From Pseudoalteromonas sp. GCY (GTDB lineage Bacteria; Pseudomonadota; Gammaproteobacteria; Enterobacterales; Alteromonadaceae): 64,000 bases of DNA. The DNA lies in contig NZ_CP068023.1 of NCBI RefSeq assembly GCF_016695175.1, forward strand, positions 2,495,501 through 2,559,500, in the 5' to 3' direction. The translations under genes were made by a program, and so were the position numbers. A model generated the notes under the pieces. It saw nothing but the letters and a program-made list of their open reading frames with translations. It had not been told where the DNA came from and ran no database searches. Below, piece after piece: positions 1 through 64,000 of this stretch (position 1 is the first letter of the stretch; each line of letters starts with the position of its first letter).

Positions 1-849
1 GATGCTTTGACGGCTATGTTTGGCCGAATACATGGCAATATCGGCTTGCTTCAAAAGGTCAAACACATCAAGTTGGCGCGATTTAGTCCATAAGCTTGCT
101 CCTGCGCTATACGTCACATCCAACTGCAACTCTTCAATTTCTATACCTGACTTTAATTCGCTCAGCAGTGCATTATTTTGAGAGTAAATACAATTTACGT
201 CTGTCACATCCATCAGGATGATAAACTCATCGCCGCCCATGCGATATAACTTGCTACGAGGAAGCAGTGCTGCACGCATTTTGTGGGCAAGTTCCACCAG
301 CAATTTATCACCAAAGAAGTGCCCTTTTGCATCATTGATCTGTTTAAAATTATTCAAATCAACCAAGATAACACTAAAGTCGAGCTGCTGATGTTTACGT
401 TCATTAATGGCATCAATGCAGCGCTGACGATTCTCCAAATCCGTTAAAAAATCATGTTCGGCGTTATATTTGGCCTGCGTTGCAATTTCATTTAATTCTT
501 GCAGGCTAGTTAGACTTAAACAATTCACCACAAAAACAAATATGGAGCCAAGAAACAGGATTAAACTTAAGCCTTGCTCAATAAAACTAGCGCTATTGTG
601 ATCGTACAGGAAGTAGGCAAAGCTCAAGTATCCGAGTTCAAACAGAGCCATAAGAATTAACAACACTCGCCACCCGACCGAAGACGTTAATCGACATATT
701 TTAAAGGCCGGAGAAAAAGCTAATCCCATGATAAAGCTGCCAGCTAATACTAATATAAGTGCAATCAAAGGAGTCGTCGTGCATGGAATACAATGGTTAG
801 AGTATAGATTATAAATCTGCCCTTGCTCGGGACAGGCAAAATTATTCAA
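1..849 (-). CDS. membrane-anchored GGDEF diguanylate cyclase (3' end cut by window edge)
   Basis: The frame is open from the left edge to about 852. Hydrophobic stretches come first (TPLIALILVLAGSF, then two more around LLILMALFELGYL and LSLILFLGSIFVF), followed by a GGDEF domain containing MGGDEFIILM and a C-terminal KQADIAMYSAKH. The family makes cyclic di-GMP from two GTP at the inner face of the membrane. GGDEF is intact, so activity is expected. The inhibitory RxxD site that normally ends five residues before GGDEF is absent (LPRSKLYRM), so product inhibition through that site is unlikely. The start is uncertain: no ATG precedes the first membrane segment, and TTG codons at 849-852 are the only upstream starts. 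ATG at 729 would cut the first helix. No EAL domain is visible in the part present. Confidence 0.85.
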   Translation of the reverse strand, partial: MNNFACPEQGQIYNLYSNHCIPCTTTPLIALILVLAGSFIMGLAFSPAFKICRLTSSVGWRVLLILMALFELGYLSFAYFLYDHNSASFIEQGLSLILFLGSIFVFVVNCLSLTSLQELNEIATQAKYNAEHDFLTDLENRQRCIDAINERKHQQLDFSVILVDLNNFKQINDAKGHFFGDKLLVELAHKMRAALLPRSKLYRMGGDEFIILMDVTDVNCIYSQNNALLSELKSGIEIEELQLDVTYSAGASLWTKSRQLDVFDLLKQADIAMYSAKHSRQSI

Positions 850-918
850 CAATTAGCGGGGAATATAGTAGCGGACTTGGCAGCCCGCTCACATAGACCG
901 GTTGGCCTTGATTAACAG

Positions 919-1161
919 CTAGTCTGCACTTTTTAGAATTCGATAAAGTTGATCTTTTAACCACAGTCTCTTTTTCTTCAGTGATTCAAGATACTCATCA
1001 CTTGAGTGCTCTACACCGTCTTCGATTCGAATAACTTCATTGTCTACTTCATGGTAATCTTTAAAAAGTTTTGAGAAATGTCCATCAGACAGTTTTAATT
1101 CATGAATTCTGTCTTTAAACTCTGGCAGTTCTTTAGCTAGGCTGTGGCGTTCAATATTCAT
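919..1161 (-). CDS. YdcH family (DUF465) small coiled-coil protein
   Basis: An 80-residue charged, probably all-helical protein. It has the family signature IERHSLAKELPEF near the N-terminus, an LKLSDGHF segment and a C-terminal LKKKRLWLKDQLY. I chose ATG at 1161 because homology begins at MNIERHSL. The frame extends 15 codons upstream only to a TTG with no conserved sequence. The cellular role of YdcH proteins is not established. It lies alone between the GGDEF gene and purM, transcribed away from purM. Confidence 0.85.
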   Translation of the reverse strand: MNIERHSLAKELPEFKDRIHELKLSDGHFSKLFKDYHEVDNEVIRIEDGVEHSSDEYLESLKKKRLWLKDQLYRILKSAD

Positions 1162-1245
1162 CGTTTTATTCCCATAATTAGCTAGGTAATCTGAGTTTGG
1201 GTACAAACCTCAGGTTAAGGCTGAAAATGCATTTGAGTTTAGGGT

Positions 1246-1317
1246 AGACCCAATCAATGCGCCGTTAGTGACAGTGATTTCGAATACATTTTTTGAAGTT
1301 ACTGTCTGATTGGGTCT
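1246..1317. repeat. nested inverted repeat upstream of purM
   Basis: AGACCCAATCA at 1246-1256 is perfectly complementary to TGATTGGGTCT at 1307-1317. Inside it, GACAGT at 1270-1275 pairs with ACTGTC at 1301-1306, directly abutting the right outer arm. The left side carries a 13-nt bulge. If transcribed this would make a long hairpin 230-300 nt before the purM start. I saw no PurR-like box in 1207-1547. Role unknown. Confidence 0.6.
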
Positions 1318-1547
1318 GTTTCCATAGTACGTTGCTACCTTCCTTGAGTATTGATCTAACGCAAATCACATTCAGTTATAAACAATCAAAGTTTTTGTCG
1401 TTTCTTTATACTGTTCGAGATACAAAATCGAGGACCTTTGACCACATTCTTAGGGTTTCTCGCAAAGTCGCTAGCCGCCTAGATGCAATTGTTGTAAAAT
1501 GTCGGCGTTTCTAAGCAAATCTATCTAGCAACTTTTGAGGAAAACCT

Positions 1548-2600
1548 GTGAGCGAACAAAAACAGTCTCTTAGTTATAAAGACGCTGGCGTTGACATCGA
1601 TGCGGGCAACGCATTGGTCGAAAGAATTAAAGGCGTAGTGAAAAAAACTCGTCGCCCTGAAGTAATGGGTGGCATTGGTGGTTTTGGTGCACTATGCGAA
1701 CTCCCAACCGGATATAAAGAGCCTGTTTTGGTTGCTGGCACTGACGGTGTTGGTACTAAGCTACGCTTAGCTATCGATTTGAAAAAGCACGACACAGTAG
1801 GTATTGACCTAGTTGCTATGTGTGTTAACGATCTTATTGTCCAAGGCGCTGAACCCCTATTTTTCTTGGACTACTATGCTACAGGCAAGTTAGACGTTGA
1901 TGTTGCGGCGGACGTAGTATCTGGTATTGGTAAAGGCTGTGAACTATCTGGTTGTGCGCTTATCGGTGGTGAAACGGCTGAAATGCCAGGCATGTACGAA
2001 GGCGATGACTACGATATGGCTGGCTTTTGTACTGGTGTGGTAGAAAAGTCTAAAATCATTGATGGCACTAAAGTTGCAGCTGGCGATCAGCTAATTGCAC
2101 TAGGTTCAAGCGGTCCGCACTCAAACGGCTACTCTCTAATCCGTAAAGTACTAGAAGTATCTGGTGCAGATACTAACGCAGAGTTCGAAGGCAAAACACT
2201 CGGCGAGCACCTGCTAGAGCCAACCCGTATCTACGTAAAGCAAATCTTAGCGCTATTAAAAGAAGTTGATGTTCACGCACTTTCTCACATCACTGGCGGT
2301 GGATTCTGGGAAAACATTCCTCGCGTGCTACCTGAGTCTGCAAAAGCGGTGATCAAAGGTGATAGCTGGCAATGGCCTGCAATCTTCAACTGGTTACAAG
2401 AAAACGGTAACATTGCAACTCACGAGATGTACCGCACATTCAACTGTGGTGTTGGCATGATCTTAGTTGTTCCTGCTGACAAGCTTGAGCAAAGCCTTGA
2501 CATCCTGAAAGCACAAGGCGAGAACGCTTGGCACATTGGTGAAATTCAAGACGCTCAGGCTGGTGAAGAGCAAGTTGAGATCTTAGATGGTGCCGAGTAA
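1548..2600 (+). CDS. purM: phosphoribosylformylglycinamidine cyclo-ligase (AIR synthetase)
   Basis: A 350-residue cytoplasmic enzyme of de novo purine synthesis that converts FGAM and ATP to AIR. The length matches the family (about 345). Visible hallmarks are the N-terminal [11 protein letters not shown], the glycine-rich [53 protein letters not shown] and [13 protein letters not shown]. Translation starts at GTG 1548 behind GAGG; no better ATG is available in frame. Its stop codon overlaps the purN start by one base (TAATG), the usual coupled purMN arrangement. Confidence 0.98.
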
Positions 2601-3250
2601 TGGCACCCACTCGCCTTGTTGTTCTGATTTCTGGTAGTGGTTCAAATTTGCAAGCAATCATTGATGCTTGCAAAACTGGCTATATTCTAGGTGAAATTGC
2701 TGCCGTTATTAGTAATAAAGCGGACGCATACGGCCTAACCAGAGCGCAAGAGGCTGGTATAGCAACATCTGTTTTAGACCATAAGCAATATGCTTCTCGT
2801 GAAGAGTATGACGTTGCGCTTGGTCAACTAATTGATAGCTTTACACCAGATTTGGTTGTATTAGCTGGATTTATGCGTATTCTAACTCCAAACTTGGTGC
2901 AAAAATTTAGAGGAAAAATGTTGAACATTCATCCTTCTTTGTTGCCTAAGTATCAAGGGCTGAACACCCACCAAAGAGCAATCGATGCAAACGATGCAGA
3001 ACATGGTGCTAGCGTTCACTTTGTCACAGAGGAGTTAGATGGTGGTCCTGTGGTCTGTCAGGCCAAGGTCGCTGTTCTTCCAGATGATACGGCAGAGTCA
3101 CTGGCGCAACGTGTGCATAAGCAAGAACACATTCTTTATCCTTTGGTGGTCAAATGGTTCAGCGAACAAAGACTAACAATGGAAGCAGACTATGCTGTTT
3201 TTGATAACAAAACCTTACCAGTTCAAGGTGCGCCGTACCCAGAAAAATAA
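2600..3250 (+). CDS. purN: phosphoribosylglycinamide formyltransferase 1
   Basis: A 216-residue GAR transformylase, which transfers a formyl group from 10-formyl-THF to GAR. The Rossmann start VVLISGSGSNLQAII, the catalytic NIHPSLLPKYQG (Asn and His) and ELDGGPVVCQ with the essential Asp are all present. It overlaps purM by one base and is followed by an overlapping DUF3108 gene, so purM, purN and the next gene are probably one transcript. Confidence 0.98.
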   Translation: MAPTRLVVLISGSGSNLQAIIDACKTGYILGEIAAVISNKADAYGLTRAQEAGIATSVLDHKQYASREEYDVALGQLIDSFTPDLVVLAGFMRILTPNLVQKFRGKMLNIHPSLLPKYQGLNTHQRAIDANDAEHGASVHFVTEELDGGPVVCQAKVAVLPDDTAESLAQRVHKQEHILYPLVVKWFSEQRLTMEADYAVFDNKTLPVQGAPYPEK

Positions 3251-3959
3251 AAAATGGAGCGCTGTGCTAATTGGTATTAGCGCTCTACTTTCCACTTCGA
3301 CATTCGCAAACTCACTCACTGAATATCACGCCGAATACCAAGTTTCACGCAAAGGTAAGGTTCATGGTAGTGCCACGCGAGACCTCACAAAAATAGCGGA
3401 CGCAACATATGCTGTTCGTTACAAAAGCGATATCGAATGGATGATTTTTTCAGACGTAAGAACTGAAGAATCATTGTTTAAAGTCGCTGAACATACCGTC
3501 AGCCCACTACATTACAGTATGACCCGTGAAGGAACTGGCCCAGATAAAAGCTACAAAATTAAGTTTGATCATCAAAACCAAGCAATTACGTCCAGTGAAG
3601 AAAAGTATCCACTGAAAGTGAAGTGGCTTGAGAATCAGCAAGATTTAATTAGTTATCAAGTACAGCTGCGAGAGGATTTAAAGGCGGGAAAGACCAAGTT
3701 TAGCTATCCTATCATAGACAAAAAAGGCGACCAGCGAAGCTATGATTTTGAGGTGGCCGGCGAGGAAATGATCACTCTACCTTTTGGCAACGTCAAAACC
3801 ATCAAAGTTAAACGCATTTATGATGATAGTGATCGTCAGGCCATTGCTTGGTTTGCACCTAGTTATGATTATATGCTGGTGAGAATGTACAAAGGCAAAG
3901 ATGGTATGGAGCAGTTTCAGATAGAGCTTAAAACCTACCAACCCAAATCAGAGAGTTGA
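3228..3959 (+). CDS. secreted DUF3108 family protein
   Basis: A protein of about 243 residues with a clear signal peptide (basic RRTQKNKK, hydrophobic WSAVLIGISALLS, cleavage near TFANS). The body carries the DUF3108 pattern: LTEYHAEYQVSRKG, repeated beta segments, and LPFGNVKTIKVKRIY followed by AIAWFAPSYDYMLVRM. Function is unknown; the predicted location is periplasm. GTG at 3228 gives the best signal peptide and overlaps purN by 23 bases. The frame is open back to ATG 3192, which would add 12 residues before the basic region. Confidence 0.8.
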   Translation: MRRTQKNKKWSAVLIGISALLSTSTFANSLTEYHAEYQVSRKGKVHGSATRDLTKIADATYAVRYKSDIEWMIFSDVRTEESLFKVAEHTVSPLHYSMTREGTGPDKSYKIKFDHQNQAITSSEEKYPLKVKWLENQQDLISYQVQLREDLKAGKTKFSYPIIDKKGDQRSYDFEVAGEEMITLPFGNVKTIKVKRIYDDSDRQAIAWFAPSYDYMLVRMYKGKDGMEQFQIELKTYQPKSES

Positions 3960-3993
3960 TAGCAACATCGTTGATTGATTATATTCACTAACA

Positions 3994-4013
3994 GGCGGCT
4001 CAACTAAGCCGCC
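3994..4013. terminator. hairpin terminator between DUF3108 gene and yafJ
   Basis: GGCGGCT (3994-4000) pairs with AGCCGCC (4007-4013) around a 6-nt loop, followed by TTTGCTT on the plus strand. It sits between two convergent genes. Confidence 0.75.
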
Positions 4014-4034
4014 TTTGCTTACAAAAACTAAGTA

Positions 4035-4799
4035 CTACACCTTCTCACCTAATTTGAATAAAGCAAACTCGCCGGGCTCAAGCTTCTGCCACTGTTCATC
4101 GTTGGTCAGCGGTCGAGTTGCAATAACAGTGACAACATCATCTGGTGTGGTTTCTTTTTGGAAATCTACCACCATATCCGCATCAATTAAGGTAGCCTTA
4201 CCAAATGGGGCTCTACGGGTTATCCAATGCAGGTTATTGGTACAATACGCCAACACATAAATGCCATCGGTGATCAACATGTTGAATACCCCTTTGTCTC
4301 TCAATGTGTGCGCTAGCTTTGCGATATACCTGAAAACTGAGACCATGTTTGACGGACGACTTGGGTATTTTTCTCGTACTTTGTCCAAAATCCAACAAAA
4401 GGCAAGTTCACTGTCTGTATTCCCAACAGGTCGATAGAAGTCAGTTTTTAAATCTTTATAGTCCGAAAGCTGACCATTGTGAGCGTAAGTGATCTCCCTA
4501 CCCCATAATTCCCGAGTGAATGGGTGGGTATTTTCAAGACAAGTTCGCCCCCTATTTCCCTGCCGAATATGACTTATTACGGACACGCTTTTAATCGGAT
4601 ATGCTTTGACCAGTTTAGCAATTTCAGACTGACAACTAGGCTCAGGATCTTTAAATGTTCTACATCCTTTCCCCTCGTAAAAGGTGATACCCCAACCATC
4701 TTTATGAGGACCCGTATTGCCACCGCGCTCCAACAAACCAGAAAAGCTAAAACAAATATCCGTCGGTACGTTCGCCGACATCCCCAAAAGCTCACACAT
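4035..4799 (-). CDS. yafJ: class II glutamine amidotransferase, YafJ family
   Basis: A 254-residue stand-alone Ntn-type glutaminase domain. After Met removal Cys2 (MCELLGMSANVP) would be the N-terminal nucleophile. GNTGPHKDGWGITFYEG, SHIRQGNRGRTCLENTHPF and THAHNGQL-type YAHNGQLSDYK match the family. The length equals that of E. coli YafJ (255). The acceptor substrate is not known. It converges on the DUF3108 gene and shares the terminator region at 3994-4013. Confidence 0.9.
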   Translation of the reverse strand: MCELLGMSANVPTDICFSFSGLLERGGNTGPHKDGWGITFYEGKGCRTFKDPEPSCQSEIAKLVKAYPIKSVSVISHIRQGNRGRTCLENTHPFTRELWGREITYAHNGQLSDYKDLKTDFYRPVGNTDSELAFCWILDKVREKYPSRPSNMVSVFRYIAKLAHTLRDKGVFNMLITDGIYVLAYCTNNLHWITRRAPFGKATLIDADMVVDFQKETTPDDVVTVIATRPLTNDEQWQKLEPGEFALFKLGEKV

Positions 4800-5129
4800 A
4801 AATCACTTAAACCCTAAATATCATAAAGTTATGATTAAAATAAAAATTACAAATATCAAAAGGTCACACGTTTGGTCACACTTATGACTAGTAGCTCGAT
4901 TATCGTAGATAGTCATACTACTGAATTATTGGGGGTAAGTTTATCATGCATCTCTGTGTCTTTACTTTTTAAATTCAGCTACGTTGATAGACGTATTAAT
5001 ACGCTATTTTGAATGACTATCGGGCTCTTCTCATCTAGAAAGTACTTTATTGGTTGAAAACCTGAATGACCACACCAAGTTGATTAATAGATGGATCACT
5101 TAGACACAAGGTCGATTACGAACTGAGGG
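4800..5129. other. 330-bp intergenic stretch without a recognisable gene
   Basis: AT-rich. It contains two GGTCACAC copies 13 bp apart (about 4861-4881) and no convincing coding frame, tRNA or terminator. It probably holds the yafJ promoter. Confidence 0.5.
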
Positions 5130-5612
5130 TTACTTCGCAATATCTAACCAAGTGCCACCCGTAAGCGTATCTAAATCATGCGCTTTTAATTCAAAAACCG
5201 AGTTGGGCGTGCCTGCAGCAGCCCAAATACGATCATATTGCTTTAAATCTTTATCAATTATCGTCAACACGGAGTCAGTGTGCGCCACAGGAGGCACACC
5301 GCCAATGGCAAACCCGGTTTTTTCCCGCACAAAGTTTGCGTTCGCTTTTTCAAGCTTTACATTAATTGCGGCTTCCACTTTTTTCACGGACACTTGGTTG
5401 CTACCAGAAGCAATTATCAAGACCGCCTTTTCAGTATTGCTATCTTTAAATATCAGAGACTTAGCGATTTGAGACTCAGTGCAACCAATCGCATTTGCAG
5501 CATCTTTCGCCGTACGAGTAGAGTCTGCAAGCTCTGTAACGGTGAAGTTATGCCCATGACTGGCTAGGAACTCTTGAACACGTATTGATGAGGATTTTAA
5601 CGGCTGTGACAT
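5130..5612 (-). CDS. YbaK/EbsC-type aminoacyl-tRNA deacylase
   Basis: A 160-residue single-domain protein. TAKDAANAIGCTESQIAKSLIFK, VLIIASGSNQVSVKKV and GFAIGGVPPVAH are characteristic of the YbaK/EbsC fold, which in characterised members hydrolyses mischarged tRNAs in trans. The GFAIGGVPPV version is nearer the EbsC/YeaK-like group than E. coli YbaK, so the exact tRNA substrate cannot be named. ATG 5612 is preceded by GGAAGAG. Monocistronic. Confidence 0.85.
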   Translation of the reverse strand: MSQPLKSSSIRVQEFLASHGHNFTVTELADSTRTAKDAANAIGCTESQIAKSLIFKDSNTEKAVLIIASGSNQVSVKKVEAAINVKLEKANANFVREKTGFAIGGVPPVAHTDSVLTIIDKDLKQYDRIWAAAGTPNSVFELKAHDLDTLTGGTWLDIAK

Positions 5613-5741
5613 TCAATTGCTCTTCCATGCTGTGGTAGTTAAAACCAATCTAACAGCTAGTGAGCAAATTTAAAATATCCAATATGTTTTATATTATTTG
5701 TGTTATGAGGTTAACCCTATCGCGGGATAGCATTGAAAAAT

Positions 5742-5772
5742 ATCCGAGTATCCCATTAATAGAAACTCGGAT
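5742..5772 (-). terminator. intrinsic terminator downstream of the 94-residue membrane protein gene
   Basis: ATCCGAG (5742-5748) pairs with CTCGGAT (5766-5772). Read on the minus strand the stem is followed by ATTTTTC. The 14 bases next to the stem (CATTGAAAAATATC on the plus strand, 5730-5743) recur beside another hairpin at 7967-7980. Confidence 0.6.
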
Positions 5773-5810
5773 TATGGCTGCATTTAAACACTAAAGATAT
5801 TAAGTAAAGT

Positions 5811-6095
5811 CTATATTGTTACCACATGCCATTGGTACGCAAGGCTAGCTCCAGCCAATGAGCATGCTAATAAAAAGTTCATTACCTCTTTTGAGCTAAG
5901 TGAACGAGACTCCCGAGAAAAATGCTTAGCATGTAATCTCATACCTAGTGGTTGCAATTCCTTTTCATGTTTTGGCAATGCAATTAATCCAGCAAGTAGC
6001 ATCACTAAACAAAGCATATAACTACCTTGCACGATAAAGAATAGAGTAAGTGAAAATGCGGTGATAGAAAAAATCCAAGAAATGAATTTGAACAT
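5811..6095 (-). CDS. small membrane protein, unknown function
   Basis: A 94-residue protein with a long N-terminal hydrophobic region (WIFSITAFSLTLFFIVQ through MLCLVMLLAGLIAL), a basic His/Arg-rich middle (HAKHFSRESRS) and a second hydrophobic segment near the C-terminus (FLLACSLAGASLAYQW). This suggests two to three membrane passes. The start is supported by GGAG seven bases upstream of ATG 6095. I do not recognise a family. It has its own putative terminator at 5742-5772. Confidence 0.6.
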   Translation of the reverse strand: MFKFISWIFSITAFSLTLFFIVQGSYMLCLVMLLAGLIALPKHEKELQPLGMRLHAKHFSRESRSLSSKEVMNFLLACSLAGASLAYQWHVVTI

Positions 6096-6214
6096 AGCAG
6101 CTCCGTTTGCTATCAGTGTTACCAGCTTGATTTTACAATCATCACGCTGGCTAGTTTCTAATTTTAATACGGAGTTTAGAGTTATTAGTTTAAAAGCACA
6201 AGCAGACTAAAGTA

Positions 6215-7102
6215 TTAGCCCTTATTTTCGAATAATGCCTTCATAAACTCATAGAATGCCTCTGCCTTGCGTGTCTTCAGCGAGTGCTGAGGCCTGACAA
6301 ACCAAATAGGTGCGTCGTCACTTTCGAGACAACCTGGAATAATAGGCACTAACTCACCTCTTTTTAGGTTATCTCTGATGGCGATGTGAGATTTAACTGC
6401 AATACCATGCCCAGCTAAGGCGGCAGAAGTCATGTTGTCTGAGTTTGAAATCGTAAAACGAGTTTTTGCGTTAAAGTGTACAATTCCACCATTTGGTTCT
6501 TTTAATTTAAATTCTCTTTGCCAAGGTAAGCATACAAAAAAGTGGTTTTGTAATTCGCTGATATTATCAGGCATGCCATAGCGGTCAATATAGCTCGGCG
6601 CTGCACATAATATCCTGTGGTTATCGCATAGCTTTCTCGCCAACAACCCAGAATCAGCCAATTGTCCAACGCGTATCGCTACATCTTGAGCACCTTCAAC
6701 TATGTTTACAAACTGGTCGTTGATCAGGAAATCGAGTGCTAATTGCGGGTGCGCTTGCTCAAATTGACTTAGGTTTGGCATCACAAATTGTGAAAACACC
6801 CAAGGCGGCATAGTGACACGAAGTAACCCGCTCACCGCTGAGCCCCTTGCACCTATTTCGTGCTCAGCATCATAAAGCGCCTCTAATATATGCTCCACCC
6901 TCTCTCTAAAAGTACTTCCGGCTGGGGACAATGTTAGCGTACGACTATCTCTAAACAGCAAAGTCGTGCCTAAATGTTGCTCTAACTTATTAAGACGATG
7001 ACTAACTGTCGCAGGCGAGAGTCTCAATTGCTTCGCAGCATTAACCACTCCTTGATGTTTAATAATAGCTAAGAATGTTTCGAGTTCGGCGATTGAATAC
7101 AT
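6215..7102 (-). CDS. LysR family transcriptional regulator
   Basis: 295 residues. The N-terminal winged helix (LETFLAIIKHQGVVNAAKQLRLSPATVSHRLNKLEQHLGTTLLFR) is followed by a linker helix and a substrate-binding domain starting near GLLRVTMPPWV. The pattern resembles the CrgA/YafC-like subgroup with a short effector domain. It is divergent from the secreted HAD hydrolase gene with about 100 bp between the two starts, the classic LysR layout. Control of that gene, of itself, or both is inferred. Confidence 0.9.
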   Translation of the reverse strand: MYSIAELETFLAIIKHQGVVNAAKQLRLSPATVSHRLNKLEQHLGTTLLFRDSRTLTLSPAGSTFRERVEHILEALYDAEHEIGARGSAVSGLLRVTMPPWVFSQFVMPNLSQFEQAHPQLALDFLINDQFVNIVEGAQDVAIRVGQLADSGLLARKLCDNHRILCAAPSYIDRYGMPDNISELQNHFFVCLPWQREFKLKEPNGGIVHFNAKTRFTISNSDNMTSAALAGHGIAVKSHIAIRDNLKRGELVPIIPGCLESDDAPIWFVRPQHSLKTRKAEAFYEFMKALFENKG

Positions 7103-7204
7103 GTCGATTTAATTTTTTCGAATCTTGCTTTCGAATATGCACGCTTTGTTTAAATTTATCAAATAAATATACTGCTTCTCATCGCAACTAAATTGGAATT
7201 ATCA

Positions 7205-7966
7205 ATGAAACGCACCTTAATTGGTCTATTCGTTATGTTAGGAGGTCTAATGCCGAATATTAGCCAAGCCAACTCAAAGGTTGAGCGCCCGGAAGTTATT
7301 TTCTTCGATGTCAATGAAACCTTACTTAATTTAGAGTCAATGAATAAACCAGTTAGCCAAGTTTTGGGTGGCGATGAGTCCCTATTACCTCTTTGGTTTT
7401 CCACTATGCTACATCACTCGTTAGTGACTACGGTAAGTGGTGATTATCAAGATTTTGGCAAGATAGGCGTTGCCGCGCTACAGATGGTTGCAAAGAACAA
7501 AGGCCTAACGATAACTGACTCACAAGCTAAACAAGCAATCGTGCCCGCCCTGCTCTCTTTGCCCCCGCATAAAGACGTCATTCCGGCGCTAAAACGGCTC
7601 AAGCAAGCTGGGTTTAAACTCGTAAGTTTAACCAATTCGTCGAATGCGGGGGTTAAAGCGCAATTTGAAAATGCCGGTCTAATTACCTATTTTGACCAAC
7701 GCTTGAGTATTGAAGACATCAAAGTGTATAAGCCCGACCTTAGAGCCTATGAATGGGCGTTACAGCAACTAAATATTCGTCCAGACCAAGCGCTAATGGT
7801 GGCGGCTCACGGCTGGGATGTTGCCGGCGCTAAAGCCGCGGGCATGCACACTGCATTTATTGCAAGACCACAAAAGCAACTCTATCCACTGGCAGAAGCA
7901 CCAGATTACGTGCTACCTGACTTAACAAGTTTGGCTGACGAGCTCACCACGTCTGGAAACGAGTAA
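7205..7966 (+). CDS. secreted type II haloacid-dehalogenase-like HAD hydrolase
   Basis: 253 residues. A signal peptide (MKRTLIGLFVMLGGLMPNIS, cleavage near QANS) precedes a complete HAD core: motif I FFDVNETLL with the nucleophilic Asp, motif II SLTNSS, motif III Lys in KVYKPDLRAYEWAL and motif IV region VAAHGWDVAGAKAAGM. The last string is typical of L-2-haloacid dehalogenases rather than phosphatases. Export to the periplasm is unusual for this family. Start ATG 7205 follows GGAA; the frame extends four codons further to a TTG. Probably regulated by the divergent LysR gene. The actual substrate is not known. Confidence 0.85.
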   Translation: MKRTLIGLFVMLGGLMPNISQANSKVERPEVIFFDVNETLLNLESMNKPVSQVLGGDESLLPLWFSTMLHHSLVTTVSGDYQDFGKIGVAALQMVAKNKGLTITDSQAKQAIVPALLSLPPHKDVIPALKRLKQAGFKLVSLTNSSNAGVKAQFENAGLITYFDQRLSIEDIKVYKPDLRAYEWALQQLNIRPDQALMVAAHGWDVAGAKAAGMHTAFIARPQKQLYPLAEAPDYVLPDLTSLADELTTSGNE

Positions 7967-7977
7967 CATTGAAAAAT

Positions 7978-8005
7978 ATCAGCTGGCACCTTGATACCAG
8001 CTGAT
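7978..8005. terminator. strong hairpin after HAD gene
   Basis: ATCAGCTGG (7978-7986) pairs perfectly with CCAGCTGAT (7997-8005). The T-rich tail (ATTTTTC) is on the minus-strand side, while the plus side is followed by AAAAATG. It would terminate minus-strand transcription best but also lies just after the plus-strand HAD stop. Confidence 0.55.
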
Positions 8006-8074
8006 AAAAATGCTCGACATGTTTTCTACTCAGCAGTTGCGTTTTTTATTACGCTGATACTGTTGTTTTTTTAA

Positions 8075-8326
8075 AAGCACATTGAGCTTATTTATAAAGA
8101 CAATGGTAAAGGCATGTCGGGACTTGAATTAAATCGGCTGTGTGAACCGTCTTACACCACCACAAGAGGAAGTGGCGGTTTGGGACTTGGTGCTTATATT
8201 ATCTATAACTTGGTGACTCAAGGGCTAGATGGAGATGTACACACCGTCAGCGAGTCCGGCAAAGGACTCGAATATAGGATAGCATTTGCTAGTAAAAAAG
8301 CGATGCCATTAAAAGTCGTTTCTTAA
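8075..8326 (+). pseudogene. C-terminal ATP-binding fragment of a sensor histidine kinase
   Basis: The frame from just after a TAA at 8072 to the stop at 8326 encodes HIELIYKDNGKGMSGLEL (N-box), EPSYTTTRGSGGLGLGAYII (F/G boxes) and a short C-terminal strand. This corresponds to roughly the last 80 residues of a HisKA/HATPase_c kinase. No sensor, dimerisation domain or His box precedes it; the upstream 150 bp is non-coding. An ATG at 8114 would give a 70-residue protein, but it would start in the middle of the ATP lid. I read it as a deletion remnant, not a working gene. Confidence 0.75.
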
Positions 8327-8340
8327 TCGGACGACTGATT

Positions 8341-8366
8341 GAGTACTGCCACAATGGTCAGTACTC
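8341..8366. terminator. hairpin between kinase remnant and aldehyde dehydrogenase gene
   Basis: GAGTACTG (8341-8348) pairs with CAGTACTC (8359-8366). The T-tract on either side is weak. Likely the 3' end signal for the aldehyde dehydrogenase transcript. Confidence 0.5.
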
Positions 8367-8388
8367 GTTATTTCTGTAAATGATAAGA

Positions 8389-9909
8389 TTAGAAAAACCC
8401 TAAAGGACTGGTGCTATAGCTTACCAAGAGGTTTTTGGTTTGTTGGTAATGATCCAGCGCCTTTTTGTGAGTTTCTCTGCCAATGCCTGATTTTTTATAA
8501 CCGCCAAATGCCGCGTGCGCAGGATACATATGATAGCAATTGGTCCAAACACGACCCGCTTCGATTTGACGACCAAATTGATATGCGCGATTCATATCTC
8601 TAGTCCACACCCCAGCACCTAAACCGAATTCAGAACTATTCGCCAATTCCAAAGCCTCCGCTTCGTCTTTAAAAGTGCATAAAGAGATCACTGGGCCAAA
8701 AATTTCCTCTTGGAATACCCGCATTTGGTTATGCCCTTTTAACAGCGTCGGCTGAATATAAAAGCCTTTGTGATAACCCTCGCCAAGCTCTGCTACTTCG
8801 CCACCGATTAACACTTCAGCCCCTTCTTTCTTACCAATATCAATATAACTAAGAATTTTATCAAATTGGGCTTGTGAGGCTTGTGCACCAACCATGGTCT
8901 CTGTATCAAGCGGATTGCCGCGCTTTATCGCCTTGGTGCGTTCAATGACTTTGGCTATAAAGTCATCGTATATATCTTCTTGTACGAGCAATCGCGATGG
9001 ACAAGTACATACTTCGCCTTGGTTAAAGTAGGCCAGTACCGCTCCTTCAATACACTTACTTAGGTAATCATCGTCAGCTTGCATAACATCGCTAAAGTAG
9101 ATATTGGGCGACTTACCACCTAGTTCCACCGTTGAAGGAATGATGTTTTCAGCAGCACATTTTAGAATGTGAGAACCCACAGGGGTCGAGCCTGTAAATG
9201 CAATTTTTGCGATACGTGTACTCGTAGCAAGCGCTTCACCTGCCTCTTTCCCGAAACCATTTACAACATTAACCACGCCATTTGGTAATAAATCAGCGAT
9301 AAGTTCCATCAACAACAAAATAGACGCAGGCGTTTGCTCCGCAGGCTTTAGCACTACGCAGTTTCCAGCAGCGAGAGCGGGTGCAAGTTTCCAAGCGGCC
9401 ATAAGTAATGGGAAGTTCCATGGGATGATCTGTCCCACAACGCCCAGAGGTTCATGAAAATGATAAGCCACGGTTGACTCATCAATTTCACCAATGGATC
9501 CTTCTTGAGCACGAATGCAACCTGCAAAATAGCGGAAATGATCGGCAGCAAGCGGAACATCAGCAGCTAGCGTTTCACGTACTGCTTTACCATTATCCCA
9601 TGTTTCGGCTACCGCTAGGTATTCAAGGTTTGCTTCTATTCGGTCTGCGATTTTGAGTAATATATTGCTTCGCTCAGTGACCGAAGTTTTACCCCACGCC
9701 GCCTTTGCTGCATGGGCGGCGTCAAGTGCCAGCTCGATGTCTGCATTATTTGAACGCGGGATCTGACAAAACACTTCGCCATTAACAGGACTAATATTTT
9801 CGAAGTACTGGCCGTCAACAGGTGGCGTCCACTTACCGCCAATAAAGTTTTGATATTGCGACTTAAAGCTGACGACTGCACCTTCAGTGTTTGGATTTGC
9901 GTATATCAT
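8389..9909 (-). CDS. NAD(P)-dependent aldehyde dehydrogenase, ExaC/AldB type
   Basis: 506 residues, the same length as ExaC/AcoD/AldB-type acetaldehyde dehydrogenases. Visible motifs are [20 protein letters not shown] (cofactor binding), [21 protein letters not shown], the glutamate motif [12 protein letters not shown], catalytic cysteines in [11 protein letters not shown] and the C-terminal [13 protein letters not shown] and [15 protein letters not shown]. The enzyme oxidises short-chain aldehydes to acids in the cytoplasm. ATG 9909 is preceded by AGAGGT. An AraC-type regulator is divergent 158 bp away, and regulation by it is likely. Confidence 0.93.
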
Positions 9910-10067
9910 TTTTACCTCTGCAACTTGTGTTATTTATTTGGGCTTCATTCGTCCCAGTTTTGTTTTTACTAATATTTGACATTAGCCAAATTCACCTTTA
10001 AAAACTTAACTTAGGGTCTCGAAATGTATACGCACAGTCCAAAAATAACCGAGAAGGAGTGCATTGT

Positions 10068-10979
10068 TTGCAGATCTCTAAACATCGCAGCCGTGTCGAA
10101 CGCTTAGTTGAAAACAAAATAAGTTTTGCCGCCAATCACGTAGAGCTGAGCGTCTATGACACATACGAAAGTACCAATAGAGTCAAACTCGCCTCTAATG
10201 AAGTGTTGTTTTGTGCGATGATCACTGGTAAAAAAGTGATGCACGTAGACAGTTGCGACTATCACCAGCCCTTTTTACCTCATCAAAGCTTCGTATTGGC
10301 ACCAGAACAAACCGTATTTATAGACTTTCCCGACGCCAGCTTATCCGCTCCCACCACCTGTTTAGCAATTGAGATCAGTCGAGAGAAAATTAATACCGTG
10401 AGCGAGAAGTTAGCGCTTTCGCTTCCCAGTGATTTTAATTATCAAAAGCAGTTGGTGCACACCGAGCATAACTGGCAAACCCAGCACTGCTTGGGGCGAT
10501 TGCTCCATCTGTTCAGTGAGAATGAGGCCGAGCGGGGGTACTTTATCGATTTGGCAATGGACGAACTAATTGCAAGATTACTACAGCAACAAAGCCGAGA
10601 TCTGCTGTTAGGCGCAGTAAAACAAGCACCAGATCATAACGGTTTGTATCAAGCGATGCATTATTTGGAGACTCATTTAGACGAGCCACTAGATGTAGAG
10701 AAGCTTTGTAAACTTAGCTGCATGAGTAGAAGTCGCTTTTTCAATCAATTTAAAAAGTCATTTGCGACGACGCCACAACAGTGGCTCCAAGCACGGAGAC
10801 TAACTGAAGCAAAGGCAAAACTAAAAGCAGGAATTCAGATCACCGCAATTAGTTTTGCACTCGGCTTTAAGCATCCAAGTCAATTCAGCCGCGCGTTTAA
10901 ACAAGCCTTTAATATCACGCCGAAGGACTATCAACTTCAGGCACTAAAAGCCGATAAAAACGACTGGTTACTCCGTTAG
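10068..10979 (+). CDS. AraC family transcriptional regulator
   Basis: About 303 residues. An N-terminal cupin-like ligand domain (LASNEVLFCAMITGKK through the mid-180s) precedes a double helix-turn-helix AraC domain: LDEPLDVEKLCKLSCMSRSRFFNQFK, then ITAISFALGFKHPSQFSRAFKQAF. I prefer TTG 10068, because AAGGAG ends eight bases before it; the upstream GTG at 10059 overlaps that ribosome site. It is divergent from the aldehyde dehydrogenase gene, and related pairs are commonly regulator/target. The last 65 bases of the gene overlap the 3' end of the convergent trehalase gene. Confidence 0.88.
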   Translation: MQISKHRSRVERLVENKISFAANHVELSVYDTYESTNRVKLASNEVLFCAMITGKKVMHVDSCDYHQPFLPHQSFVLAPEQTVFIDFPDASLSAPTTCLAIEISREKINTVSEKLALSLPSDFNYQKQLVHTEHNWQTQHCLGRLLHLFSENEAERGYFIDLAMDELIARLLQQQSRDLLLGAVKQAPDHNGLYQAMHYLETHLDEPLDVEKLCKLSCMSRSRFFNQFKKSFATTPQQWLQARRLTEAKAKLKAGIQITAISFALGFKHPSQFSRAFKQAFNITPKDYQLQALKADKNDWLLR

Positions 10980-12432
10980 TCCAGCCAAAGCCCTGTTGCA
11001 CCACGTATTCTCCGCCACTTGCCTGCTTATCCGGTTCAACCACATTATACTTCTCAAGCAAACAGCCTATTTGCTCAAAACCGGTTTCAACAGCATAAAG
11101 CCATGCTTGCATAATCTTCTTCGCGAGTTGATTTTGACCATATGCCCTTAAGCCTGACACCGCAAACCACTGCAGTGGTGCCCAGCCATTAGGACTGTCC
11201 CACTGCTGTGAAGTAGTGACTAAGGTACTAACCAATCCGCCTTGCTGCAAAAACTCTGCCTCGAGTTTTTTGCCAATATGCTCTGCCTGCTCAGGTGTAA
11301 CCAGCTCTGCAAACATAGGCACAACGCCAGCTAGAGATTCAATGGAGGTACGCGCATAATCATTAAGGTTCACATCGAAAAACCAGCCTTTTTTATCGCA
11401 CCAACAATATTTCTGTATCAGTGCACTGCGATTTGACGCTAAATTGGCATAGTACTGAGCTTGCGTTAGCTCGTTTAATTTCTCAAAACAACGTGCGATT
11501 TGCGACTCAAGCAATACTAGTAGTGCATTTAAATCCACAGGAATAATGTCTGTTGTACGAATGCTCGCTAAATCGTCAGCGTTTGCTAACCAACGGCTAC
11601 TAAAGTCCCACCCCGACTCACAAGCCGCACGAATGTGCTGATAAAAGGTTTCGCTGTCTGTAACCGCTGTGGCTAATTCTATATCCTCAATAAAAGACTC
11701 TGGGCGCGGCGCTGCAAGCGGATCCCAGTAGCGATTCAGTGTGCCCCCACATGGCATGTAGACGACTCGGTAATGTGCTTTTTGATCCGTGCAACTCAAA
11801 TTCTGTCCAGTCTGCCAAAACTGATGCTCTTTCAGTAATGCCTGAGTAACTCGCGACAGCCACTGCTTATCGTGGGATTTTTCATGCCACAGTAAATCAA
11901 CCATTAATGCTGTTACAGGTGGTTGGGAACGGCTTTGGTAATAATCTCGATTACCGTTAGGTACATGTCCAATGCGCTCAATAAGACTCACAAAGTTATC
12001 TAACATTCCCTCAACGAGATCGCTTCTGTTCGCATCCAAAAGCCCAAGTGCCGTAAAATAGCTATCCCAGTAATAAATCTCGTTAAAACGTCCACCCGGT
12101 ACAACATAAGGATGGGGTAAAGGTAACAAGGAGCCTTTTGCAACGGTGCTCGGCTTTCTAGATAAACGCGACCACAGCGCACTGATATACTGCTGCGCAC
12201 TAGTAAAGTCAGGTAAGGCGTCTAACTCTTTGTTGGCAACAAAGTCAAAATGCGCGTGAACAAATCTAAGTAACGCCTCTCCTGTCGGCTTTTGCATCAC
12301 ATACTGGTTTTCTATCTCTGCGAGCGGAATTTTTGCGATGGCATCTGCAAAAACTTTACTGTCTGAAAACAGGCCAGCGCTTTGCACCGCCTTAAAAATC
12401 TCTGTGGAATAAAAGTTTGATTGGTACTGCAT
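10915..12432 (-). CDS. treF: cytoplasmic alpha,alpha-trehalase (GH37)
   Basis: 505 residues without a signal peptide, so cytoplasmic. GH37 signatures are present: PGGRFNEIYYWDSYF and QQWDSPNGWAPLQWF, the second being the family QWDxPNGWAP motif, plus ASGGEYVVQQGFGWTNGV near the C-terminus. It hydrolyses trehalose to two glucose. ATG 12432 follows GAGGT; it lies eight bases after the MFS permease stop, so the two genes are one operon. The 3' end overlaps the AraC gene on the other strand by 65 bp. Confidence 0.94.
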   Translation of the reverse strand: MQYQSNFYSTEIFKAVQSAGLFSDSKVFADAIAKIPLAEIENQYVMQKPTGEALLRFVHAHFDFVANKELDALPDFTSAQQYISALWSRLSRKPSTVAKGSLLPLPHPYVVPGGRFNEIYYWDSYFTALGLLDANRSDLVEGMLDNFVSLIERIGHVPNGNRDYYQSRSQPPVTALMVDLLWHEKSHDKQWLSRVTQALLKEHQFWQTGQNLSCTDQKAHYRVVYMPCGGTLNRYWDPLAAPRPESFIEDIELATAVTDSETFYQHIRAACESGWDFSSRWLANADDLASIRTTDIIPVDLNALLVLLESQIARCFEKLNELTQAQYYANLASNRSALIQKYCWCDKKGWFFDVNLNDYARTSIESLAGVVPMFAELVTPEQAEHIGKKLEAEFLQQGGLVSTLVTTSQQWDSPNGWAPLQWFAVSGLRAYGQNQLAKKIMQAWLYAVETGFEQIGCLLEKYNVVEPDKQASGGEYVVQQGFGWTNGVTSRFYRLLVPEVDSPSA

Positions 12433-12440
12433 GTAAAACC

Positions 12441-13703
12441 TCAGCTCACCTTTTGTTGACTTGGCGTGTGAGCATGATTTGACTGGCTAGACTCACTCAT
12501 TGATTTAAAGAAATATAAACACACAGCGATCACCAGCATGGGAATAAGTGCCCCATAAAACGCTTGTTGACCACCAAAATGTTGAAATACCAAACCTGTG
12601 ATCATTGAGCCCGTGCTACCACCCAGCGCTGAAAATACAACGATTAGCCCTGTCATCGAAGCGTGCTGTGTAGTGGGTAAACTACTTAGCATTACCGAAT
12701 TAATCACCGGATAAATAGGCGCCATAAAAAGACCGATCAGCGGCATGAGAAAAGCCACAAGGGGTGCATCAAATAACGAAGAAATAAGCGTTTTCTCAAT
12801 GCCCTCAGTCATCGGTAACGTTAAAATTACTAATCCTGCCATAGCGGCAAGACAAACATTTAACACCACATACCAATGTACTTTGGTGAGCACAACGCCG
12901 GCACCTAGCCGACCGAGTGCCAAGCAGGCAGCAAAAACACTGGTAATTTGCACGCTAATGTTTACCGGTAATGACAGGATCTCATTATTAAAAGTAGGCA
13001 GCCAAGTGCCTATACTCTGCTCTATCAAGACGTATAAAAATGCGGAAATCACAAATACCAGTACAAGCGGCTTAGCTACAAGCTTTAGCATCGCCATAAA
13101 TGCAGAGACACTAGATTCGGTAGCTTGCGTTGGCTCTGGCTTTGCAATTGGGGAGATCCAAACAATAAATGCGGTGAAAGCACTCAGCACAGCTAACACG
13201 AAATAGACGTTCAACCAGCCAAGAGAATTATCGCCGCCGTCAATAAACGCCGCAAAAATCCAATAACCGCCGAGGACCCCCAACATAAACACGCCCTCAA
13301 TAAAATTAAGCAGGCTTGAATGTTGATTGCTACCTTCAGTGATTTGGCCAACGAGCGCATAAACCGACACTTTGACCACCGCAAATGCCGCACCCACGCA
13401 AGCAAATACTAATTTCAGAATCCAAAACTCAGCGACCATAGGAGTGATACTGCAAATCAATGCTACGCCGGCGAGCACTGCGGTCAGAGCGATTTTAAAT
13501 CCGACCCTAGGGATAACCGACGCAACTAGAAATGAAACGATAGCGATGGGAAGATCTTTAAATGCCTCTAAGGTGGCGGCCTGCGCTTTTGTAATACCAA
13601 AGCTATGGATGGACTGCAAGATGACCGTCCCTACACTATTGAGCAAAATAGCAAATAGGAAGTAACTAACGGCCATGGCAAGTATGATACGTGCTCGATT
13701 CAT
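12441..13703 (-). CDS. MFS sugar permease (probable trehalose importer)
   Basis: 420 residues with twelve predicted hydrophobic segments and a cytoplasmic tail rich in Ser/His/Gln. The N-terminal half (FKDLPIAIVSFLVASVIPRVGFK) resembles FHS-type sugar permeases. Trehalose as substrate is inferred from the eight-base spacing to treF, the LacI-type operator at 13762-13775 upstream and the neighbouring LacI regulator. A MFS route implies that unphosphorylated trehalose enters and is cleaved by TreF. Confidence 0.85.
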   Translation of the reverse strand: MNRARIILAMAVSYFLFAILLNSVGTVILQSIHSFGITKAQAATLEAFKDLPIAIVSFLVASVIPRVGFKIALTAVLAGVALICSITPMVAEFWILKLVFACVGAAFAVVKVSVYALVGQITEGSNQHSSLLNFIEGVFMLGVLGGYWIFAAFIDGGDNSLGWLNVYFVLAVLSAFTAFIVWISPIAKPEPTQATESSVSAFMAMLKLVAKPLVLVFVISAFLYVLIEQSIGTWLPTFNNEILSLPVNISVQITSVFAACLALGRLGAGVVLTKVHWYVVLNVCLAAMAGLVILTLPMTEGIEKTLISSLFDAPLVAFLMPLIGLFMAPIYPVINSVMLSSLPTTQHASMTGLIVVFSALGGSTGSMITGLVFQHFGGQQAFYGALIPMLVIAVCLYFFKSMSESSQSNHAHTPSQQKVS

Positions 13704-13761
13704 TGTTATTCTCGTTAAAACACTGTGATTCCTTTTTAGTCTAGACAGACTTTTTTACTTT

Positions 13762-13775
13762 TGCAATCGTTTGCA
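13762..13775. promoter_or_regulatory. LacI-family operator upstream of permease-trehalase operon
   Basis: TGCAATCGTTTGCA, a 14-bp palindrome with one imperfect pair, 59 bp upstream of the MFS start codon. It differs by one base from the perfect palindrome at 15004-15017. Confidence 0.8.
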
Positions 13776-13832
13776 TTTCAAATCGCATCAAAACAATTTA
13801 AGCTAATGATTGTTATCGCATATTGTGCTGCT

Positions 13833-14834
13833 TTAACTAGACTGTCTGATCACCAGTGAGGACGGCACCTCTTGAGAAGCACATGTCTCACCACTTAGCT
13901 GAGAGAGCAGCTTTTCCACCAATAACTGTGCTGCCGCATTGGTGTCTTGTTTAATCGTAGATAGCGCAGGGAAGCTGATCTGTGCCATGGCGATATCGTC
14001 AAATCCGACTATTCGTACGTCATTCGGCACGCTAACGTAACGCTCTTTTAGCGCTTTTAGTGCCCCAAGCGCAACCATATCGCTACACGCGAAGATCCCA
14101 TCAAAGGTTAATCCTTGTGCTCGCAACAAAGCGTTTATACTCGCGTAAGCAGCCTCTGAAGTAATATCGATTTTAACCATTTGCGCTTCTACCTTGGCTT
14201 CTTTCACCGCATGGCAAAATCCGCGATAGCGCTCACCAAGTTCGGCATGACCCGGATCGCCCATAAACAGAAGTTTAGACGCTCCCTTAGCAATTAAGTG
14301 TTCCGTTGCGCTAAGGCCACCAATAAAATTGTCACTACCAACGATAGGATAATTTGCAGAAGTTTTAGGGTCGCCCCATACCACGATCGGCGTGCCAGCT
14401 CTTGCAGCGCGCTCAATTCGTGCTTGCTCCTTGCCTTGCCCGACGACGATGACTCCATCGGCTCGACGGCCAGAAATAAAATAACCATGCCAGTCTTCCC
14501 CCGCCATATAAGAGTTGGAGAGCAATAACTCGTACCCTTTTCGGTTCACTGCACGATTAATATCGCTCACTACTTTAAGTAAAAATGGGTCGTCGACGGA
14601 TTGTTTGGTTTCGGCTTCGAGATTGATAATAACGGCAATGACTTTGGTTTTTTGCATCCGTAAGCGACTAGCCGCCGCGTTAATACTAAAGTGATGCTCT
14701 TTTGCAAGCGCCTGAATGCGTTCTCGAGTTTCCTTTTTTATCAGTGGGTTATCATTGAGTGCACGGGAAGCTGTGGAGGTAGAGACTCCTGCTAGCCTTG
14801 CTAGATCCGATAGCTTTAATTGTGTTGTTCCCAT
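13833..14834 (-). CDS. LacI family regulator of the trehalose genes
   Basis: 333 residues. The N-terminal LacI helix-turn-helix is intact (LKLSDLARLAGVSTSTASRA, hinge INAAASRLRMQKT), followed by a periplasmic-binding-protein-like sensor domain (GRRADGVIVVG, NFIGGLSATEHL, FACSDMVALGALKAL, GFDDIAMAQISFPALSTI). ATG 14834 is preceded by AAGGGG. Position between treF-permease and a TBDR, with a matching palindrome before each, makes it the local repressor. It would be a TreR functional equivalent, though the effector (trehalose or a derivative) is inferred. Confidence 0.9.
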   Translation of the reverse strand: MGTTQLKLSDLARLAGVSTSTASRALNDNPLIKKETRERIQALAKEHHFSINAAASRLRMQKTKVIAVIINLEAETKQSVDDPFLLKVVSDINRAVNRKGYELLLSNSYMAGEDWHGYFISGRRADGVIVVGQGKEQARIERAARAGTPIVVWGDPKTSANYPIVGSDNFIGGLSATEHLIAKGASKLLFMGDPGHAELGERYRGFCHAVKEAKVEAQMVKIDITSEAAYASINALLRAQGLTFDGIFACSDMVALGALKALKERYVSVPNDVRIVGFDDIAMAQISFPALSTIKQDTNAAAQLLVEKLLSQLSGETCASQEVPSSLVIRQSS

Positions 14835-15003
14835 CGCAAACCCCTTCTTAGCACACGTTATTACATCGCTATTCTTACAATTTTTTGATACTTAAACCAT
14901 AACTAATTGAATCTCCTACCCTAACCAAGCAGAAAAGATAACCAATCACTGTAAATTTGTAACGCCTTCCTTCATTTTATGACAAATTTTTAAACAACAT
15001 CAT

Positions 15004-15017
15004 TGCAAACGTTTGCA
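15004..15017. promoter_or_regulatory. LacI-family operator upstream of the TonB receptor
   Basis: TGCAAACGTTTGCA, a perfect 14-bp palindrome, 71 bp upstream of the receptor GTG start and in the divergent region with the regulator gene, so it may also mediate autoregulation. Confidence 0.85.
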
Positions 15018-15087
15018 TTAAGATCTATTTTAAAAAATAGACAGTCGTTAAATACCAGTCTATGACAACAACAAGAGGGCTTTAGCC

Positions 15088-17340
15088 GTGATAAAAACTA
15101 ACTCCTTAAGCTTGATCGCTGCTGCTATAACGCTTGCGTTAAGCGCATCAGCTCAGGCTGAACAACAACCGAACAATAACAAAGAAAAAGTAGAAACCAT
15201 CATTGTCTCAGGTACACCTGGTGGCGCAGGGATCAGAAAAATTGATGCAAGCTTTGCTGTGACTAATATCGATGCTGTGCAAATTGATAAGCTCGCCCCC
15301 AAAAGTACCGCTGACTTGCTTAAAGCGGTGCCTGGGATCTGGGTTGAAAGTTCAGGAGGAGAATCCGGTGCCAACGTTTTTGTTCGCGGCTTTCCAGGCG
15401 GTGGTGATGCACCATTCTTAACGGTTAGTTTGCAAGGTAGTCCTATTTATCCCGCGCCAACGCTCTCATTTTTAGAAAACACCTCGATTTTCAGGCTTGA
15501 TGAAACCATCAGTATGATGGAGGGCCTGCGTGGTGGACCAAACCCTGTGGTGTCTAATGGTCAGCCGGGCTTAACAACTAACTTTCAACTTAAACGTGGC
15601 CAAGCTGACACCGAAGGTACGTTTAAATACACCACCACAGACTATGGTCTAAAACGCATTGACGGCGTGTTAAGTGGTGAGTTCTCCAATGATCTTTACT
15701 ACATGGTTGGCGGTTATATCAAACGCTCTTCTGGGATCCGTGATGCGGGCTTTACCTCAGAAAAAGGCCATCAATTTACCATAAACCTAACCAAAGAGTT
15801 TGCTGACGGTGAGTTTAACCTTTATACCCGTCAAACTGATGACAGAGGTGCATGGTACCTGCCAACCCCACTTAATGTGGAGGGTGTGGATGCGGGCTTT
15901 ACTCAGCTGGGAACGAATAATCGCAAAGCTATTATTTATGTCGGTGATGAAAATGCACCGATGAGCGTCGATATGGGTGATGGTCGCGGCTGGAAAGGCC
16001 ATGTTTCTGGAGGTAGCTTAAAAGTAGAATTCAAAAACGGCTGGCAGTTAAATGACCGCTTTAGCTTAACGCAAGGCGATGCAAATACACTAGGCCTTGT
16101 GCCTGCTGGCAGTGCGATGCGTTTAAGTGAAGTGGCGGACAATGGTGAAACCGCAACAGGTAGCGTCACGGGCGATGAATACGCGGGCGATACCATGGTA
16201 CAACAATATGGTCGCTGGGTTGTATTAAAAGATATCGAAGCTTTCACCAATGACTTAGCCTTAAGCAAAACCTTTGGTGATTGGTCAAGTGCCTTTGGTA
16301 TTTATACAGCAACCACTTCTGCAAAAGACTGGTGGAGCTTAGGTAATACCGCCTACCACGTGTTGGAGCAAGGTGGTGAAGCATTGAGTGGTATCGCGTG
16401 CAATAGCGATGTTGCAGGTTGTGCCTTCAACTACGACATTAACAGTTCTGGTGATGCGACAACGTGGGCTATCTACACTACACAAAGTTACCAAGCAACG
16501 GCAGCCCTTAAGTTAGATTTAGGCTTACGTAGCGAGCAACACGAGGTTGAGTATTCGGTCGACGAAGGTTTAGATGGGGCGATCACCAAAGCGGTTGACT
16601 ATGATGAACGTAAGACTTCATGGACCTTAGGTGCTGACTATAGTTTGAGCTTAGATTCAGGTGTTTTTGTGCGTATGAACAAAGGCTACAAAATGCCTTA
16701 TTTCGACGACTTTAGAGATAACTATAGCACCTATGAATCGGGCGAGTCGCTGATTAAAGAAGTCACACAAGCAGAGCTTGGCTATAAATATATGGGTGAA
16801 ACCGGCGATCTGTTTGTTACTTTATTTACCAACGAAGTAAAAGGCGACACGTTTGTAAGACGCCCAGGTGTACCTGCGGAAATTCTAACCAACGAAGCAA
16901 CTGGTGTAGAACTTGATTACAGTTACAACCATGAGTCGGGCCTATCGGTAAACTTGAATGCCACATGGCAAGACACAGAAATTACTGAAAGCCCGACAAA
17001 TGAAGGGAATAAAGCACAGCGCCAACCTGACTGGATGCTGCGTATTACACCGAGCTATGACTTTGAAATGTCGGGCATGTACGCCACCTTGTATGGCACA
17101 CTCTCAGCTGTAGATGACCGTTTTGGCGATAATGAAAATAGCGTCGTGTTAGAGGGCTATGAAAAGCTTGATGTTGGCCTTATTGTAGAGCCGACAGAGG
17201 GCGTAAAATTACAACTGGCGGTAGATAACCTTACTGACAAGCAAGGGATCACCGAGGGGGATCCACGTAACCCAGATTCACCTAACGGCCGCTATATCAT
17301 GCCAAGGAGTGTGAAGTTTAGCGTTGCGTATACGTTCTAG
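15088..17340 (+). CDS. TonB-dependent outer-membrane receptor, probable trehalose/oligosaccharide uptake
   Basis: 750 residues. Signal peptide (MIKTNSLSLIAAAITLALSA, cleavage near AQAEQ), TonB box region VETIIVSG, plug domain with STADLLKAVPGIWV and NVFVRGFPGGGDAP, then a beta-barrel ending in aromatic KFSVAYTF. The start is GTG 15088 behind AGAGGG; there is no ATG in frame before the signal peptide. The perfect LacI-type palindrome 71 bp upstream and the adjoining trehalase, permease and regulator place it in a sugar rather than siderophore pathway. Substrate is inferred from context. A 13-bp hairpin at 17364-17407 follows. Confidence 0.9.
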   Translation: MIKTNSLSLIAAAITLALSASAQAEQQPNNNKEKVETIIVSGTPGGAGIRKIDASFAVTNIDAVQIDKLAPKSTADLLKAVPGIWVESSGGESGANVFVRGFPGGGDAPFLTVSLQGSPIYPAPTLSFLENTSIFRLDETISMMEGLRGGPNPVVSNGQPGLTTNFQLKRGQADTEGTFKYTTTDYGLKRIDGVLSGEFSNDLYYMVGGYIKRSSGIRDAGFTSEKGHQFTINLTKEFADGEFNLYTRQTDDRGAWYLPTPLNVEGVDAGFTQLGTNNRKAIIYVGDENAPMSVDMGDGRGWKGHVSGGSLKVEFKNGWQLNDRFSLTQGDANTLGLVPAGSAMRLSEVADNGETATGSVTGDEYAGDTMVQQYGRWVVLKDIEAFTNDLALSKTFGDWSSAFGIYTATTSAKDWWSLGNTAYHVLEQGGEALSGIACNSDVAGCAFNYDINSSGDATTWAIYTTQSYQATAALKLDLGLRSEQHEVEYSVDEGLDGAITKAVDYDERKTSWTLGADYSLSLDSGVFVRMNKGYKMPYFDDFRDNYSTYESGESLIKEVTQAELGYKYMGETGDLFVTLFTNEVKGDTFVRRPGVPAEILTNEATGVELDYSYNHESGLSVNLNATWQDTEITESPTNEGNKAQRQPDWMLRITPSYDFEMSGMYATLYGTLSAVDDRFGDNENSVVLEGYEKLDVGLIVEPTEGVKLQLAVDNLTDKQGITEGDPRNPDSPNGRYIMPRSVKFSVAYTF

Positions 17341-17363
17341 TTGCTGTAACTAAGCGTTTAACA

Positions 17364-17407
17364 TAGCGCTGCCTGCTTATATCAAATGCCTGAGGCAGGT
17401 AGCGCTA
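17364..17407. terminator. long hairpin between convergent TBDR and PaaI genes
   Basis: TAGCGCTGCCTGC (17364-17376) pairs with GCAGGTAGCGCTA (17395-17407), 13 bp with one G-U pair. There is no T-tract on the plus side, so it may act as a bidirectional 3' end structure. Confidence 0.55.
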
Positions 17408-17463
17408 AAAAGACCTAACACGTTTATTGTGTGCAAATGCACTTCAGAATGTCGTCTTCTACC

Positions 17464-17868
17464 CTAAACCTTAGTTATTGTGCCAAGAGAAACCGCCACT
17501 AACTTTTCTTCATCACCGCTTGTCGCATATACCTTACATTCGCATGTCGCCTGACGTTTACCCGAATACAACACGGTTGACTTCGCGGTTAGCTTATCAC
17601 CAATAGCGGGTCTAACATAGTTCATTTTATATTCTGAGGTAACACAGCTACCAAGCACGGATGCACCAGCAAAAGTAATACAATTATCAGCTAGATAGCT
17701 AACCACGCCGCCATGTGCAAAACCATAGTTTTGTTTAAGATCATCTCGAATAGCGAGGCTTAACTCAGCAGCGCCAACTTCAAACACCTCCAACTCAGCG
17801 CCTAACAACAAACTAAAAGACTGCTGTGCTAGGATCTCCTTTCCTTCTTCTAACATAGTATTGCTCAA
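17464..17868 (-). CDS. PaaI-family hotdog thioesterase
   Basis: A 134-residue single hotdog domain. NYGFAHGGVVSYLADNCITFAG carries the family HGG-x-x-x-x-x-D motif, and the C-terminus ends in strands containing KRQATCECKVYA. Such proteins hydrolyse acyl-CoAs, often aromatic or medium chain. The start is TTG 17868: AGGAG lies six bases upstream of it, whereas ATG 17856 is too far from any ribosome site. The gene is monocistronic, and the specific acyl-CoA is unknown. Confidence 0.85.
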   Translation of the reverse strand: MSNTMLEEGKEILAQQSFSLLLGAELEVFEVGAAELSLAIRDDLKQNYGFAHGGVVSYLADNCITFAGASVLGSCVTSEYKMNYVRPAIGDKLTAKSTVLYSGKRQATCECKVYATSGDEEKLVAVSLGTITKV

Positions 17869-18463
17869 CTTCTTCTCCTAAGTAATATTTTGTTCAAATC
17901 GACTCTGCGTCGCGAATGGTCTTCACGTTTATAGGTAAAGAACATGATTCACTAAAACCACGATATGATTAGTTAAACACGACTAAAACAAAATTACAGC
18001 TTAAGACGGCAGACATTGCTACTAGGTTATACTTTCTAAATTGGATATAGGTCTTAACTTTATTGTCGGATACCGTCGAGAAAAAACCAGTTTTAAGCGA
18101 CTCACTCACGGTAGCATTTAACAGTGACCATTGCGATGTGCCAAGGGTGTGCTTTGTTAGTTTATGCCATTATTCTGGATACAATCTTGCCAAGTATTTA
18201 CACAAATTCTTATGCATTTTAATTTGTATGAACAGCAGTATGGTAATCAAGGTTATGGGGATAAGTTCTTCCATGTGCTAAAGACCTTTTATAAGTGCAA
18301 AAAACAGCTCCATCTAAATATACGATTCAAAACTGGAATCGAGATATTGCCTATCACTAGATTCCCATAGGTTAACCACAATGTAAACAAGCACTTATAT
18401 CTATCGCTTTTCGTTATGCTGAATGAGTTTCAATATAATTTAGGACGAGAGACTTAAAACAAA
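17869..18463. other. about 600-bp gap with only weak coding traces
   Basis: A frame at 18164-18370 reads NLYEQQYGNQGYGDKFFHVL, and an overlapping one at 18063-18281 starts with TTG. Neither has a ribosome site, conserved length or recognisable domain. It may be a decayed gene, but I cannot assign an ancestor. Confidence 0.3.
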
Positions 18464-18496
18464 AAAAGCCGCCTAGCAAGAAACTAAGCGGCTTTT
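18464..18496 (-). terminator. intrinsic terminator of the TBDR gene
   Basis: AAAAGCCGCCTAG (18464-18476) pairs with CTAAGCGGCTTTT (18484-18496), 13 bp with one wobble. On the minus strand it ends in a run of seven T. Confidence 0.9.
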
Positions 18497-18518
18497 CTAT
18501 ATTCAAACTAGAGCTGGA

Positions 18519-20762
18519 TTAATCTAACCAGAACTCTTTTTTGAACTTTATACCAAACTCACTGCGGTCATTGCTGCGCATGACACCAACAAAGCCACTT
18601 TGCTGTAGACGACCTACATCGTACACTTCGTTTAGCACGTTTTCACCGTATAGCGTTACTTCCATATCACCTTCAGCGTTGGTGTATGAGATGTTAAAGC
18701 CTAACAATTCGCGAGAATCAATATACTCGCTTGCACGTGTGACAGACTGACCTTGCATGTCTGAGCGATACGAGTAGCTTGCGTTAACTGCAATCGTTGC
18801 ACCATGCTCTAAGTCATGGAAGTAAGATGGTGCCACCATCACAGTCCATCGTGGCGTGAGTGCTGGCGCATCGCCTTTACCAATACCAATAACACCTTCA
18901 TCAACATGGGTAATTTCGGAGTCTAGGTAGCCGATTGAGCTGCGTACTGAGAAATCATCAGTAATTGCGATCGTCGTTTCAAGTTCAATACCTTGTGCTT
19001 TCGACTCACCTGCATTTTCCACGATAGTGACGAAACCACCGCCAGCAGTCGGGTCGTTGAAAGGTAACGCCAGATCGGTGTAATCCGTTACAAATGCAGC
19101 AACCATCATAGATACGTTTTCATGCACTTGGCCTTTGAAGCCGATTTCGTAGTTAATCGCTTTAGTTTCATCAAACGCAGCGAATTGATCTGGGCCACCA
19201 AATGGACGTGGTGGGAAGCCGCCACTTTGGTATCCTTTTTGGACCTGCGCGTAAACATTGATGTCACGAGTTAACTGGTATGACGCATTCATGTCCCACG
19301 TCACTTCGTCAAAGTCTGCGCTTACATATTTACGAGCACCAAAGCTTGGGAATAGTGCGTTTGCCTCTTTTTTGTCTTCAGAGTAACGTAAACCACCACC
19401 AATGCTGAACAGCTCAGTCACGTCAAAGCTTGCATTGATGTAAGCCGCATAGGCATCAGTTTCTTGGTTGATATCAAAGTAACCGTAGCCACCAAAAGAA
19501 GCAGTCTGACCATCGTTTAATAAGCCATTTGGCGTGTTCCACGGGCTAAATACGAACGGAACAGAGCTGGTAAAACCATCTTCGTTAAAGTAATAAAGAC
19601 CCGATACAAAATCCCAAGCGTCATAAGTACCATTTAGTTGTAGTTCAAATGAGTACTGATCTGCACCACCCTCTTCTGGGAATTCAGATAGATTAAGTGC
19701 TACCGCATCGTCATCTAGGCCGCCGGTATATTCAGAGCTACGCTTGCTTGCGATAAATTTAACAGAGTAAACATCACTTGCTTGCCAATCAGCAGTCACT
19801 GAGCCGCCCCAACCAGAGTAATCTGTGCTTTCAATGCCAGCAACCGTTGTTGCCAAATCATCAGGATTGTTTGGCAGCATGGACTCATCTAGCAATGGGA
19901 AGTCACCATTGAAAGGGTCATTTGAGTCAAGTGGATCTGTTAACTCGATAGTATATGGCGATTGACCAGACTCGTTCTCAACGCCGTCAAATGCAGCGGT
20001 GACAATAAAATCATTCGTTGCTTGCCATCTAAGTGCTAAGCGACCACTAAACTCTTGCTCTTCGCCAATTTCTTTTTCTGGATTTGCTAAGTTGATTGCT
20101 TTACCTACACCATCGCGCTCTTTATAAGAAGCACTTGCAGAAAAGCTTAGTGTGTCTGTTAACGTTTGGCTTGTATACAGATCAGTCGCTAAACGACCGC
20201 GAGAACCTATTTTAGCTTCAACGCGTGCAACTTCTTCAGCGCCAGGTTGTTTAGTGATCACATTTACCGCACCGCCTAATGTGTTACGGCCGTACAGTGT
20301 ACCTTGTGGACCACGTAGTACTTCAACGCGTTCAACGTTGGGCAGTGAAAGATTAGAACCCATCTGACGGCCAAGGTATACACCATCAACGTAAACACCA
20401 ACACCTGGGTCTGTCGTGATCACATGATCTTGTAGACCAATACCACGGATAAATACAGAAGCATGCGCAGCGTTACCTACACCATAGCGAGTAATATTTA
20501 AGTTTGGAACGAACTTACCAATATCGTCTAGATTGCTGATATTGGCTTTATCAATATCGCTAGCACCGATAGAAGTAATCGCAGTAGGCGTTTCGAACAA
20601 ACTTTCAGTACGTTTACGAGCAGTCACTTCTATTTTTTCAAAAACTTGTTTTTCTTGCTCTACATTCGCTTGTTCAGCCAATGCTGTACTAGGAAGGGTT
20701 ACTGCTGCTAACACTGCAGCTGAAATCGCAGATAAACCAAGGCGAGGTAAAACTGTAATCAT
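18519..20762 (-). CDS. TonB-dependent outer-membrane receptor, substrate unknown
   Basis: 747 residues. Signal peptide MITVLPRLGLSAISAAVLAA with cleavage near ALAEQ; TonB-box-proximal FEKIEVTARKRTESL; plug with NLDDIGKFVPNLNI, SVFIRGIGLQDH, VYVDGVYLGRQ and VEVLRGPQGTLYGRNTLGGA; a barrel ending in EFGIKFKKEFWLD. This plug pattern is that of the large iron-complex/unknown-substrate TBDR group. ATG 20762 follows GGAG; the frame extends 16 codons further without signal-peptide logic. It stands alone with its own promoter, a structured leader (20763-20945) and a strong terminator, so the ligand cannot be inferred from neighbours. Confidence 0.92.
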   Translation of the reverse strand: MITVLPRLGLSAISAAVLAAVTLPSTALAEQANVEQEKQVFEKIEVTARKRTESLFETPTAITSIGASDIDKANISNLDDIGKFVPNLNITRYGVGNAAHASVFIRGIGLQDHVITTDPGVGVYVDGVYLGRQMGSNLSLPNVERVEVLRGPQGTLYGRNTLGGAVNVITKQPGAEEVARVEAKIGSRGRLATDLYTSQTLTDTLSFSASASYKERDGVGKAINLANPEKEIGEEQEFSGRLALRWQATNDFIVTAAFDGVENESGQSPYTIELTDPLDSNDPFNGDFPLLDESMLPNNPDDLATTVAGIESTDYSGWGGSVTADWQASDVYSVKFIASKRSSEYTGGLDDDAVALNLSEFPEEGGADQYSFELQLNGTYDAWDFVSGLYYFNEDGFTSSVPFVFSPWNTPNGLLNDGQTASFGGYGYFDINQETDAYAAYINASFDVTELFSIGGGLRYSEDKKEANALFPSFGARKYVSADFDEVTWDMNASYQLTRDINVYAQVQKGYQSGGFPPRPFGGPDQFAAFDETKAINYEIGFKGQVHENVSMMVAAFVTDYTDLALPFNDPTAGGGFVTIVENAGESKAQGIELETTIAITDDFSVRSSIGYLDSEITHVDEGVIGIGKGDAPALTPRWTVMVAPSYFHDLEHGATIAVNASYSYRSDMQGQSVTRASEYIDSRELLGFNISYTNAEGDMEVTLYGENVLNEVYDVGRLQQSGFVGVMRSNDRSEFGIKFKKEFWLD

Positions 20763-20896
20763 ATAATCTCCAAAGGAATCACCGTGTGTGCTAGTTGCGA
20801 GAGGTCGCAAACTAGAGAAGTAACAAGCTAAGTCTTATTACTTCTTGCCCGTATCCGTTAAATCTAAATAGATTTGAACACTACAAATTTTAGGCA
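20763..20896 (-). promoter_or_regulatory. hairpin-rich 5' leader of the TBDR at 18519-20762
   Basis: Three further inverted repeats lie between the leader terminator-like hairpin and the start codon: AAATCTA/TAGATTT (20860-20866 with 20869-20875), AGAAGTAA/TTACTTCT (20816-20823 with 20838-20845) and the long CTAGTTGCGA/TCGCAAACTAG (20791-20815, one bulged base). The leader would be about 170 nt. I could not match it to a known riboswitch class: no cobalamin or TPP box is visible. Confidence 0.55.
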
Positions 20897-20922
20897 TAAA
20901 AAAAGATGCACTAGGGGCATCT
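20897..20922 (-). terminator. terminator-like hairpin inside the TBDR leader (possible attenuator)
   Basis: AGATGC (20904-20909) pairs with GCATCT (20917-20922); on the minus strand it is followed by a run of seven T. It lies only about 10-40 nt after the predicted transcription start of the receptor gene, so read-through must be needed for expression. Confidence 0.65.
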
Positions 20923-20939
20923 CTTTCCTCTGGAGGGGC

Positions 20940-20968
20940 ATTATAGTCACAACAGGGATAAATTGAAA
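20940..20968 (-). promoter_or_regulatory. probable sigma-70 promoter of the TBDR gene
   Basis: A perfect -10 TATAAT (20945 to 20940 on the minus strand) lies 17 bp from a weak -35 TTTCAA (20968 to 20963). The -35 overlaps an AT palindrome AAATAATTATTT (20966-20977), which could be a repressor site such as a Fur-like box, but the match is too weak to name. Confidence 0.5.
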
Positions 20969-21280
20969 TAATTATTTAATAAAAATTACTTTTTGGGTTT
21001 TTGTAACCATAATAAAACCAATATCAGGAAATTAATTTTTATAAAAAAGCGTTATGGAACAAATAATTATACTAGATAGCAGGATGATATGTTACTAAAG
21101 TGAAACTTCTGCCTAGGTTTTTGCCGTGGTGCTAGGTTCGTTTGAAATTTTGAGGCGAGAAAATCTTGTCGATAACAGCGCTACCGCATTCTGCTATTGC
21201 CGAGGTACCTATATCCATTTAGGCAAGGCGAAAATTCTGCTATTTAGTTGTTCTATAGGCTTAGTGGCAAACGGTAGACG

Positions 21281-21309
21281 AAAAAAAACCAGCATAAGCT
21301 GGTTTTTTT
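21281..21309 (-). terminator. intrinsic terminator after tRNA-Leu
   Basis: AACCAGC and GCTGGTT around an ATAA loop, flanked by A8 and T7. It ends the secG-tRNA transcript and would work in both directions. Confidence 0.9.
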
Positions 21310-21312
21310 ATT

Positions 21313-21397
21313 TGGTGCGAATGGGGGGACTTGAACCCCCACGGCCGAAGCCACCACCCCCTCAAGATGGCGTGTCTACCAATTCCACCACATTCGC
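21313..21397 (-). tRNA. leuU: tRNA-Leu (GAG)
   Basis: On the minus strand it begins GCGAATGTGGTGGAATTGG and ends CCCCATTCGCACCA. The acceptor stem GCGAATG/CATTCGC is perfect and CCA is encoded. The D-arm GGAATTGGTAGACACGC and a long variable arm (GGTGGCTTCGGCCG region) are typical of leucine tRNAs. The anticodon loop TTGAGGG gives GAG (bases 21361-21363). It follows secG as in enteric bacteria. Confidence 0.97.
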
Positions 21398-21420
21398 AAA
21401 TTCGGTGTATTTCCTAACGA

Positions 21421-21768
21421 TTAATTAGGTACGTCAGAAGCTGGATTTTCTTCTGTCGCTGGCACTTCCTTTGTTGCTGGAACTGTTGTTGCAGCAGCTG
21501 GTGCCTCTAGATTTTCCCACTCGTTAGTCTTTTTAATCTGACCTGTAGTTAGGTTACCTAGAACAATGCTTAGCACAAAGAATACAGTTGCTAAGATTGT
21601 TGTTGTCTTGGTCATAAAGTTGCCTGCGCCTGATGAGCCGAAAACTGTCGCTGATGCACCTGCACCAAACGAAGAGCCCATATCTGCGCCTTTACCTTGT
21701 TGAATCAACACCATACCAATTAGTGCTAACGCCACAATTAAGTAAACAACCATTAGAATTTCGTACAT
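21421..21768 (-). CDS. secG: preprotein translocase subunit SecG
   Basis: 115 residues. Two membrane helices (ILMVVYLIVALALIGMVLI and TTTILATVFFVLSIVLGNL) flank the conserved QQGKGADMGSSFGAGAS loop. A Pro/Ala/Glu-rich tail follows, common in this family. SecG stimulates SecYEG translocation at the inner membrane. It lies four bases after tpiA, in the conserved glmM-tpiA-secG-leuU order. Confidence 0.97.
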   Translation of the reverse strand: MYEILMVVYLIVALALIGMVLIQQGKGADMGSSFGAGASATVFGSSGAGNFMTKTTTILATVFFVLSIVLGNLTTGQIKKTNEWENLEAPAAATTVPATKEVPATEENPASDVPN

Positions 21769-21772
21769 TTAC

Positions 21773-22513
21773 TTATCCTTTTGCACTTCTACATATTGCG
21801 GCGAAACTCTCAGGTTTTAGGCTTGCGCCACCGATAAGTCCACCGTCTATATCGTCTTGTGCGAATAACAATTCACTGTTCTGTTCATTAACACTGCCAC
21901 CGTAAAGAAGCTGCAGTGATTGTGCGATTTGCTTGTCATTTTCTGAAAGCAAATCACGTATAAATTTGTGTACTGCTTGCGCTTGCTCTGGAGATGCTGT
22001 TTTACCAGTACCAATAGCCCAAACAGGTTCGTATGCTATCACAGAGTTAGTTAGCGCTGCCACACCTAATTTGGCAATAACAGCGTTTATTTGCCTAGCA
22101 ACTACTTGCTCTGTCTGCCCATTTTCTCTTTCTTCTTCGGTCTCACCAACACATAAAATTGGAGTCAAACCTTGTTCTTGAGCATGTGCAAATTTATTAG
22201 CAACATCTTCATCGCTTTCGCCATAAATAGCTCGACGTTCTGAATGACCAACTAAGGTATATGTTGCACCTAGCGATTTTGCTAGGGACGCCTGAATTTC
22301 TCCAGTGTATGCGCCTTCTTTATATTCCGAAACAGTTTGTGTTCCGACAGTAAGCCCTTTACTTGCTGCTTGCTCAATGAGCATGGCAGGAGGAAAAACA
22401 ATTACATCTGCTTGAAATGCTTGATTGCTTACTGCTTCTGATATTTGGTCAACGAGGGCCTTTGAGCCGTTCATTTTCCAGTTACCAGCAACAATTTGCT
22501 TTCTAGTTGTCAT
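21773..22513 (-). CDS. tpiA: triosephosphate isomerase
   Basis: 246 residues of a TIM barrel that interconverts DHAP and GAP in glycolysis. NWKMNGS supplies the N-terminal Lys, TLVGHSERR the catalytic His, AYEPVWAIGTGKTA the catalytic Glu, and LYGGSVN plus DGGLIGGASL the phosphate loops. It lies between glmM and secG on the same strand. This placement is common in Alteromonadales and Pseudomonas-type genomes but not in E. coli. Confidence 0.98.
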   Translation of the reverse strand: MTTRKQIVAGNWKMNGSKALVDQISEAVSNQAFQADVIVFPPAMLIEQAASKGLTVGTQTVSEYKEGAYTGEIQASLAKSLGATYTLVGHSERRAIYGESDEDVANKFAHAQEQGLTPILCVGETEEERENGQTEQVVARQINAVIAKLGVAALTNSVIAYEPVWAIGTGKTASPEQAQAVHKFIRDLLSENDKQIAQSLQLLYGGSVNEQNSELLFAQDDIDGGLIGGASLKPESFAAICRSAKG

Positions 22514-22592
22514 ACGATACTCCGCAGTAGAAAGCGGGTGAGATACTAACTCTACTCACCCGAAGTTACAAGAAATAAATTTAATTTTTGGT

Positions 22593-23933
22593 TTAATTGC
22601 TCACAGATTCAACAACTTCAGCGATTTTTTGGGCAAAATCGATAACTTGCTTCTGTTGCTGAGCTTCAACCATGACGCGAACCACTGGCTCTGTACCAGA
22701 TTTACGCAATAGCACTCTGCCCTTTCCGGCAAGTTGAGTTTCAACTTCAGCGACGACTGCTTTAACAGCGTCTTGCTCGGTTGGATCATTTTTAGTGCTA
22801 TAGCGCACGTTAATCATCTTCATTGGGTATTTGCTAAAACCTTCCCCCAAATCTTTTAATGTTTTATTCTGCGCAACCATAGCTGCAAGCACTTGTAAGC
22901 TAGAAACAATGCCATCACCGGTGCTGATCAGATCCAGATTTAAAACGTGACCTGAGCTTTCGCCGCCGATTTTCCAGCCTTTCTCACCAAGTAGCTCCAT
23001 TACATAGCGGTCACCGACCTTACTGCGCTCAAAAGCAATTCCGCGTGATTTAAGGGCGTTTTCGAGCCCCATGTTAGACATAACCGTACCCACAACGCCG
23101 CCACCTAATGTGCCATCGGCATGAGCTTGGCATGCAATAATATAGACGATGTCATCACCATCAAATACATGACCGTCGTGATCGACCATCATGACTCGGT
23201 CACCATCACCATCATAAGCAATACCAACATCCGCTTGATGTTCAAGCACGGCTTTTTTCAATGCTTCGACATGCGTTGCACCGCATTTTTCGTTGATGTT
23301 GACACCATTAGGTTCACACGCGGTTGTGATCACGTCCGCACCAAGTTCACGCATGACACTTGGCGCAATGTGATAAGTCGCGCCATTTGCGCAGTCCAAC
23401 ACCACTTTCAACCCTTCAAGCGATAGCTCTTTAGGAAACTGGCCTTTACAAAATTCGATATAGCGACCATCCGCACTCTCTAGACGCTTAGCTTTACCGA
23501 GTTTTTCAGACGCTACACACGTCATCGGTTCATCCAGCTTTGCTTCTATTGCAAGTTCCACCTCGTCAGGGAGCTTTTTACCATCGCCACCAAAAAACTT
23601 GATGCCATTATCATGGTATGGATTATGAGATGCACTGATCACAATACCAGCCTCAGCTCTGAACGTTTGCGTCAAGTAAGCAACAGCAGGTGTCGGCATA
23701 GGCCCTAATAAAATCACATTGATCCCAGCGGCAATTAACCCAGCCTCTAACGCGGTTTCAAGAAGGTAGCCAGAAATGCGGGTATCTTTGCCAATAATTA
23801 CCTTTTTGGTACCACGCTCAGACAGCACTTTTCCAGCCGCCCAGCCTAGTTTCATTGCAAATTCAGGCGTAATTGGGAACTCGCCCACCATGCCCCTTAC
23901 ACCATCCGTACCGAAGTACTTTCTTGTTGTCAT
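22593..23933 (-). CDS. glmM: phosphoglucosamine mutase
   Basis: 446 residues (E. coli 445). It converts glucosamine-6-P to glucosamine-1-P for peptidoglycan and LPS synthesis. [13 protein letters not shown] at the N-terminus, the phosphoserine loop [19 protein letters not shown], the metal site [13 protein letters not shown] and the sugar-binding GGESSGHV are visible. ATG 23933 overlaps the folP stop as ATGA, so the two are translationally coupled. The frame continues ten codons further but the family begins at [11 protein letters not shown]. Confidence 0.98.
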
Positions 23934-24775
23934 TGAGTAACTCCATTGACCGACGCCAGCCATACATTAAGCGCGTCGCTTGTTTCTTTTACGTCATGAA
24001 CACGAATTATGTGCGCGCCTTTCTGCGCACATATCAGTGCACCGGCTAGACTCGCAGCTACGCGCTCATGCGTTTCCCGAGTGAGTAGTTGTCCAAACAT
24101 GGACTTTCTAGAGAGGCCTGTCAGAATAGGTAAATTGAAAGCGTGAAACTTGTCCAACCCACCTAATATCTGAAAGTTATGCTCTAGAGATTTACCGAAG
24201 CCAAAACCAGGATCTAAAATCAGCCGATTGGTATCAATCCCAGCTTGCTTGCACGCACTGGTCCTAGCTTCGAAAAACTGACTGATGTCTGAAAATAAGT
24301 CATCATAGTGAGGGTTATTTTGCATTGAGCGAGGTTGACCTTGCATGTGCATTAAACAAATTGGTACATCACTGTATTGAGCTGCGACTTCAAGCGCACC
24401 AGGTTCTTGTAACGCTCTAACATCATTAATGATATCAGCGCCAGCCTCTATTGCTTGTTTCATCACCTCGGCTTTACTGGTATCTACCGAAATCACACAG
24501 CTAGAGTGTGTGCGAATTGCTTTAATAATCGGTATTACGCGCTGTAATTCTTCTTCTAATTGTACGTCTGGCGCACCAGGGCGGGTGGACTCTCCACCTA
24601 TGTCTAAAATGGTAGCACCTTGTGAAAGCATTAAATTTGCTTGCTCGATTGCACTATCAAGGTGAGTAAAATGTCCACCGTCAGAAAATGAGTCGGGAGT
24701 AACATTTAAAATCCCCATTACCTGAGGCTTATCTAAACTAAGGGTGCGCTCTTTGGGTAAACGTAACTCGTACAT
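23930..24775 (-). CDS. folP: dihydropteroate synthase
   Basis: 281 residues, the sulfonamide target of folate synthesis, joining pABA to dihydropterin diphosphate. [29 protein letters not shown], the INDVRAL strand, [22 protein letters not shown] and GLSRKSM are all family motifs. It overlaps glmM by four bases; a terminator lies between ftsH and folP, so folP-glmM-tpiA-secG-tRNA probably has its own promoter as well. Confidence 0.98.
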
Positions 24776-24885
24776 TCTATACCTATTTTCTGTCGTCTAA
24801 GTTTGGTGATAACGAAAGGCTTATAGCAGTTGATTTAAGTTCTCGCGTTGAGTGCTAATAAAACTTATATCAACTGATACAAAAA

Positions 24886-24905
24886 AGCCCCGATTGCTCG
24901 GGGCT
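24886..24905 (-). terminator. intrinsic terminator after ftsH
   Basis: AGCCCCGA pairs with TCGGGGCT around TTGC; T6 follows on the minus strand. Confidence 0.92.
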
Positions 24906-24923
24906 GTCGTATTCTACCTAATC

Positions 24924-26876
24924 TTACGATTTGTCATCAAGTTCTGAATTTGATGATGTATCGTTTGACTGCTCTTCTGCTGGTTTTTCAGCTTTAGGCT
25001 CAGGTTTTATTTCTGTTACTTTCGCAGATTCTGCTTTTTTCTCTGGCTTATTGTCATGCGCATCCCTTGGTGGACGAACGTCACGACGCTCCATTAGATC
25101 ATCAATCTGCAATGCATCAATCGTTTCGTATTTCATCAACGCGTCTTTCATCGTGTGAAGAATATCCATATTATCTTTTAGGATTTGCTCCGCACGTTTG
25201 TAGTTGCGATCGATGAAATCTTTAATTTCAGCATCAATAAGCTTAGCGGTTTCATCTGACATACCTGACATGCGGTGAGAACCACCCCCCATGTACATCT
25301 CGCCTTGCTCTTCTAAATACATCTGTGGACCAAGTTTCGGACTTAACCCCCATTGAGTAACCATTTTCTTAGCAATATCGGTTGCGCGCTCAATATCGTT
25401 GCTCGCGCCTGTCGTTACTTTGTCATCGCCGTAAATCAGCGCTTCAGCGATACGACCACCGTATAAACTCGAAAGCATAGATTCTAGGTGTTGCTTAGAG
25501 TGGCTTACACGGTCTTGCTCTGGTAAGTACATTGTTACACCTAATGCGCGACCACGTGGAATAATCGACACTTTATATACTGGATCATGCTCAGGCACTA
25601 AACGACCAACAATCGCGTGACCGGCTTCGTGATAAGCCGTCATTTCCTTCTCTTGCTCGCTCATCACCATGGACTTACGCTCAGCACCCATCATGATTTT
25701 ATCTTTCGCGGCGTCAAATTCCGCCATACTTACCTTACGCTTATTACCACGAGCGGCAAACAGTGCAGCTTCATTCACAAGGTTAGCTAAGTCAGCACCA
25801 GAAAAGCCCGGCGTACCACGTGCAATCACAGACGCTTCAACATTATCGTCTAATGGCACTTTACGCATGTGCACGTTTAAGATTTGTTCACGGCCACGAA
25901 TATCCGGAAGACCGACCACGACTTGGCGATCGAAACGACCAGGACGTAACAGTGCAGGGTCTAGTACATCAGGACGGTTAGTAGCAGCAATAACGATAAT
26001 ACCTTCGTTACCCTCAAAGCCATCCATTTCTACAAGCATTTGGTTAAGTGTTTGCTCACGCTCGTCGTGACCACCGCCCATACCAGCGCCACGTTTACGA
26101 CCTACTGCGTCGATTTCATCGATAAAAATAATACAAGGCGCTGCTTTCTTTGCCTGTTCAAACATATCACGAACACGAGATGCACCAACACCAACAAACA
26201 TTTCTACGAAGTCAGAACCAGAAATGGTAAAGAATGGTACTTTTGCTTCACCAGCAACGGCCTTGGCAAGTAGGGTTTTACCCGTACCTGGAGGACCAAC
26301 CATCAACACGCCTTTCGGAATGCTACCGCCCAACTTTTGGAACTTTGACGGGTCACGCAAGAAATCTACTAGCTCAGTAACGTCTTCTTTCGCTTCGTCA
26401 CAACCAGCAACGTCCGCAAATGTTGTCTTAACTTGGTCTTCGCTCATTAATCGAGCTTTACTTTTACCAAACGACATTGCGCCTTTGCCGCCACCGCCTT
26501 GCATTTGGCGCATGAAGAAAATCCACACCCCGATAAGCAGTAGCATTGGGAACCAAGAAATAAAGATGTTCGCTAGGAAAGATTGCTCTTCCGGTGCAAC
26601 ACCCTTGATATTCACGTCATTCTTAAGTAAATCATTAACGAGATCTAAATCAGTTAATGGGATCACTGTTTGGAAACGATCTCCGCTAGAACGAACGCCA
26701 CTAATCATGCCCGTTTGACGGTCAATACTGACTTCTCTTACAGAGCCATTGCGCACATCCTTTACAAATTGTGTGTAACTCGTTTGGCGATCATATTGTT
26801 CGCCACCGTTAAAGCTCTGGAACACAGTCATTAGCACTACTGCAATCACTAACCAGAGTATTAGATTTTTAGCCAT
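24924..26876 (-). CDS. ftsH: ATP-dependent zinc metalloprotease FtsH
   Basis: 650 residues, a hexameric membrane AAA+ protease that degrades misfolded membrane proteins, LpxC and sigma-32 in related bacteria. Two helices ([34 protein letters not shown]) flank a periplasmic domain. The AAA module has Walker A GPPGTGKT, Walker [12 protein letters not shown] and [23 protein letters not shown]; the protease has HEAGH and a distant Asp. The C-terminal Lys/Glu/Pro tail is low-complexity. ATG 26876 (MAKNLILW) fits the family; the frame starts three codons earlier at a TTG. Confidence 0.98.
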
Positions 26877-26943
26877 ATCGCTCAAGGAGTTAACCTCTTG
26901 TATCCAAAAAAATTCAAATTCAACTTGATGCTTTCCAACTGTA

Positions 26944-27573
26944 CTACAGTTTGTAGCCCGTCGCCACTACATATACTTCGCGTGAACGAGGACGAGACGC
27001 TTTTGGTTTACGGATCTTTACGACCTTAAAACAATTACGTACCTCTTGTACAAATTGATCAAAGCCTTCTCCTTGGAAAACTTTAACCGCAAATGCACCG
27101 TTTGGTTTTAGCACTTGATGGCACATATCTAATGCTAGCTCGACCAGATACATACTGCCAGATTGATCGGTTGACATATTTCCGCTCATATTTGGTGCCA
27201 TATCAGAAAAAACCACATCAACATTCTTGCCGTTTATTCTATCCAGTAATGCATTTAATACCGCTTCTTCTCTGAAGTCCCCCTGAAGGAAATCGACACC
27301 CGCTAATGAGTCCATCGGTAAAATATCACAAGCAATAACTTGTCCGTCAATATCTACCTGCTCTGCGAGATACTGTGACCAGCTCCCCGGAGCGGCCCCT
27401 AAATCAACTACCGTCATTCCTTTACGGATCAATTTATCCTTTTGCTGGATTTCTTCGAGCTTAAAAACCGCTCGTGAACGATAGCCACGTTTTTGGGCTT
27501 CATGTACGTACGGGTCTTCTACGTGTTCTTTTAACCAACGTTTCGAACTGGCGGAATGTTTTTTATTTGCCAT
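26944..27573 (-). CDS. rlmE: 23S rRNA 2'-O-ribose methyltransferase E
   Basis: 209 residues (E. coli 209), which methylates U2552 of 23S rRNA with [31 protein letters not shown] N-terminus, SAM motif [29 protein letters not shown] and the catalytic Lys region [12 protein letters not shown] are present. It is upstream of ftsH as in enteric bacteria and divergent from yhbY. Confidence 0.97.
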
Positions 27574-27659
27574 ATTAACTACAACTCATTAGTAATATTG
27601 TCTAGATGGCGTTAGAATATCGATAATTCAAGCCTTTTAATAAATAAGATTGTATCAAT

Positions 27660-27956
27660 ATGACCTTATCAAATAAACAAAAGCAGTTCCTAAAAGGGCT
27701 AGCTCATTCTTTAAACCCAGTTGTTCTTCTAGGCGCAAACGGCCTAACCGAAGGCGTCATGGCTGAAATTGAGCAAAACCTGAACATTCACGAACTCATC
27801 AAGGTAAAAGTACCAACTAACGACCGTGATACTAAGAAGCTGATTTTTGAAGCAATTGTTCGTGAAACAAATGCACACAAAGTACAAACCATTGGCCATA
27901 TCATTGTGTTGTACCGCCAAAGCGAAGACAAAAAGATCCAGTTACCTCGTAACTAA
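27660..27956 (+). CDS. yhbY: YhbY/CRS1-YhbY RNA-binding protein
   Basis: 98 residues with a single CRM domain: LSNKQKQFLKGLAHSLNPVV, LLGANGLTEGVMAEIEQNL, HELIKVKVP and GHIIVLYR. The family associates with pre-50S ribosomal particles. It is divergent from rlmE with 86 bp between, the standard arrangement. The stop overlaps the convergent serine hydrolase stop by four bases. Confidence 0.96.
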   Translation: MTLSNKQKQFLKGLAHSLNPVVLLGANGLTEGVMAEIEQNLNIHELIKVKVPTNDRDTKKLIFEAIVRETNAHKVQTIGHIIVLYRQSEDKKIQLPRN

Positions 27957-29200
27957 TCTTTGTTGTCTGCGACGTTTTCATCTGAAGACGTCGCAATCTC
28001 TTGTAATAAACTCGCTTCTTCTGCTTTTACTTTCTTAATTTCCTGCTCACTCACCTGAGGCAGTAATTTCTTCTCAAGCGCCAATGCGTCAACAATAAAG
28101 TCGTTCGTTAACTGATTAATGATACCACTCTCTGCATTTAACAGTAGGCTAAACCCAATTCCAAGCTCTGGAATAATCACCACATCGGTACGATAACCTT
28201 GCACCCAGCCGCTATGGTAATAGAGTAGTTTACCGTCGTAGCGATAAATTCGCCATCCAAGTCCATAGTAAGCTTCTTCTACATGACCACGCCAAACGCG
28301 TCTGCGCAGCTCACGTTTCGTCAACGTATACGGCACTGATTGCTTACTCAGAGCATCTGGTGATAAAACACTTGGATACATACCTAATTGTGCTTTTAAC
28401 CACTGCGCCATATCAGCAGCACTGGCGTTTACACCTGCAGCCGGAAGCACTTTATAATAATGCGGCTTTAATTTTGCGGTATGCCAACGCTTTCGTCCTC
28501 TTACATGCGGCCACGCAAAATTATCGTTTTTTGTCATTTGCTCGTAGCCAAGACCGGCGTCATGCATATTGAGTGGCGCAAATACAAATTCTTCCATCCA
28601 GGTTTTGTAACTGATGTTCGTCGCTTGCTCGATAACGTCTCCAATCAAGCTAAACATGACGTTTTGATAACCGTAACACTCGCCGGGCTGACACAGTGCT
28701 TTAACCTGCAGTAAACGCTCAACAATTTGCGGGTAGTCCATGCGCGACTCGATTAGATTATCGTAAGCATTCGGCACTAAGCCACTCGAATGGCTTAACA
28801 GATGATAGAGCTTAAGTTGACTATAATCACCTTTGGCGACTTGCGGCAAGTAGCTACCCACTCTATCGTCAATATTAAAATACCCTTCGCTCGCCAATTT
28901 AGCCGTTAGGCTTCCTGCAAACGTTTTCGAAACCGATGCCAAGCGAAAGCGAGTTTGTTCGTTGACCACACTTCCTTGTCGACTTTTTGTCCTGCCAAAA
29001 CCTTCTGCGTAGCTGCCGTGCTCGGCATGCACGACGGATAAAGCAGCACCGGGCACCGATTTTTCTTTTAGTTTGCGCTCGACTTGCTTAGAATAGCTCT
29101 TTAAAAATTGTGACCATTGCTGGTTTGGGGTTTTTGCAATCGTTATTTTTGGATAACTAATGCAAAAAAAACAAACTAATGTGAGAATTAGCGACTTCAT
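27953..29200 (-). CDS. secreted serine beta-lactamase-like hydrolase (class C fold)
   Basis: 415 residues with an N-terminal signal sequence (MKSLILTLVCFFCISYP). The active-site SxxK is ASVSKTFA, the YxN is in GYGYQNVMFS (Tyr-Gln-Asn) and the third motif is YHSGWVQGYRT (HSG). This is the Beta-lactamase family PF00144, which includes esterases and D-aminopeptidases. The long charged C-terminal tail argues against a dedicated AmpC; no evidence of antibiotic hydrolysis can be read here. It faces yhbY and is divergent from the lipoprotein gene at 29299. Confidence 0.85.
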   Translation of the reverse strand: MKSLILTLVCFFCISYPKITIAKTPNQQWSQFLKSYSKQVERKLKEKSVPGAALSVVHAEHGSYAEGFGRTKSRQGSVVNEQTRFRLASVSKTFAGSLTAKLASEGYFNIDDRVGSYLPQVAKGDYSQLKLYHLLSHSSGLVPNAYDNLIESRMDYPQIVERLLQVKALCQPGECYGYQNVMFSLIGDVIEQATNISYKTWMEEFVFAPLNMHDAGLGYEQMTKNDNFAWPHVRGRKRWHTAKLKPHYYKVLPAAGVNASAADMAQWLKAQLGMYPSVLSPDALSKQSVPYTLTKRELRRRVWRGHVEEAYYGLGWRIYRYDGKLLYYHSGWVQGYRTDVVIIPELGIGFSLLLNAESGIINQLTNDFIVDALALEKKLLPQVSEQEIKKVKAEEASLLQEIATSSDENVADNKD

Positions 29201-29298
29201 AATGACTCATTTCATTAACACTCGCCCGCCATACTAACATGATGAATTGGCGGAACTCACTAAATATAAGAAAATAACTGTTTAATTGAGGTATTTTA

Positions 29299-30102
29299 AT
29301 GCGTTTAGTGCTAGCAGCTCTATGTACAAGTCTACTTTTTGGATGTGTCACCACAGCGCCATTAGCGCCAAAGTTAGATGTACCTAAGAAGCCACTACTA
29401 AAAAAGTCTGTTTATCAAATCAGCTATAGTACCGAACTTAATTCCGCACGAATTAAATCAGTGCAATTGCCCGCTCACCCACTTGCTCAAGGTGACACAG
29501 TCTACATCAATGCCGATAAGGTAAGCTTGACTGATACACTGAGAAAGCAGATTGTTGCTTTGCTTGAGAAAAAAGGCCTGAAAGTTGTTGCAGCTAAGAA
29601 CGCAAATTACACGCTAACTATTCATCAACTTGATTTGGAATTTGCAGCTAATAAGACGTACGCACTGGATAGGCCAAGAAATCCACATCCACATATTGCT
29701 GAGCTTGCGCAAAATTCGCCAGCATTTCAATGTACTAATATTGTGGCTTCAGTCAGTATGCGTTTAGCACACCAAGCTTCCTCCGATGTTGTCTGGTTTG
29801 CTAAATCTTCAGTAGATAGCGCGGGCTTCCAAGGTATCCCTTTACAATTTACCTTTACAGAGGTGGAGAAAATAGAAAACGAACACGATGTACTGTCGTT
29901 TATCGTTGCACAAAATACCGACGAGGCACGCCGTCAACGTGGCGAGAAGCCCGTTGATATTCCTCCTTACAAGGTAACTAAAACGGTTTCACCGCTTGAG
30001 AAAACCGCAGGTGCATGTACCCAAACGGAAGTGTCAGCGTTAACAGCGGATATGCAAAAACACTTGGCCGAGAGTCTAATTGAAAAGCTAAACGTTAAGT
30101 AG
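29299..30102 (+). CDS. outer-membrane-type lipoprotein, unknown function
   Basis: 267 residues. The lipobox LLFGC gives Cys16 and the +2 residue is Val, which favours outer-membrane sorting. The body alternates strands and helices (TLRKQIVALLEKKGLKVV; YTLTIHQLDLEF), reminiscent of LptE/LPS-assembly or DUF4136-type periplasmic lipoproteins, but I do not recognise a named family. It is transcribed alone ahead of the rstAB-like pair. Confidence 0.7.
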   Translation: MRLVLAALCTSLLFGCVTTAPLAPKLDVPKKPLLKKSVYQISYSTELNSARIKSVQLPAHPLAQGDTVYINADKVSLTDTLRKQIVALLEKKGLKVVAAKNANYTLTIHQLDLEFAANKTYALDRPRNPHPHIAELAQNSPAFQCTNIVASVSMRLAHQASSDVVWFAKSSVDSAGFQGIPLQFTFTEVEKIENEHDVLSFIVAQNTDEARRQRGEKPVDIPPYKVTKTVSPLEKTAGACTQTEVSALTADMQKHLAESLIEKLNVK

Positions 30103-30112
30103 CATAAGTACT

Positions 30113-30148
30113 CGCCAGTTTGACAGAGGTCAACTGCAAGCTGGCGCT
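30113..30148. promoter_or_regulatory. two-part inverted repeat before the response regulator
   Basis: CGCCAG (30113-30118) pairs with CTGGCG (30141-30146), and inside it TTGAC pairs with GTCAA. It lacks a T-tract and may be the 3' end of the lipoprotein transcript or an operator. Confidence 0.35.
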
Positions 30149-30221
30149 ACACTTATTTACAGACAATAACGCTTTTAGGATTATACTCGACGCAGAAAAA
30201 TAAAAAGTTCGGAGTAAAGAC

Positions 30222-30929
30222 ATGGAGCAATACGGCACAATCTTATTGGTTGAAGATGATACTTCATTGGCGCAATGGGTCGCTGAATATCTTGATAACC
30301 AAGGCTATAAAACACATTGCTGCTATCGCGGTGATGAAGTTATTGAACGTGTTAAGTCACTAGACCCCGACCTTGTTTTACTTGATCTTATGCTCCCAGG
30401 TAAGGACGGTATCAGCGTATGCCGCGACTTACGTCAGTTTTATAACAAGCCTGTTATTATGCTCACTGCCAAAGATGAAGAAATGGATGAAGTCATCGGT
30501 TTGGAAGTCGGTGCTAGCGATTACGTTATCAAGCCCGTTCGTCCTCGTGCCTTACTCGCTCGGATCAAAGCAAATGTGCGCGCTGCGCAGGAAAAACCGC
30601 AAGATCATCACGCAGCCAATCACGAACTCGTAGTTGGACAGTTATGTATCGACACTCAAGCTCGCAAAGTCAGTGTTGCTGGCCAAGAAGTCATCGTTTC
30701 TAGTGCCGAATATCTACTACTGCAATTTTTAGCCAGTCACGCTGGTGAAGTTGTCTCTCGCGATGCGGTATTTAAAGCGACAAAAGGGAGAGAATATGAC
30801 GGCCTCGACAGAAGCGTTGATGTGCTCATTTCTGCCTTGCGTAAAAAGTTTAATGATGATCCTCAAAACCCAGAAAAAATTAAAACGGTGTGGGGTAAAG
30901 GATATCTACTCGTACCATCAGCTTGGTAA
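30222..30929 (+). CDS. OmpR-family response regulator, RstA-like
   Basis: 235 residues. The receiver is canonical: VEDD at 9-12, phospho-acceptor Asp in LVLLDLMLPGKDG, Thr in VIMLTAKDE and Lys in YVIKPVRPRALLARI. A winged-helix DNA-binding domain follows and ends VWGKGYLLVPSAW. RstA is the nearest relative I recognise from the receiver and C-terminus. The partner kinase starts 21 bases downstream. Targets are unknown. Confidence 0.92.
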   Translation: MEQYGTILLVEDDTSLAQWVAEYLDNQGYKTHCCYRGDEVIERVKSLDPDLVLLDLMLPGKDGISVCRDLRQFYNKPVIMLTAKDEEMDEVIGLEVGASDYVIKPVRPRALLARIKANVRAAQEKPQDHHAANHELVVGQLCIDTQARKVSVAGQEVIVSSAEYLLLQFLASHAGEVVSRDAVFKATKGREYDGLDRSVDVLISALRKKFNDDPQNPEKIKTVWGKGYLLVPSAW

Positions 30930-30950
30930 TGAAGGTCGCAAGCTAATATC

Positions 30951-32237
30951 GTGAAGAAACTCTACATCTACTTACTCGCTGGTGCATTGATTTCGATCTT
31001 TGCACTGGGTTGGGTGATCGACACCTATAATCAGCAAACCGCTCCCTTAGAAGATAGTTTTGAGTGGCAAAGCAAACTAATTACCGGCCTTGCCAAGCAA
31101 GTTGCAAATATTGAGCAGGAAAAGCGCGAAAGTGCAACGGCCTTAATTGCCCAACAATTCGACATCAACATTCGTTATAAAGATGGCGATACTTTAGCCA
31201 TGCCGCTCGAATTAAAACAACAGATGTTACTACCTGATGGGTTAGTGATAGAAAACGAGAATGTATATCTGCTAAAAACAACCCCTGAAATGGCGCCTGA
31301 TTACGTTGAACTTGAATGGGAGCCTCAAATTGAACAGGCAGATTACGACGTATTGCTGACGTTATTTTTCTACGGTGGCATTTGCGCAATATTATGGTTT
31401 ATTCTCTCTCCGTTAGTTAAACGCTTGATCGTTCTCAACACTGCAGCAAAGCACTTTGCCAGCGGTAATCTAAGCGCGCGCATCGCCCCCAATCATTTCA
31501 CTTACATCCGTGACTTAGAAAATACCTTTAATCGAATGGCAAGCCAAATAGAGAAGTTGATGGCTGAGAATAAGCTAATGGCCTCCAGTCTTTCTCATGA
31601 CATTCGAACACCTGTTGCGTGTTTAAGATTTGGCCTAGATGCAGCTTTAGATGAAAGCGACATCAATGCCATTCACGATTATTTAGCGCGCATGGAAAAA
31701 GATCTAGATCAAATGGAAGATATGCTCTCGAGCTACCTATCTTTTGCGACGCTTGAACAAAAGTCTCATTTACTCAAACATGAAGTAACGCCCCTATCTC
31801 GCTATGGTCAAGACCTGATGCAGCAAATGCAACCAAAGCTGCAAAAGAACCAGTTGTCTGGTCGTGTAGAAATTCCTGAACACTTAATGATCCATGGTGA
31901 CTTACATTGGCTTGCAAGAGCAATAAGTAATTTGATCAGCAATGCCTGTGATTTTGCCACTGCCAGTGTGTTATTAAGTGCACACCGCACTGAGCATTGG
32001 CTCATTATTACCGTTGAAGACGATGGCCCTGGGATCGCGAGACAAAATTGGGATAAAGTCTTTAGCCCTTTCTTTCAAGAGCAAACTCATCGCAACCGTG
32101 CAGGCAAAAGCTATGGCTTAGGCCTTGCAATCGTTGCAAAAGTCATGGATTGGCATCATGGTACAGCCACCGTTAGCCAGTCAGAACGATTAGGTGGCGC
32201 AAAATTTGTGCTTTCGCTACCCTGTAAAGAAAAATAA
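30951..32237 (+). CDS. sensor histidine kinase, RstB-like
   Basis: 428 residues. TM1 (YLLAGALISIFALGWVI), a periplasmic region of about 110 residues, TM2 (LLTLFFYGGICAILWFILS), HAMP (LNTAAKHFASGNLSARI), HisKA with ASSLSHDIRTPVACLRF (phospho-His in SHDIRTP) and a complete HATPase (NLISNACDFA, DDGPGI, GLGLAIVAKVMDWHHG). The start is GTG 30951. It forms an operon with the response regulator, and the signal is unknown. Confidence 0.92.
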   Translation: MKKLYIYLLAGALISIFALGWVIDTYNQQTAPLEDSFEWQSKLITGLAKQVANIEQEKRESATALIAQQFDINIRYKDGDTLAMPLELKQQMLLPDGLVIENENVYLLKTTPEMAPDYVELEWEPQIEQADYDVLLTLFFYGGICAILWFILSPLVKRLIVLNTAAKHFASGNLSARIAPNHFTYIRDLENTFNRMASQIEKLMAENKLMASSLSHDIRTPVACLRFGLDAALDESDINAIHDYLARMEKDLDQMEDMLSSYLSFATLEQKSHLLKHEVTPLSRYGQDLMQQMQPKLQKNQLSGRVEIPEHLMIHGDLHWLARAISNLISNACDFATASVLLSAHRTEHWLIITVEDDGPGIARQNWDKVFSPFFQEQTHRNRAGKSYGLGLAIVAKVMDWHHGTATVSQSERLGGAKFVLSLPCKEK

Positions 32238-32296
32238 TTATTGTAAATAAGTCGCTACATGGCGATTTATCTCATATATAAATAATCGTGAAAACA

Positions 32297-32312
32297 TTAG
32301 CTTATAAGCTAA
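32297..32312. promoter_or_regulatory. perfect 16-bp palindrome in the kinase-transporter gap
   Basis: TTAGCTTATAAGCTAA, followed by AAGCTTTGCTTTTT. It could be a weak AT-rich terminator for the two-component operon or an operator for the downstream transporter. Confidence 0.4.
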
Positions 32313-32459
32313 GCTTTGCTTTTTGAGTGCAACAACTTAATTACGGCTAAATATCAGGCTAAAACTTGCGCTAAATCAAGGTAATTTACTCTTTTTATTT
32401 CTTTTTAATTACAGTAGATTGTCAGCGCCGTTAGAAATTTTTAGAGAAGTATAATAATT

Positions 32460-33806
32460 ATGAGCAATGTCCGAGGAGAGTTCAGCTCTCGCTTTGGTTT
32501 TATTATGGCTGCCGCAGGGTCGGCGGTAGGTTTGGGAAACATTTGGGGGTTTCCAACACAAACGGCATCCAATGGTGGTGCTGCGTTTGTTTTAGTTTAT
32601 CTGGTTTTGGCTTTTTGTCTTGCCTATCCAGCACTAATGGCAGAACTCGTTATTGGTCGTCACGGCCAAGCAAATGCCGTATCCTCACTGCGCAAACTGA
32701 CAAATACAGCATGGCAAAGTAAGCTTGCTTTTGTTGTCGGATTCGGCGGTATCATTTGTGCGGGTCTTATTTTAAGTTTCTATGCAATCGTGGCGGGTTG
32801 GATGTTTAGTGCAACACTTGAACCCATCACGGAGGTTGCATCAATGACTCAAGCGCAATCTTGGCTTGCTGATCCGTCTATGTCGCGCAACATCGTCTTT
32901 ACAGCCGCCTTTATTGCACTCACCGTGCTTATAATTAGTAAAGGCGTAGAAAACGGGATTGAAAAGTGGTCAAAGCGTTTGATGCCCGCACTTATCGGTA
33001 TTTTATTCTCGTTAATTGCGTATGTATTAACCCAAGAAGGTGCTGTTGAAGGTCTTAAGGTGTATCTTGTTCCTGACTTTTCTTCTGTGCTTAATCCGCA
33101 GTTACTCGTTGATGCCCTAGGACAAGCATTTTTCTCGCTTTCGCTTGGTACCAGCGTGATGATCATTTACGGCTCATACATTAGTAAAAAAGAGAATTTA
33201 GTTTCACTTGGCGCAATGGTTACCTTAATCGACGTCTTTATCGCATTCATTGCCGGCTTACTTATCATTCCCGCCATGTATGTCGCGCAAGCGCAAGGCG
33301 TAGAGATTTTTGCAGCTGACGGCTCACTGCTAAATGAAGACACCTTAGTGTTTCAAGTATTGCCAGCATTGTTTGATAGCATGGGTAGTATTGGCCTTTT
33401 GGTAAGCTTCGCTTTCTTTGCTCTGATGAGTATTGCCGCACTCACCTCATCTATTTCGATGCTAGAAGCGCCCGTCTCCTATGCTGTTGAACGTTTTGCA
33501 CTGGGCAGAGTACAGGCCACCTGGATCATCGGTACCTTGGTAACAGCCGTGAGCTTCACCATTTTGGTAAACATCGAAACCCTGTTCGGCTTTACTGTTA
33601 GCCTAACAACGAAGTTTGGTCAGCCACTACTTGGCATGCTGTGCTGTGTATTTGTCGGTTGGATTTGGCACAGAGCAAAACTGCTTAAAGAAATTGAATC
33701 AGGATGCCCGGAAGTTGGCAGTAGTTTCTTCTGGAAAGTATGGCCTTGGTACATCCGCTTCGTTTGTCCAATTGCCATTGCTGCGGTATTTTTAAATTCA
33801 CTATAA
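32460..33806 (+). CDS. Na+-dependent NSS/SNF family transporter
   Basis: 448 residues with about eleven hydrophobic helices. FGFIMAAAGSAVGLGNIWGFP is the NSS TM1 signature, with unwound-helix residues for Na+ and substrate, and FFSLSLGTSVMIIYGSYI is the TM6/TM7 region. Members move amino acids or related amines with sodium; this one cannot be assigned a substrate. It stands alone behind a 220-bp gap and ends at the bidirectional hairpin 33818-33843. Confidence 0.93.
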   Translation: MSNVRGEFSSRFGFIMAAAGSAVGLGNIWGFPTQTASNGGAAFVLVYLVLAFCLAYPALMAELVIGRHGQANAVSSLRKLTNTAWQSKLAFVVGFGGIICAGLILSFYAIVAGWMFSATLEPITEVASMTQAQSWLADPSMSRNIVFTAAFIALTVLIISKGVENGIEKWSKRLMPALIGILFSLIAYVLTQEGAVEGLKVYLVPDFSSVLNPQLLVDALGQAFFSLSLGTSVMIIYGSYISKKENLVSLGAMVTLIDVFIAFIAGLLIIPAMYVAQAQGVEIFAADGSLLNEDTLVFQVLPALFDSMGSIGLLVSFAFFALMSIAALTSSISMLEAPVSYAVERFALGRVQATWIIGTLVTAVSFTILVNIETLFGFTVSLTTKFGQPLLGMLCCVFVGWIWHRAKLLKEIESGCPEVGSSFFWKVWPWYIRFVCPIAIAAVFLNSL

Positions 33807-33817
33807 TTTCGCTCATA

Positions 33818-33843
33818 AAAAGAGGCTACGCATAGCCTCTTTT
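33818..33843. terminator. bidirectional terminator between transporter and ElaA genes
   Basis: AAAAGAGGCTA pairs with TAGCCTCTTTT around CGCA. T-rich sequence is available in both directions. Confidence 0.88.
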
Positions 33844-34288
33844 ACTTTTTCACAAATAGCATATCCTGATGCGGGATCCCATCTTCTAGATAATCTTCAC
33901 CTTGCTTCACAAAGCCGAGCCCCGTATAAAATTTGTCTAAATAACACTGCGCAGAGATAACTAAAGCCTCATGAGTAATATCCGTATCACAACAAGCAAT
34001 CGCGCGATGCATAAGGTCGTGTGCAACGCCCTGTCCTCGAAGTATTGACGAAACAATAACACGGCCAATGGATGCGGTAGTTACGGATTTTCTATAACAA
34101 CGAGCATACGCTAAAATTTGTTCGCCTTTAACCAAAAACAGATGTCGAGTTTCAGGCGCTCTATCGATATCATCAATTTCTGGATAGGGACATGCTTGTT
34201 CCACAACGAATACATCTACCCTTAGCTTTAAAATCTCAAAAAGCTCATCTTTTGTAAGTGCATCATAACTTTTAATTTGCCAATTCAT
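33842..34288 (-). CDS. elaA: ElaA-like GNAT N-acetyltransferase
   Basis: 148 residues. MNWQIKSYDALTKDELFEIL, LRVDVFVVEQACPYPEIDDID and the acetyl-CoA loop GRVIVSSILRGQGVAHDLM match ElaA; the physiological acceptor is not known. I prefer ATG 34288: it reproduces the family N-terminus and lies after AGAGAAG. An upstream ATG at 34303 would add MTEKK with no ribosome site. Confidence 0.85.
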   Translation of the reverse strand: MNWQIKSYDALTKDELFEILKLRVDVFVVEQACPYPEIDDIDRAPETRHLFLVKGEQILAYARCYRKSVTTASIGRVIVSSILRGQGVAHDLMHRAIACCDTDITHEALVISAQCYLDKFYTGLGFVKQGEDYLEDGIPHQDMLFVKK

Positions 34289-34317
34289 TTTCTTCTCTGT
34301 CATTTCTGCTTGAAATA

Positions 34318-34345
34318 AAAACGCCCAGACAAAGCTGGGCGTTTT
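34318..34345 (-). terminator. intrinsic terminator after spo0M-like gene
   Basis: AAAACGCCCAG (34318-34328) pairs with CTGGGCGTTTT (34335-34345); TTTTTATTTC follows on the minus strand. Confidence 0.9.
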
Positions 34346-34361
34346 GGAGTAAATTGAGTGA

Positions 34362-35105
34362 TTATGAGAACAGTCGCTCCAACTGATCGCATAGCTGAGA
34401 GATATTTACGTGATCGTGCTCAATCGTTAGATCGACGTAACCATCCCCTCGAAACGCTCTGTCCAACTCTATCAGTACATGAGTTCGATGCGCTTCAGGT
34501 ACAAACGAAAGCTCAACTTCTTGTAGTCCAAATAATGCTCGTGAGTTTGGTCGGTATTCTAGTTCTTGATAGCAACCAGAAACAGACTGAAACTCAGACG
34601 CTCGTAAATAGCCCTTTTCTACATCCGCTTTCACTAAATGGAAGCCTAATCGCTCCATCGCTGTCATACATGCTTTCACTGCTTCATTTGGATAAATGTG
34701 TAAAGCATCTTTATCTGATGGATCGATTGCTAAATCAATGTCTAAGCCAGTCTCAATCCAAACATGACAACGGTTGAAGCCCGCATTGATTTCTGTGATT
34801 GGTGTTTCTGAATGAAGTCGAGCTTCAAAAGGAATAACTTTTTCTTCGCCTGGGCCTATCGTGAAATTATTACCTACACGCCAACGGTCAATAACATGAT
34901 TACTAAAATATTCTCCGTCTTCCCCTTCAACTTTAACTCTTGTCATTAGCGCAAGCTCTAAACCTGTTACTTCTTGGCTAACGTCACCGCCTTTTACTAC
35001 AATTTGCGCTTGAAATTTCTGTCCCGGGTGCAAATGCTCTGTTTCCAATACAGTATCTACTTTTGCCGCACCGATACCGACAGATGCTAGGATCTTCTTA
35101 AACAT
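34362..35105 (-). CDS. Spo0M (SpoOM, arrestin-like) family protein
   Basis: 247 residues. The family start MFKKILASVGIGAAKVDTVL, HPGQKFQAQIVVKGG and the central EEKVIPFEARLHSETPIT are present, followed by a C-terminal beta-rich region. In Bacillus the homologue affects sporulation and cell shape; in non-sporulating Proteobacteria the role is unclear. ATG 35105 follows AGGAGAC; the longer frame adds 14 residues without conservation. Confidence 0.88.
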   Translation of the reverse strand: MFKKILASVGIGAAKVDTVLETEHLHPGQKFQAQIVVKGGDVSQEVTGLELALMTRVKVEGEDGEYFSNHVIDRWRVGNNFTIGPGEEKVIPFEARLHSETPITEINAGFNRCHVWIETGLDIDLAIDPSDKDALHIYPNEAVKACMTAMERLGFHLVKADVEKGYLRASEFQSVSGCYQELEYRPNSRALFGLQEVELSFVPEAHRTHVLIELDRAFRGDGYVDLTIEHDHVNISQLCDQLERLFS

Positions 35106-35236
35106 TACGTCTCCTGTCCGGTATGTCCTTACCTGCATCATAACCATATTTTTTCCAACTTGTCAGCGAAAATTTATAATTTATATATCAGGAGGTTTTG
35201 GTACACTGCTCATATCTTGGATAAAAATTTAAAGTT

Positions 35237-36808
35237 ATGGAACTGCTCTATTTTGCTGTCGCATTTGCATGCGGATTTTCTGTTTATCAATTAAAGCTTC
35301 CTCCTTTGATTGGTTTTTTGATGGCAGGCTTTGTCTTAAACCTACTTGGCCATAAAACCACAGACTTACTTACCCAACTGGCAGATCTTGGCGTAACGCT
35401 GCTGCTTTTCAGCATAGGTTTAAAATTACGAGTTGGTAACCTCATAAAGCCTCAGGTTTGGGCGCCAGCGAGTATGCACATCGTTACCAGTACTGCGTTT
35501 TTTGCTAGCCTTTTGTTGATGCTAGGGGCGATGAGCATGCCTTTATTTACCGACCTAGATTGGCAAAGCGCTCTATTGGTTGGTTTCGCATTTAGCTTTT
35601 CCAGTACCGTTTTTGCGGTAAAAGTGCTAGAAGAGCGCGGCGAAATGGCAAGTCTTCACGGTAAAATATCAATCGGTATTTTGGTTATGCAAGATATCTT
35701 TGCGGTTATCTTTCTCGCCGTCAGTACGGGCAAAGTACCCAATATGTGGGCACTTGCACTGCTGGTGATGCTACCGCTTGTACGTCCGGTTATGTTTTGG
35801 GTATTAAGCCGTTCAAAACATGGTGAGTTACTCCCTCTTTTTGGCTTCTTTTTTGCGCTAGTCTCAGGTTATCATGCCTTTGAATTTGCGGGTCTCAAAG
35901 GTGATCTCGGTGCGCTGATCATGGGTATGATTTTCGCCCCACATAAAAAAGCGGGTGAATTATCAAAATCACTACTGAATGTAAAAGACATCTTGCTTGT
36001 TGGGTTTTTCTTGAATATTGGTTTGAATGCCACGATTACACTGGACGCACTTTTGATAGCGATTCTACTGGTAATTGTTCTACCGATTAAAGTCTCACTT
36101 TATTATCTCTTCACCAATATGTTCAAATTGCGTGCTCGTACATCGCTATTGAGCGCTTTTACCCTAACAAACTATAGCGAGTTTGGTCTTATTGTGTGTG
36201 CCGTTGCATCTGCTTCTGGTGCGGTTGCTCCTGACTGGTTAGCGGTCGTGGCTATTGCTGTTTCTATCACTTTTGTGATTGCGTCTCCACTAAACAAACG
36301 CTCGAACGAGATCTACGTTAAATTAGAGCCTTGGTTATTAAAGTTTGAGAGCCAAGACCGCTTAGAAGAAGAGCTACCCGTAAACTTAACCGATACCAAA
36401 ATCGTAATATTTGGCATGGGACGAATTGGAACGGGTGCTTATGAAACGATACAAGCCAGCTTCCCAAATACTGTTGCTGGTGTAGATATTAAGCCTGAGG
36501 TGGTTGAAAAACATGTTTCCAGAGGACGCAGAGTATTGACTGCCGATGCAACCGACCCTGATTTTTGGCAACGTGTAAATCATTCTGAAGTAGAAATGGT
36601 TATGCTCGCGATGCCAAAGCATATGCAGAATATTTACGCACTAGAGCAGCTAAAAGCATCAGGTTACAACGGCCAAGTTACCGCCATTGCGAACTACCCT
36701 GATCAACAGAAGGAATTAGAAGAAATGGGCGTGAATTCTACCTATAACTTCTACCTTGAAGCAGGTAGTGGTTTTGCAGAACACGTAAAAGAGAAATTAT
36801 TTACTTAA
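35237..36808 (+). CDS. CPA2 cation:proton antiporter with TrkA-N domain (Kef/YbaL-like)
   Basis: 523 residues. About twelve membrane helices include LADLGVTLLLFSIGLKLRV and FAFSFSSTVFAVKVLEERGE, both typical CPA2 signatures. After about residue 385 comes a Rossmann RCK domain (IVIFGMGRIGTGAYETI, GVDIKPEVVEK, ADATDPDFW). Family members exchange K+ or Na+ for H+ under nucleotide or thiol control. The C-terminal TrkA-C domain of full Kef proteins is absent. Monogenic, ended by the hairpin at 36820-36849. Confidence 0.9.
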   Translation: MELLYFAVAFACGFSVYQLKLPPLIGFLMAGFVLNLLGHKTTDLLTQLADLGVTLLLFSIGLKLRVGNLIKPQVWAPASMHIVTSTAFFASLLLMLGAMSMPLFTDLDWQSALLVGFAFSFSSTVFAVKVLEERGEMASLHGKISIGILVMQDIFAVIFLAVSTGKVPNMWALALLVMLPLVRPVMFWVLSRSKHGELLPLFGFFFALVSGYHAFEFAGLKGDLGALIMGMIFAPHKKAGELSKSLLNVKDILLVGFFLNIGLNATITLDALLIAILLVIVLPIKVSLYYLFTNMFKLRARTSLLSAFTLTNYSEFGLIVCAVASASGAVAPDWLAVVAIAVSITFVIASPLNKRSNEIYVKLEPWLLKFESQDRLEEELPVNLTDTKIVIFGMGRIGTGAYETIQASFPNTVAGVDIKPEVVEKHVSRGRRVLTADATDPDFWQRVNHSEVEMVMLAMPKHMQNIYALEQLKASGYNGQVTAIANYPDQQKELEEMGVNSTYNFYLEAGSGFAEHVKEKLFT

Positions 36809-36819
36809 ATTAGATACTG

Positions 36820-36849
36820 GTTCTCAGTATCATAATTGGTACTGAGAAC
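36820..36849 (+). terminator. terminator after the antiporter gene
   Basis: GTTCTCAGTA (36820-36829) pairs perfectly with TACTGAGAAC (36840-36849), followed by TATTTTC. Confidence 0.75.
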
Positions 36850-36875
36850 TATTTTCATATTCAGATCATTGTGTT

Positions 36876-36887
36876 ACGTCTAGACGT
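36876..36887. promoter_or_regulatory. 12-bp perfect palindrome upstream of a small unknown gene
   Basis: ACGTCTAGACGT, about 200 bp before the 37086 start. Possible operator; no partner site was found in the window. Confidence 0.3.
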
Positions 36888-37085
36888 CTATTTTTATTGT
36901 TTCATTCCTCTCATTATTCGATTTACAAAGCTTTACATCCAAGATGGTAATTTGCCCCCACTTCAGAGTAAACTGACCACATCGGACATGGCGTAAGTAT
37001 CTATTTTATGAACATAAATTGATACCGAATGCCTTTTGAACATCGTGTCACTGGATTGTGAACAGGCTATACCTTTGGGGGTTTT

Positions 37086-37373
37086 ATGATTAAGAATAAA
37101 TCTAATGGTCAATTTTCTGCAGTAGTGGATGACGTCAAGGCTGCGCCTTTTTCAGACCTCCAAGAAAGACTAGACGCAATTCAGGACAGCGGCATGACAG
37201 CGCTGGCAATTCGCAACATCCTATTTCATAAAATGCTCGATATGCATGCGGTACCAAACGATCATTATTTAAGAGATGAAGAAACACCGAGCCGTTTAGA
37301 CGATCCAAAACTAATTGAAAAGTTAAATGAGCTGGGCTTTTTCCGCAGCAAGCCATCATCGCAACTACACTAG
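37086..37373 (+). CDS. small cytoplasmic protein, unknown function
   Basis: 95 residues, acidic, no membrane segment or signal. Helical stretches such as FSDLQERLDAIQDSGMTALA and DDPKLIEKLNELGFF suggest a folded protein. ATG 37086 follows GGGGG. I do not recognise the family. It sits alone between the antiporter gene and the convergent hydroxylase gene. Confidence 0.65.
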   Translation: MIKNKSNGQFSAVVDDVKAAPFSDLQERLDAIQDSGMTALAIRNILFHKMLDMHAVPNDHYLRDEETPSRLDDPKLIEKLNELGFFRSKPSSQLH

Positions 37374-37562
37374 TAAAGATTTAGGGAGCCTACTCTCCCA
37401 CATAGGCTGACAATGCCCGTCGTCAGCCTATTTTCCTCTTCTAACGACAAGCCTTCTCCTTTTACACAAGCATTCTTATTCACAGTAATAAAAAACGTAA
37501 GCTATTACGGTGATCTGCAACAGCAATTTTTCCCTTACAAAGATGTGGAGCTGAATACGAAG

Positions 37563-38561
37563 TCAGTCACCCTGCGGAGATTTGAGTGGTGGGTTATTTT
37601 TCTTTTTCGGTAATAACGTTTTCCAAGCCAGCTTGAATGGCTTCAAGTAAATCGCGGTCAGTGAATCATGCCCTGCATCATATTGTCCAACTCCAATGGT
37701 GATTTTACCCGCGCTCGAGGCCTTAATAAGCGAGCCATATATACGATCCCAAATGGCTAGTGCTGAGCCTAAATTGGTATCAAAATGGATTGGATTGTCA
37801 CTGTGATGCACTTGGTGTTGTGCCGGACTAATAAACCAATTCTCTAGCCTATCACCCCAACTCAGCCAGATATGTGAATGCCTTAAATTGGCCCCAAAGA
37901 TATTAAATAAAAAGACAAACGCATTCGCACCAAGAATATCGTACATGCTCAAGCTACTACCAAATACGTAATACCCTACTCCAACCACAATTCCTTGGGT
38001 TAATGCCATACGACAGGCGTACAGGTAGCTTTCAACGGGATGTGAGCGATAAATGGTAAAGGGAGTTAGGACTTTTGCAGAATGGTGCACCTTGTGAAAC
38101 TCCCAAAAGAATGGGATTTTATGTAGCATCAAGTGCAGTAAGAACCGAGTGAGGTCATCGACTATAAATAAAAACAACGTAAATAGCCCAATCACCACCC
38201 ATTCTGGTGCTTCAAGATGTAACGCTGGACCAAAAAGCACTTCAAGCCCACCTGATAACCCCAACGCCACCGGTACCATAGTCAACACGATAGGTGTGAA
38301 CGTCGCTGCCTTTATTAAACGATTTGTGATCAATAAACAGTAATCGAGCTTGGCGCTTTTACACCACCACACTTGCTTAGGAAACAGGAACTTTAAAAAA
38401 CCTTTACCAGAGCGCGCTTTTTCTGTGGCGATATAAACAGGAACAGCCATCAAAATGGCACTAAACAAGTATGGCAAATACACTCTTTTATTGGCATCGA
38501 ACAAGTAGCCAGGGAGTTCAGTAATGCTTTGCCATAATTGCTCTAACATATTCATTTCCAT
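37563..38561 (-). CDS. sterol desaturase / fatty acid hydroxylase family membrane enzyme
   Basis: 332 residues. It carries the di-iron histidine clusters of the family: HLMLH, EFHKVHHSAK, and PAQHQVHHSDN, spread between hydrophobic helices (VWVIGLFTLF-type and YLFSAILMAVPVYI). These enzymes hydroxylate or desaturate lipid chains at the inner membrane using O2. The start is uncertain among ATG 38561, 38555 and 38549; GGAA lies best for 38549. It follows the TBDR on the same strand with only about 100 bp between, so it may belong to that operon; a strong hairpin lies in the gap. Confidence 0.88.
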   Translation of the reverse strand: MEMNMLEQLWQSITELPGYLFDANKRVYLPYLFSAILMAVPVYIATEKARSGKGFLKFLFPKQVWWCKSAKLDYCLLITNRLIKAATFTPIVLTMVPVALGLSGGLEVLFGPALHLEAPEWVVIGLFTLFLFIVDDLTRFLLHLMLHKIPFFWEFHKVHHSAKVLTPFTIYRSHPVESYLYACRMALTQGIVVGVGYYVFGSSLSMYDILGANAFVFLFNIFGANLRHSHIWLSWGDRLENWFISPAQHQVHHSDNPIHFDTNLGSALAIWDRIYGSLIKASSAGKITIGVGQYDAGHDSLTAIYLKPFKLAWKTLLPKKKNNPPLKSPQGD

Positions 38562-38629
38562 CAAAAAGAAATAATGAGTTCATATATCTTTGGAATAACT
38601 CCATGGGCCCACGACAGAAGCCATGAAGC

Positions 38630-38653
38630 TGCGGCTCTTATTTAAGAGCCGCA
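38630..38653. repeat. perfect hairpin between TBDR and hydroxylase genes
   Basis: TGCGGCTCTTA (38630-38640) pairs with TAAGAGCCGCA (38643-38653). There is no T-tract on either strand, so it may be a processing or stability element within an operon rather than a classical terminator. Confidence 0.6.
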
Positions 38654-38664
38654 TAGACAATCAA

Positions 38665-40872
38665 TTAAAACTGGTATTTATAACCTAAACTAAATTGTCT
38701 TGGTTTGCCTGGGCGCGCTCCATACGGGCGACGACTGACAATTTCTGCTTCGTCGAACAAGTTGTCGATTTTAGCATAGATTTGACCATACTGACCTAGC
38801 TCGTAACTTGCGGATACATCAACGATGGTTGTGTTTGGCACCTTTTCGCCTTCAAGTACAAGCTCAAAGTCGTCAGTGCTTCTGCCAGCAGCTTCGCTCA
38901 TCTCACTGATGTATTTGATGGCTACGTTAACTTTCCAGTCACTTGCTGCAAGGCCAATATTAAAAGTGGCTTGATGAGACGGTAAATAAGGAAGCTCATC
39001 ACCGTTTTTAATATAACCCCATTGTGCGAACGTTGTGGCACGCTCATTTTGGAATTCACCTTTAGTATAGGTGTAAGTCAGGCTGTAAGGGATATCCAGT
39101 TGAAGATTCAAAGGATAACGTTGTGCAAACTGCATTTCGAGACCGTAAACATCCACCTCACCGCCACTGAACTGCTGGTCTTGTTGGTCATTGACACCAC
39201 AGTTAGACTGACCACAGCTTTCGTTCAGATTCTCATAATCGTTGAAAAAGCTCACAATCTCAAACTGAGTCACACCATCATTAAAGCGCCCACCAAATTC
39301 GTAGTTAACACTCTTCTCAAGCTCTATATCAGGATCTTGTTGTGGTGAAGAAGGCACAAAACCTTGGTGCACACCGAATAAAAGACCGGCATCATCAGAA
39401 AGCTGATAGAAACCACTTAGGCTAGGTAGCCAAATACGGGTGGTTTTATCAATCCAAACATCGGCATCTTTATTATCTTGGTAAGACATGTCCATCAGCT
39501 CGCCACGAAGACCAAGGCCGAGTGTCAACGCATCAAGTTGTACTTTGTCTTCTAGATATACCGACCACGCTTTGGTATTTTCAGTATTCAGTGATGTAAA
39601 CTGCTTTGAACCCTCTAGCAACACAGGTGAACCACCTTCCATTGCATATGCTTGCTCAAAATGTTTGCGCTCAATTTCATCTTCATGGAAACGCACGCCA
39701 ACAGCAATATCATGGGTTAAGTTAAACAGACTAAAACTCGTATTGGCATCGACTTGAAGACCTTGAGAGAAATACTCACGGTCATTAGTCCCCATATTCA
39801 AAAAGATATTTGAACCTGCAACGACAGAGTCCCTTGCCCCTGTGATCACGCCGTACTCATTTGCAAAAGTCTCTGGGTTTGCCATGATTTTTGACAGTGA
39901 TGGTCCACTTTTGCTCCCCACACTATTGAGCTTAAGCCAAGCTCGCTCATAGTCATTACGGTACAGTCTTGTTGTAACGTTAAAGTCTTTGCCATCAAGC
40001 ACATGGGATAACATTACCTGAGTATGCTTGGTATCCATCTCTGCAGGCTGAGACGCTGCGTATCGACGATACGGGTTTTCAGCAAAATCTGCATCCGTTA
40101 AACCAAGGTAAGTTTCATCGGACAACTCGTCGGCATAGCTGAGTTTTAAGCCAAACGTATGGTTTAGTTCACCTTGAGAAAGTTTATAATTAAACTTGGC
40201 TAAGATATCGTTCTTCTCAAACCCCGTATCACCACCACCATCAAGCTCTTTAAAACCATCGGCTTGTAGATTTACCGCTTCGAATAAGAAGCCAACATTA
40301 TTTACTACTGAACCATAGTAACCGTGTGCTTTGGAATAACCATCGCTGCCAGCCGCAACATCGATACCGCCTTCTGTAAATTCTGGAACTTGGCGAGTTA
40401 CTAAGTTAAGCGCACCAGCAACTGTTTGCGGACCATGCTTGATAGCCGCAGGTCCTTTAAACACCTCAACCGCAGTCATACGAGTCGTAACCGGAAAATA
40501 ATAAGCAGCCGGCGCAGAATAAGGTGCGGGGCCAATGAGCACACCGTCTTCCATTATGGTGATTTTTTTGCTTCGCTCAGGTGTTACACCACGAAAGCCA
40601 ATGTTTGGTCGCAGGCCATAACCATCTTCTTCACGAATATTAACGCCAGGCACATTGGAAAGAATACGGTGAATATCATCATATTCGTATTCTGCCAACT
40701 GCGCTTCTGACAACAAAGTTGCAGAGCCGGCTTCTTTTCGCAATTTATCGTGGTGGCTGATAATAGAGATATGCTCAATATCTTGATTGTCATCCGCAGC
40801 TTGCGCTTGCGGTAGTGCAAAAATTACCGCTACCGCTAATAAAGATTTCTTCATGTTCATGCGCTTAGTCAT
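38665..40872 (-). CDS. TonB-dependent receptor of the imelysin/DUF4856 module
   Basis: 735 residues. A signal peptide (MKKSLLAVAVIFALPQAQA, preceded by TKRMN), TonB-box region IEHISIIS, plug with DDIHRILSNVPGVNIREEDG, PNIGFRGVTPERSKKITIMEDGV-type FecA-like segment and VEVFKGPAAIKHGPQTVAGALN, then a barrel ending FSLGYKYQF. The plug pattern resembles FecA-type ferric/metal receptors. ATG 40872 overlaps the imelysin gene by eight bases and follows AGGTGAC, so translation is coupled. The ligand is inferred to be iron or another metal because of the imelysin neighbour. Confidence 0.9.
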   Translation of the reverse strand: MTKRMNMKKSLLAVAVIFALPQAQAADDNQDIEHISIISHHDKLRKEAGSATLLSEAQLAEYEYDDIHRILSNVPGVNIREEDGYGLRPNIGFRGVTPERSKKITIMEDGVLIGPAPYSAPAAYYFPVTTRMTAVEVFKGPAAIKHGPQTVAGALNLVTRQVPEFTEGGIDVAAGSDGYSKAHGYYGSVVNNVGFLFEAVNLQADGFKELDGGGDTGFEKNDILAKFNYKLSQGELNHTFGLKLSYADELSDETYLGLTDADFAENPYRRYAASQPAEMDTKHTQVMLSHVLDGKDFNVTTRLYRNDYERAWLKLNSVGSKSGPSLSKIMANPETFANEYGVITGARDSVVAGSNIFLNMGTNDREYFSQGLQVDANTSFSLFNLTHDIAVGVRFHEDEIERKHFEQAYAMEGGSPVLLEGSKQFTSLNTENTKAWSVYLEDKVQLDALTLGLGLRGELMDMSYQDNKDADVWIDKTTRIWLPSLSGFYQLSDDAGLLFGVHQGFVPSSPQQDPDIELEKSVNYEFGGRFNDGVTQFEIVSFFNDYENLNESCGQSNCGVNDQQDQQFSGGEVDVYGLEMQFAQRYPLNLQLDIPYSLTYTYTKGEFQNERATTFAQWGYIKNGDELPYLPSHQATFNIGLAASDWKVNVAIKYISEMSEAAGRSTDDFELVLEGEKVPNTTIVDVSASYELGQYGQIYAKIDNLFDEAEIVSRRPYGARPGKPRQFSLGYKYQF

Positions 40873-42133
40873 TGTCACCTGCCGAAGTTTGTGGAAGTTC
40901 TAGGGCGAGCTTTTCGATAAACTCGGTCTTTAAATCATCCGTCACTTTTTTAACGTCTGTATGCGTTTGCGTCACTTGCTCTGTAGAACCTGCAAGCTCA
41001 GCTTTAAGGCTCGCATTCATCGCAAGCAGTGTAGCTTCTGCATCCGCTAGCCCTGCAAGCATGCGCTCTTTTACATCACTACCATTCTCAGCATCTAAAA
41101 AGTCGTCAAAGCCCAATGTATTCTCAGCATCTTGGCCATTACCAGTGAAGATGTTTCTAAATGCTCTGATGTTAGCAAGTAAATTCTCTTTAGAATGTTC
41201 TGCAATTGGCGACTCCACCGCTTCAGGGCAAGCCTCTAAACCACACGCATTCGGAAAACCTAGGCCTAACGGCGTCGCTATTTTGCCGTCTTTTAGCTCT
41301 TCGGTCATGTAAAATAACGCCTTTGATATTTCATTAAGCGCTAAGTGGGGCGTGTCAAACGGCGAGCCTGGTTGTCCTGCATTAACAAGTTTAGCTGCGT
41401 AGCCATTTTCTCCAGTCCATTGAGACAAGAGTATATTGCTCTGTGCTTCAATGTCTTTAGCCACTTCCGTCGCAAACTCACAACGCGCAATCACTCTTTC
41501 CTGAGTTGAACGGCTATTCCATGGTGCCAAAGCATCATTCACTGACGAGCAGTTATGGTCAAGATTGCTATTGAATAGAAGGTGCTCTAAGGCAGTTAAA
41601 CCTTTGCGGTTTGCTGTACGCTCAGAGATATTATAAGGATTACTAGCATTACCATTAATAACGCCATCTTCAAAATACACTACATCCAAGTCGATATCAC
41701 ATAAAGAGCCTGTAGCGGGCCAAACATAAATGTTATTTTTAAGCTCTTTACTATTGGCAGTAAGTGGACCCATTTGCATCAATTCAACATACTGCCACCC
41801 AACCATAGCGCTGCGCCAGCTTTGTTGAGCACTCAGCCTTAACGCGGCGGTATTTTCTGCCAGTGCTTTTTCAGCACTACAATAACTCGTAACTTCAAGT
41901 TGTTGTGTTACAGCGAGTTCATTGAATTGCTCAATGGCAGGGGTAAGCACATTATTCACTAGGTTACTTACCAAGGCTGCTTCATCAAATTGCGTGGGTA
42001 AAGTTGGGTTATCCGTTCCCGAGTTATTATCCTTCACTCCAGGTCCTTGGCTGCTTGAAGTACTTTCACCACAACCCGACAATACCAAAGCCACAGCGAC
42101 GGCAGCAGCACTTAAACGTTTAGATACTCTCAT
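40865..42133 (-). CDS. imelysin-family lipoprotein
   Basis: 422 residues. The lipobox LVLSGC at residues 17-22 and a Ser/Gly/Asn linker precede the all-helical imelysin domain. W-x-x-A (QQSWRSAMVGWQYVELMQMGP) and the central RKGLTALEHLLFN correspond to the family core. The canonical GxHxxE metal motif is changed here to GLTALE, with Thr in the His position. Imelysin proteins are periplasmic or surface-exposed and linked to iron uptake; function of this subtype is inferred. It is coupled to the downstream TBDR. Confidence 0.88.
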   Translation of the reverse strand: MRVSKRLSAAAVAVALVLSGCGESTSSSQGPGVKDNNSGTDNPTLPTQFDEAALVSNLVNNVLTPAIEQFNELAVTQQLEVTSYCSAEKALAENTAALRLSAQQSWRSAMVGWQYVELMQMGPLTANSKELKNNIYVWPATGSLCDIDLDVVYFEDGVINGNASNPYNISERTANRKGLTALEHLLFNSNLDHNCSSVNDALAPWNSRSTQERVIARCEFATEVAKDIEAQSNILLSQWTGENGYAAKLVNAGQPGSPFDTPHLALNEISKALFYMTEELKDGKIATPLGLGFPNACGLEACPEAVESPIAEHSKENLLANIRAFRNIFTGNGQDAENTLGFDDFLDAENGSDVKERMLAGLADAEATLLAMNASLKAELAGSTEQVTQTHTDVKKVTDDLKTEFIEKLALELPQTSAGDND

Positions 42134-42160
42134 TTGTATTCTCTATTATCTATATACAAC

Positions 42161-42192
42161 AAAAGGTTAGCGGAATTAACGGCTAACCTTTT
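42161..42192 (-). terminator. intra-operon hairpin after the DUF4856 gene
   Basis: AAAAGGTTAGC (42161-42171) pairs with GCTAACCTTTT (42182-42192); on the minus strand it is followed by GTTGTATATAG. A partial terminator would make DUF4856 mRNA more abundant than the imelysin-TBDR part. Confidence 0.65.
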
Positions 42193-42215
42193 AACGTTAT
42201 AAACGAAAATTTAGA

Positions 42216-44042
42216 TTACCAGTTGGCAACATTCTCAGCATCGAAATCATATGCAGTTGCAATGATTTCTCGCGCTTCCAATAAAGCAGTCTTGTAAGCT
42301 TCCACTTTATCTGCCGCGAATTCAGGCTTATCACCCATCAATTCATGGATTTTAACAAAATCTGCATCTGTGACAGGAGAAAACGGATTAAACTGGAAGT
42401 TTAATGCGAAGCCTTTCATTTCAGACCAGTGCTTTGCTACTGCATAGAATTGATCGGCATCAAAATCACCTGATGCGATATCGTCTAAATCACCATCATC
42501 ATTTGAGATTGTATCATTGATATAATGCACAACGGTTGCAGCGATCGACTTTTCCCATGCTAACAACGCTTGATTACGCAATGCTTCTAAGCGTGCTTTG
42601 TCTTCGTCTGACCACTGCGCAACGTCATTACCAACATTCGCATTGATAAGTTTACGTGCTTCAATAAATGCCAACTGGGCTTGGGCAGTTAAGTCCGTTG
42701 GATTCGCATTAGATTTAGTACCACGGTCACGTTTTGCTGCATTAGTTGAGTTACCAAAGTTAAACTCTGACAGTAAATCAATTTTCCCGTCTTTATTTAA
42801 GTCATGATAACCACTGGCATAAGCTTCGCGGCCACCTTTTGCAGATAGTTCATCATCTGAATAATCTAAGTAGTCTATCGCGGCACCAAAATAACCATAG
42901 CCTTCGTCAAACTTGTGCTCGAGCTCTGTATAACTTTTACCTTCAGCTAGCGCAGAGTTGTCTGCCGATTTTGCTCCGATAAGTAAATCATCAAGGTAAT
43001 CATCCGCAGCCTGAGACAGCGATACGGCACCATTTAGATGTTTTTGCACCAATTGAGCCAAATCTAAGCCTTCAGGTGTAACATACAATTTATTCAACGT
43101 TACTGCTGTACCATTATGCTCTGCTTTGATAGCCGAACCATTTTCAAATTGGGTAAGCTGGGCTTTTAATAAGTCTAAATAATGTAAAACTAGGCCTTCA
43201 GGTGTTTTTGACTGTGTACCAAAATCAGTCCAACCAATCATGACCCCATCCTCTTCCCATGCTTTATGCATATAAGAAGTGTCACGCCCGGCTATTTTAC
43301 CACCTTCGCCAGCGACGTTTTTAAGCGAGCTTGAAATATCTCCTAACGTGGTTTGTGTAGCGTTTGCCGCAACAGCGAAATCTAGAGGTTCATCCAACAC
43401 CACTGTATCTGTCGGCATCAAGAACATTTTGATCTCTGCGATTGCTGCTTCAGCTGTTTTTTGGCCAGAGGCGTTACCCACAGTTTCATTATTAAGCTTA
43501 CCCATTAAGCTTTTGATATGAACCATAGCCGCGTGACGTGCGATTTGGCCAGAATAAGACACTGAAGATTCGCCTTGGGCGTTCTTAAAGTCATAGCGGT
43601 TTACACCCGCTTTGTTTTCTTCAGCAATTTGCTGAACAGCAATTTCAGCTTCAACTTCTGTTTTTTCGCCTTTGCTGTCAGTTGCAGTAATAGTTACCGA
43701 TACTTTACCGCCTTCAACCTGTTCAAAGTTTAGTGCGTTTGCGGCTTTGAGCTTAACCGCACCGTCAACGATTTCAAAACGGTTGTCAGAGATGGTTAGT
43801 GTCAGTGCACTTACTTCATCGCTATCGTCAGAAAAAGAGATATTTGCAACCGCAGCACCTAGCGTATCTTCAGATACTGATGCACTGTCTACGGTAATAG
43901 TAGGTGCAGCATTGGTGGCTGGAGGTGGTGTTGTGTTGTTATCATCGTTGTCATTTGAGTTGCTGCTAGAGCCACCACATGCGGTGAGGCCTAAAGTTGC
44001 AGCGAGAATAGCAGTCGTTAACAGAGACTTTTTAAGTGCCAT
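42216..44042 (-). CDS. DUF4856 lipoprotein with N-terminal cadherin-like domain
   Basis: 608 residues. Lipobox LGLTAC (Cys22) followed by an acidic Ser/Asn/Asp linker; a cadherin-like segment at about 45-140 (SVSEDTLGAAVANISFSDDS); and a DUF4856 domain from about 155, starting YDFKNAQGESSVSYSGQIAR, to the C-terminus, including WSEMKGFALNFQFNPF. ATG 44042 follows AAGGAAC. DUF4856 proteins are usually found beside imelysin and TonB receptors, as here. The function is not known; a surface-exposed metal- or ligand-capturing role is inferred. Confidence 0.87.
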   Translation of the reverse strand: MALKKSLLTTAILAATLGLTACGGSSSNSNDNDDNNTTPPPATNAAPTITVDSASVSEDTLGAAVANISFSDDSDEVSALTLTISDNRFEIVDGAVKLKAANALNFEQVEGGKVSVTITATDSKGEKTEVEAEIAVQQIAEENKAGVNRYDFKNAQGESSVSYSGQIARHAAMVHIKSLMGKLNNETVGNASGQKTAEAAIAEIKMFLMPTDTVVLDEPLDFAVAANATQTTLGDISSSLKNVAGEGGKIAGRDTSYMHKAWEEDGVMIGWTDFGTQSKTPEGLVLHYLDLLKAQLTQFENGSAIKAEHNGTAVTLNKLYVTPEGLDLAQLVQKHLNGAVSLSQAADDYLDDLLIGAKSADNSALAEGKSYTELEHKFDEGYGYFGAAIDYLDYSDDELSAKGGREAYASGYHDLNKDGKIDLLSEFNFGNSTNAAKRDRGTKSNANPTDLTAQAQLAFIEARKLINANVGNDVAQWSDEDKARLEALRNQALLAWEKSIAATVVHYINDTISNDDGDLDDIASGDFDADQFYAVAKHWSEMKGFALNFQFNPFSPVTDADFVKIHELMGDKPEFAADKVEAYKTALLEAREIIATAYDFDAENVANW

Positions 44043-44114
44043 TGAATTGTTCCTTTGAGACTAATTATGTTTATATTTTCATAACTAGGCGTAAAGTATA
44101 CACACACCTAAATA

Positions 44115-44132
44115 GCAATCAATATTATTTGC
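44115..44132. promoter_or_regulatory. imperfect palindrome upstream of the DUF4856-imelysin-TBDR operon
   Basis: GCAATCAATATTATTTGC, 14 of 18 positions symmetric, 73 bp before the DUF4856 start. The size, AT content and context fit a Fur-type box, but the match to the enteric consensus is only partial. Confidence 0.35.
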
Positions 44133-44227
44133 ATTGTATAAATAACAATTTTTTTAAAAATGCTACGTAACAGCTAACTACTCTGGCGCTATCACTCGTC
44201 AAAAAGAATATGGATACTCCCTATAAA

Positions 44228-44267
44228 ACAAAAGGATAACTCCATAAAGATGGCGTTATCCTTTTGT
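44228..44267 (-). terminator. intrinsic terminator after the orphan response regulator
   Basis: ACAAAAGGATAAC (44228-44240) pairs perfectly with GTTATCCTTTTGT (44255-44267). On the minus strand the stem ends in CCTTTTGTTTTATAG. Confidence 0.88.
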
Positions 44268-44351
44268 GTCAGAAACCTGTTTCACAAATTTCTCCGAATT
44301 GAGCATTCGAAAAATTCGAAGTATCTTTGCGTTAAATCAAATTGTTACTTT

Positions 44352-45047
44352 TTAGTTCCAAACGTCGGTAACAAATAAGTAACCCTGACGCCAAATCGTT
44401 TTGATCTTCTCTGGACGACTCGGATTATCGTGTAGCTTTTTACGCAAGCGAGAGATCCGGACGTCTATTGTTCGCGTATCTGGGCGATAGTATTTGCCAA
44501 GGATCTGCTCGTATACAAAGTCACGTTTCACTACTTTGCCGCCATTGCTCGCAAGTAACCATAGCAACTCAAACTCATGGGTTGTGAGGTCAATGCGCTC
44601 CTGCCCATAACTCACGCGCCTAGTGTTTTTGTCGATATGCAGTTGGCCAAAGGTTAATTGCTCTGGCTCATCGTCAAACTGCGAGTTTGCAGCTTGCCTT
44701 CTTAAAACTGCATCGAGTCGAGCTCGCCATAATCTAGGCTTTGCATCTTTAGAAATAACTTCGTCAGCACCGAGCTCTAAAAACAGGCTGTGAACATCCT
44801 CGTCATCGCTGTCAAGACTGACGATCACGGGAGCTTTGAATCTTTGTCTAAATTGGCTGATTGAATCGCAGGTTGGTACGGATGCGATAGCTTGATCAAG
44901 CACGATACCGTTAATAGATTTCCCTGAAAAACCGTTCAATTGACCTAATTCCCTCAACAACTCAACAGTATAGCCTTGCTCTTCAAGCATTTTTTGTTGT
45001 GATGTCAATATATTGTTATTGCTTTGTGCAACCAAGATAGTGGACAC
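44352..45047 (-). CDS. orphan OmpR-like regulator with degenerate receiver
   Basis: 231 residues. The winged-helix half is normal (DLTTHEFELLWLLASNGGKVV, RTIDVRISRLRKKL, ending IWRQGYLFVTDVWN) and resembles the RstA-like regulator at 30222. The receiver half has lost the acidic pair (VAQSNN where VEDD is expected), although an Asp remains in GIVLDQAI and a Lys in VISKDAKP. Normal phosphorylation is therefore doubtful. There is no kinase nearby. The start is GTG 45047 behind GAGGTG. It may act phosphorylation-independently; targets unknown. Confidence 0.87.
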   Translation of the reverse strand: MSTILVAQSNNNILTSQQKMLEEQGYTVELLRELGQLNGFSGKSINGIVLDQAIASVPTCDSISQFRQRFKAPVIVSLDSDDEDVHSLFLELGADEVISKDAKPRLWRARLDAVLRRQAANSQFDDEPEQLTFGQLHIDKNTRRVSYGQERIDLTTHEFELLWLLASNGGKVVKRDFVYEQILGKYYRPDTRTIDVRISRLRKKLHDNPSRPEKIKTIWRQGYLFVTDVWN

Positions 45048-45110
45048 GGACGCACCTCATTCATTCAACATGGATGAACACAGTGTAGTCACGCAACCTG
45101 AATGGATGCT

Positions 45111-46004
45111 TTACAGCGTAAATAATCCTTTTGCCGTATCCCAAAGTGCTTTAACAACTGGGTCATATAACCGTTTATTCTTAGTTACAAGTCCAATTTC
45201 AATTTCATCCGATCTAAGCTGTAAAAGCTGAACTTGATTCTTAAATGGACTTTGACTAATTACTATCTCGGGGACACACGCAATACCAAACCCTAAGCTC
45301 GCGAGCGCAACCATAGCTTCATGACCCGAAACATGCGCATAAACTTTAGGAACAAAATTGTGTTTTTTGCAAAAGTTATCAATTCGATCTTTTAACACAC
45401 CTTGCTCTGGCATAATAAAAGACAGCCTCTGCCACGGCATTTCACTATGACTATATTCATCAATAATAGACTTAAGCGGACAGTCCATCGTTGGGCCAAT
45501 AAACACCAATCTCGAACGGCCGATTGGCAAGTACTCTATACCGTTCGGTAGATGTTTTGGCTTCACTGCTACCGCGACATCTTCCTTACCACTGGCAACT
45601 TCTGCTATTGAATGCGCGGGGTCGCCGGTAATAAGATTTAACTCTACTTGCGGGTACAAATGGCGAAACTTGGAAAAAAGATCATAAATAAAACTGTACG
45701 TCGCAGTCACTGAACAAAATAAACTCAGCTCACCGGTCAAAGGCTTATCATCGTCAACGCATTCGCTCTTAAACTGCCGCCAGCTTGCCAACGTCGCTTG
45801 CGCGTAATGAACAAACGCTTTGCCTTGCTGAGTCAGCTCAACGGTGCGATTATCTCGTAGGAATAAAGGTGCGCCGACTTCCTCTTCTAACTGTTTGATT
45901 TGACGACTTAATGTCGGAGGACTTACAAAACAGCGTTCACTCGCCCGAGAAAAATGTAGTGTATCTGCAAGTGCCAAAAAATATTTTAGTTGTTTGTGAT
46001 TCAT
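45111..46004 (-). CDS. ilvY: LysR-type activator of ilvC
   Basis: 297 residues, identical in length to E. coli IlvY. HTH: LKYFLALADTLHFSRASERC, then FVSPPTLSRQIKQLEEEVGAPLFLRD; effector domain follows. It is divergent from ilvC with a 105-bp spacer that contains a palindromic TTTCACCTTTTGAAA next to the ilvY start. In E. coli IlvY activates ilvC in response to acetolactate or acetohydroxybutyrate; the same role is inferred here. Confidence 0.95.
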   Translation of the reverse strand: MNHKQLKYFLALADTLHFSRASERCFVSPPTLSRQIKQLEEEVGAPLFLRDNRTVELTQQGKAFVHYAQATLASWRQFKSECVDDDKPLTGELSLFCSVTATYSFIYDLFSKFRHLYPQVELNLITGDPAHSIAEVASGKEDVAVAVKPKHLPNGIEYLPIGRSRLVFIGPTMDCPLKSIIDEYSHSEMPWQRLSFIMPEQGVLKDRIDNFCKKHNFVPKVYAHVSGHEAMVALASLGFGIACVPEIVISQSPFKNQVQLLQLRSDEIEIGLVTKNKRLYDPVVKALWDTAKGLFTL

Positions 46005-46008
46005 AGTA

Positions 46009-46023
46009 TTTCACCTTTTGAAA
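46009..46023. promoter_or_regulatory. candidate IlvY operator
   Basis: TTTCACCTTTTGAAA: TTTCA/TGAAA inverted repeat with a 5-bp centre, immediately upstream of the ilvY start, in the divergent region with ilvC. Confidence 0.5.
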
Positions 46024-46109
46024 CACTATAGTTCAAATATATCATTTTACGCAATCAAAAGTTCGCCCTACTCTGACTTCAATCTATTTCTACAGAATCA
46101 GGAAATATC

Positions 46110-47582
46110 ATGTCGAATTACTTTAATACGTTATCTTTACGTGAGCAATTAGCTCAGCTTTCTCAATGTGAATTCATGGATCCAAAAGAATTCGAACAAG
46201 GTGTCGACGTTCTGATTGGTAAAAAACTGGTCATCGTTGGTTGTGGCGCACAAGGTTTGAACCAAGGTCTAAACTTAAGAGATTCTGGCTTGAACGTCAG
46301 TTACGCACTACGTCCTTCAGCAATTGAAGAAAAACGTCAATCGTTTCTTAATGCATCTGAAAACGGCTTTATTGTTGGCACCTATGAAGAACTCATTCCT
46401 GAAGCAGATTTGGTTCTAAACTTAACGCCTGACAAACAACATACTTCTGTTGTAAACGCAGTAATGCCGTTAATGAAAAAAGGCGCGACACTTGCCTATT
46501 CTCACGGCTTCAATATCGTAGAAGAAGGTATGCAAGTGCGTGAAGATATCACCGTAATCATGGTTGCACCAAAATGTCCTGGCACAGAAGTACGTGAAGA
46601 GTACAAACGCGGCTTTGGTGTACCTACGCTGATCGCAGTTCACCCTGAAAACGACCCTGAGGGAAAAGGCCTCGCCCAAGCTAAGGCATATGCGGCAGGT
46701 ACCGGTGGTCATCGTGCTGGCGTATTGCAGTCATCCTTTATTGCTGAGGTAAAATCAGATCTAATGGGTGAACAAACCATCCTATGCGGCATGTTGCAAA
46801 CTGGTTCATTACTATGCTTTGACAAAATGGTAGAAGAAGGCATTGAACCTGGATATGCATCAAAGCTTGTACAATATGGCTGGGAGATCATCACCGAAGC
46901 GCTAAAACACGGTGGTATCACCAATATGATGGATAGACTGTCTAACCCCGCCAAGTTGCGTGCATTTGAACTGAGTGAGCAACTAAAAGACATCATGCGC
47001 CCGCTTTACAACAAGCATATGGACGACATCATCAGTGGTGAATTTTCAGAAGGTATGATGGCTGATTGGGCTGAAAACGATAATAAATTGCTTACATGGC
47101 GTGCAGAAACGGCACAAACCGCGTTTGAAAAGCAAGCGAATACTGATGCTGAAATTTCAGAGCAGACTTTCTTCGACCAAGGTATTTTGATGGTTGCTAT
47201 GGTTAAAGCCGGTGTAGAGCTAGCGTTCGAAACCATGACAGCGGCTGGCATTATTGATGAATCAGCGTACTACGAATCACTACACGAAACGCCGCTAATC
47301 GCGAATACCATTGCGCGCAAAAAGCTGTTCGAGATGAACCGTACTATTTCTGATACCGCAGAATATGGTTGCTACCTGTATAATCACGCATGTCTACCAC
47401 TATTGAAGCCATTTATGGAATCAATCACAAAACGTGAGATTGGTGAAGGCTTGTTAGACAGTGACAATTATGCTGACAACCAAAAGCTCATCGCTGTAAA
47501 CCGTGCGATCCGCAACCATCCGGTAGAAAAAATCGGTGAAATCCTTCGCGGTTACATGTCAGATATGAAAAAGATTGTTTAG
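46110..47582 (+). CDS. ilvC: ketol-acid reductoisomerase, class II
   Basis: 490 residues (E. coli 491), the long class II form with a duplicated knotted domain. The NADPH loop is [23 protein letters not shown], and the metal-binding region has [15 protein letters not shown]; the second half repeats the helical fold ([21 protein letters not shown]). It carries out the second common step of valine and isoleucine synthesis. ATG 46110 follows AGGAAAT. Regulated by the divergent IlvY. Confidence 0.98.
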
Positions 47583-47639
47583 TAAGTAGAAATAAATTTG
47601 CGTCAATAATATAGCAAACTAGTTCGCTTGTTAGTAACC

Positions 47640-47673
47640 AAGGCCACTTTCCACCCTGAGATTGTGGCCTTTT
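47640..47673 (+). terminator. intrinsic terminator after ilvC
   Basis: AAGGCCAC (47640-47647) pairs with GTGGCCTT (47664-47671), followed by TTATC. Confidence 0.85.
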
Positions 47674-47852
47674 ATCTCTGTTTCTCAACATAACCTCCCA
47701 TTTAACTCAAATACAGTTAACACTAAATACTGAGATTAACTTTATTTTATAAACCAAAATTATTTTTTTGTGACTTGGATTGTTACTTGTTCCGAGCTGG
47801 TTATTTACTATGCTAGAATAATCGGTTCCACGGGATTACACACACAAATCGA

Positions 47853-49754
47853 ATGCAAAACACAGGTTTAACAATTACTCAAAGAATTACCCTTTTGGGT
47901 AGTCTCATTGCGATTGCTGTCGCTTGTTTAATCGGGTTTACCTCGCTTTACAGCGCCAAAACGCTCATTAATGAACGCATGATGCAATCTGAATTGCCAA
48001 GCAAGATAGAAAGTATCAATAAATCATTAAGCAAGCAGATAGACACGTTGAAAAATGCAGCCGAGCAGCTTTCAAGCAATTTATTAATCACCCAAAGTGC
48101 CAAGCAAAATACTTTGGACGAAAAACTTCTTGTCAACGAACTCAAGCGTATTGCGGCGCAGTATGACTTAGTTACGGCTTCTTGGGCTAACCGCGAAACC
48201 AATCAATATTGGAATCAAAACGGCTTTCTGCGAGTACTAAATAGAGAGCAGGATGGTTGGTTTTTCGGCTTTACCACTAGTGGCTCGGCATACTCTATTA
48301 GTATCTATCAAGAAGCGCCGGGCGATGTGAAAATGTTTGTAAACCATCAACAACTAAGCGGTGTTGGTTTAGCTGGACTTGCGAAAAGTATTGATGATAT
48401 GCAGGCGATGCTTGCTAATATGAAAATCGAGAAAAGTGGCTTTGTTTTCGTCATTAATAGGCAAGGTACGGTGCAATTGCACCCAGATGCAAGCAAAGTC
48501 GCCAAGTCCTCAATTGAAGATTTTTACGGCCAGCACAGTCGTGATTTTACCTCCACACGTGGATTTATTGTTAAAGAGTTGGAAGTGGATGGCGAAACCA
48601 ATTTAGTTGCAGCGAGCCCAATTCCAAACACAGATTTGCTTGTTATTGCCCAAGTGCCAACCAGTGAAATCAATAGTGGGATCACTTCCCTGCAGTGGCA
48701 AATCATTGGTTTTTCGCTAGTGATTGCGCTAGTGGCGAGCTTTTTTAGTATGCTACTGGCTAAGAACTTAAGCGCGCCACTTAAAAAGATGGCAGATTTA
48801 TTCGAACAGCTTGGCAGCGGCGACGCAAAACTCAATTATCGTTTACCAGACTCAGCACAACCTGAACTTCATGCTTTGGCTGGCGGCTTCAACCAGTTTA
48901 TGGCTAAGATCGAAGAAGCTATCCACATGGTTGCGGAAGAAAGCCGTTCAATTCGCGTGACGAGCGAAGCCGTGTTTAAACAGAGCCAGCAAAACTCTCA
49001 ATCTCTGGATGAACAAAAGTCCCAAACTATGTCTGTTGCCGCGGCAATCAATGAGATGGGCGCGACAGTACAAGAGATAGCGAGCAGCGCGACCAACACT
49101 GCAAAATTAACAGAAGAAAGTAAAGCGTCAACTAAGCGCAGCCGTCAAGGAGTACAAGAAAGCCAAGAAACACTTCACTTACTTGCTGGTGACATCGAAA
49201 ATATGGCAGGTCAAGTCGCTACGTTGGCCGAAAAAACACAGTCCATTGCCAACATCGTTGATGTGATCAGAGGCATATCTGAGCAAACCAACTTGCTTGC
49301 ACTCAATGCCGCGATTGAGTCTGCGCGTGCGGGTGAGCATGGTCGTGGGTTTGCCGTCGTTGCAGATGAGGTGAGAGCACTTGCGAGCCGTACATCACAA
49401 TCTACCGACGAGATCCAAGCAACGATATCTGAATTAACTCAGGTGTCTGGCGCTGTCGTAAACCAAATCCAACAATCTAGTGAACAAGCAGAGCAAAGTG
49501 TTCAAACGATGCAATCGTCAGTGGAATTAATGTTGGAAATCTCGGAAACCGCAAATCAAATAAATGACATGACTGCGCTTATCGCAACAGCGACAGAAGA
49601 GCAAAGTAATGTCGTCGCGGACGTCGGCCGCAACATCGAGCAAATTAGCGAAATAAGCGATGCCGTGATGAACGAGCAACTTGACACGGAACAAGCAATT
49701 CAGCGTCTTGCTGCATCAGCAAAAGCGCTTGATGATCTCGTCGCGAGCTTTTAA
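47853..49754 (+). CDS. methyl-accepting chemotaxis protein, dCache/Cache sensor
   Basis: 633 residues. TM1 ([18 protein letters not shown]), a periplasmic sensing region of about 250 residues with Cache-like [18 protein letters not shown]2 ([21 protein letters not shown]), HAMP, and a C-terminal signalling hairpin with [20 protein letters not shown] and [15 protein letters not shown]. There is no NWETF-type methylation-enzyme docking tail. Ligand unknown. Monocistronic, with a hairpin terminator at 49773-49804. Confidence 0.94.
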
Positions 49755-49772
49755 CCTCTGTTCAACTCTAAA

Positions 49773-49804
49773 GTAAGCCTGCACGTTTCGTATCGTAGGC
49801 TTAC
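49773..49804 (+). terminator. terminator after the chemoreceptor gene
   Basis: GTAAGCCT (49773-49780) pairs with AGGCTTAC (49797-49804), followed by CCTTTC. Confidence 0.6.
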
Positions 49805-49821
49805 CCTTTCACATTGTCTCT

Positions 49822-49840
49822 TTGTTACATGGTGTAACAA
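49822..49840. promoter_or_regulatory. inverted repeat upstream of the TPR lipoprotein operon
   Basis: TTGTTACA / TGTAACAA, an 8-bp perfect repeat with a 3-bp centre, 112 bp before the start at 49952. Possible operator. Confidence 0.35.
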
Positions 49841-49951
49841 TCACACCGCGCAAATTTTGCAATTATAGTCTAGATTCAATAATAGTAAGGGTCAAAGGTC
49901 AGCAATTAAGCCATAACTAAAAGTCAGCCGAATGCCCAATCTGGAGGTTGT

Positions 49952-51151
49952 ATGAAGATAGTAATTCAGTTCTCTATTATTGTGCTTAGTGTTTTACTTA
50001 GTGCCTGTAATAGCACTCCCAAAGCGACGATAGACACGTCAATTCTCAATTCAAAGCATCAATTTAATATCCAGCCTGTAGAGTCATACTCAGAGGTATT
50101 TCAGCTAAACAATCAAATTAAAGCAAAACTCGCTCAATATTTTCATAACGACGAAATTGGCGTTAAACGCGCAAAAATGTTGATGGCGTTTTTGGTCAAT
50201 AGTGGCGACGATTCAATGTCATATTTATCTGGCGCTAATCTCACTGCCAACCAAGCTTTTAGTAATATGAATGCCAATTGTCTTTCTCTCTCAATTTTAA
50301 CCCATGCTATCGCGAGGCAGGTGGGTTTGAGAACACAATTTCAACGTGTACACATACCCGAATATTGGGACGAGAGCCAAGGCTACAGCTTGCTCACAGG
50401 GCACGTAAACATAAAAATCTTTGAAGTGGATAATACCCAAGATTCTGTAAAGACACTGTATGTCAAACCCGCTTCCGTTACCGTAGACTTTGACCCTAAT
50501 AGCAGAGCACAACATTTTAGTACATCGGCAATAGATACAAACACTATCTTATCCATGTTTTATAACAACAAAGGTGCCATGGAAATGATTAATGGCGACC
50601 TTGACATGGCCTACAGTTACTACAAAGCAGCGGTAGAGAGCGATCCCTATCACGATGGTGCATGGGGAAATCTTGGGATCCTATATCGCCTAACTCAACA
50701 GTACGAGCTTGCTGAACGCGCATATAACCAAGCACTTGCCATCAATCATGACAATCGAAACGCACTAGGCAATCTTGCAAAACTTTACCATCTCACAGAG
50801 CGTGACCGCGAAGCAAAAGTGATCGAAGCCAATATTCACAACTTAAGAAAGAGCAATCCCTATTACATGCTAGTGTTGGGTAATGAAGCGTTTAAGCATG
50901 GAAATTTAAGTCGCGCTAAGCATTTTTATCAAAAAGCTTATCAACTCGACCATAGTATTCATGGCAGTTTCTTTGGATTAGCAAAAGTCGCATTTGAAGA
51001 AGGGAATAGAGAAAAAGCGGAGTATTACCTCAATAAAGCATACAAAGCATCTGTCTTCGAGCACGACAAAGCACGCTACGAAGGCAAATTAGCCTTATTG
51101 AGAGGTGTTGCAAGCAACCAGTTAAATTCCACAGACAACGATGAGAGATAA
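49952..51151 (+). CDS. lipoprotein with transglutaminase-like and TPR domains
   Basis: 399 residues. Lipobox VLLSAC (Cys19). The N-terminal half has a transglutaminase-core pattern: NANCLSLSILTHAIARQVGL (Cys), LLTGHVNIKIF (His) and VTVDFDPN (Asp), like the SirB1/Transglut_core2 group. From about residue 205 come TPR units (GAMEMINGDLDMAYSYYKAA, GNLGILYRLTQQYELAERAY, GNLAKLYHLTERDREAKVIE, LGNEAFKHGNLSRAKHFYQK). ATG 49952 has an excellent GGAGG. An M28 peptidase follows eight bases later. Function unknown; a periplasmic peptide or peptidoglycan link is inference. Confidence 0.82.
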   Translation: MKIVIQFSIIVLSVLLSACNSTPKATIDTSILNSKHQFNIQPVESYSEVFQLNNQIKAKLAQYFHNDEIGVKRAKMLMAFLVNSGDDSMSYLSGANLTANQAFSNMNANCLSLSILTHAIARQVGLRTQFQRVHIPEYWDESQGYSLLTGHVNIKIFEVDNTQDSVKTLYVKPASVTVDFDPNSRAQHFSTSAIDTNTILSMFYNNKGAMEMINGDLDMAYSYYKAAVESDPYHDGAWGNLGILYRLTQQYELAERAYNQALAINHDNRNALGNLAKLYHLTERDREAKVIEANIHNLRKSNPYYMLVLGNEAFKHGNLSRAKHFYQKAYQLDHSIHGSFFGLAKVAFEEGNREKAEYYLNKAYKASVFEHDKARYEGKLALLRGVASNQLNSTDNDER

Positions 51152-51159
51152 CAATAACA

Positions 51160-52095
51160 ATGAAGAAGCTCCCTTTCAAACTACTCGGCATAATGCTGAC
51201 CGCGATAGGTACCACGAATGCAGTAGCGCAGGCGCAACATCCAAGTATTGCTAATATTGATAATATATTGGTGCAAGATTTACAAACACTTACGAGCATT
51301 AATCACCAAGGCCGTAAAAGTGGTGCTCAGTCTCCCAATATCAGTGCACAATATATTTTTGCTGCTTTTGAGCAATTAGGTGGAAATCCGAGCTATCAGC
51401 ACTTTACCTTTAGAGCCGGTATTTTTAGTAAAGACGCAGGTCACAACATTACAGCGACTTTGCCTTGCACCCAACCTCGCTGTGACAAGGCCATTGTTAT
51501 CAGTGCGCATTACGACCATTTAGGAACCACAGGACAGAGACATTATCCAGGCGCCAATGATAATGCATCTGGCGTAGCTGCGATGTTACACATGGCTAGG
51601 CAACTCAGTAAAACAAATCGCGCTCGCGATATATTGTTTGTCGCAACCGATGCTGAAGAGCGCGGCTTACATGGTGCAAAATATTATGCCAAACACCTTA
51701 CTCAGGAAGTTGAACTCAATATCAACCTCGATATGTTAGGGATAAATAACAACAACCGTTTATTTGCGTTGTTTTCACCGGGTTTTAAGGAATATAAAAC
51801 AGAGCTCCAGAACAAGGCGCAATCTCAAATCAAATTGACTATAGTATCGTCACAACGACAAATTGAACGTTATACAAATAATCCAAGAATTGATTGGCAC
51901 AAAGCAAGCGATCACTACGCCTTTTATCGCCAAGGGATCCCCTATATTTATTTCGGTATGGGTGAAGATAAACATCATCACACGACAAGAGATACATTAG
52001 ATAATATGGATTTAAATAAGTATCAGGCAGGGGTAAATCTCATCAATGACTTTATTTTGTCATTAACTCGTTCACCACTTGACTCTACAAGCTGA
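51160..52095 (+). CDS. secreted M28 family zinc aminopeptidase
   Basis: 311 residues, signal peptide with cleavage near AQAQH. All M28 ligands are visible: SAHYDHLG, PGANDNASGVAAM, the catalytic Glu pair in VATDAEERGLHG, NLDMLG, and the last His in KHHHTTRDT. It removes N-terminal residues from peptides in the periplasm or medium. It follows the TPR lipoprotein by eight bases, so the two are an operon. Its last 73 bp overlap the convergent GIY-YIG gene. Confidence 0.9.
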   Translation: MKKLPFKLLGIMLTAIGTTNAVAQAQHPSIANIDNILVQDLQTLTSINHQGRKSGAQSPNISAQYIFAAFEQLGGNPSYQHFTFRAGIFSKDAGHNITATLPCTQPRCDKAIVISAHYDHLGTTGQRHYPGANDNASGVAAMLHMARQLSKTNRARDILFVATDAEERGLHGAKYYAKHLTQEVELNINLDMLGINNNNRLFALFSPGFKEYKTELQNKAQSQIKLTIVSSQRQIERYTNNPRIDWHKASDHYAFYRQGIPYIYFGMGEDKHHHTTRDTLDNMDLNKYQAGVNLINDFILSLTRSPLDSTS

Positions 52096-52355
52096 ATTTT
52101 TTGTGCTTTTGTAAGCCGCTTAACATGCCACTCAAGTTTTGCAGCTTGGGACTTAGTACCGACTCGATATTGGTATTTTAACGTTAAGGGCCCTTTACCT
52201 TTTAAATTTTTTGCCCCTTTCCCAGCCTGATGCTGCTCTATGCGCCGCTCCACATTGGTTGTTATTCCTGTGTACCAATGACCAAAGCGCGTTTCTAGGA
52301 TATATAAGCTCCAAGTAGCTTGGTGTTCCGTTTTATTGGACTCGCTAAGTAACAT
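52023..52355 (-). CDS. GIY-YIG domain protein, UPF0213/YhbQ type
   Basis: 110 residues. A compact GIY-YIG domain: WSLYILETRFGHWYTGITTN with the variant W-Y-T-G-I-T, ERRIEQHQAGKGAKNLKGKG, and a C-terminal helix. Characterised homologues are few and in vivo function is uncertain. ATG 52355 is preceded by AGGAAAG; a GTG four codons upstream is an alternative. The 3' end overlaps the M28 gene. Confidence 0.85.
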   Translation of the reverse strand: MLLSESNKTEHQATWSLYILETRFGHWYTGITTNVERRIEQHQAGKGAKNLKGKGPLTLKYQYRVGTKSQAAKLEWHVKRLTKAQKIQLVESSGERVNDKIKSLMRFTPA

Positions 52356-52536
52356 CTTTCCTAGCACTTAGTGGTTCTCCTCAAGATTTTATCAACGATT
52401 TGTGTTGCACATGATGACTATTGCAACTTATGTACGAACTTTTTACACTTAGTGCAGTCCAATTCCGCTAAGAGACTTTACCTTCTCTGTGCAATCGGTA
52501 TCATGCAAACAACTGATAATAAGGATACACAATTTC

Positions 52537-52896
52537 ATGCTGTCTAATAAAACCCTTTCTGTTTGGCTCAGTGCTGTAGTTATGACGGTGTTTATGTCTG
52601 GCTGTTCAAGCTGGATTTATCGCATCAACGTGCCACAAGGTAATTTCTTAGAGCAGTCAGATGTAGATAAGCTTCGCGTCCAAATGACCAGAGAGCAAGT
52701 GCTATATGTACTAGGTACACCACTTGCAAAAGACACTTTTAATAACAATGTCTGGCATTACCAATACGTATTTAATATTGACAGAGACTCTGAGGTCCGA
52801 AAGTCATTTAGCGTTTATTTCGAGAATGACAAACTAGTTCGCGTGAGCGGCGACTTCGAAGAGCCAGAAGAATTTAACACCCCTTTAGACTCATAG
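52537..52896 (+). CDS. bamE: outer-membrane assembly lipoprotein BamE
   Basis: 119 residues. Lipobox FMSGC precedes the BamE fold: QGNFLEQSDVDKLRVQMTRE and QVLYVLGTPLAKDTFNNNVWHY, ending with the paired strands RKSFSVYFENDKLVRVSGD. BamE is an accessory subunit of the BAM complex that folds outer-membrane beta-barrels. ATG 52537 gives a normal lipoprotein signal; the frame extends 16 codons further. The neighbouring rnfH and ratA genes are the usual synteny. Confidence 0.95.
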   Translation: MLSNKTLSVWLSAVVMTVFMSGCSSWIYRINVPQGNFLEQSDVDKLRVQMTREQVLYVLGTPLAKDTFNNNVWHYQYVFNIDRDSEVRKSFSVYFENDKLVRVSGDFEEPEEFNTPLDS

Positions 52897-52925
52897 AGTC
52901 AAAGGGCACACATTATTTCGTAGTC

Positions 52926-52952
52926 AAAGGGGAAAGGTATTTCCCCTTTTTT
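52926..52952 (+). terminator. intrinsic terminator after bamE
   Basis: AAAGGGGAAA (52926-52935) pairs perfectly with TTTCCCCTTT (52940-52949) around GGTA, followed by more T. It sits in the gap before the convergent rnfH gene. Confidence 0.92.
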
Positions 52953-52954
52953 AA

Positions 52955-53293
52955 TTATTCCTTATCTCCTAAAGAGACAGGTCGCCCACCGGTAACTTTG
53001 CTTGCACGACCTTCTTCTTTTGCTTTTTCCGCACGGCGCCTGCGCGCTTCTTTCGGGTCAGCAATTAACGGACGATAGATTTCGATTCTGTCACCATCGC
53101 TGACTACTTGCTGTAATTTTACCGTTCGGTTCCAGATCCCGAGCGTCAAATCATTCGCATCTATCTCTGGGCATTTTTCTAAAATCCCTGACTGTAATAC
53201 TGCTTGCTCAGCAGACGTCCCTTCAGGCACATCAACCGACAATGACGTCGCGCTGTCTGGCAATGCAAATACCACTTCAACCTTTATCATCAT
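52955..53293 (-). CDS. rnfH: RnfH/RatB family ubiquitin-like protein
   Basis: 112 residues. IKVEVVFALPDSATSLSVDV starts a beta-grasp fold, followed by LGIWNRTVKLQQVVSDGDRI and EIYRPLIADPKEARRRRAEK, the usual basic tail. ATG 53293 overlaps the ratA stop by four bases (ATGA), so translation is coupled. The exact role is not settled. Confidence 0.93.
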   Translation of the reverse strand: MMIKVEVVFALPDSATSLSVDVPEGTSAEQAVLQSGILEKCPEIDANDLTLGIWNRTVKLQQVVSDGDRIEIYRPLIADPKEARRRRAEKAKEEGRASKVTGGRPVSLGDKE

Positions 53294-53724
53294 CTCGCTC
53301 CGTAAACAACTTTGGCTCGCTGGGTAAACGCAGACACCATATTCTTGGCCACTTCATTGAATAGCTTGCCAAACGCCATCTCAATTAATTTGCTCGCGAA
53401 TTCAAACTCTAATTTTAAACTCACCTTACAAGCCTGTTCATCAAGCGCGGTAAATTCCCAATAACCATTTAAAGACTTAAATGGTCCATCTACTAGGCAC
53501 ATTTTTACTCGATTGCCGTCAAATTCATTTTTTGTGGTAAACCACTTTTTTAGGCCGGCTTTCGAAATTTCTAGACTCGCGGTCATCCCTTGTTCATCAT
53601 TGCTGATAACTTTTGCATCTGAGCAATGCGGTAGAAATGCGGGATAAGCGTCAACATCATTGACCAATTCAAACATTTCCTTGGTGCTATACATCACCAA
53701 AGCACTTTTTTCTATCTGTGGCAT
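53290..53724 (-). CDS. ratA: RatA/coenzyme Q-binding START-like protein
   Basis: 144 residues, Polyketide_cyc/START fold. MPQIEKSALVMYSTKEMF, LVNDVDAYPAFLPHC, LVDGPFKSLNGYWEF and a C-terminal helix are typical. E. coli RatA was described as inhibiting 70S ribosome assembly, while eukaryotic COQ10 homologues bind ubiquinone. ATG 53724 with GGAG matches the family; the longer frame adds 22 unconserved residues. Operon with rnfH, divergent from smpB. Confidence 0.93.
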   Translation of the reverse strand: MPQIEKSALVMYSTKEMFELVNDVDAYPAFLPHCSDAKVISNDEQGMTASLEISKAGLKKWFTTKNEFDGNRVKMCLVDGPFKSLNGYWEFTALDEQACKVSLKLEFEFASKLIEMAFGKLFNEVAKNMVSAFTQRAKVVYGAR

Positions 53725-53865
53725 AGACACTCCAAATCTTAATACGAGGATTTTACCAAGGTTTTGCAGATTTATCTTGTTTGCAGCCACTGACTAAGTA
53801 AAAATACGTCACATTAATGAAAAAGCGCTGTCTTAAAACAGGATTTATAGGTAGACTAAGCCATT

Positions 53866-54348
53866 ATGGCAAAGAAAAATTCAAGTAAATCAAATAGCAA
53901 TACCATAGCGCTAAATAAAAAAGCGCGTCATGAGTATTCACTACATGAAAAGTTCGAAGCAGGTATCGAATTACAAGGCTGGGAAGTAAAAAGTATCCGC
54001 GCCGGCAAAGTCAATATCTCAGATACTTACATCCATATCAAAAACGGCGAAGCCTATTTGTTGGCCAGTCAAATTCAGCCGTTAAATAGTGCTTCTACAC
54101 ATGTGATATGCGATCCGCTTCGTTATCGTAAACTGCTACTAAATAAACGTGAAATCTCACGTCTTATCGGTGCAACCGAGCGTGATGGTTATTCTCTGAT
54201 TGCCACAGCAATGTACTGGAAAAAGTGCTGGGTAAAACTCGAGTTCTATCTTGCGAAGGGTAAAAAGCAACATGATAAGCGTGCTGATATTAAAGACCGT
54301 GACTGGTCACGTGATAAAGAACGTTTGATGAAACACAATGTACGTTAA
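53866..54348 (+). CDS. smpB: SsrA-binding protein SmpB
   Basis: 160 residues, which delivers tmRNA to stalled ribosomes. [40 protein letters not shown] and the C-terminal basic [21 protein letters not shown] are conserved. It is divergent from ratA, as is common. No ssrA (tmRNA) gene is seen immediately downstream. Confidence 0.97.
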
Positions 54349-54373
54349 TTTATTTTAAGATACGAACAGAACG

Positions 54374-54400
54374 AAAAAAGCAGGCTTAGCCTGCTTTTTT
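54374..54400. terminator. bidirectional terminator between smpB and fabB
   Basis: AAAAAAGCAGGC pairs with GCCTGCTTTTTT around TTA, with A/T tracts both sides. It serves both convergent genes. Confidence 0.93.
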
Positions 54401-54430
54401 GTGTTTGATATAAGGTTAAGCGTAAAGCGC

Positions 54431-55645
54431 TTAACCTTTGTACTTTTGCATCACAAGTGTGGCGTTAGTACCACCAAAGCCAAAGCTGTTGGACATAACG
54501 GTATTAAGCGGCCCATCACGGCGCTCGGTTACAATGTCTAGGCCTTGTGCTTGCTCATCTAGTTCATCAATGTTGATCGATGGTGCGATAAAGTCATTAT
54601 CTAGCATCAGCAAAGAGTAAATCGCTTCATGCACGCCAGCCGCACCGAGTGCGTGGCCTGTCATCGCTTTAGTTGCACTGATAGCCGGAGAATTATCGCC
54701 AAACAACTCTTGAATAGCGCCTAACTCTTTCACGTCACCAACTGGTGTTGAAGTACCGTGCGTGTTTAGGTAGTCAATCGGTGCATCAAGACCTTGCATC
54801 GCTTGTTTCATACAGCGCACCGCGCCTTCTCCAGATGGTGCTACCATGTCGTAACCATCTGACGTTGCACCGTAACCAACGATTTCAGCATAAATGTGCG
54901 CGCCGCGAGCAAGTGCGTGTTCTAGCTCCTCAACTACCACAATACCGCCACCGCCAGAGATTACGAAACCATCACGATTTGCATCATACGTACGTGATGC
55001 GCGCTCAGGCGTTTCATTATACTTGGTTGACAACGCACCCATGGCATCGAATTCCATCGCGAGCGTCCAGTGGAGCTCTTCACCACCACCAGCAAAAATA
55101 ACATCTTGTTTGCCTAGTTGAATTTGTTCAACAGCGTTGCCAATACAGTGTGCTGATGTTGCACATGCAGAGCTGATTGAGTAGTTCACACCTTTAATTT
55201 TAAAAGGTGTCGCCAAACACGCAGAAGTCGTGCTTGCCATGGTACGTGGAACCATATAAGGCCCTACACGCTTTACGCCTTTTTCGCGCAGAATATCAGC
55301 AGCTTCAACTTGGTATTTAGACGAACCACCACCAGAACCTACAATAAGGCCTGTGCGTTCGTTTGATACTTGCTCTTCTGATAGTCCTGAATCTTCAATT
55401 GCTTGTGCCATCGAGATATAAGAAAACGCTGCCGCGTCCCCCATAAAGCGATGTGCCTTACGGTCAACGAGAGATTTTACGTCGATATCTATTTTACCAG
55501 ACACTTGGCTACGTAGGTTGTAGTCTGCAAATTCTTGGTTAAAAGCAATACCGCTCTTACCTGCTTTTAATGACTCTAAAACTTCTTGCTTGTTGTTGCC
55601 GATGCTCGAAACAACACCGATCCCCGTAATAACGGCTCTTCTCAT
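54431..55645 (-). CDS. fabB: beta-ketoacyl-ACP synthase I
   Basis: 404 residues, which condenses malonyl-ACP with acyl-ACP and is needed for unsaturated fatty acid elongation. [16 protein letters not shown] at the N-terminus, active-site Cys in [12 protein letters not shown], the His motifs [13 protein letters not shown] and [14 protein letters not shown], and the C-terminal [12 protein letters not shown] are all present. The divergent mnmC neighbour is the enteric arrangement. Confidence 0.97.
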
Positions 55646-55821
55646 GGGTTTATTCCCTTCGATATTACAAATTATGCGTAGTATACGCTGAATTTTAGCG
55701 CCAAGTGGTCAGCTTTCCAGCGTACACATGTACTCTGAACCTAAATAACTAAAAATGCAACCAGACTATTGAGTCGAAAGACAGTAAAATAGTTCCCAAA
55801 TAGTCGAACATAGAGTCTTTC

Positions 55822-57807
55822 ATGATAAAAAACGCTCAAATACACTTCAACGATGCTGGTACCCCTGTTGCCGATAGTTTTGACGATGTCTATTTTTCCA
55901 ACGATGATGGGTTAGCTGAGTCACATTACGTCTTTTATACTCAGAACCATATCGACGAGCGGTTACAAAATCATGGCAAAGACCGATTTGTCATCGCAGA
56001 AACTGGTTTTGGTACTGGATTAAACTTTCTCAACGCTTGGTATCACTTCAACCAGCGTAGCAAAGACGCAAGCGTTAACCAACTCCACTTTGTCTCATTT
56101 GAGAAATACCCAATCCATATTGATGATTTAGTTAAAGCGCTACAAGCTTGGCCTACGCTTGCCCCGCTCGCCAAAAAACTCTGCCAACAATACCCGATGG
56201 CCCTTGAAGGATGCCATCGCCTAGAGTTTGACAATGGTCAAGTGACTTTAGATTTATGGTTTGGTGATATTCACGATAATTTACCACAACTAAGTTTTGA
56301 ACAAACCGGATTTGTCGATGCTTGGTTTTTAGATGGTTTTGCACCGAGTAAAAACCCAGATATGTGGCAACAATGCTTATTTGATGCCATGGCCAATATG
56401 AGCCGAGACAGCGCTACTTTAGCTACATTTACCGCAGCGGGTTTTGTCCGCAGGGGACTACAAGACGCTGGCTTTGCGTGCAAAAAAGTCAAAGGGTTTG
56501 GTCGCAAACGCGAAATGGTGGTCGGAACGCTGAGCCGTGCCAATAAAAATTCCAATACTCCAGCGTATTACAGCACCACACCACGCAAACTAGAGAATAT
56601 CGCTATTATTGGCGGCGGTATTGCCTCAAGTTGTTTGTTGTATCACCTTAGTAAACGTAATCTAGGCGCAACACTTTTTTGCCAAGACGACGCCTTAGCC
56701 AAAGGTGCTTCTCACAATCGTCAAGGCGCACTATATCCAAACCTGCAAGCAGATCACACGCCATCGAGCGAGCTATACGCCCACAGCTTTTTATATGCAA
56801 AGCGCCTTTATCAGCATATTGCAAATGCGGGCTACCACTTCGCACACGATTGGTGTGGCGTACTCTTGCAGTCCGTTAGTGAGGCCAAACGAGCGCAGCA
56901 TCAAAACTTAGCTGAAAAAGCAACTTGGCCGCATGACTTAATTCATGCCGTTGATGCCAAGCAGGCTTCAGTTATCGCAAATACAACACTGTCCTACGGT
57001 GGACTTTATATTCCAGAGGCTGGCTGGCTAAACCCGGCAGAGGTAACGCAAGCAGTGTTTGATGCAGCTCACGCATTCAAAGCGGTTTCGACTCATTTTA
57101 ATACTGATATACAAAAGCTTGAAAAAACTGAGAGTGGCTGGCTGTTACACAGTGAAGATAATACATTTGGGCCGTTTTCAGATGTTTTTGTCTGTGGCGG
57201 TGAGCACTCTGACCGATTCGAGCAAACCAAACATATTCCTATACACGGCGTTCGCGGTCAGGTCTCTCATGTTGATGCTGGAGAAGAATCACAAAAACTC
57301 AATACTGTACTTTGCCATAAAGGGTACTTCACTCCCGCAATGAATGGGCAACATTGTATGGGCGCAACATTTGAAAAAAATAGCAAAAGCCGAGAGGTAA
57401 AAGCCGAAGATGATGCAGTTAACCGCGCCCAGCTTGAACGCTTTTATAAAGACACGGATTTAGCCGCGAGTCTTGGCGAGATTACCTCTGCAAAAGCCGC
57501 TGTACGTTGCTGTTTTAACGATCATTTGCCTATGCTTGGTCAAGTCCAGCATAACGATGAGTTTTGCTCGGCCTTTGCCAATTTAAGAAAGGGAAAACAC
57601 TACGGTTTTGGGAAGCCAGCACTACCCTATGAAGGAATTCATATCGTTACCGGTTTTGGCGCACGAGGACTGTGCAGTGCTCCACTTGCTACTGAGCACT
57701 TAGTTGCAACTCTACTTGGCGAAGCAAGACCTTTAAGCGAACGAGTACATCAGGCAATCCACCCAGCAAGATTGCTCGTCAGAGATTTAATTAGAAGTAA
57801 AATCTAA
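55822..57807 (+). CDS. mnmC: bifunctional tRNA mnm5s2U34 biosynthesis protein MnmC
   Basis: 661 residues, two fused enzymes. The N-terminal MnmD methyltransferase (about 1-240) has VIAETGFGTGLNFLNAW and VDAWFLDGFAPSKNPDMW; the C-terminal FAD oxidase starts at the dinucleotide motif IAIIGGGIASSCLLYHL and ends with YGFGKPALPYEGIHIVTGFGARG. It completes the 5-methylaminomethyl modification at the wobble uridine of several tRNAs. ATG 55822; monocistronic, divergent from fabB. Confidence 0.96.
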   Translation: MIKNAQIHFNDAGTPVADSFDDVYFSNDDGLAESHYVFYTQNHIDERLQNHGKDRFVIAETGFGTGLNFLNAWYHFNQRSKDASVNQLHFVSFEKYPIHIDDLVKALQAWPTLAPLAKKLCQQYPMALEGCHRLEFDNGQVTLDLWFGDIHDNLPQLSFEQTGFVDAWFLDGFAPSKNPDMWQQCLFDAMANMSRDSATLATFTAAGFVRRGLQDAGFACKKVKGFGRKREMVVGTLSRANKNSNTPAYYSTTPRKLENIAIIGGGIASSCLLYHLSKRNLGATLFCQDDALAKGASHNRQGALYPNLQADHTPSSELYAHSFLYAKRLYQHIANAGYHFAHDWCGVLLQSVSEAKRAQHQNLAEKATWPHDLIHAVDAKQASVIANTTLSYGGLYIPEAGWLNPAEVTQAVFDAAHAFKAVSTHFNTDIQKLEKTESGWLLHSEDNTFGPFSDVFVCGGEHSDRFEQTKHIPIHGVRGQVSHVDAGEESQKLNTVLCHKGYFTPAMNGQHCMGATFEKNSKSREVKAEDDAVNRAQLERFYKDTDLAASLGEITSAKAAVRCCFNDHLPMLGQVQHNDEFCSAFANLRKGKHYGFGKPALPYEGIHIVTGFGARGLCSAPLATEHLVATLLGEARPLSERVHQAIHPARLLVRDLIRSKI

Positions 57808-57992
57808 TAATGGCTAAGGCATAACATCACCTAGATATTATGTCTTAATCGATATACACCCATTACACGGTAAAGACCTGTCTATTTACGACACCCCAAT
57901 AGTCGTCTTGATATTGAGATTCGCTGTAGTCGATACCGTTTAATGTCAATGTTTTGCGCTTTAAACGGTTTAACTAACTGAGATTATGAAGA

Positions 57993-59489
57993 CTACTCAA
58001 GGTTACTAGCTGAAGAAAGCACATAACACCCCGGCTTTCTTGGGCAGCTTTTTCCTCGAGTACAAATCACCCGAACTGAGCCCTCAAGCCCTCTTTCAAT
58101 CCACTGGATATTTAAAATCTTGGCGACACGGAGTAATTGGGTTTTCATATGATAGGGCACCACGCTCGCCCCACCGTGGCTAATACAAGCTTGTTGCAAT
58201 TCTCCAATCAAGGCATCGGCATCAATCCCTTGTGCATTAATAGCAGGATTGAGATCGAGACCTGCGCACAACACCCTTGGACGATTCGCAACATCAACGA
58301 TTTTTACTGACTCACAGCAATACAAACGCGGTTTACCATTGACGTTCAGGATCGAAAGCTGAGCACTGGCACTATTACTATCATCATGAAATTTACGAAA
58401 TACGGCCCAGTGCTGACACGGATCGGCAACGCTACGCATATTGCCCCAAGGTAAAGGAATGCCATTGCCCCGATACACCGCCTTTAGTTTACCTGCTTGA
58501 TAAGCATCAAAATAATGCCAATGTGGATAAGGTGAAACCGATGTCATTCTGCGCATTGCGACGGAAGCAGAAATACCAAGTTGCTCATGGACGCGCACAT
58601 CGTAACCTCGGCTTTCGAGTAACTGCCGAAATGGTGTACGGGGACACAATAAAGCCCCTGCGAAGAAGCTCGATTCAAAATCTTGCCACGCGCTCAAAAT
58701 ATCTTGGGCATTTGGGGTATCGTGATCTGGATTATCACTACTCTTTCGGCTTTCTCCAGTCGTGAGTACACATTCTAAACCCTCACTATTGTGAAGCACG
58801 GCATGGCCAATATGAACGGCTAAATCGTATTTCATTCTCGCGGGATGTGCGTGCAACGCGCGATTTATAAACACCATGTTTGGCTCTTTGAAATAAGAAG
58901 TGATCATCCCCTCTCCGTCAGGCGAAGATTGCTCAAACCACTCCACTTTTCGACCTTTTGCTATCAAGATTGCCATGAGGTCATCACAGCTGAGATAGAG
59001 ATTTTTACCTCCCACTTCATCGGCTGCTCGCTCTAAATCAGGAAAGTGGTTTTGATGGTGTTCTTGGTGGGCGCGGATCAAAAGGTGCGCAAACTGCCTA
59101 CCACTGATCCCCGCTTGGGACAGCATTTCTGGGATCGCAATTTGTAATATCTCTTTGGCAAATAGAAAGTTGGGCTCTAAAGCCATCCCCATTATCCCAC
59201 CGAAATTGCCTTTATCTGGCGCTATCTCCGGTGCTTCTGGTTGACTGTCTAAAAACCACTCAATCGGCTTTTGAAATACAGTAGAGAAGTTTTCGAGCAT
59301 CGCTTCGCTTGGCGTACGCTGGCCTCTTTCAATCATTGATAGGTAGGAAACGGAGGGCGCACTGGCCGGATCTTGCTTAACACATCGAGCCGATAAGTCT
59401 TCTAAAGTCAGATGGTTACGCTTTCTTAGATTTCTTATTTTAGTGCCCAAAAAGTGAGACTTTCTAATTAAGCTTGCAACTTTTGCCAT
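57993..59489 (-). CDS. XRE-type ScfR short-chain fatty-acyl regulator (RamB/PrpR-like)
   Basis: 498 residues. N-terminal HTH (about 14-70: LGTKIRNLRKRNHLTLEDLS, SVSYLSMIERGQRTP), a central IrrE/M78-like region with AVHIGHAVLHNSEG (about 224-237) and FESSFFAGALLCP, and a C-terminal DUF2083 part containing a Cys pair (CTRGKSCPRKPGC). The HExxH of M78 peptidases is replaced by HIGHA, so protease activity is unlikely. ScfR members such as RamB and MccR control glyoxylate-shunt or methylcitrate genes through acyl-CoA sensing. ATG 59489 follows GGGGTG; the open frame upstream runs 88 codons into the divergent gene region and is Cys-rich and unconserved. Confidence 0.88.
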   Translation of the reverse strand: MAKVASLIRKSHFLGTKIRNLRKRNHLTLEDLSARCVKQDPASAPSVSYLSMIERGQRTPSEAMLENFSTVFQKPIEWFLDSQPEAPEIAPDKGNFGGIMGMALEPNFLFAKEILQIAIPEMLSQAGISGRQFAHLLIRAHQEHHQNHFPDLERAADEVGGKNLYLSCDDLMAILIAKGRKVEWFEQSSPDGEGMITSYFKEPNMVFINRALHAHPARMKYDLAVHIGHAVLHNSEGLECVLTTGESRKSSDNPDHDTPNAQDILSAWQDFESSFFAGALLCPRTPFRQLLESRGYDVRVHEQLGISASVAMRRMTSVSPYPHWHYFDAYQAGKLKAVYRGNGIPLPWGNMRSVADPCQHWAVFRKFHDDSNSASAQLSILNVNGKPRLYCCESVKIVDVANRPRVLCAGLDLNPAINAQGIDADALIGELQQACISHGGASVVPYHMKTQLLRVAKILNIQWIERGLEGSVRVICTRGKSCPRKPGCYVLSSASNLE

Positions 59490-59490
59490 G

Positions 59491-59544
59491 ATTTCACACC
59501 CCATTTTTGTGAAATTCACACTGTGAAATTCTTTTTGTGAAATT
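59491..59544. promoter_or_regulatory. phased repeat array between the ScfR regulator and mini-protein genes
   Basis: TGTGAAATT occurs at 59508-59516, 59522-59530 and 59536-59544, exactly 14 bp apart. The reversed half ATTTCACA is at 59491-59498, and TTCACACTGTGAA (59515-59527) is a palindrome between copies one and two. The array covers the regulator's ribosome site, so autorepression plus control of the divergent operon is likely. Confidence 0.75.
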
Positions 59545-59634
59545 ATTTGAATATTTAACTTACACTCAAAATGTACACGAAACAACCAGAATATATTTCC
59601 CAATTTATGACAACATGAACAAGTGAGGTGGATC

Positions 59635-60123
59635 ATGGCAGCGCAATTACAACCGCATACAGAGCAACCAATTGACGATACGAAAGCGCAACAGTCAATG
59701 CTGGCAAAACAGTATCTTGATGAACAATGTCCTTTAGAATTTGGCTCACACATGGAGGTGACAGACTATGTGGTTTACTACAATCACCTGCTTGCGTTTT
59801 TTGCCAACGGTACCCATTGTGGTTTAAAAAATTGTAGCCAATTCGTCGCGCTTTGCGGTCACCGTGAAACGCCAGAGGCTATTTTGTTAAAACAGGACGA
59901 TGGCTTACATATTGAAATTACCTTCAATCGCACCGGAATGCTCGGCCAATTTGATAGCGCCCATATCGAAGATATTATCGTCGAAACACCACTGGCGTCT
60001 GTGGTTGGTAAAAAGACTAAAACCCAGCTACAAAAACTGTGGATGAGCTTTTATCACGGAGTGCAACAACCGGCAGGAAAAGCCTGTTATCGTGCCAAAA
60101 ATGGGGATGATTATGAACTTTGA
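59635..60123 (+). CDS. small protein resembling an internal segment of malate synthase G
   Basis: 162 residues. The order of motifs QYLDEQCPLEFGSHMEVTDY, LAFFANGTHCGLKNCSQFV and ILLKQDDGLHIEI, then QFDSAHIEDIIVETPLASVV, follows the remembered malate synthase G region (FLDE-PL-GSH-VT-Y ... GL-QFV-G ... PEA-LL-GLHIEI ... DVVLESAL). Other parts of the synthase, including its N-terminus and the C-terminal catalytic Asp domain, are missing, so catalysis is not expected. ATG 59635 follows GTGAGGTGG. It is divergent from the ScfR gene. A regulatory or acyl-CoA-binding role is inference. Confidence 0.7.
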   Translation: MAAQLQPHTEQPIDDTKAQQSMLAKQYLDEQCPLEFGSHMEVTDYVVYYNHLLAFFANGTHCGLKNCSQFVALCGHRETPEAILLKQDDGLHIEITFNRTGMLGQFDSAHIEDIIVETPLASVVGKKTKTQLQKLWMSFYHGVQQPAGKACYRAKNGDDYEL

Positions 60124-60217
60124 GTAAACACTCGATAATTTGTAATCAAATCGCTCAAACATTCAGTAAGTTTTAAGCTAAGCTAATTAAAATACCGCTC
60201 TTTTTTCGAATGAGCAC

Positions 60218-62404
60218 ATGACTAAATTGCTTAATTTTCTAAAAAACATTAACTGGATGCTTTGGGCGCTCATACTTGGCATTTTTGCTGGTTTAGTTTT
60301 CGGTGAACGGTTATCATTTTTAAAACCTATCGGTACAGGTTTTGTAAATCTGATGCAAATCACCATTCTCCCTTATATTGTCGTCAGCCTTATCGTGGGT
60401 TTGGGGAAATTTAATCCCGAACAAGTTAAAAGCATTCTTGCAAAAGCGGCGTTAGTCATGATCTCCATTTGGGTGGTAGGTCTTGCTGTGATCTGGTGCT
60501 TTATTATGACATTACCAGCGCATGATGCCGGGACCTTTTTCTCCCCAGCACTGGTCGCCGCAGCTCCCGAAGTAGACTTCGTTAAACATTATATTCCCTC
60601 TAATCCCTTTGCTTCTATGGCAGAAGGTAATGTACCTGCCTTAGTCATATTTTGTATTGCGCTAGGTATGGCGCTTATTTCTAATCAAAAGAAAAACCGT
60701 TTGCTCGATGTGTTAGAAGTTGTCGGTCAAGGTCTGTCGGTTATTTCCAAGAAGATCATTGCCATCTTCCCTATCGGCATTTTTGCGATGACAGCAAGCA
60801 CCGCAGGCACCATGAGCGCAGAAGAGCTATCTGAATTGCAAGTGTACTGGGTTGTCGTGTTATGTGTCGGCGTGTATTTGATGTTAGTACTACTACCTAT
60901 GCTTGTTGCTGCACTCACCCCAGTTAAGTACCGCGACCTTATAATGGTTATGCGCAATGCGTGGATCACCGCATTTAGTACCGGAAACGTTTTTATTGTA
61001 TTGCCAGTGATCACCGAGGGGATCAAAGAGCATTTACGCAAAATTAAGCAAAGCGACGAAAGCTCTGATCACATCGCTGAGGTGTTAGTGCCAATCGCTT
61101 ATACCTTCCCGAGTTTAGGAAAGCTTACGACCCTCATTTTTGTCTCTTTTGCAGCATGGCTTACAGGCAACCAAATCGGCATCGAACAAATTCCTAATGT
61201 GTCTTTGTCGGCGATGCTAAGTTACTTTGCTAACGTACATATCGCTATTCCCTATTTGCTCGATACCTTGCGTGTCCCGGCTGATACTTATCAGTTATAT
61301 CTATCGATGTCAGTACTCACCGCAAAAGTGGTTTCACCGACCACTGTGGTGTATATCTTCGCATTTGTATTTTTATGTATTTTCATCAACCGCAGACAAT
61401 TACACCTAAAACGCGTGCGCTCGGTTTATTATTTAACGCTACTATCTGCATTACTCCCAGCATTTATGTTGTTGAGTTTTACAGCAAATAATTACCTTGG
61501 TAAACAAACTAAATCGGCCGATGAGGCCATTGCTAATATGGTGATTTCAGATACCGTCCCTGCTCATGTGCTTAGCTATGTCCCTAAAGCATACCAAAGT
61601 GGTGAGTTGTCTTTGACAAATATCGATGTGATTAAAAAACGTAACTTGCTGCGTGTTGGATATCTTATCGATAATGTGCCGTTTAGTTACTTTAATCAAA
61701 AAGACCAGTTAGTTGGTTTTGATGTCAGCCTCGCACATGGGCTCGCATCCGACCTTGGGGTTAAAATCGAGTTTATTCCTTTCAAAAAGCCACAACTGGC
61801 AGAGTATCTCAACAAAGGATATTTCGACATTGCAATGTCTGGCCTTGAAATTAATATTGCCGACTTACAAAGCGTGCGCTTTAGTGACAAGGTGTTGGAA
61901 CTGCAACTGGCGCTCTTGGCCAAAGATCATGATTTAAAGAAGTTTGCTGACAAGTCAGCCCTACTTACGCTTGATAAGCTGAATTTAGCTCACGTTGAGT
62001 ATGCTCCGCTACTCAAACAATTGGCGCAGCAAAACCCTAAGGTAAAAGTATCCGGTATTAACAATCTGCAAAGCTATTTTAAGCACCCAGAAAAATATGA
62101 CGCCTTAGTGATCAGCGCAGAGGCGGGCTTTGCATGGAGCATGTTCTACCCTAAATTTGGTGTTGTAGTGCCGGAAGGGGCGAGTTTGAAATACCCCGTT
62201 GGATTTGCTGTCGCCAAGCGCAATCAAGATTTACTGAGTTATGTAAATGCTTGGCTGACTATCCAGCATACCAATGGCCGTATTGAAAAAACCTATGATT
62301 ACTGGATCTTAGGAAAAGGTAGTGTACAAAAGCAAACTCGCTGGTCGTTAATGGATGAACTTGAAATCGACCCAAACACACTTATTGATAAACTGAAGTT
62401 CTAA
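60218..62404 (+). CDS. DAACS-type symporter fused to a periplasmic solute-binding domain
   Basis: 728 residues. Residues 1-400 form a DAACS (GltP/DctA-like) membrane core; a further hydrophobic segment at about 405-422 (LTLLSALLPAFMLLSF) leads into an SBP_bac_3 domain at about 470-705 (NLLRVGYLIDNVPFSYFNQ, LVGFDVSLAHGLASDLGVKI, YFDIAMSGLEI). The symporter half lacks the usual NMDGT Na+/substrate motif in TM7, reading YTFPSLGKL instead, and HP1 reads AFSTGNVFIVLP. Substrate is probably an amino acid or dicarboxylate but is not identifiable. It follows the mini-protein gene by 94 bp on the same strand. Confidence 0.88.
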   Translation: MTKLLNFLKNINWMLWALILGIFAGLVFGERLSFLKPIGTGFVNLMQITILPYIVVSLIVGLGKFNPEQVKSILAKAALVMISIWVVGLAVIWCFIMTLPAHDAGTFFSPALVAAAPEVDFVKHYIPSNPFASMAEGNVPALVIFCIALGMALISNQKKNRLLDVLEVVGQGLSVISKKIIAIFPIGIFAMTASTAGTMSAEELSELQVYWVVVLCVGVYLMLVLLPMLVAALTPVKYRDLIMVMRNAWITAFSTGNVFIVLPVITEGIKEHLRKIKQSDESSDHIAEVLVPIAYTFPSLGKLTTLIFVSFAAWLTGNQIGIEQIPNVSLSAMLSYFANVHIAIPYLLDTLRVPADTYQLYLSMSVLTAKVVSPTTVVYIFAFVFLCIFINRRQLHLKRVRSVYYLTLLSALLPAFMLLSFTANNYLGKQTKSADEAIANMVISDTVPAHVLSYVPKAYQSGELSLTNIDVIKKRNLLRVGYLIDNVPFSYFNQKDQLVGFDVSLAHGLASDLGVKIEFIPFKKPQLAEYLNKGYFDIAMSGLEINIADLQSVRFSDKVLELQLALLAKDHDLKKFADKSALLTLDKLNLAHVEYAPLLKQLAQQNPKVKVSGINNLQSYFKHPEKYDALVISAEAGFAWSMFYPKFGVVVPEGASLKYPVGFAVAKRNQDLLSYVNAWLTIQHTNGRIEKTYDYWILGKGSVQKQTRWSLMDELEIDPNTLIDKLKF

Positions 62405-62424
62405 TACCAACGGAATAAAAAAAC

Positions 62425-62452
62425 GCCGTCAGTTAACACGTTAACTGACGGC
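62425..62452. terminator. long perfect hairpin after the symporter gene
   Basis: GCCGTCAGTTAA (62425-62436) pairs perfectly with TTAACTGACGGC (62441-62452). The T7 tail exists only on the minus strand (A7 before the stem on the plus strand). Confidence 0.65.
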
Positions 62453-62672
62453 AAGTCTACTCACTGGGCGAGCTAGCTTTCAAGCTCACTTTAACCTTAG
62501 CTAAACCACAAAATAAAACAAGTTTTTAACAAAAAATTAATTTAAATATACTTTCTTGTTTTCCTTCTAATTTACTTCCCTCCTAAGTACGCATATTGAT
62601 TGTTCAGCTTTATCTAGTATGCTAGCTTTATTTTTGGACCTATTTTGGATCACTCAAATAAGGATTAAATTT

Positions 62673-63200
62673 ATGAGGAAATCTTATCCAAATTTAATTT
62701 TAGCTTTGCTTGTGATTTCCACATCATTTGCAGCAAGTGCTTCCGCATCGATTGAAAATAAGTATAAAGAACCTATAGAACGTATTGAAGTATACGGTGA
62801 GAAGCCGAGATATATTTTAAAGTTCGAGATGGAAGATGCTAAAAAGGACTTTTATGATTTGTACAACAAATTAACTGAAGACGATTCATTTAAAACAAAA
62901 TGTGAGAAGAAAGCGCGGCTTGGCAGCAAAATTAAATCTTTCGGTTGTGAAACGCGTTTCACAAAAAGTAGCTTTCATAACATCACCAAACAGCACATAC
63001 AATTAAATACAGATCTTAAATATCCTGCTGCCGCCTTGCGATACCTCTCAATGCCAGACATATCCGATGTTTATTCTGTCACCAATACGAAGAGAAAGGC
63101 ACATAAAGAAGACATCTTTAAGCAAATCAACGAAAACCCAGAGTTAAAAGAGGCTTTCATTCATTTTGCAAAGAAATATACAGCCTATGAAAGTAAATAA
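62673..63200 (+). CDS. secreted protein, unknown function
   Basis: 175 residues. A signal peptide (RKSYPNLILALLVISTSFA, cleavage near ASASIEN) precedes a mature charged part with IERIEVYGEKPRYILKFEM and two Cys about 15-20 residues apart (FKTKCEKK and SFGCETRF), which suggests a disulfide in the periplasm. I do not recognise a named family. ATG 62673 lies eight bases after AAGGA; the upstream ATG at 62619 would add a hydrophobic segment without a ribosome site. Confidence 0.65.
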   Translation: MRKSYPNLILALLVISTSFAASASASIENKYKEPIERIEVYGEKPRYILKFEMEDAKKDFYDLYNKLTEDDSFKTKCEKKARLGSKIKSFGCETRFTKSSFHNITKQHIQLNTDLKYPAAALRYLSMPDISDVYSVTNTKRKAHKEDIFKQINENPELKEAFIHFAKKYTAYESK

Positions 63201-63288
63201 CCACATTTAGAAAATGTACTAAGCTTCAAGCTCGCCTATGTTCTAGCATCATATTATTCTGAGGTTAGAACATAGGATTAGCATGTTT

Positions 63289-64000
63289 TTAGTTCTTAAA
63301 CGCAAGCCTATCTCTAAGTCCACTACTGCGACTTACACTTCGATTCATACCCTGCACTAATACCTTATATTGCGCCACCAATTCAAACTGCTGTTTAGCT
63401 CGGGTGATCCCTGTATAAATAAGCTGGCGATTTATGCCCTGCTGCGCACGTTGAATCGGTGGTAGTATCATTGCCGTGTAAGCAAACTCAGAGCCTTGCG
63501 ATTTGTGGATAGTCATTACATACACTCTATCAAAGCTCGGCAATCTGGCAGGATAAAAGCGCCTAACACTTCCCTGTTCATCAATAAATGATGCCTGTAG
63601 CTCACCCTGTTCGTCGCGTAAAATAATCCCGATATCGCCGTTAAACAATTTTAACTGGTAATCATTTTGGGTGATCATAATAGGCATACCAACGTAAAAG
63701 CGCCCTGTCGGTTGCACTAATCCCATTTGACTAAGCTTGAGCTCTACTCTGCGATTTAATTCGTTCACACCGTAAGGCCCTTCTCGCACGGCCGCAAGTA
63801 ATTGATAGCTGGCAAACTCGCTATGAATTATGGCCTCACTCTCACCATGATGAATGGCAAGAAGGTATCGCTGATATTGCTCCGCCGCTCTAGCAATTAA
63901 GGCATTATAGGTTTCACTATTTAATTCATGATGCTGTATATCACTATAACCTTGCCCCAGTACACTGTCTAATCGCCGCTTGTTGTTGCTATTTACGGCA
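63289..64000 (-). CDS. recD: RecBCD exonuclease V alpha subunit RecD, C-terminal part
   Basis: The frame is open to the right edge and encodes about 236 residues of the C-terminus. SEFASYQLLAAVREGPYGVN, YVMTIHKSQGSEF (UvrD_C_2 motif V) and NRQLIYTGITRAKQQFELVA (motif VI) identify RecD, the fast 5'-3' helicase of RecBCD. The N-terminal part, including Walker A, is beyond the window. An internal GTG at 63789 is not the true start. Confidence 0.93.
   Translation of the reverse strand, partial: AVNSNNKRRLDSVLGQGYSDIQHHELNSETYNALIARAAEQYQRYLLAIHHGESEAIIHSEFASYQLLAAVREGPYGVNELNRRVELKLSQMGLVQPTGRFYVGMPIMITQNDYQLKLFNGDIGIILRDEQGELQASFIDEQGSVRRFYPARLPSFDRVYVMTIHKSQGSEFAYTAMILPPIQRAQQGINRQLIYTGITRAKQQFELVAQYKVLVQGMNRSVSRSSGLRDRLAFKN

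Follow-up and report, generated by a model that had tools for sequence, protein, structure and literature searches.

The ScfR regulators PrpR and RamB share an HTH and an IrrE-like middle domain. In the available excerpts of PMC6765138 and PMC10370305, their operator is formed by two boxes with an 18-bp spacer, the [4Fe4S] ligands of MtPrpR are Cys363 and the motif 447C-x2-C-x4-C455, and a free malate synthase G (MSG) domain beside the regulator is not mentioned. Trigger or moonlighting enzymes, e.g. Caulobacter citrate synthase (PMC7083601), have a regulatory role separable from catalysis. Among the matches listed, the open-licence PMC literature described neither a stand-alone MSG insertion nor a DUF3612 system, apart from a V. 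vulnificus study and a metatranscriptome discussed below, and where searched it did not name DUF3612.

The window analyzed here is a stretch of 64,000 nucleotides from Pseudoalteromonas sp. GCY (GCF_016695175.1, NZ_CP068023.1 positions 2,495,501 to 2,559,500). It carries a DUF3612 regulator gene and, divergent from it, a gene (the mini-gene) for a free-standing MSG domain (the mini-protein). The features, in window positions, are:

57993..59489, minus strand: divergent regulator, 498 aa from the ATG at 59489, with HTH_3, IrrE-like PF06114 and PF12268 (DUF3612).
59507..59544, plus strand: operator-like element of 38 bp with three boxes TTGTRAAATT, intergenic between the divergent genes.
59507-59516, 59521-59530 and 59535-59544: the three boxes, with 14-bp spacing; box 2 starts with C here.
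59625..59631, plus strand: GAGGTGG, ribosome-binding-like, before the ATG at 59635, read in the sequence.
59635..60123, plus strand: mini-protein, 162 aa, the free-standing alpha/beta insertion domain of MSG (PF20658).
59701..60006, plus strand: segment 1, mini-protein residues 23-124, homologous by alignment to MSG residues 174-274 (5vfb numbering).
60007..60120, plus strand: segment 2 (alpha/beta), mini-protein residues 125-162, reaching MSG residue 331 approximately, by alignment and predicted structure.

We show that the mini-protein is an MSG-derived, selected and catalytically empty domain, encoded under a shared operator-like element and next to one regulator. This identity is firmly supported. 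As to mechanism, the domain of a former shunt-operon MSG would most likely serve as co-regulator of the DUF3612 protein, a reading to which we give a probability of about 0.5.

The PF20658 score of the mini-protein is 57.5 bits (curated cut-off 24.8). The structure model is confident except at residues 122-132 (pLDDT < 50), and in a fold comparison the predicted fold is that of the PF20658 domain in solved MSG. No match to PF01274 (TIM barrel) or PF20659 was found in the mini-protein at E 1, and with TIGR01345, the model of full MSG, it scored 69.6 bits, far below the cut-off of 989.15. The preliminary description had read the gene as an internal MSG segment without the catalytic domain and had called for a structural comparison with MSG; the observation was confirmed, and the predicted fold agrees with it. 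Identity as a malate synthase enzyme was ruled out, because the barrel is missing by the PF01274 and TIGR01345 tests. When compared to MSG (GlcB), the mini-protein lacks the TIM barrel, the clasp and the C-terminal domain, and hence the catalytic residues, and the piece of barrel that separates the two alpha/beta segments in MSG is also missing; it has, on the other hand, residues typical of the MSG proteins encoded beside the DUF3612 regulator (regulator-linked MSG).

The closest database model by length is NF006511/PRK08951, a 190-aa 'malate synthase' subfamily model, whose name denotes an enzyme and is contradicted by the domain content of the mini-protein. The mini-protein scored 158.5 bits with it over residues 17-162, missing the curated cut-off of 173, which was passed by matches in 62/394 genomes of the order, a few of them full-length frames. 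This model and many records label such proteins 'malate synthase' although they lack the catalytic barrel.

The regulator was read from the ATG at 59489; an alternative start at 59753 (from the ORF list) would overlap the mini-gene and is unlikely. In 20 regulator members scanned at E 0.1, the one from the window included, HTH_3 was matched in 20/20, PF06114 in 18/20 and PF12268 in 20/20. DUF2083, the Pfam ScfR C-terminal domain (presumably PF09856), was absent from the nine families matched by these 20 members at E 0.1, so that by Pfam the regulator was rejected as an ScfR. The earlier placement in the ScfR family therefore stands for the HTH, the IrrE-like domain and the PrpR-like fold predicted by fold comparison, and fails for the C-terminal domain, which is DUF3612 instead. 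PDB sequence searches with the regulator returned short matches only, mostly to the HTH.

When compared with the excerpted accounts of PrpR and RamB (PMC6765138, PMC10370305), the regulator is only 13-15% identical and differs in its C-terminal domain; DUF3612 loci have three boxes with 14-bp spacing and a free MSG domain beside the regulator. Nine cysteines (36, 282, 358, 392, 408, 435, 476, 482 and 488) are invariant in 20 regulator sequences, and the C-terminal spacing, C-x5-C-x5-C, is different from the C-x2-C-x4-C reported for MtPrpR. An antiphage function was considered and discarded: the PADLOC matches of the regulator (HTH_VI, RmrA, capH, capP) were weak and fell mostly on the HTH or IrrE-like parts, and PADLOC gave no match for the mini-protein.

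Co-occurrence with the regulator, which the preliminary description had suggested examining, was complete. Among 108 genomes of the genus, 47 carry the mini-gene, the identical 47 carry the DUF3612 regulator, and the genes are divergent and adjacent in 47/47. Across the order, DUF3612 (E 1e-30) was found in 95/394 genomes with a divergent MSG-family neighbour in 95/95, in a count that used a subset of 126 MSG rows and scored the nearer mini-gene of a tandem pair (genome G483) as not adjacent. By open frame, the 95 adjoining genes are 66 mini (≤235 aa), 25 full-length (718-779 aa) and four intermediate (346, 360, 416 and 453 aa), the 453-aa case (G344) being a full-length gene broken in two (445 and 274 aa). 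Some genomes with an adjacent copy hold a second or even a third short one; there are 18 such additional copies, one of them in tandem (G483).

At class level, PF20658 was matched 81 times, in 77 of 369 genomes. Four of the frames are short: besides the mini-gene of the window, they comprise the G753 frame, which adjoins DUF3612, the G663 frame, which lies away from the DUF3612 gene of its genome, and a stop-containing fragment of 87 aa in G606, which is not a DUF3612-positive genome. The stand-alone frames without a stop (G000, G753 and G663) all lie in DUF3612-positive genomes. Such co-inheritance, perfect as it is, would also be expected if the regulator merely controlled the mini-gene, and in this respect it counts against a co-regulatory role.

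A protein search with the mini-protein gave 27 relatives, the named ones from Pseudoalteromonas and Colwellia, and a profile search gave at least 197, of which the 120 listed are largely from Vibrio, with Shewanella, Aliivibrio, Gallaecimonas, Pseudoalteromonas and Colwellia. Starting from a longer relative, 43 proteins of 170-414 aa were found (named: Glaciecola, Shewanella and one partial Marinomonas). By best named protein matches, the genomes G355, G128, G466 and G483 are Vibrio (91-100%), G365 is Aliivibrio-like (83-87%), G240 and G387 are Shewanella (96-98%), G167 is Gallaecimonas (100%) and G479 is Glaciecola (100%). A malate synthase barrel was present somewhere in all 30 genomes checked, and 11 of 17 mini-gene genomes had only a malate synthase A-type frame, without an MSG barrel. 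Each of the 47 mini-gene genomes of the genus also has a second match, and where this is listed it is a frame of 557-780 aa.

Three boxes TTGTRAAATT with 14-bp spacing lie between regulator and MSG-type gene in 27/27 loci from many families, as read by eye, whether that gene is full-length, intermediate or mini. At up to 3 mismatches the pattern occurs at 28 places in 23/23 genomes, every one upstream of an MSG-type gene; all five extra short MSG copies in these genomes are preceded by it, and the reversed pattern gave no match in the same 23 genomes. Position and conservation suggest that the regulator binds these boxes. Extra mini-genes with their own operators were seen in Vibrio: two stand in tandem beside the regulator in G483 (L065, L264), one comes immediately behind glcB in G128 (L110) and one lies beside a BCCT transporter gene in G466 (L265).

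In the genome of the window, the operator of the mini-gene is the sole match at up to 3 mismatches, which counts against the co-regulatory reading. The search for a separate glcB proposed earlier found one, as a glcB-aceA pair on contig 1, and no operator was found at this pair, so that an output to the shunt is not seen in this genome; two weaker sites (contigs 1 and 2) are unconvincing and away from shunt genes. With a looser two-box pattern, which yields chance matches (control counts 0-2 per genome), sites were found upstream of aceB in three mini-gene genomes (G355, G274 and G365). None was found at any further aceB or glcB locus scanned, including those of Shewanella and Gallaecimonas, and this too speaks against the preferred reading. 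The three sites belong to two Vibrio and one Aliivibrio-like genome and lie between aceB and the next upstream gene (L246:2882-2968, L247, L248; a LysR-type gene in L246), with a second, weaker site nearby on the opposite strand.

The full-length linked genes point to the origin of the locus. Those scanned (L115, L274, L281) encode complete MSG by domain content. The motifs MDEERR, GFLDRTGDE, LMEDRATLRI and GCSKVPDI are present in 22/22 linked full-length MSG and VRNVGHL in 18/22 (23/30 in ordinary GlcB); we take these motifs to be catalytic. Asp631 and Arg338 are named in the excerpt of PMC3832036. In 8/9 neighbourhoods the linked full-length gene is followed directly downstream by a gene of one cluster (531-538 aa), whose scanned members (L115, L117, L110) are isocitrate lyase. 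The ancestral locus can therefore be read as regulator / glcB-aceA. Across 22 neighbourhoods, isocitrate lyase (9 loci) is the only gene to recur widely besides the MSG gene and the regulator.

Outside the order, the locus reads regulator / 137-aa mini / isocitrate lyase in G753 (L272) and regulator / isocitrate lyase / MSG in G663. In G740 the regulator is on one contig and MSG-isocitrate lyase on another, and 38 bases of operator region are common to the ends of both; in G848 the locus is only partial. A distant DUF3612 regulator (G514, L275:6116-10688) faces malate synthase A and isocitrate lyase; its operator is degenerate, with 6 mismatches, and PF20658 was not matched anywhere in that genome. 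This locus indicates that a DUF3612 regulator does not require the domain in every genome, and favours a regulator of the shunt in the first place; DUF3612 (PF12268) is likely to be a glyoxylate-shunt regulator. Proteins of ~330-400 aa (L114:8482-9510, L124:6463-7674, P0028-P0053) stand between enzyme and mini-protein: in L114 and L124 a remnant of the N-terminal clasp and degraded barrel strands surround the alpha/beta domain, which makes a stage in the reduction of the enzyme visible.

Sequence comparison indicates that the mini lineage descends from regulator-linked MSG, and not from the GlcB that shares its cell. In an 85-row tree, ordinary GlcB stands on one side and the regulator-linked MSG, intermediate and mini proteins on the other (100/99), with the G663 pair as the exception; mini and intermediate proteins form one group (99/96). 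The stand-alone protein of G663, whose gene has an operator-like site with 3 mismatches, pairs with the full-length MSG of the same genome (99/96) within the ordinary GlcB side; given its long branch (1.68), it is apparently a second, separate reduction to the stand-alone domain. In a quick tree of 139 rows GlcB is again apart (98), and mini and intermediate proteins are joined only at 90. The short second copies L125 and L187 are set apart there from the remaining mini-proteins by a branch of 1.46, which counts against the preferred reading. Eleven copies, the regulator-side mini-proteins of G483 and G206 included, cluster in the quick tree.

Both trees rest on 141-143 columns only. The mini-proteins were thinned for the 85-row tree, 23/26 full-length-type linked loci were fetched and 30 ordinary GlcB were chosen by hand. 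Before the trees and the conservation counts we removed the regulator-centred loci L072-L107, in which the locus end truncates the mini copies; G344 (broken frame), L125 and L187 were left out of the conservation counts as well. Residues H51, G63, A72 and Y160 of the mini-protein have frequencies of 0.91-1.00 in linked MSG and mini-proteins, and of 0.00-0.07 in GlcB.

The mini-gene is under purifying selection: dS was finite in 17 of 19 pairs, and in these dN/dS (Nei-Gojobori) is 0.01-0.10. For 12 of the 17, dS is larger than 1; the remaining five, with dS below 1, range from 0.012 to 0.101 in dN/dS. In the full-length proteins, the alpha/beta domain is 7-15 points more alike in linked MSG than in GlcB in all five shared bins of barrel identity (0.572 vs. 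0.475 at barrel identity 0.70-0.75), whereas in the N-terminal region the two differ by ≤2 points across bins (0.553 vs. 0.545 at 0.70-0.75). This excess comes from non-independent pairs, with mini-proteins in the alignment, one bin with two linked pairs and no significance test; as supporting evidence, it suggests that an extra constraint on the alpha/beta domain may predate the loss of the enzyme.

Expression has been reported under another name. In the excerpts of a V. vulnificus study, 'glcB (VV2_1647), a malate synthase-related protein' is up-regulated in stationary-phase cells in defined medium, as are aceA and aceB, and VV2_1647 expression is altered in stressosome mutants, with a lower protein level in one mutant. 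Both published 'glcB' qPCR primers encode six-residue peptides of P0083, a 206-aa mini-protein; the published 'glcB' of V. vulnificus is therefore its mini-gene. In the excerpt of a marine metatranscriptome, a 'malate synthase-related protein' made up ~0.5% of reads vs. ~0.9% for malate synthase in one treatment, and this label probably denotes the mini-gene as well.

These data suggest that a domain kept beside the regulator has a regulatory job apart from catalysis. In the mechanism that we favour, (i) the ancestral MSG gene would have stood first among the enzyme genes of a glcB-aceA operon for the glyoxylate shunt, divergent from its own ScfR/PrpR-like regulator (DUF3612); (ii) at this full-length stage the domain would have reported enzyme level or ligand state to the regulator, in a trigger-enzyme arrangement; (iii) the barrel, the N-terminal clasp and the C-terminal domain would then have been lost, with domain, operator and regulator retained together; and (iv) at the mini stage the reporting module alone would be left, to close an autoregulatory loop and tune the shunt genes. 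A regulatory role separable from catalysis would be shared with trigger enzymes, but here the enzyme part was lost in evolution and a domain of 160-200 residues was left.

Co-regulation is favoured because the retained part is more conserved where a DUF3612 regulator adjoins and the full enzyme is dispensable (11/17). It also draws on the complete linkage in genus and order and the confinement of stand-alone class frames without a stop to DUF3612-positive genomes; on the downstream isocitrate lyase (8/9 full-length loci and the G753 mini locus), the shared boxes and the aceB two-box sites; and on the tree, the conservation excess, dN/dS and the co-regulation with aceA and aceB reported in V. 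vulnificus. Contact with the regulator is inferred from genomic linkage, and the direction of the effect and the ligand are likewise inferences. More tentatively, the alpha/beta insertion of the DUF3612-linked lineage may be a regulatory module read by a PrpR-like factor, through which the enzyme reported its abundance or ligand state, and apparently twice (in the main lineage and in G663) the enzyme was discarded or bypassed and the domain kept or copied out as a free protein.

The main rival, possible though less probable than co-regulation, is that the DUF3612 protein merely switches the mini-gene on and the mini-protein acts elsewhere, for instance as a regulatory subunit (in isocitrate lyase or in malate synthase A) or by binding a metabolite. 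Since the strong operator stands only at MSG-type genes in the 23 genomes scanned, the mini-protein looks like the main product of the circuit; this distribution fits the rival and co-regulation alike, and our confidence in the latter is held no higher for that reason. That extra copies far from the regulator keep their own operator would be expected if dosage matters, and the isocitrate lyase gene after the G753 mini-gene, the co-induction with aceA and aceB in the V. vulnificus excerpts and the barrel found in each of the 30 genomes agree with an action elsewhere. Against it, the regulator would seem to have an output besides the mini-gene, to judge from the aceB sites of three genomes, and isocitrate lyase apart, no further neighbour recurs widely in the 22 neighbourhoods.

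Binding to full-length MSG, or replacement of a domain in it, is improbable. The predicted fold equals that of the GlcB domain, a second match accompanies the mini-gene throughout the genus, and in G128 a second mini-gene directly follows glcB on the same strand. As a general role, however, the partnership with the enzyme that the preliminary description had considered is contradicted by the 11/17 mini-gene genomes without an MSG barrel, and by descent from the linked MSG instead of the cohabiting GlcB. Its overall interpretation survives in part: of the two partners proposed, the enzyme falls away as a general role and the regulator is favoured, at even odds.

A local function with the gene that begins 94 bp past the mini-gene, e.g. 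in dicarboxylate uptake, is very improbable. This gene (60218-62404, plus strand) encodes a 728-aa SDF dicarboxylate symporter fused to SBP_bac_3, no terminator-like site was found between the two genes, and they are adjacent in 19/30 Pseudoalteromonas loci; but the transporter was not found at the other 11 loci (~1.5 kb fetched) nor in 20 other neighbourhoods. That the mini-gene is a decaying relic or a spacer without protein function is barely credible: the intermediate lengths (342-403 aa) and the shortened L125 and L187 resemble erosion, and individual short second copies could be decaying, but the low dN/dS rules out a pseudogene for the family, which is kept across several genera, is duplicated with its operators and has a confidently predicted fold, and in V. 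vulnificus the excerpts report a regulated transcript and a protein level.

For the organisms concerned, the 'malate synthase' database entries of Vibrio, Shewanella and Pseudoalteromonas include proteins unable to be that enzyme. For the family, the parts of the literature covered here give no function to the large insertion by which malate synthase G differs from A; a lineage in which nothing but this insertion is left, coupled to a single regulator and a single operator, allows its role to be tested directly.
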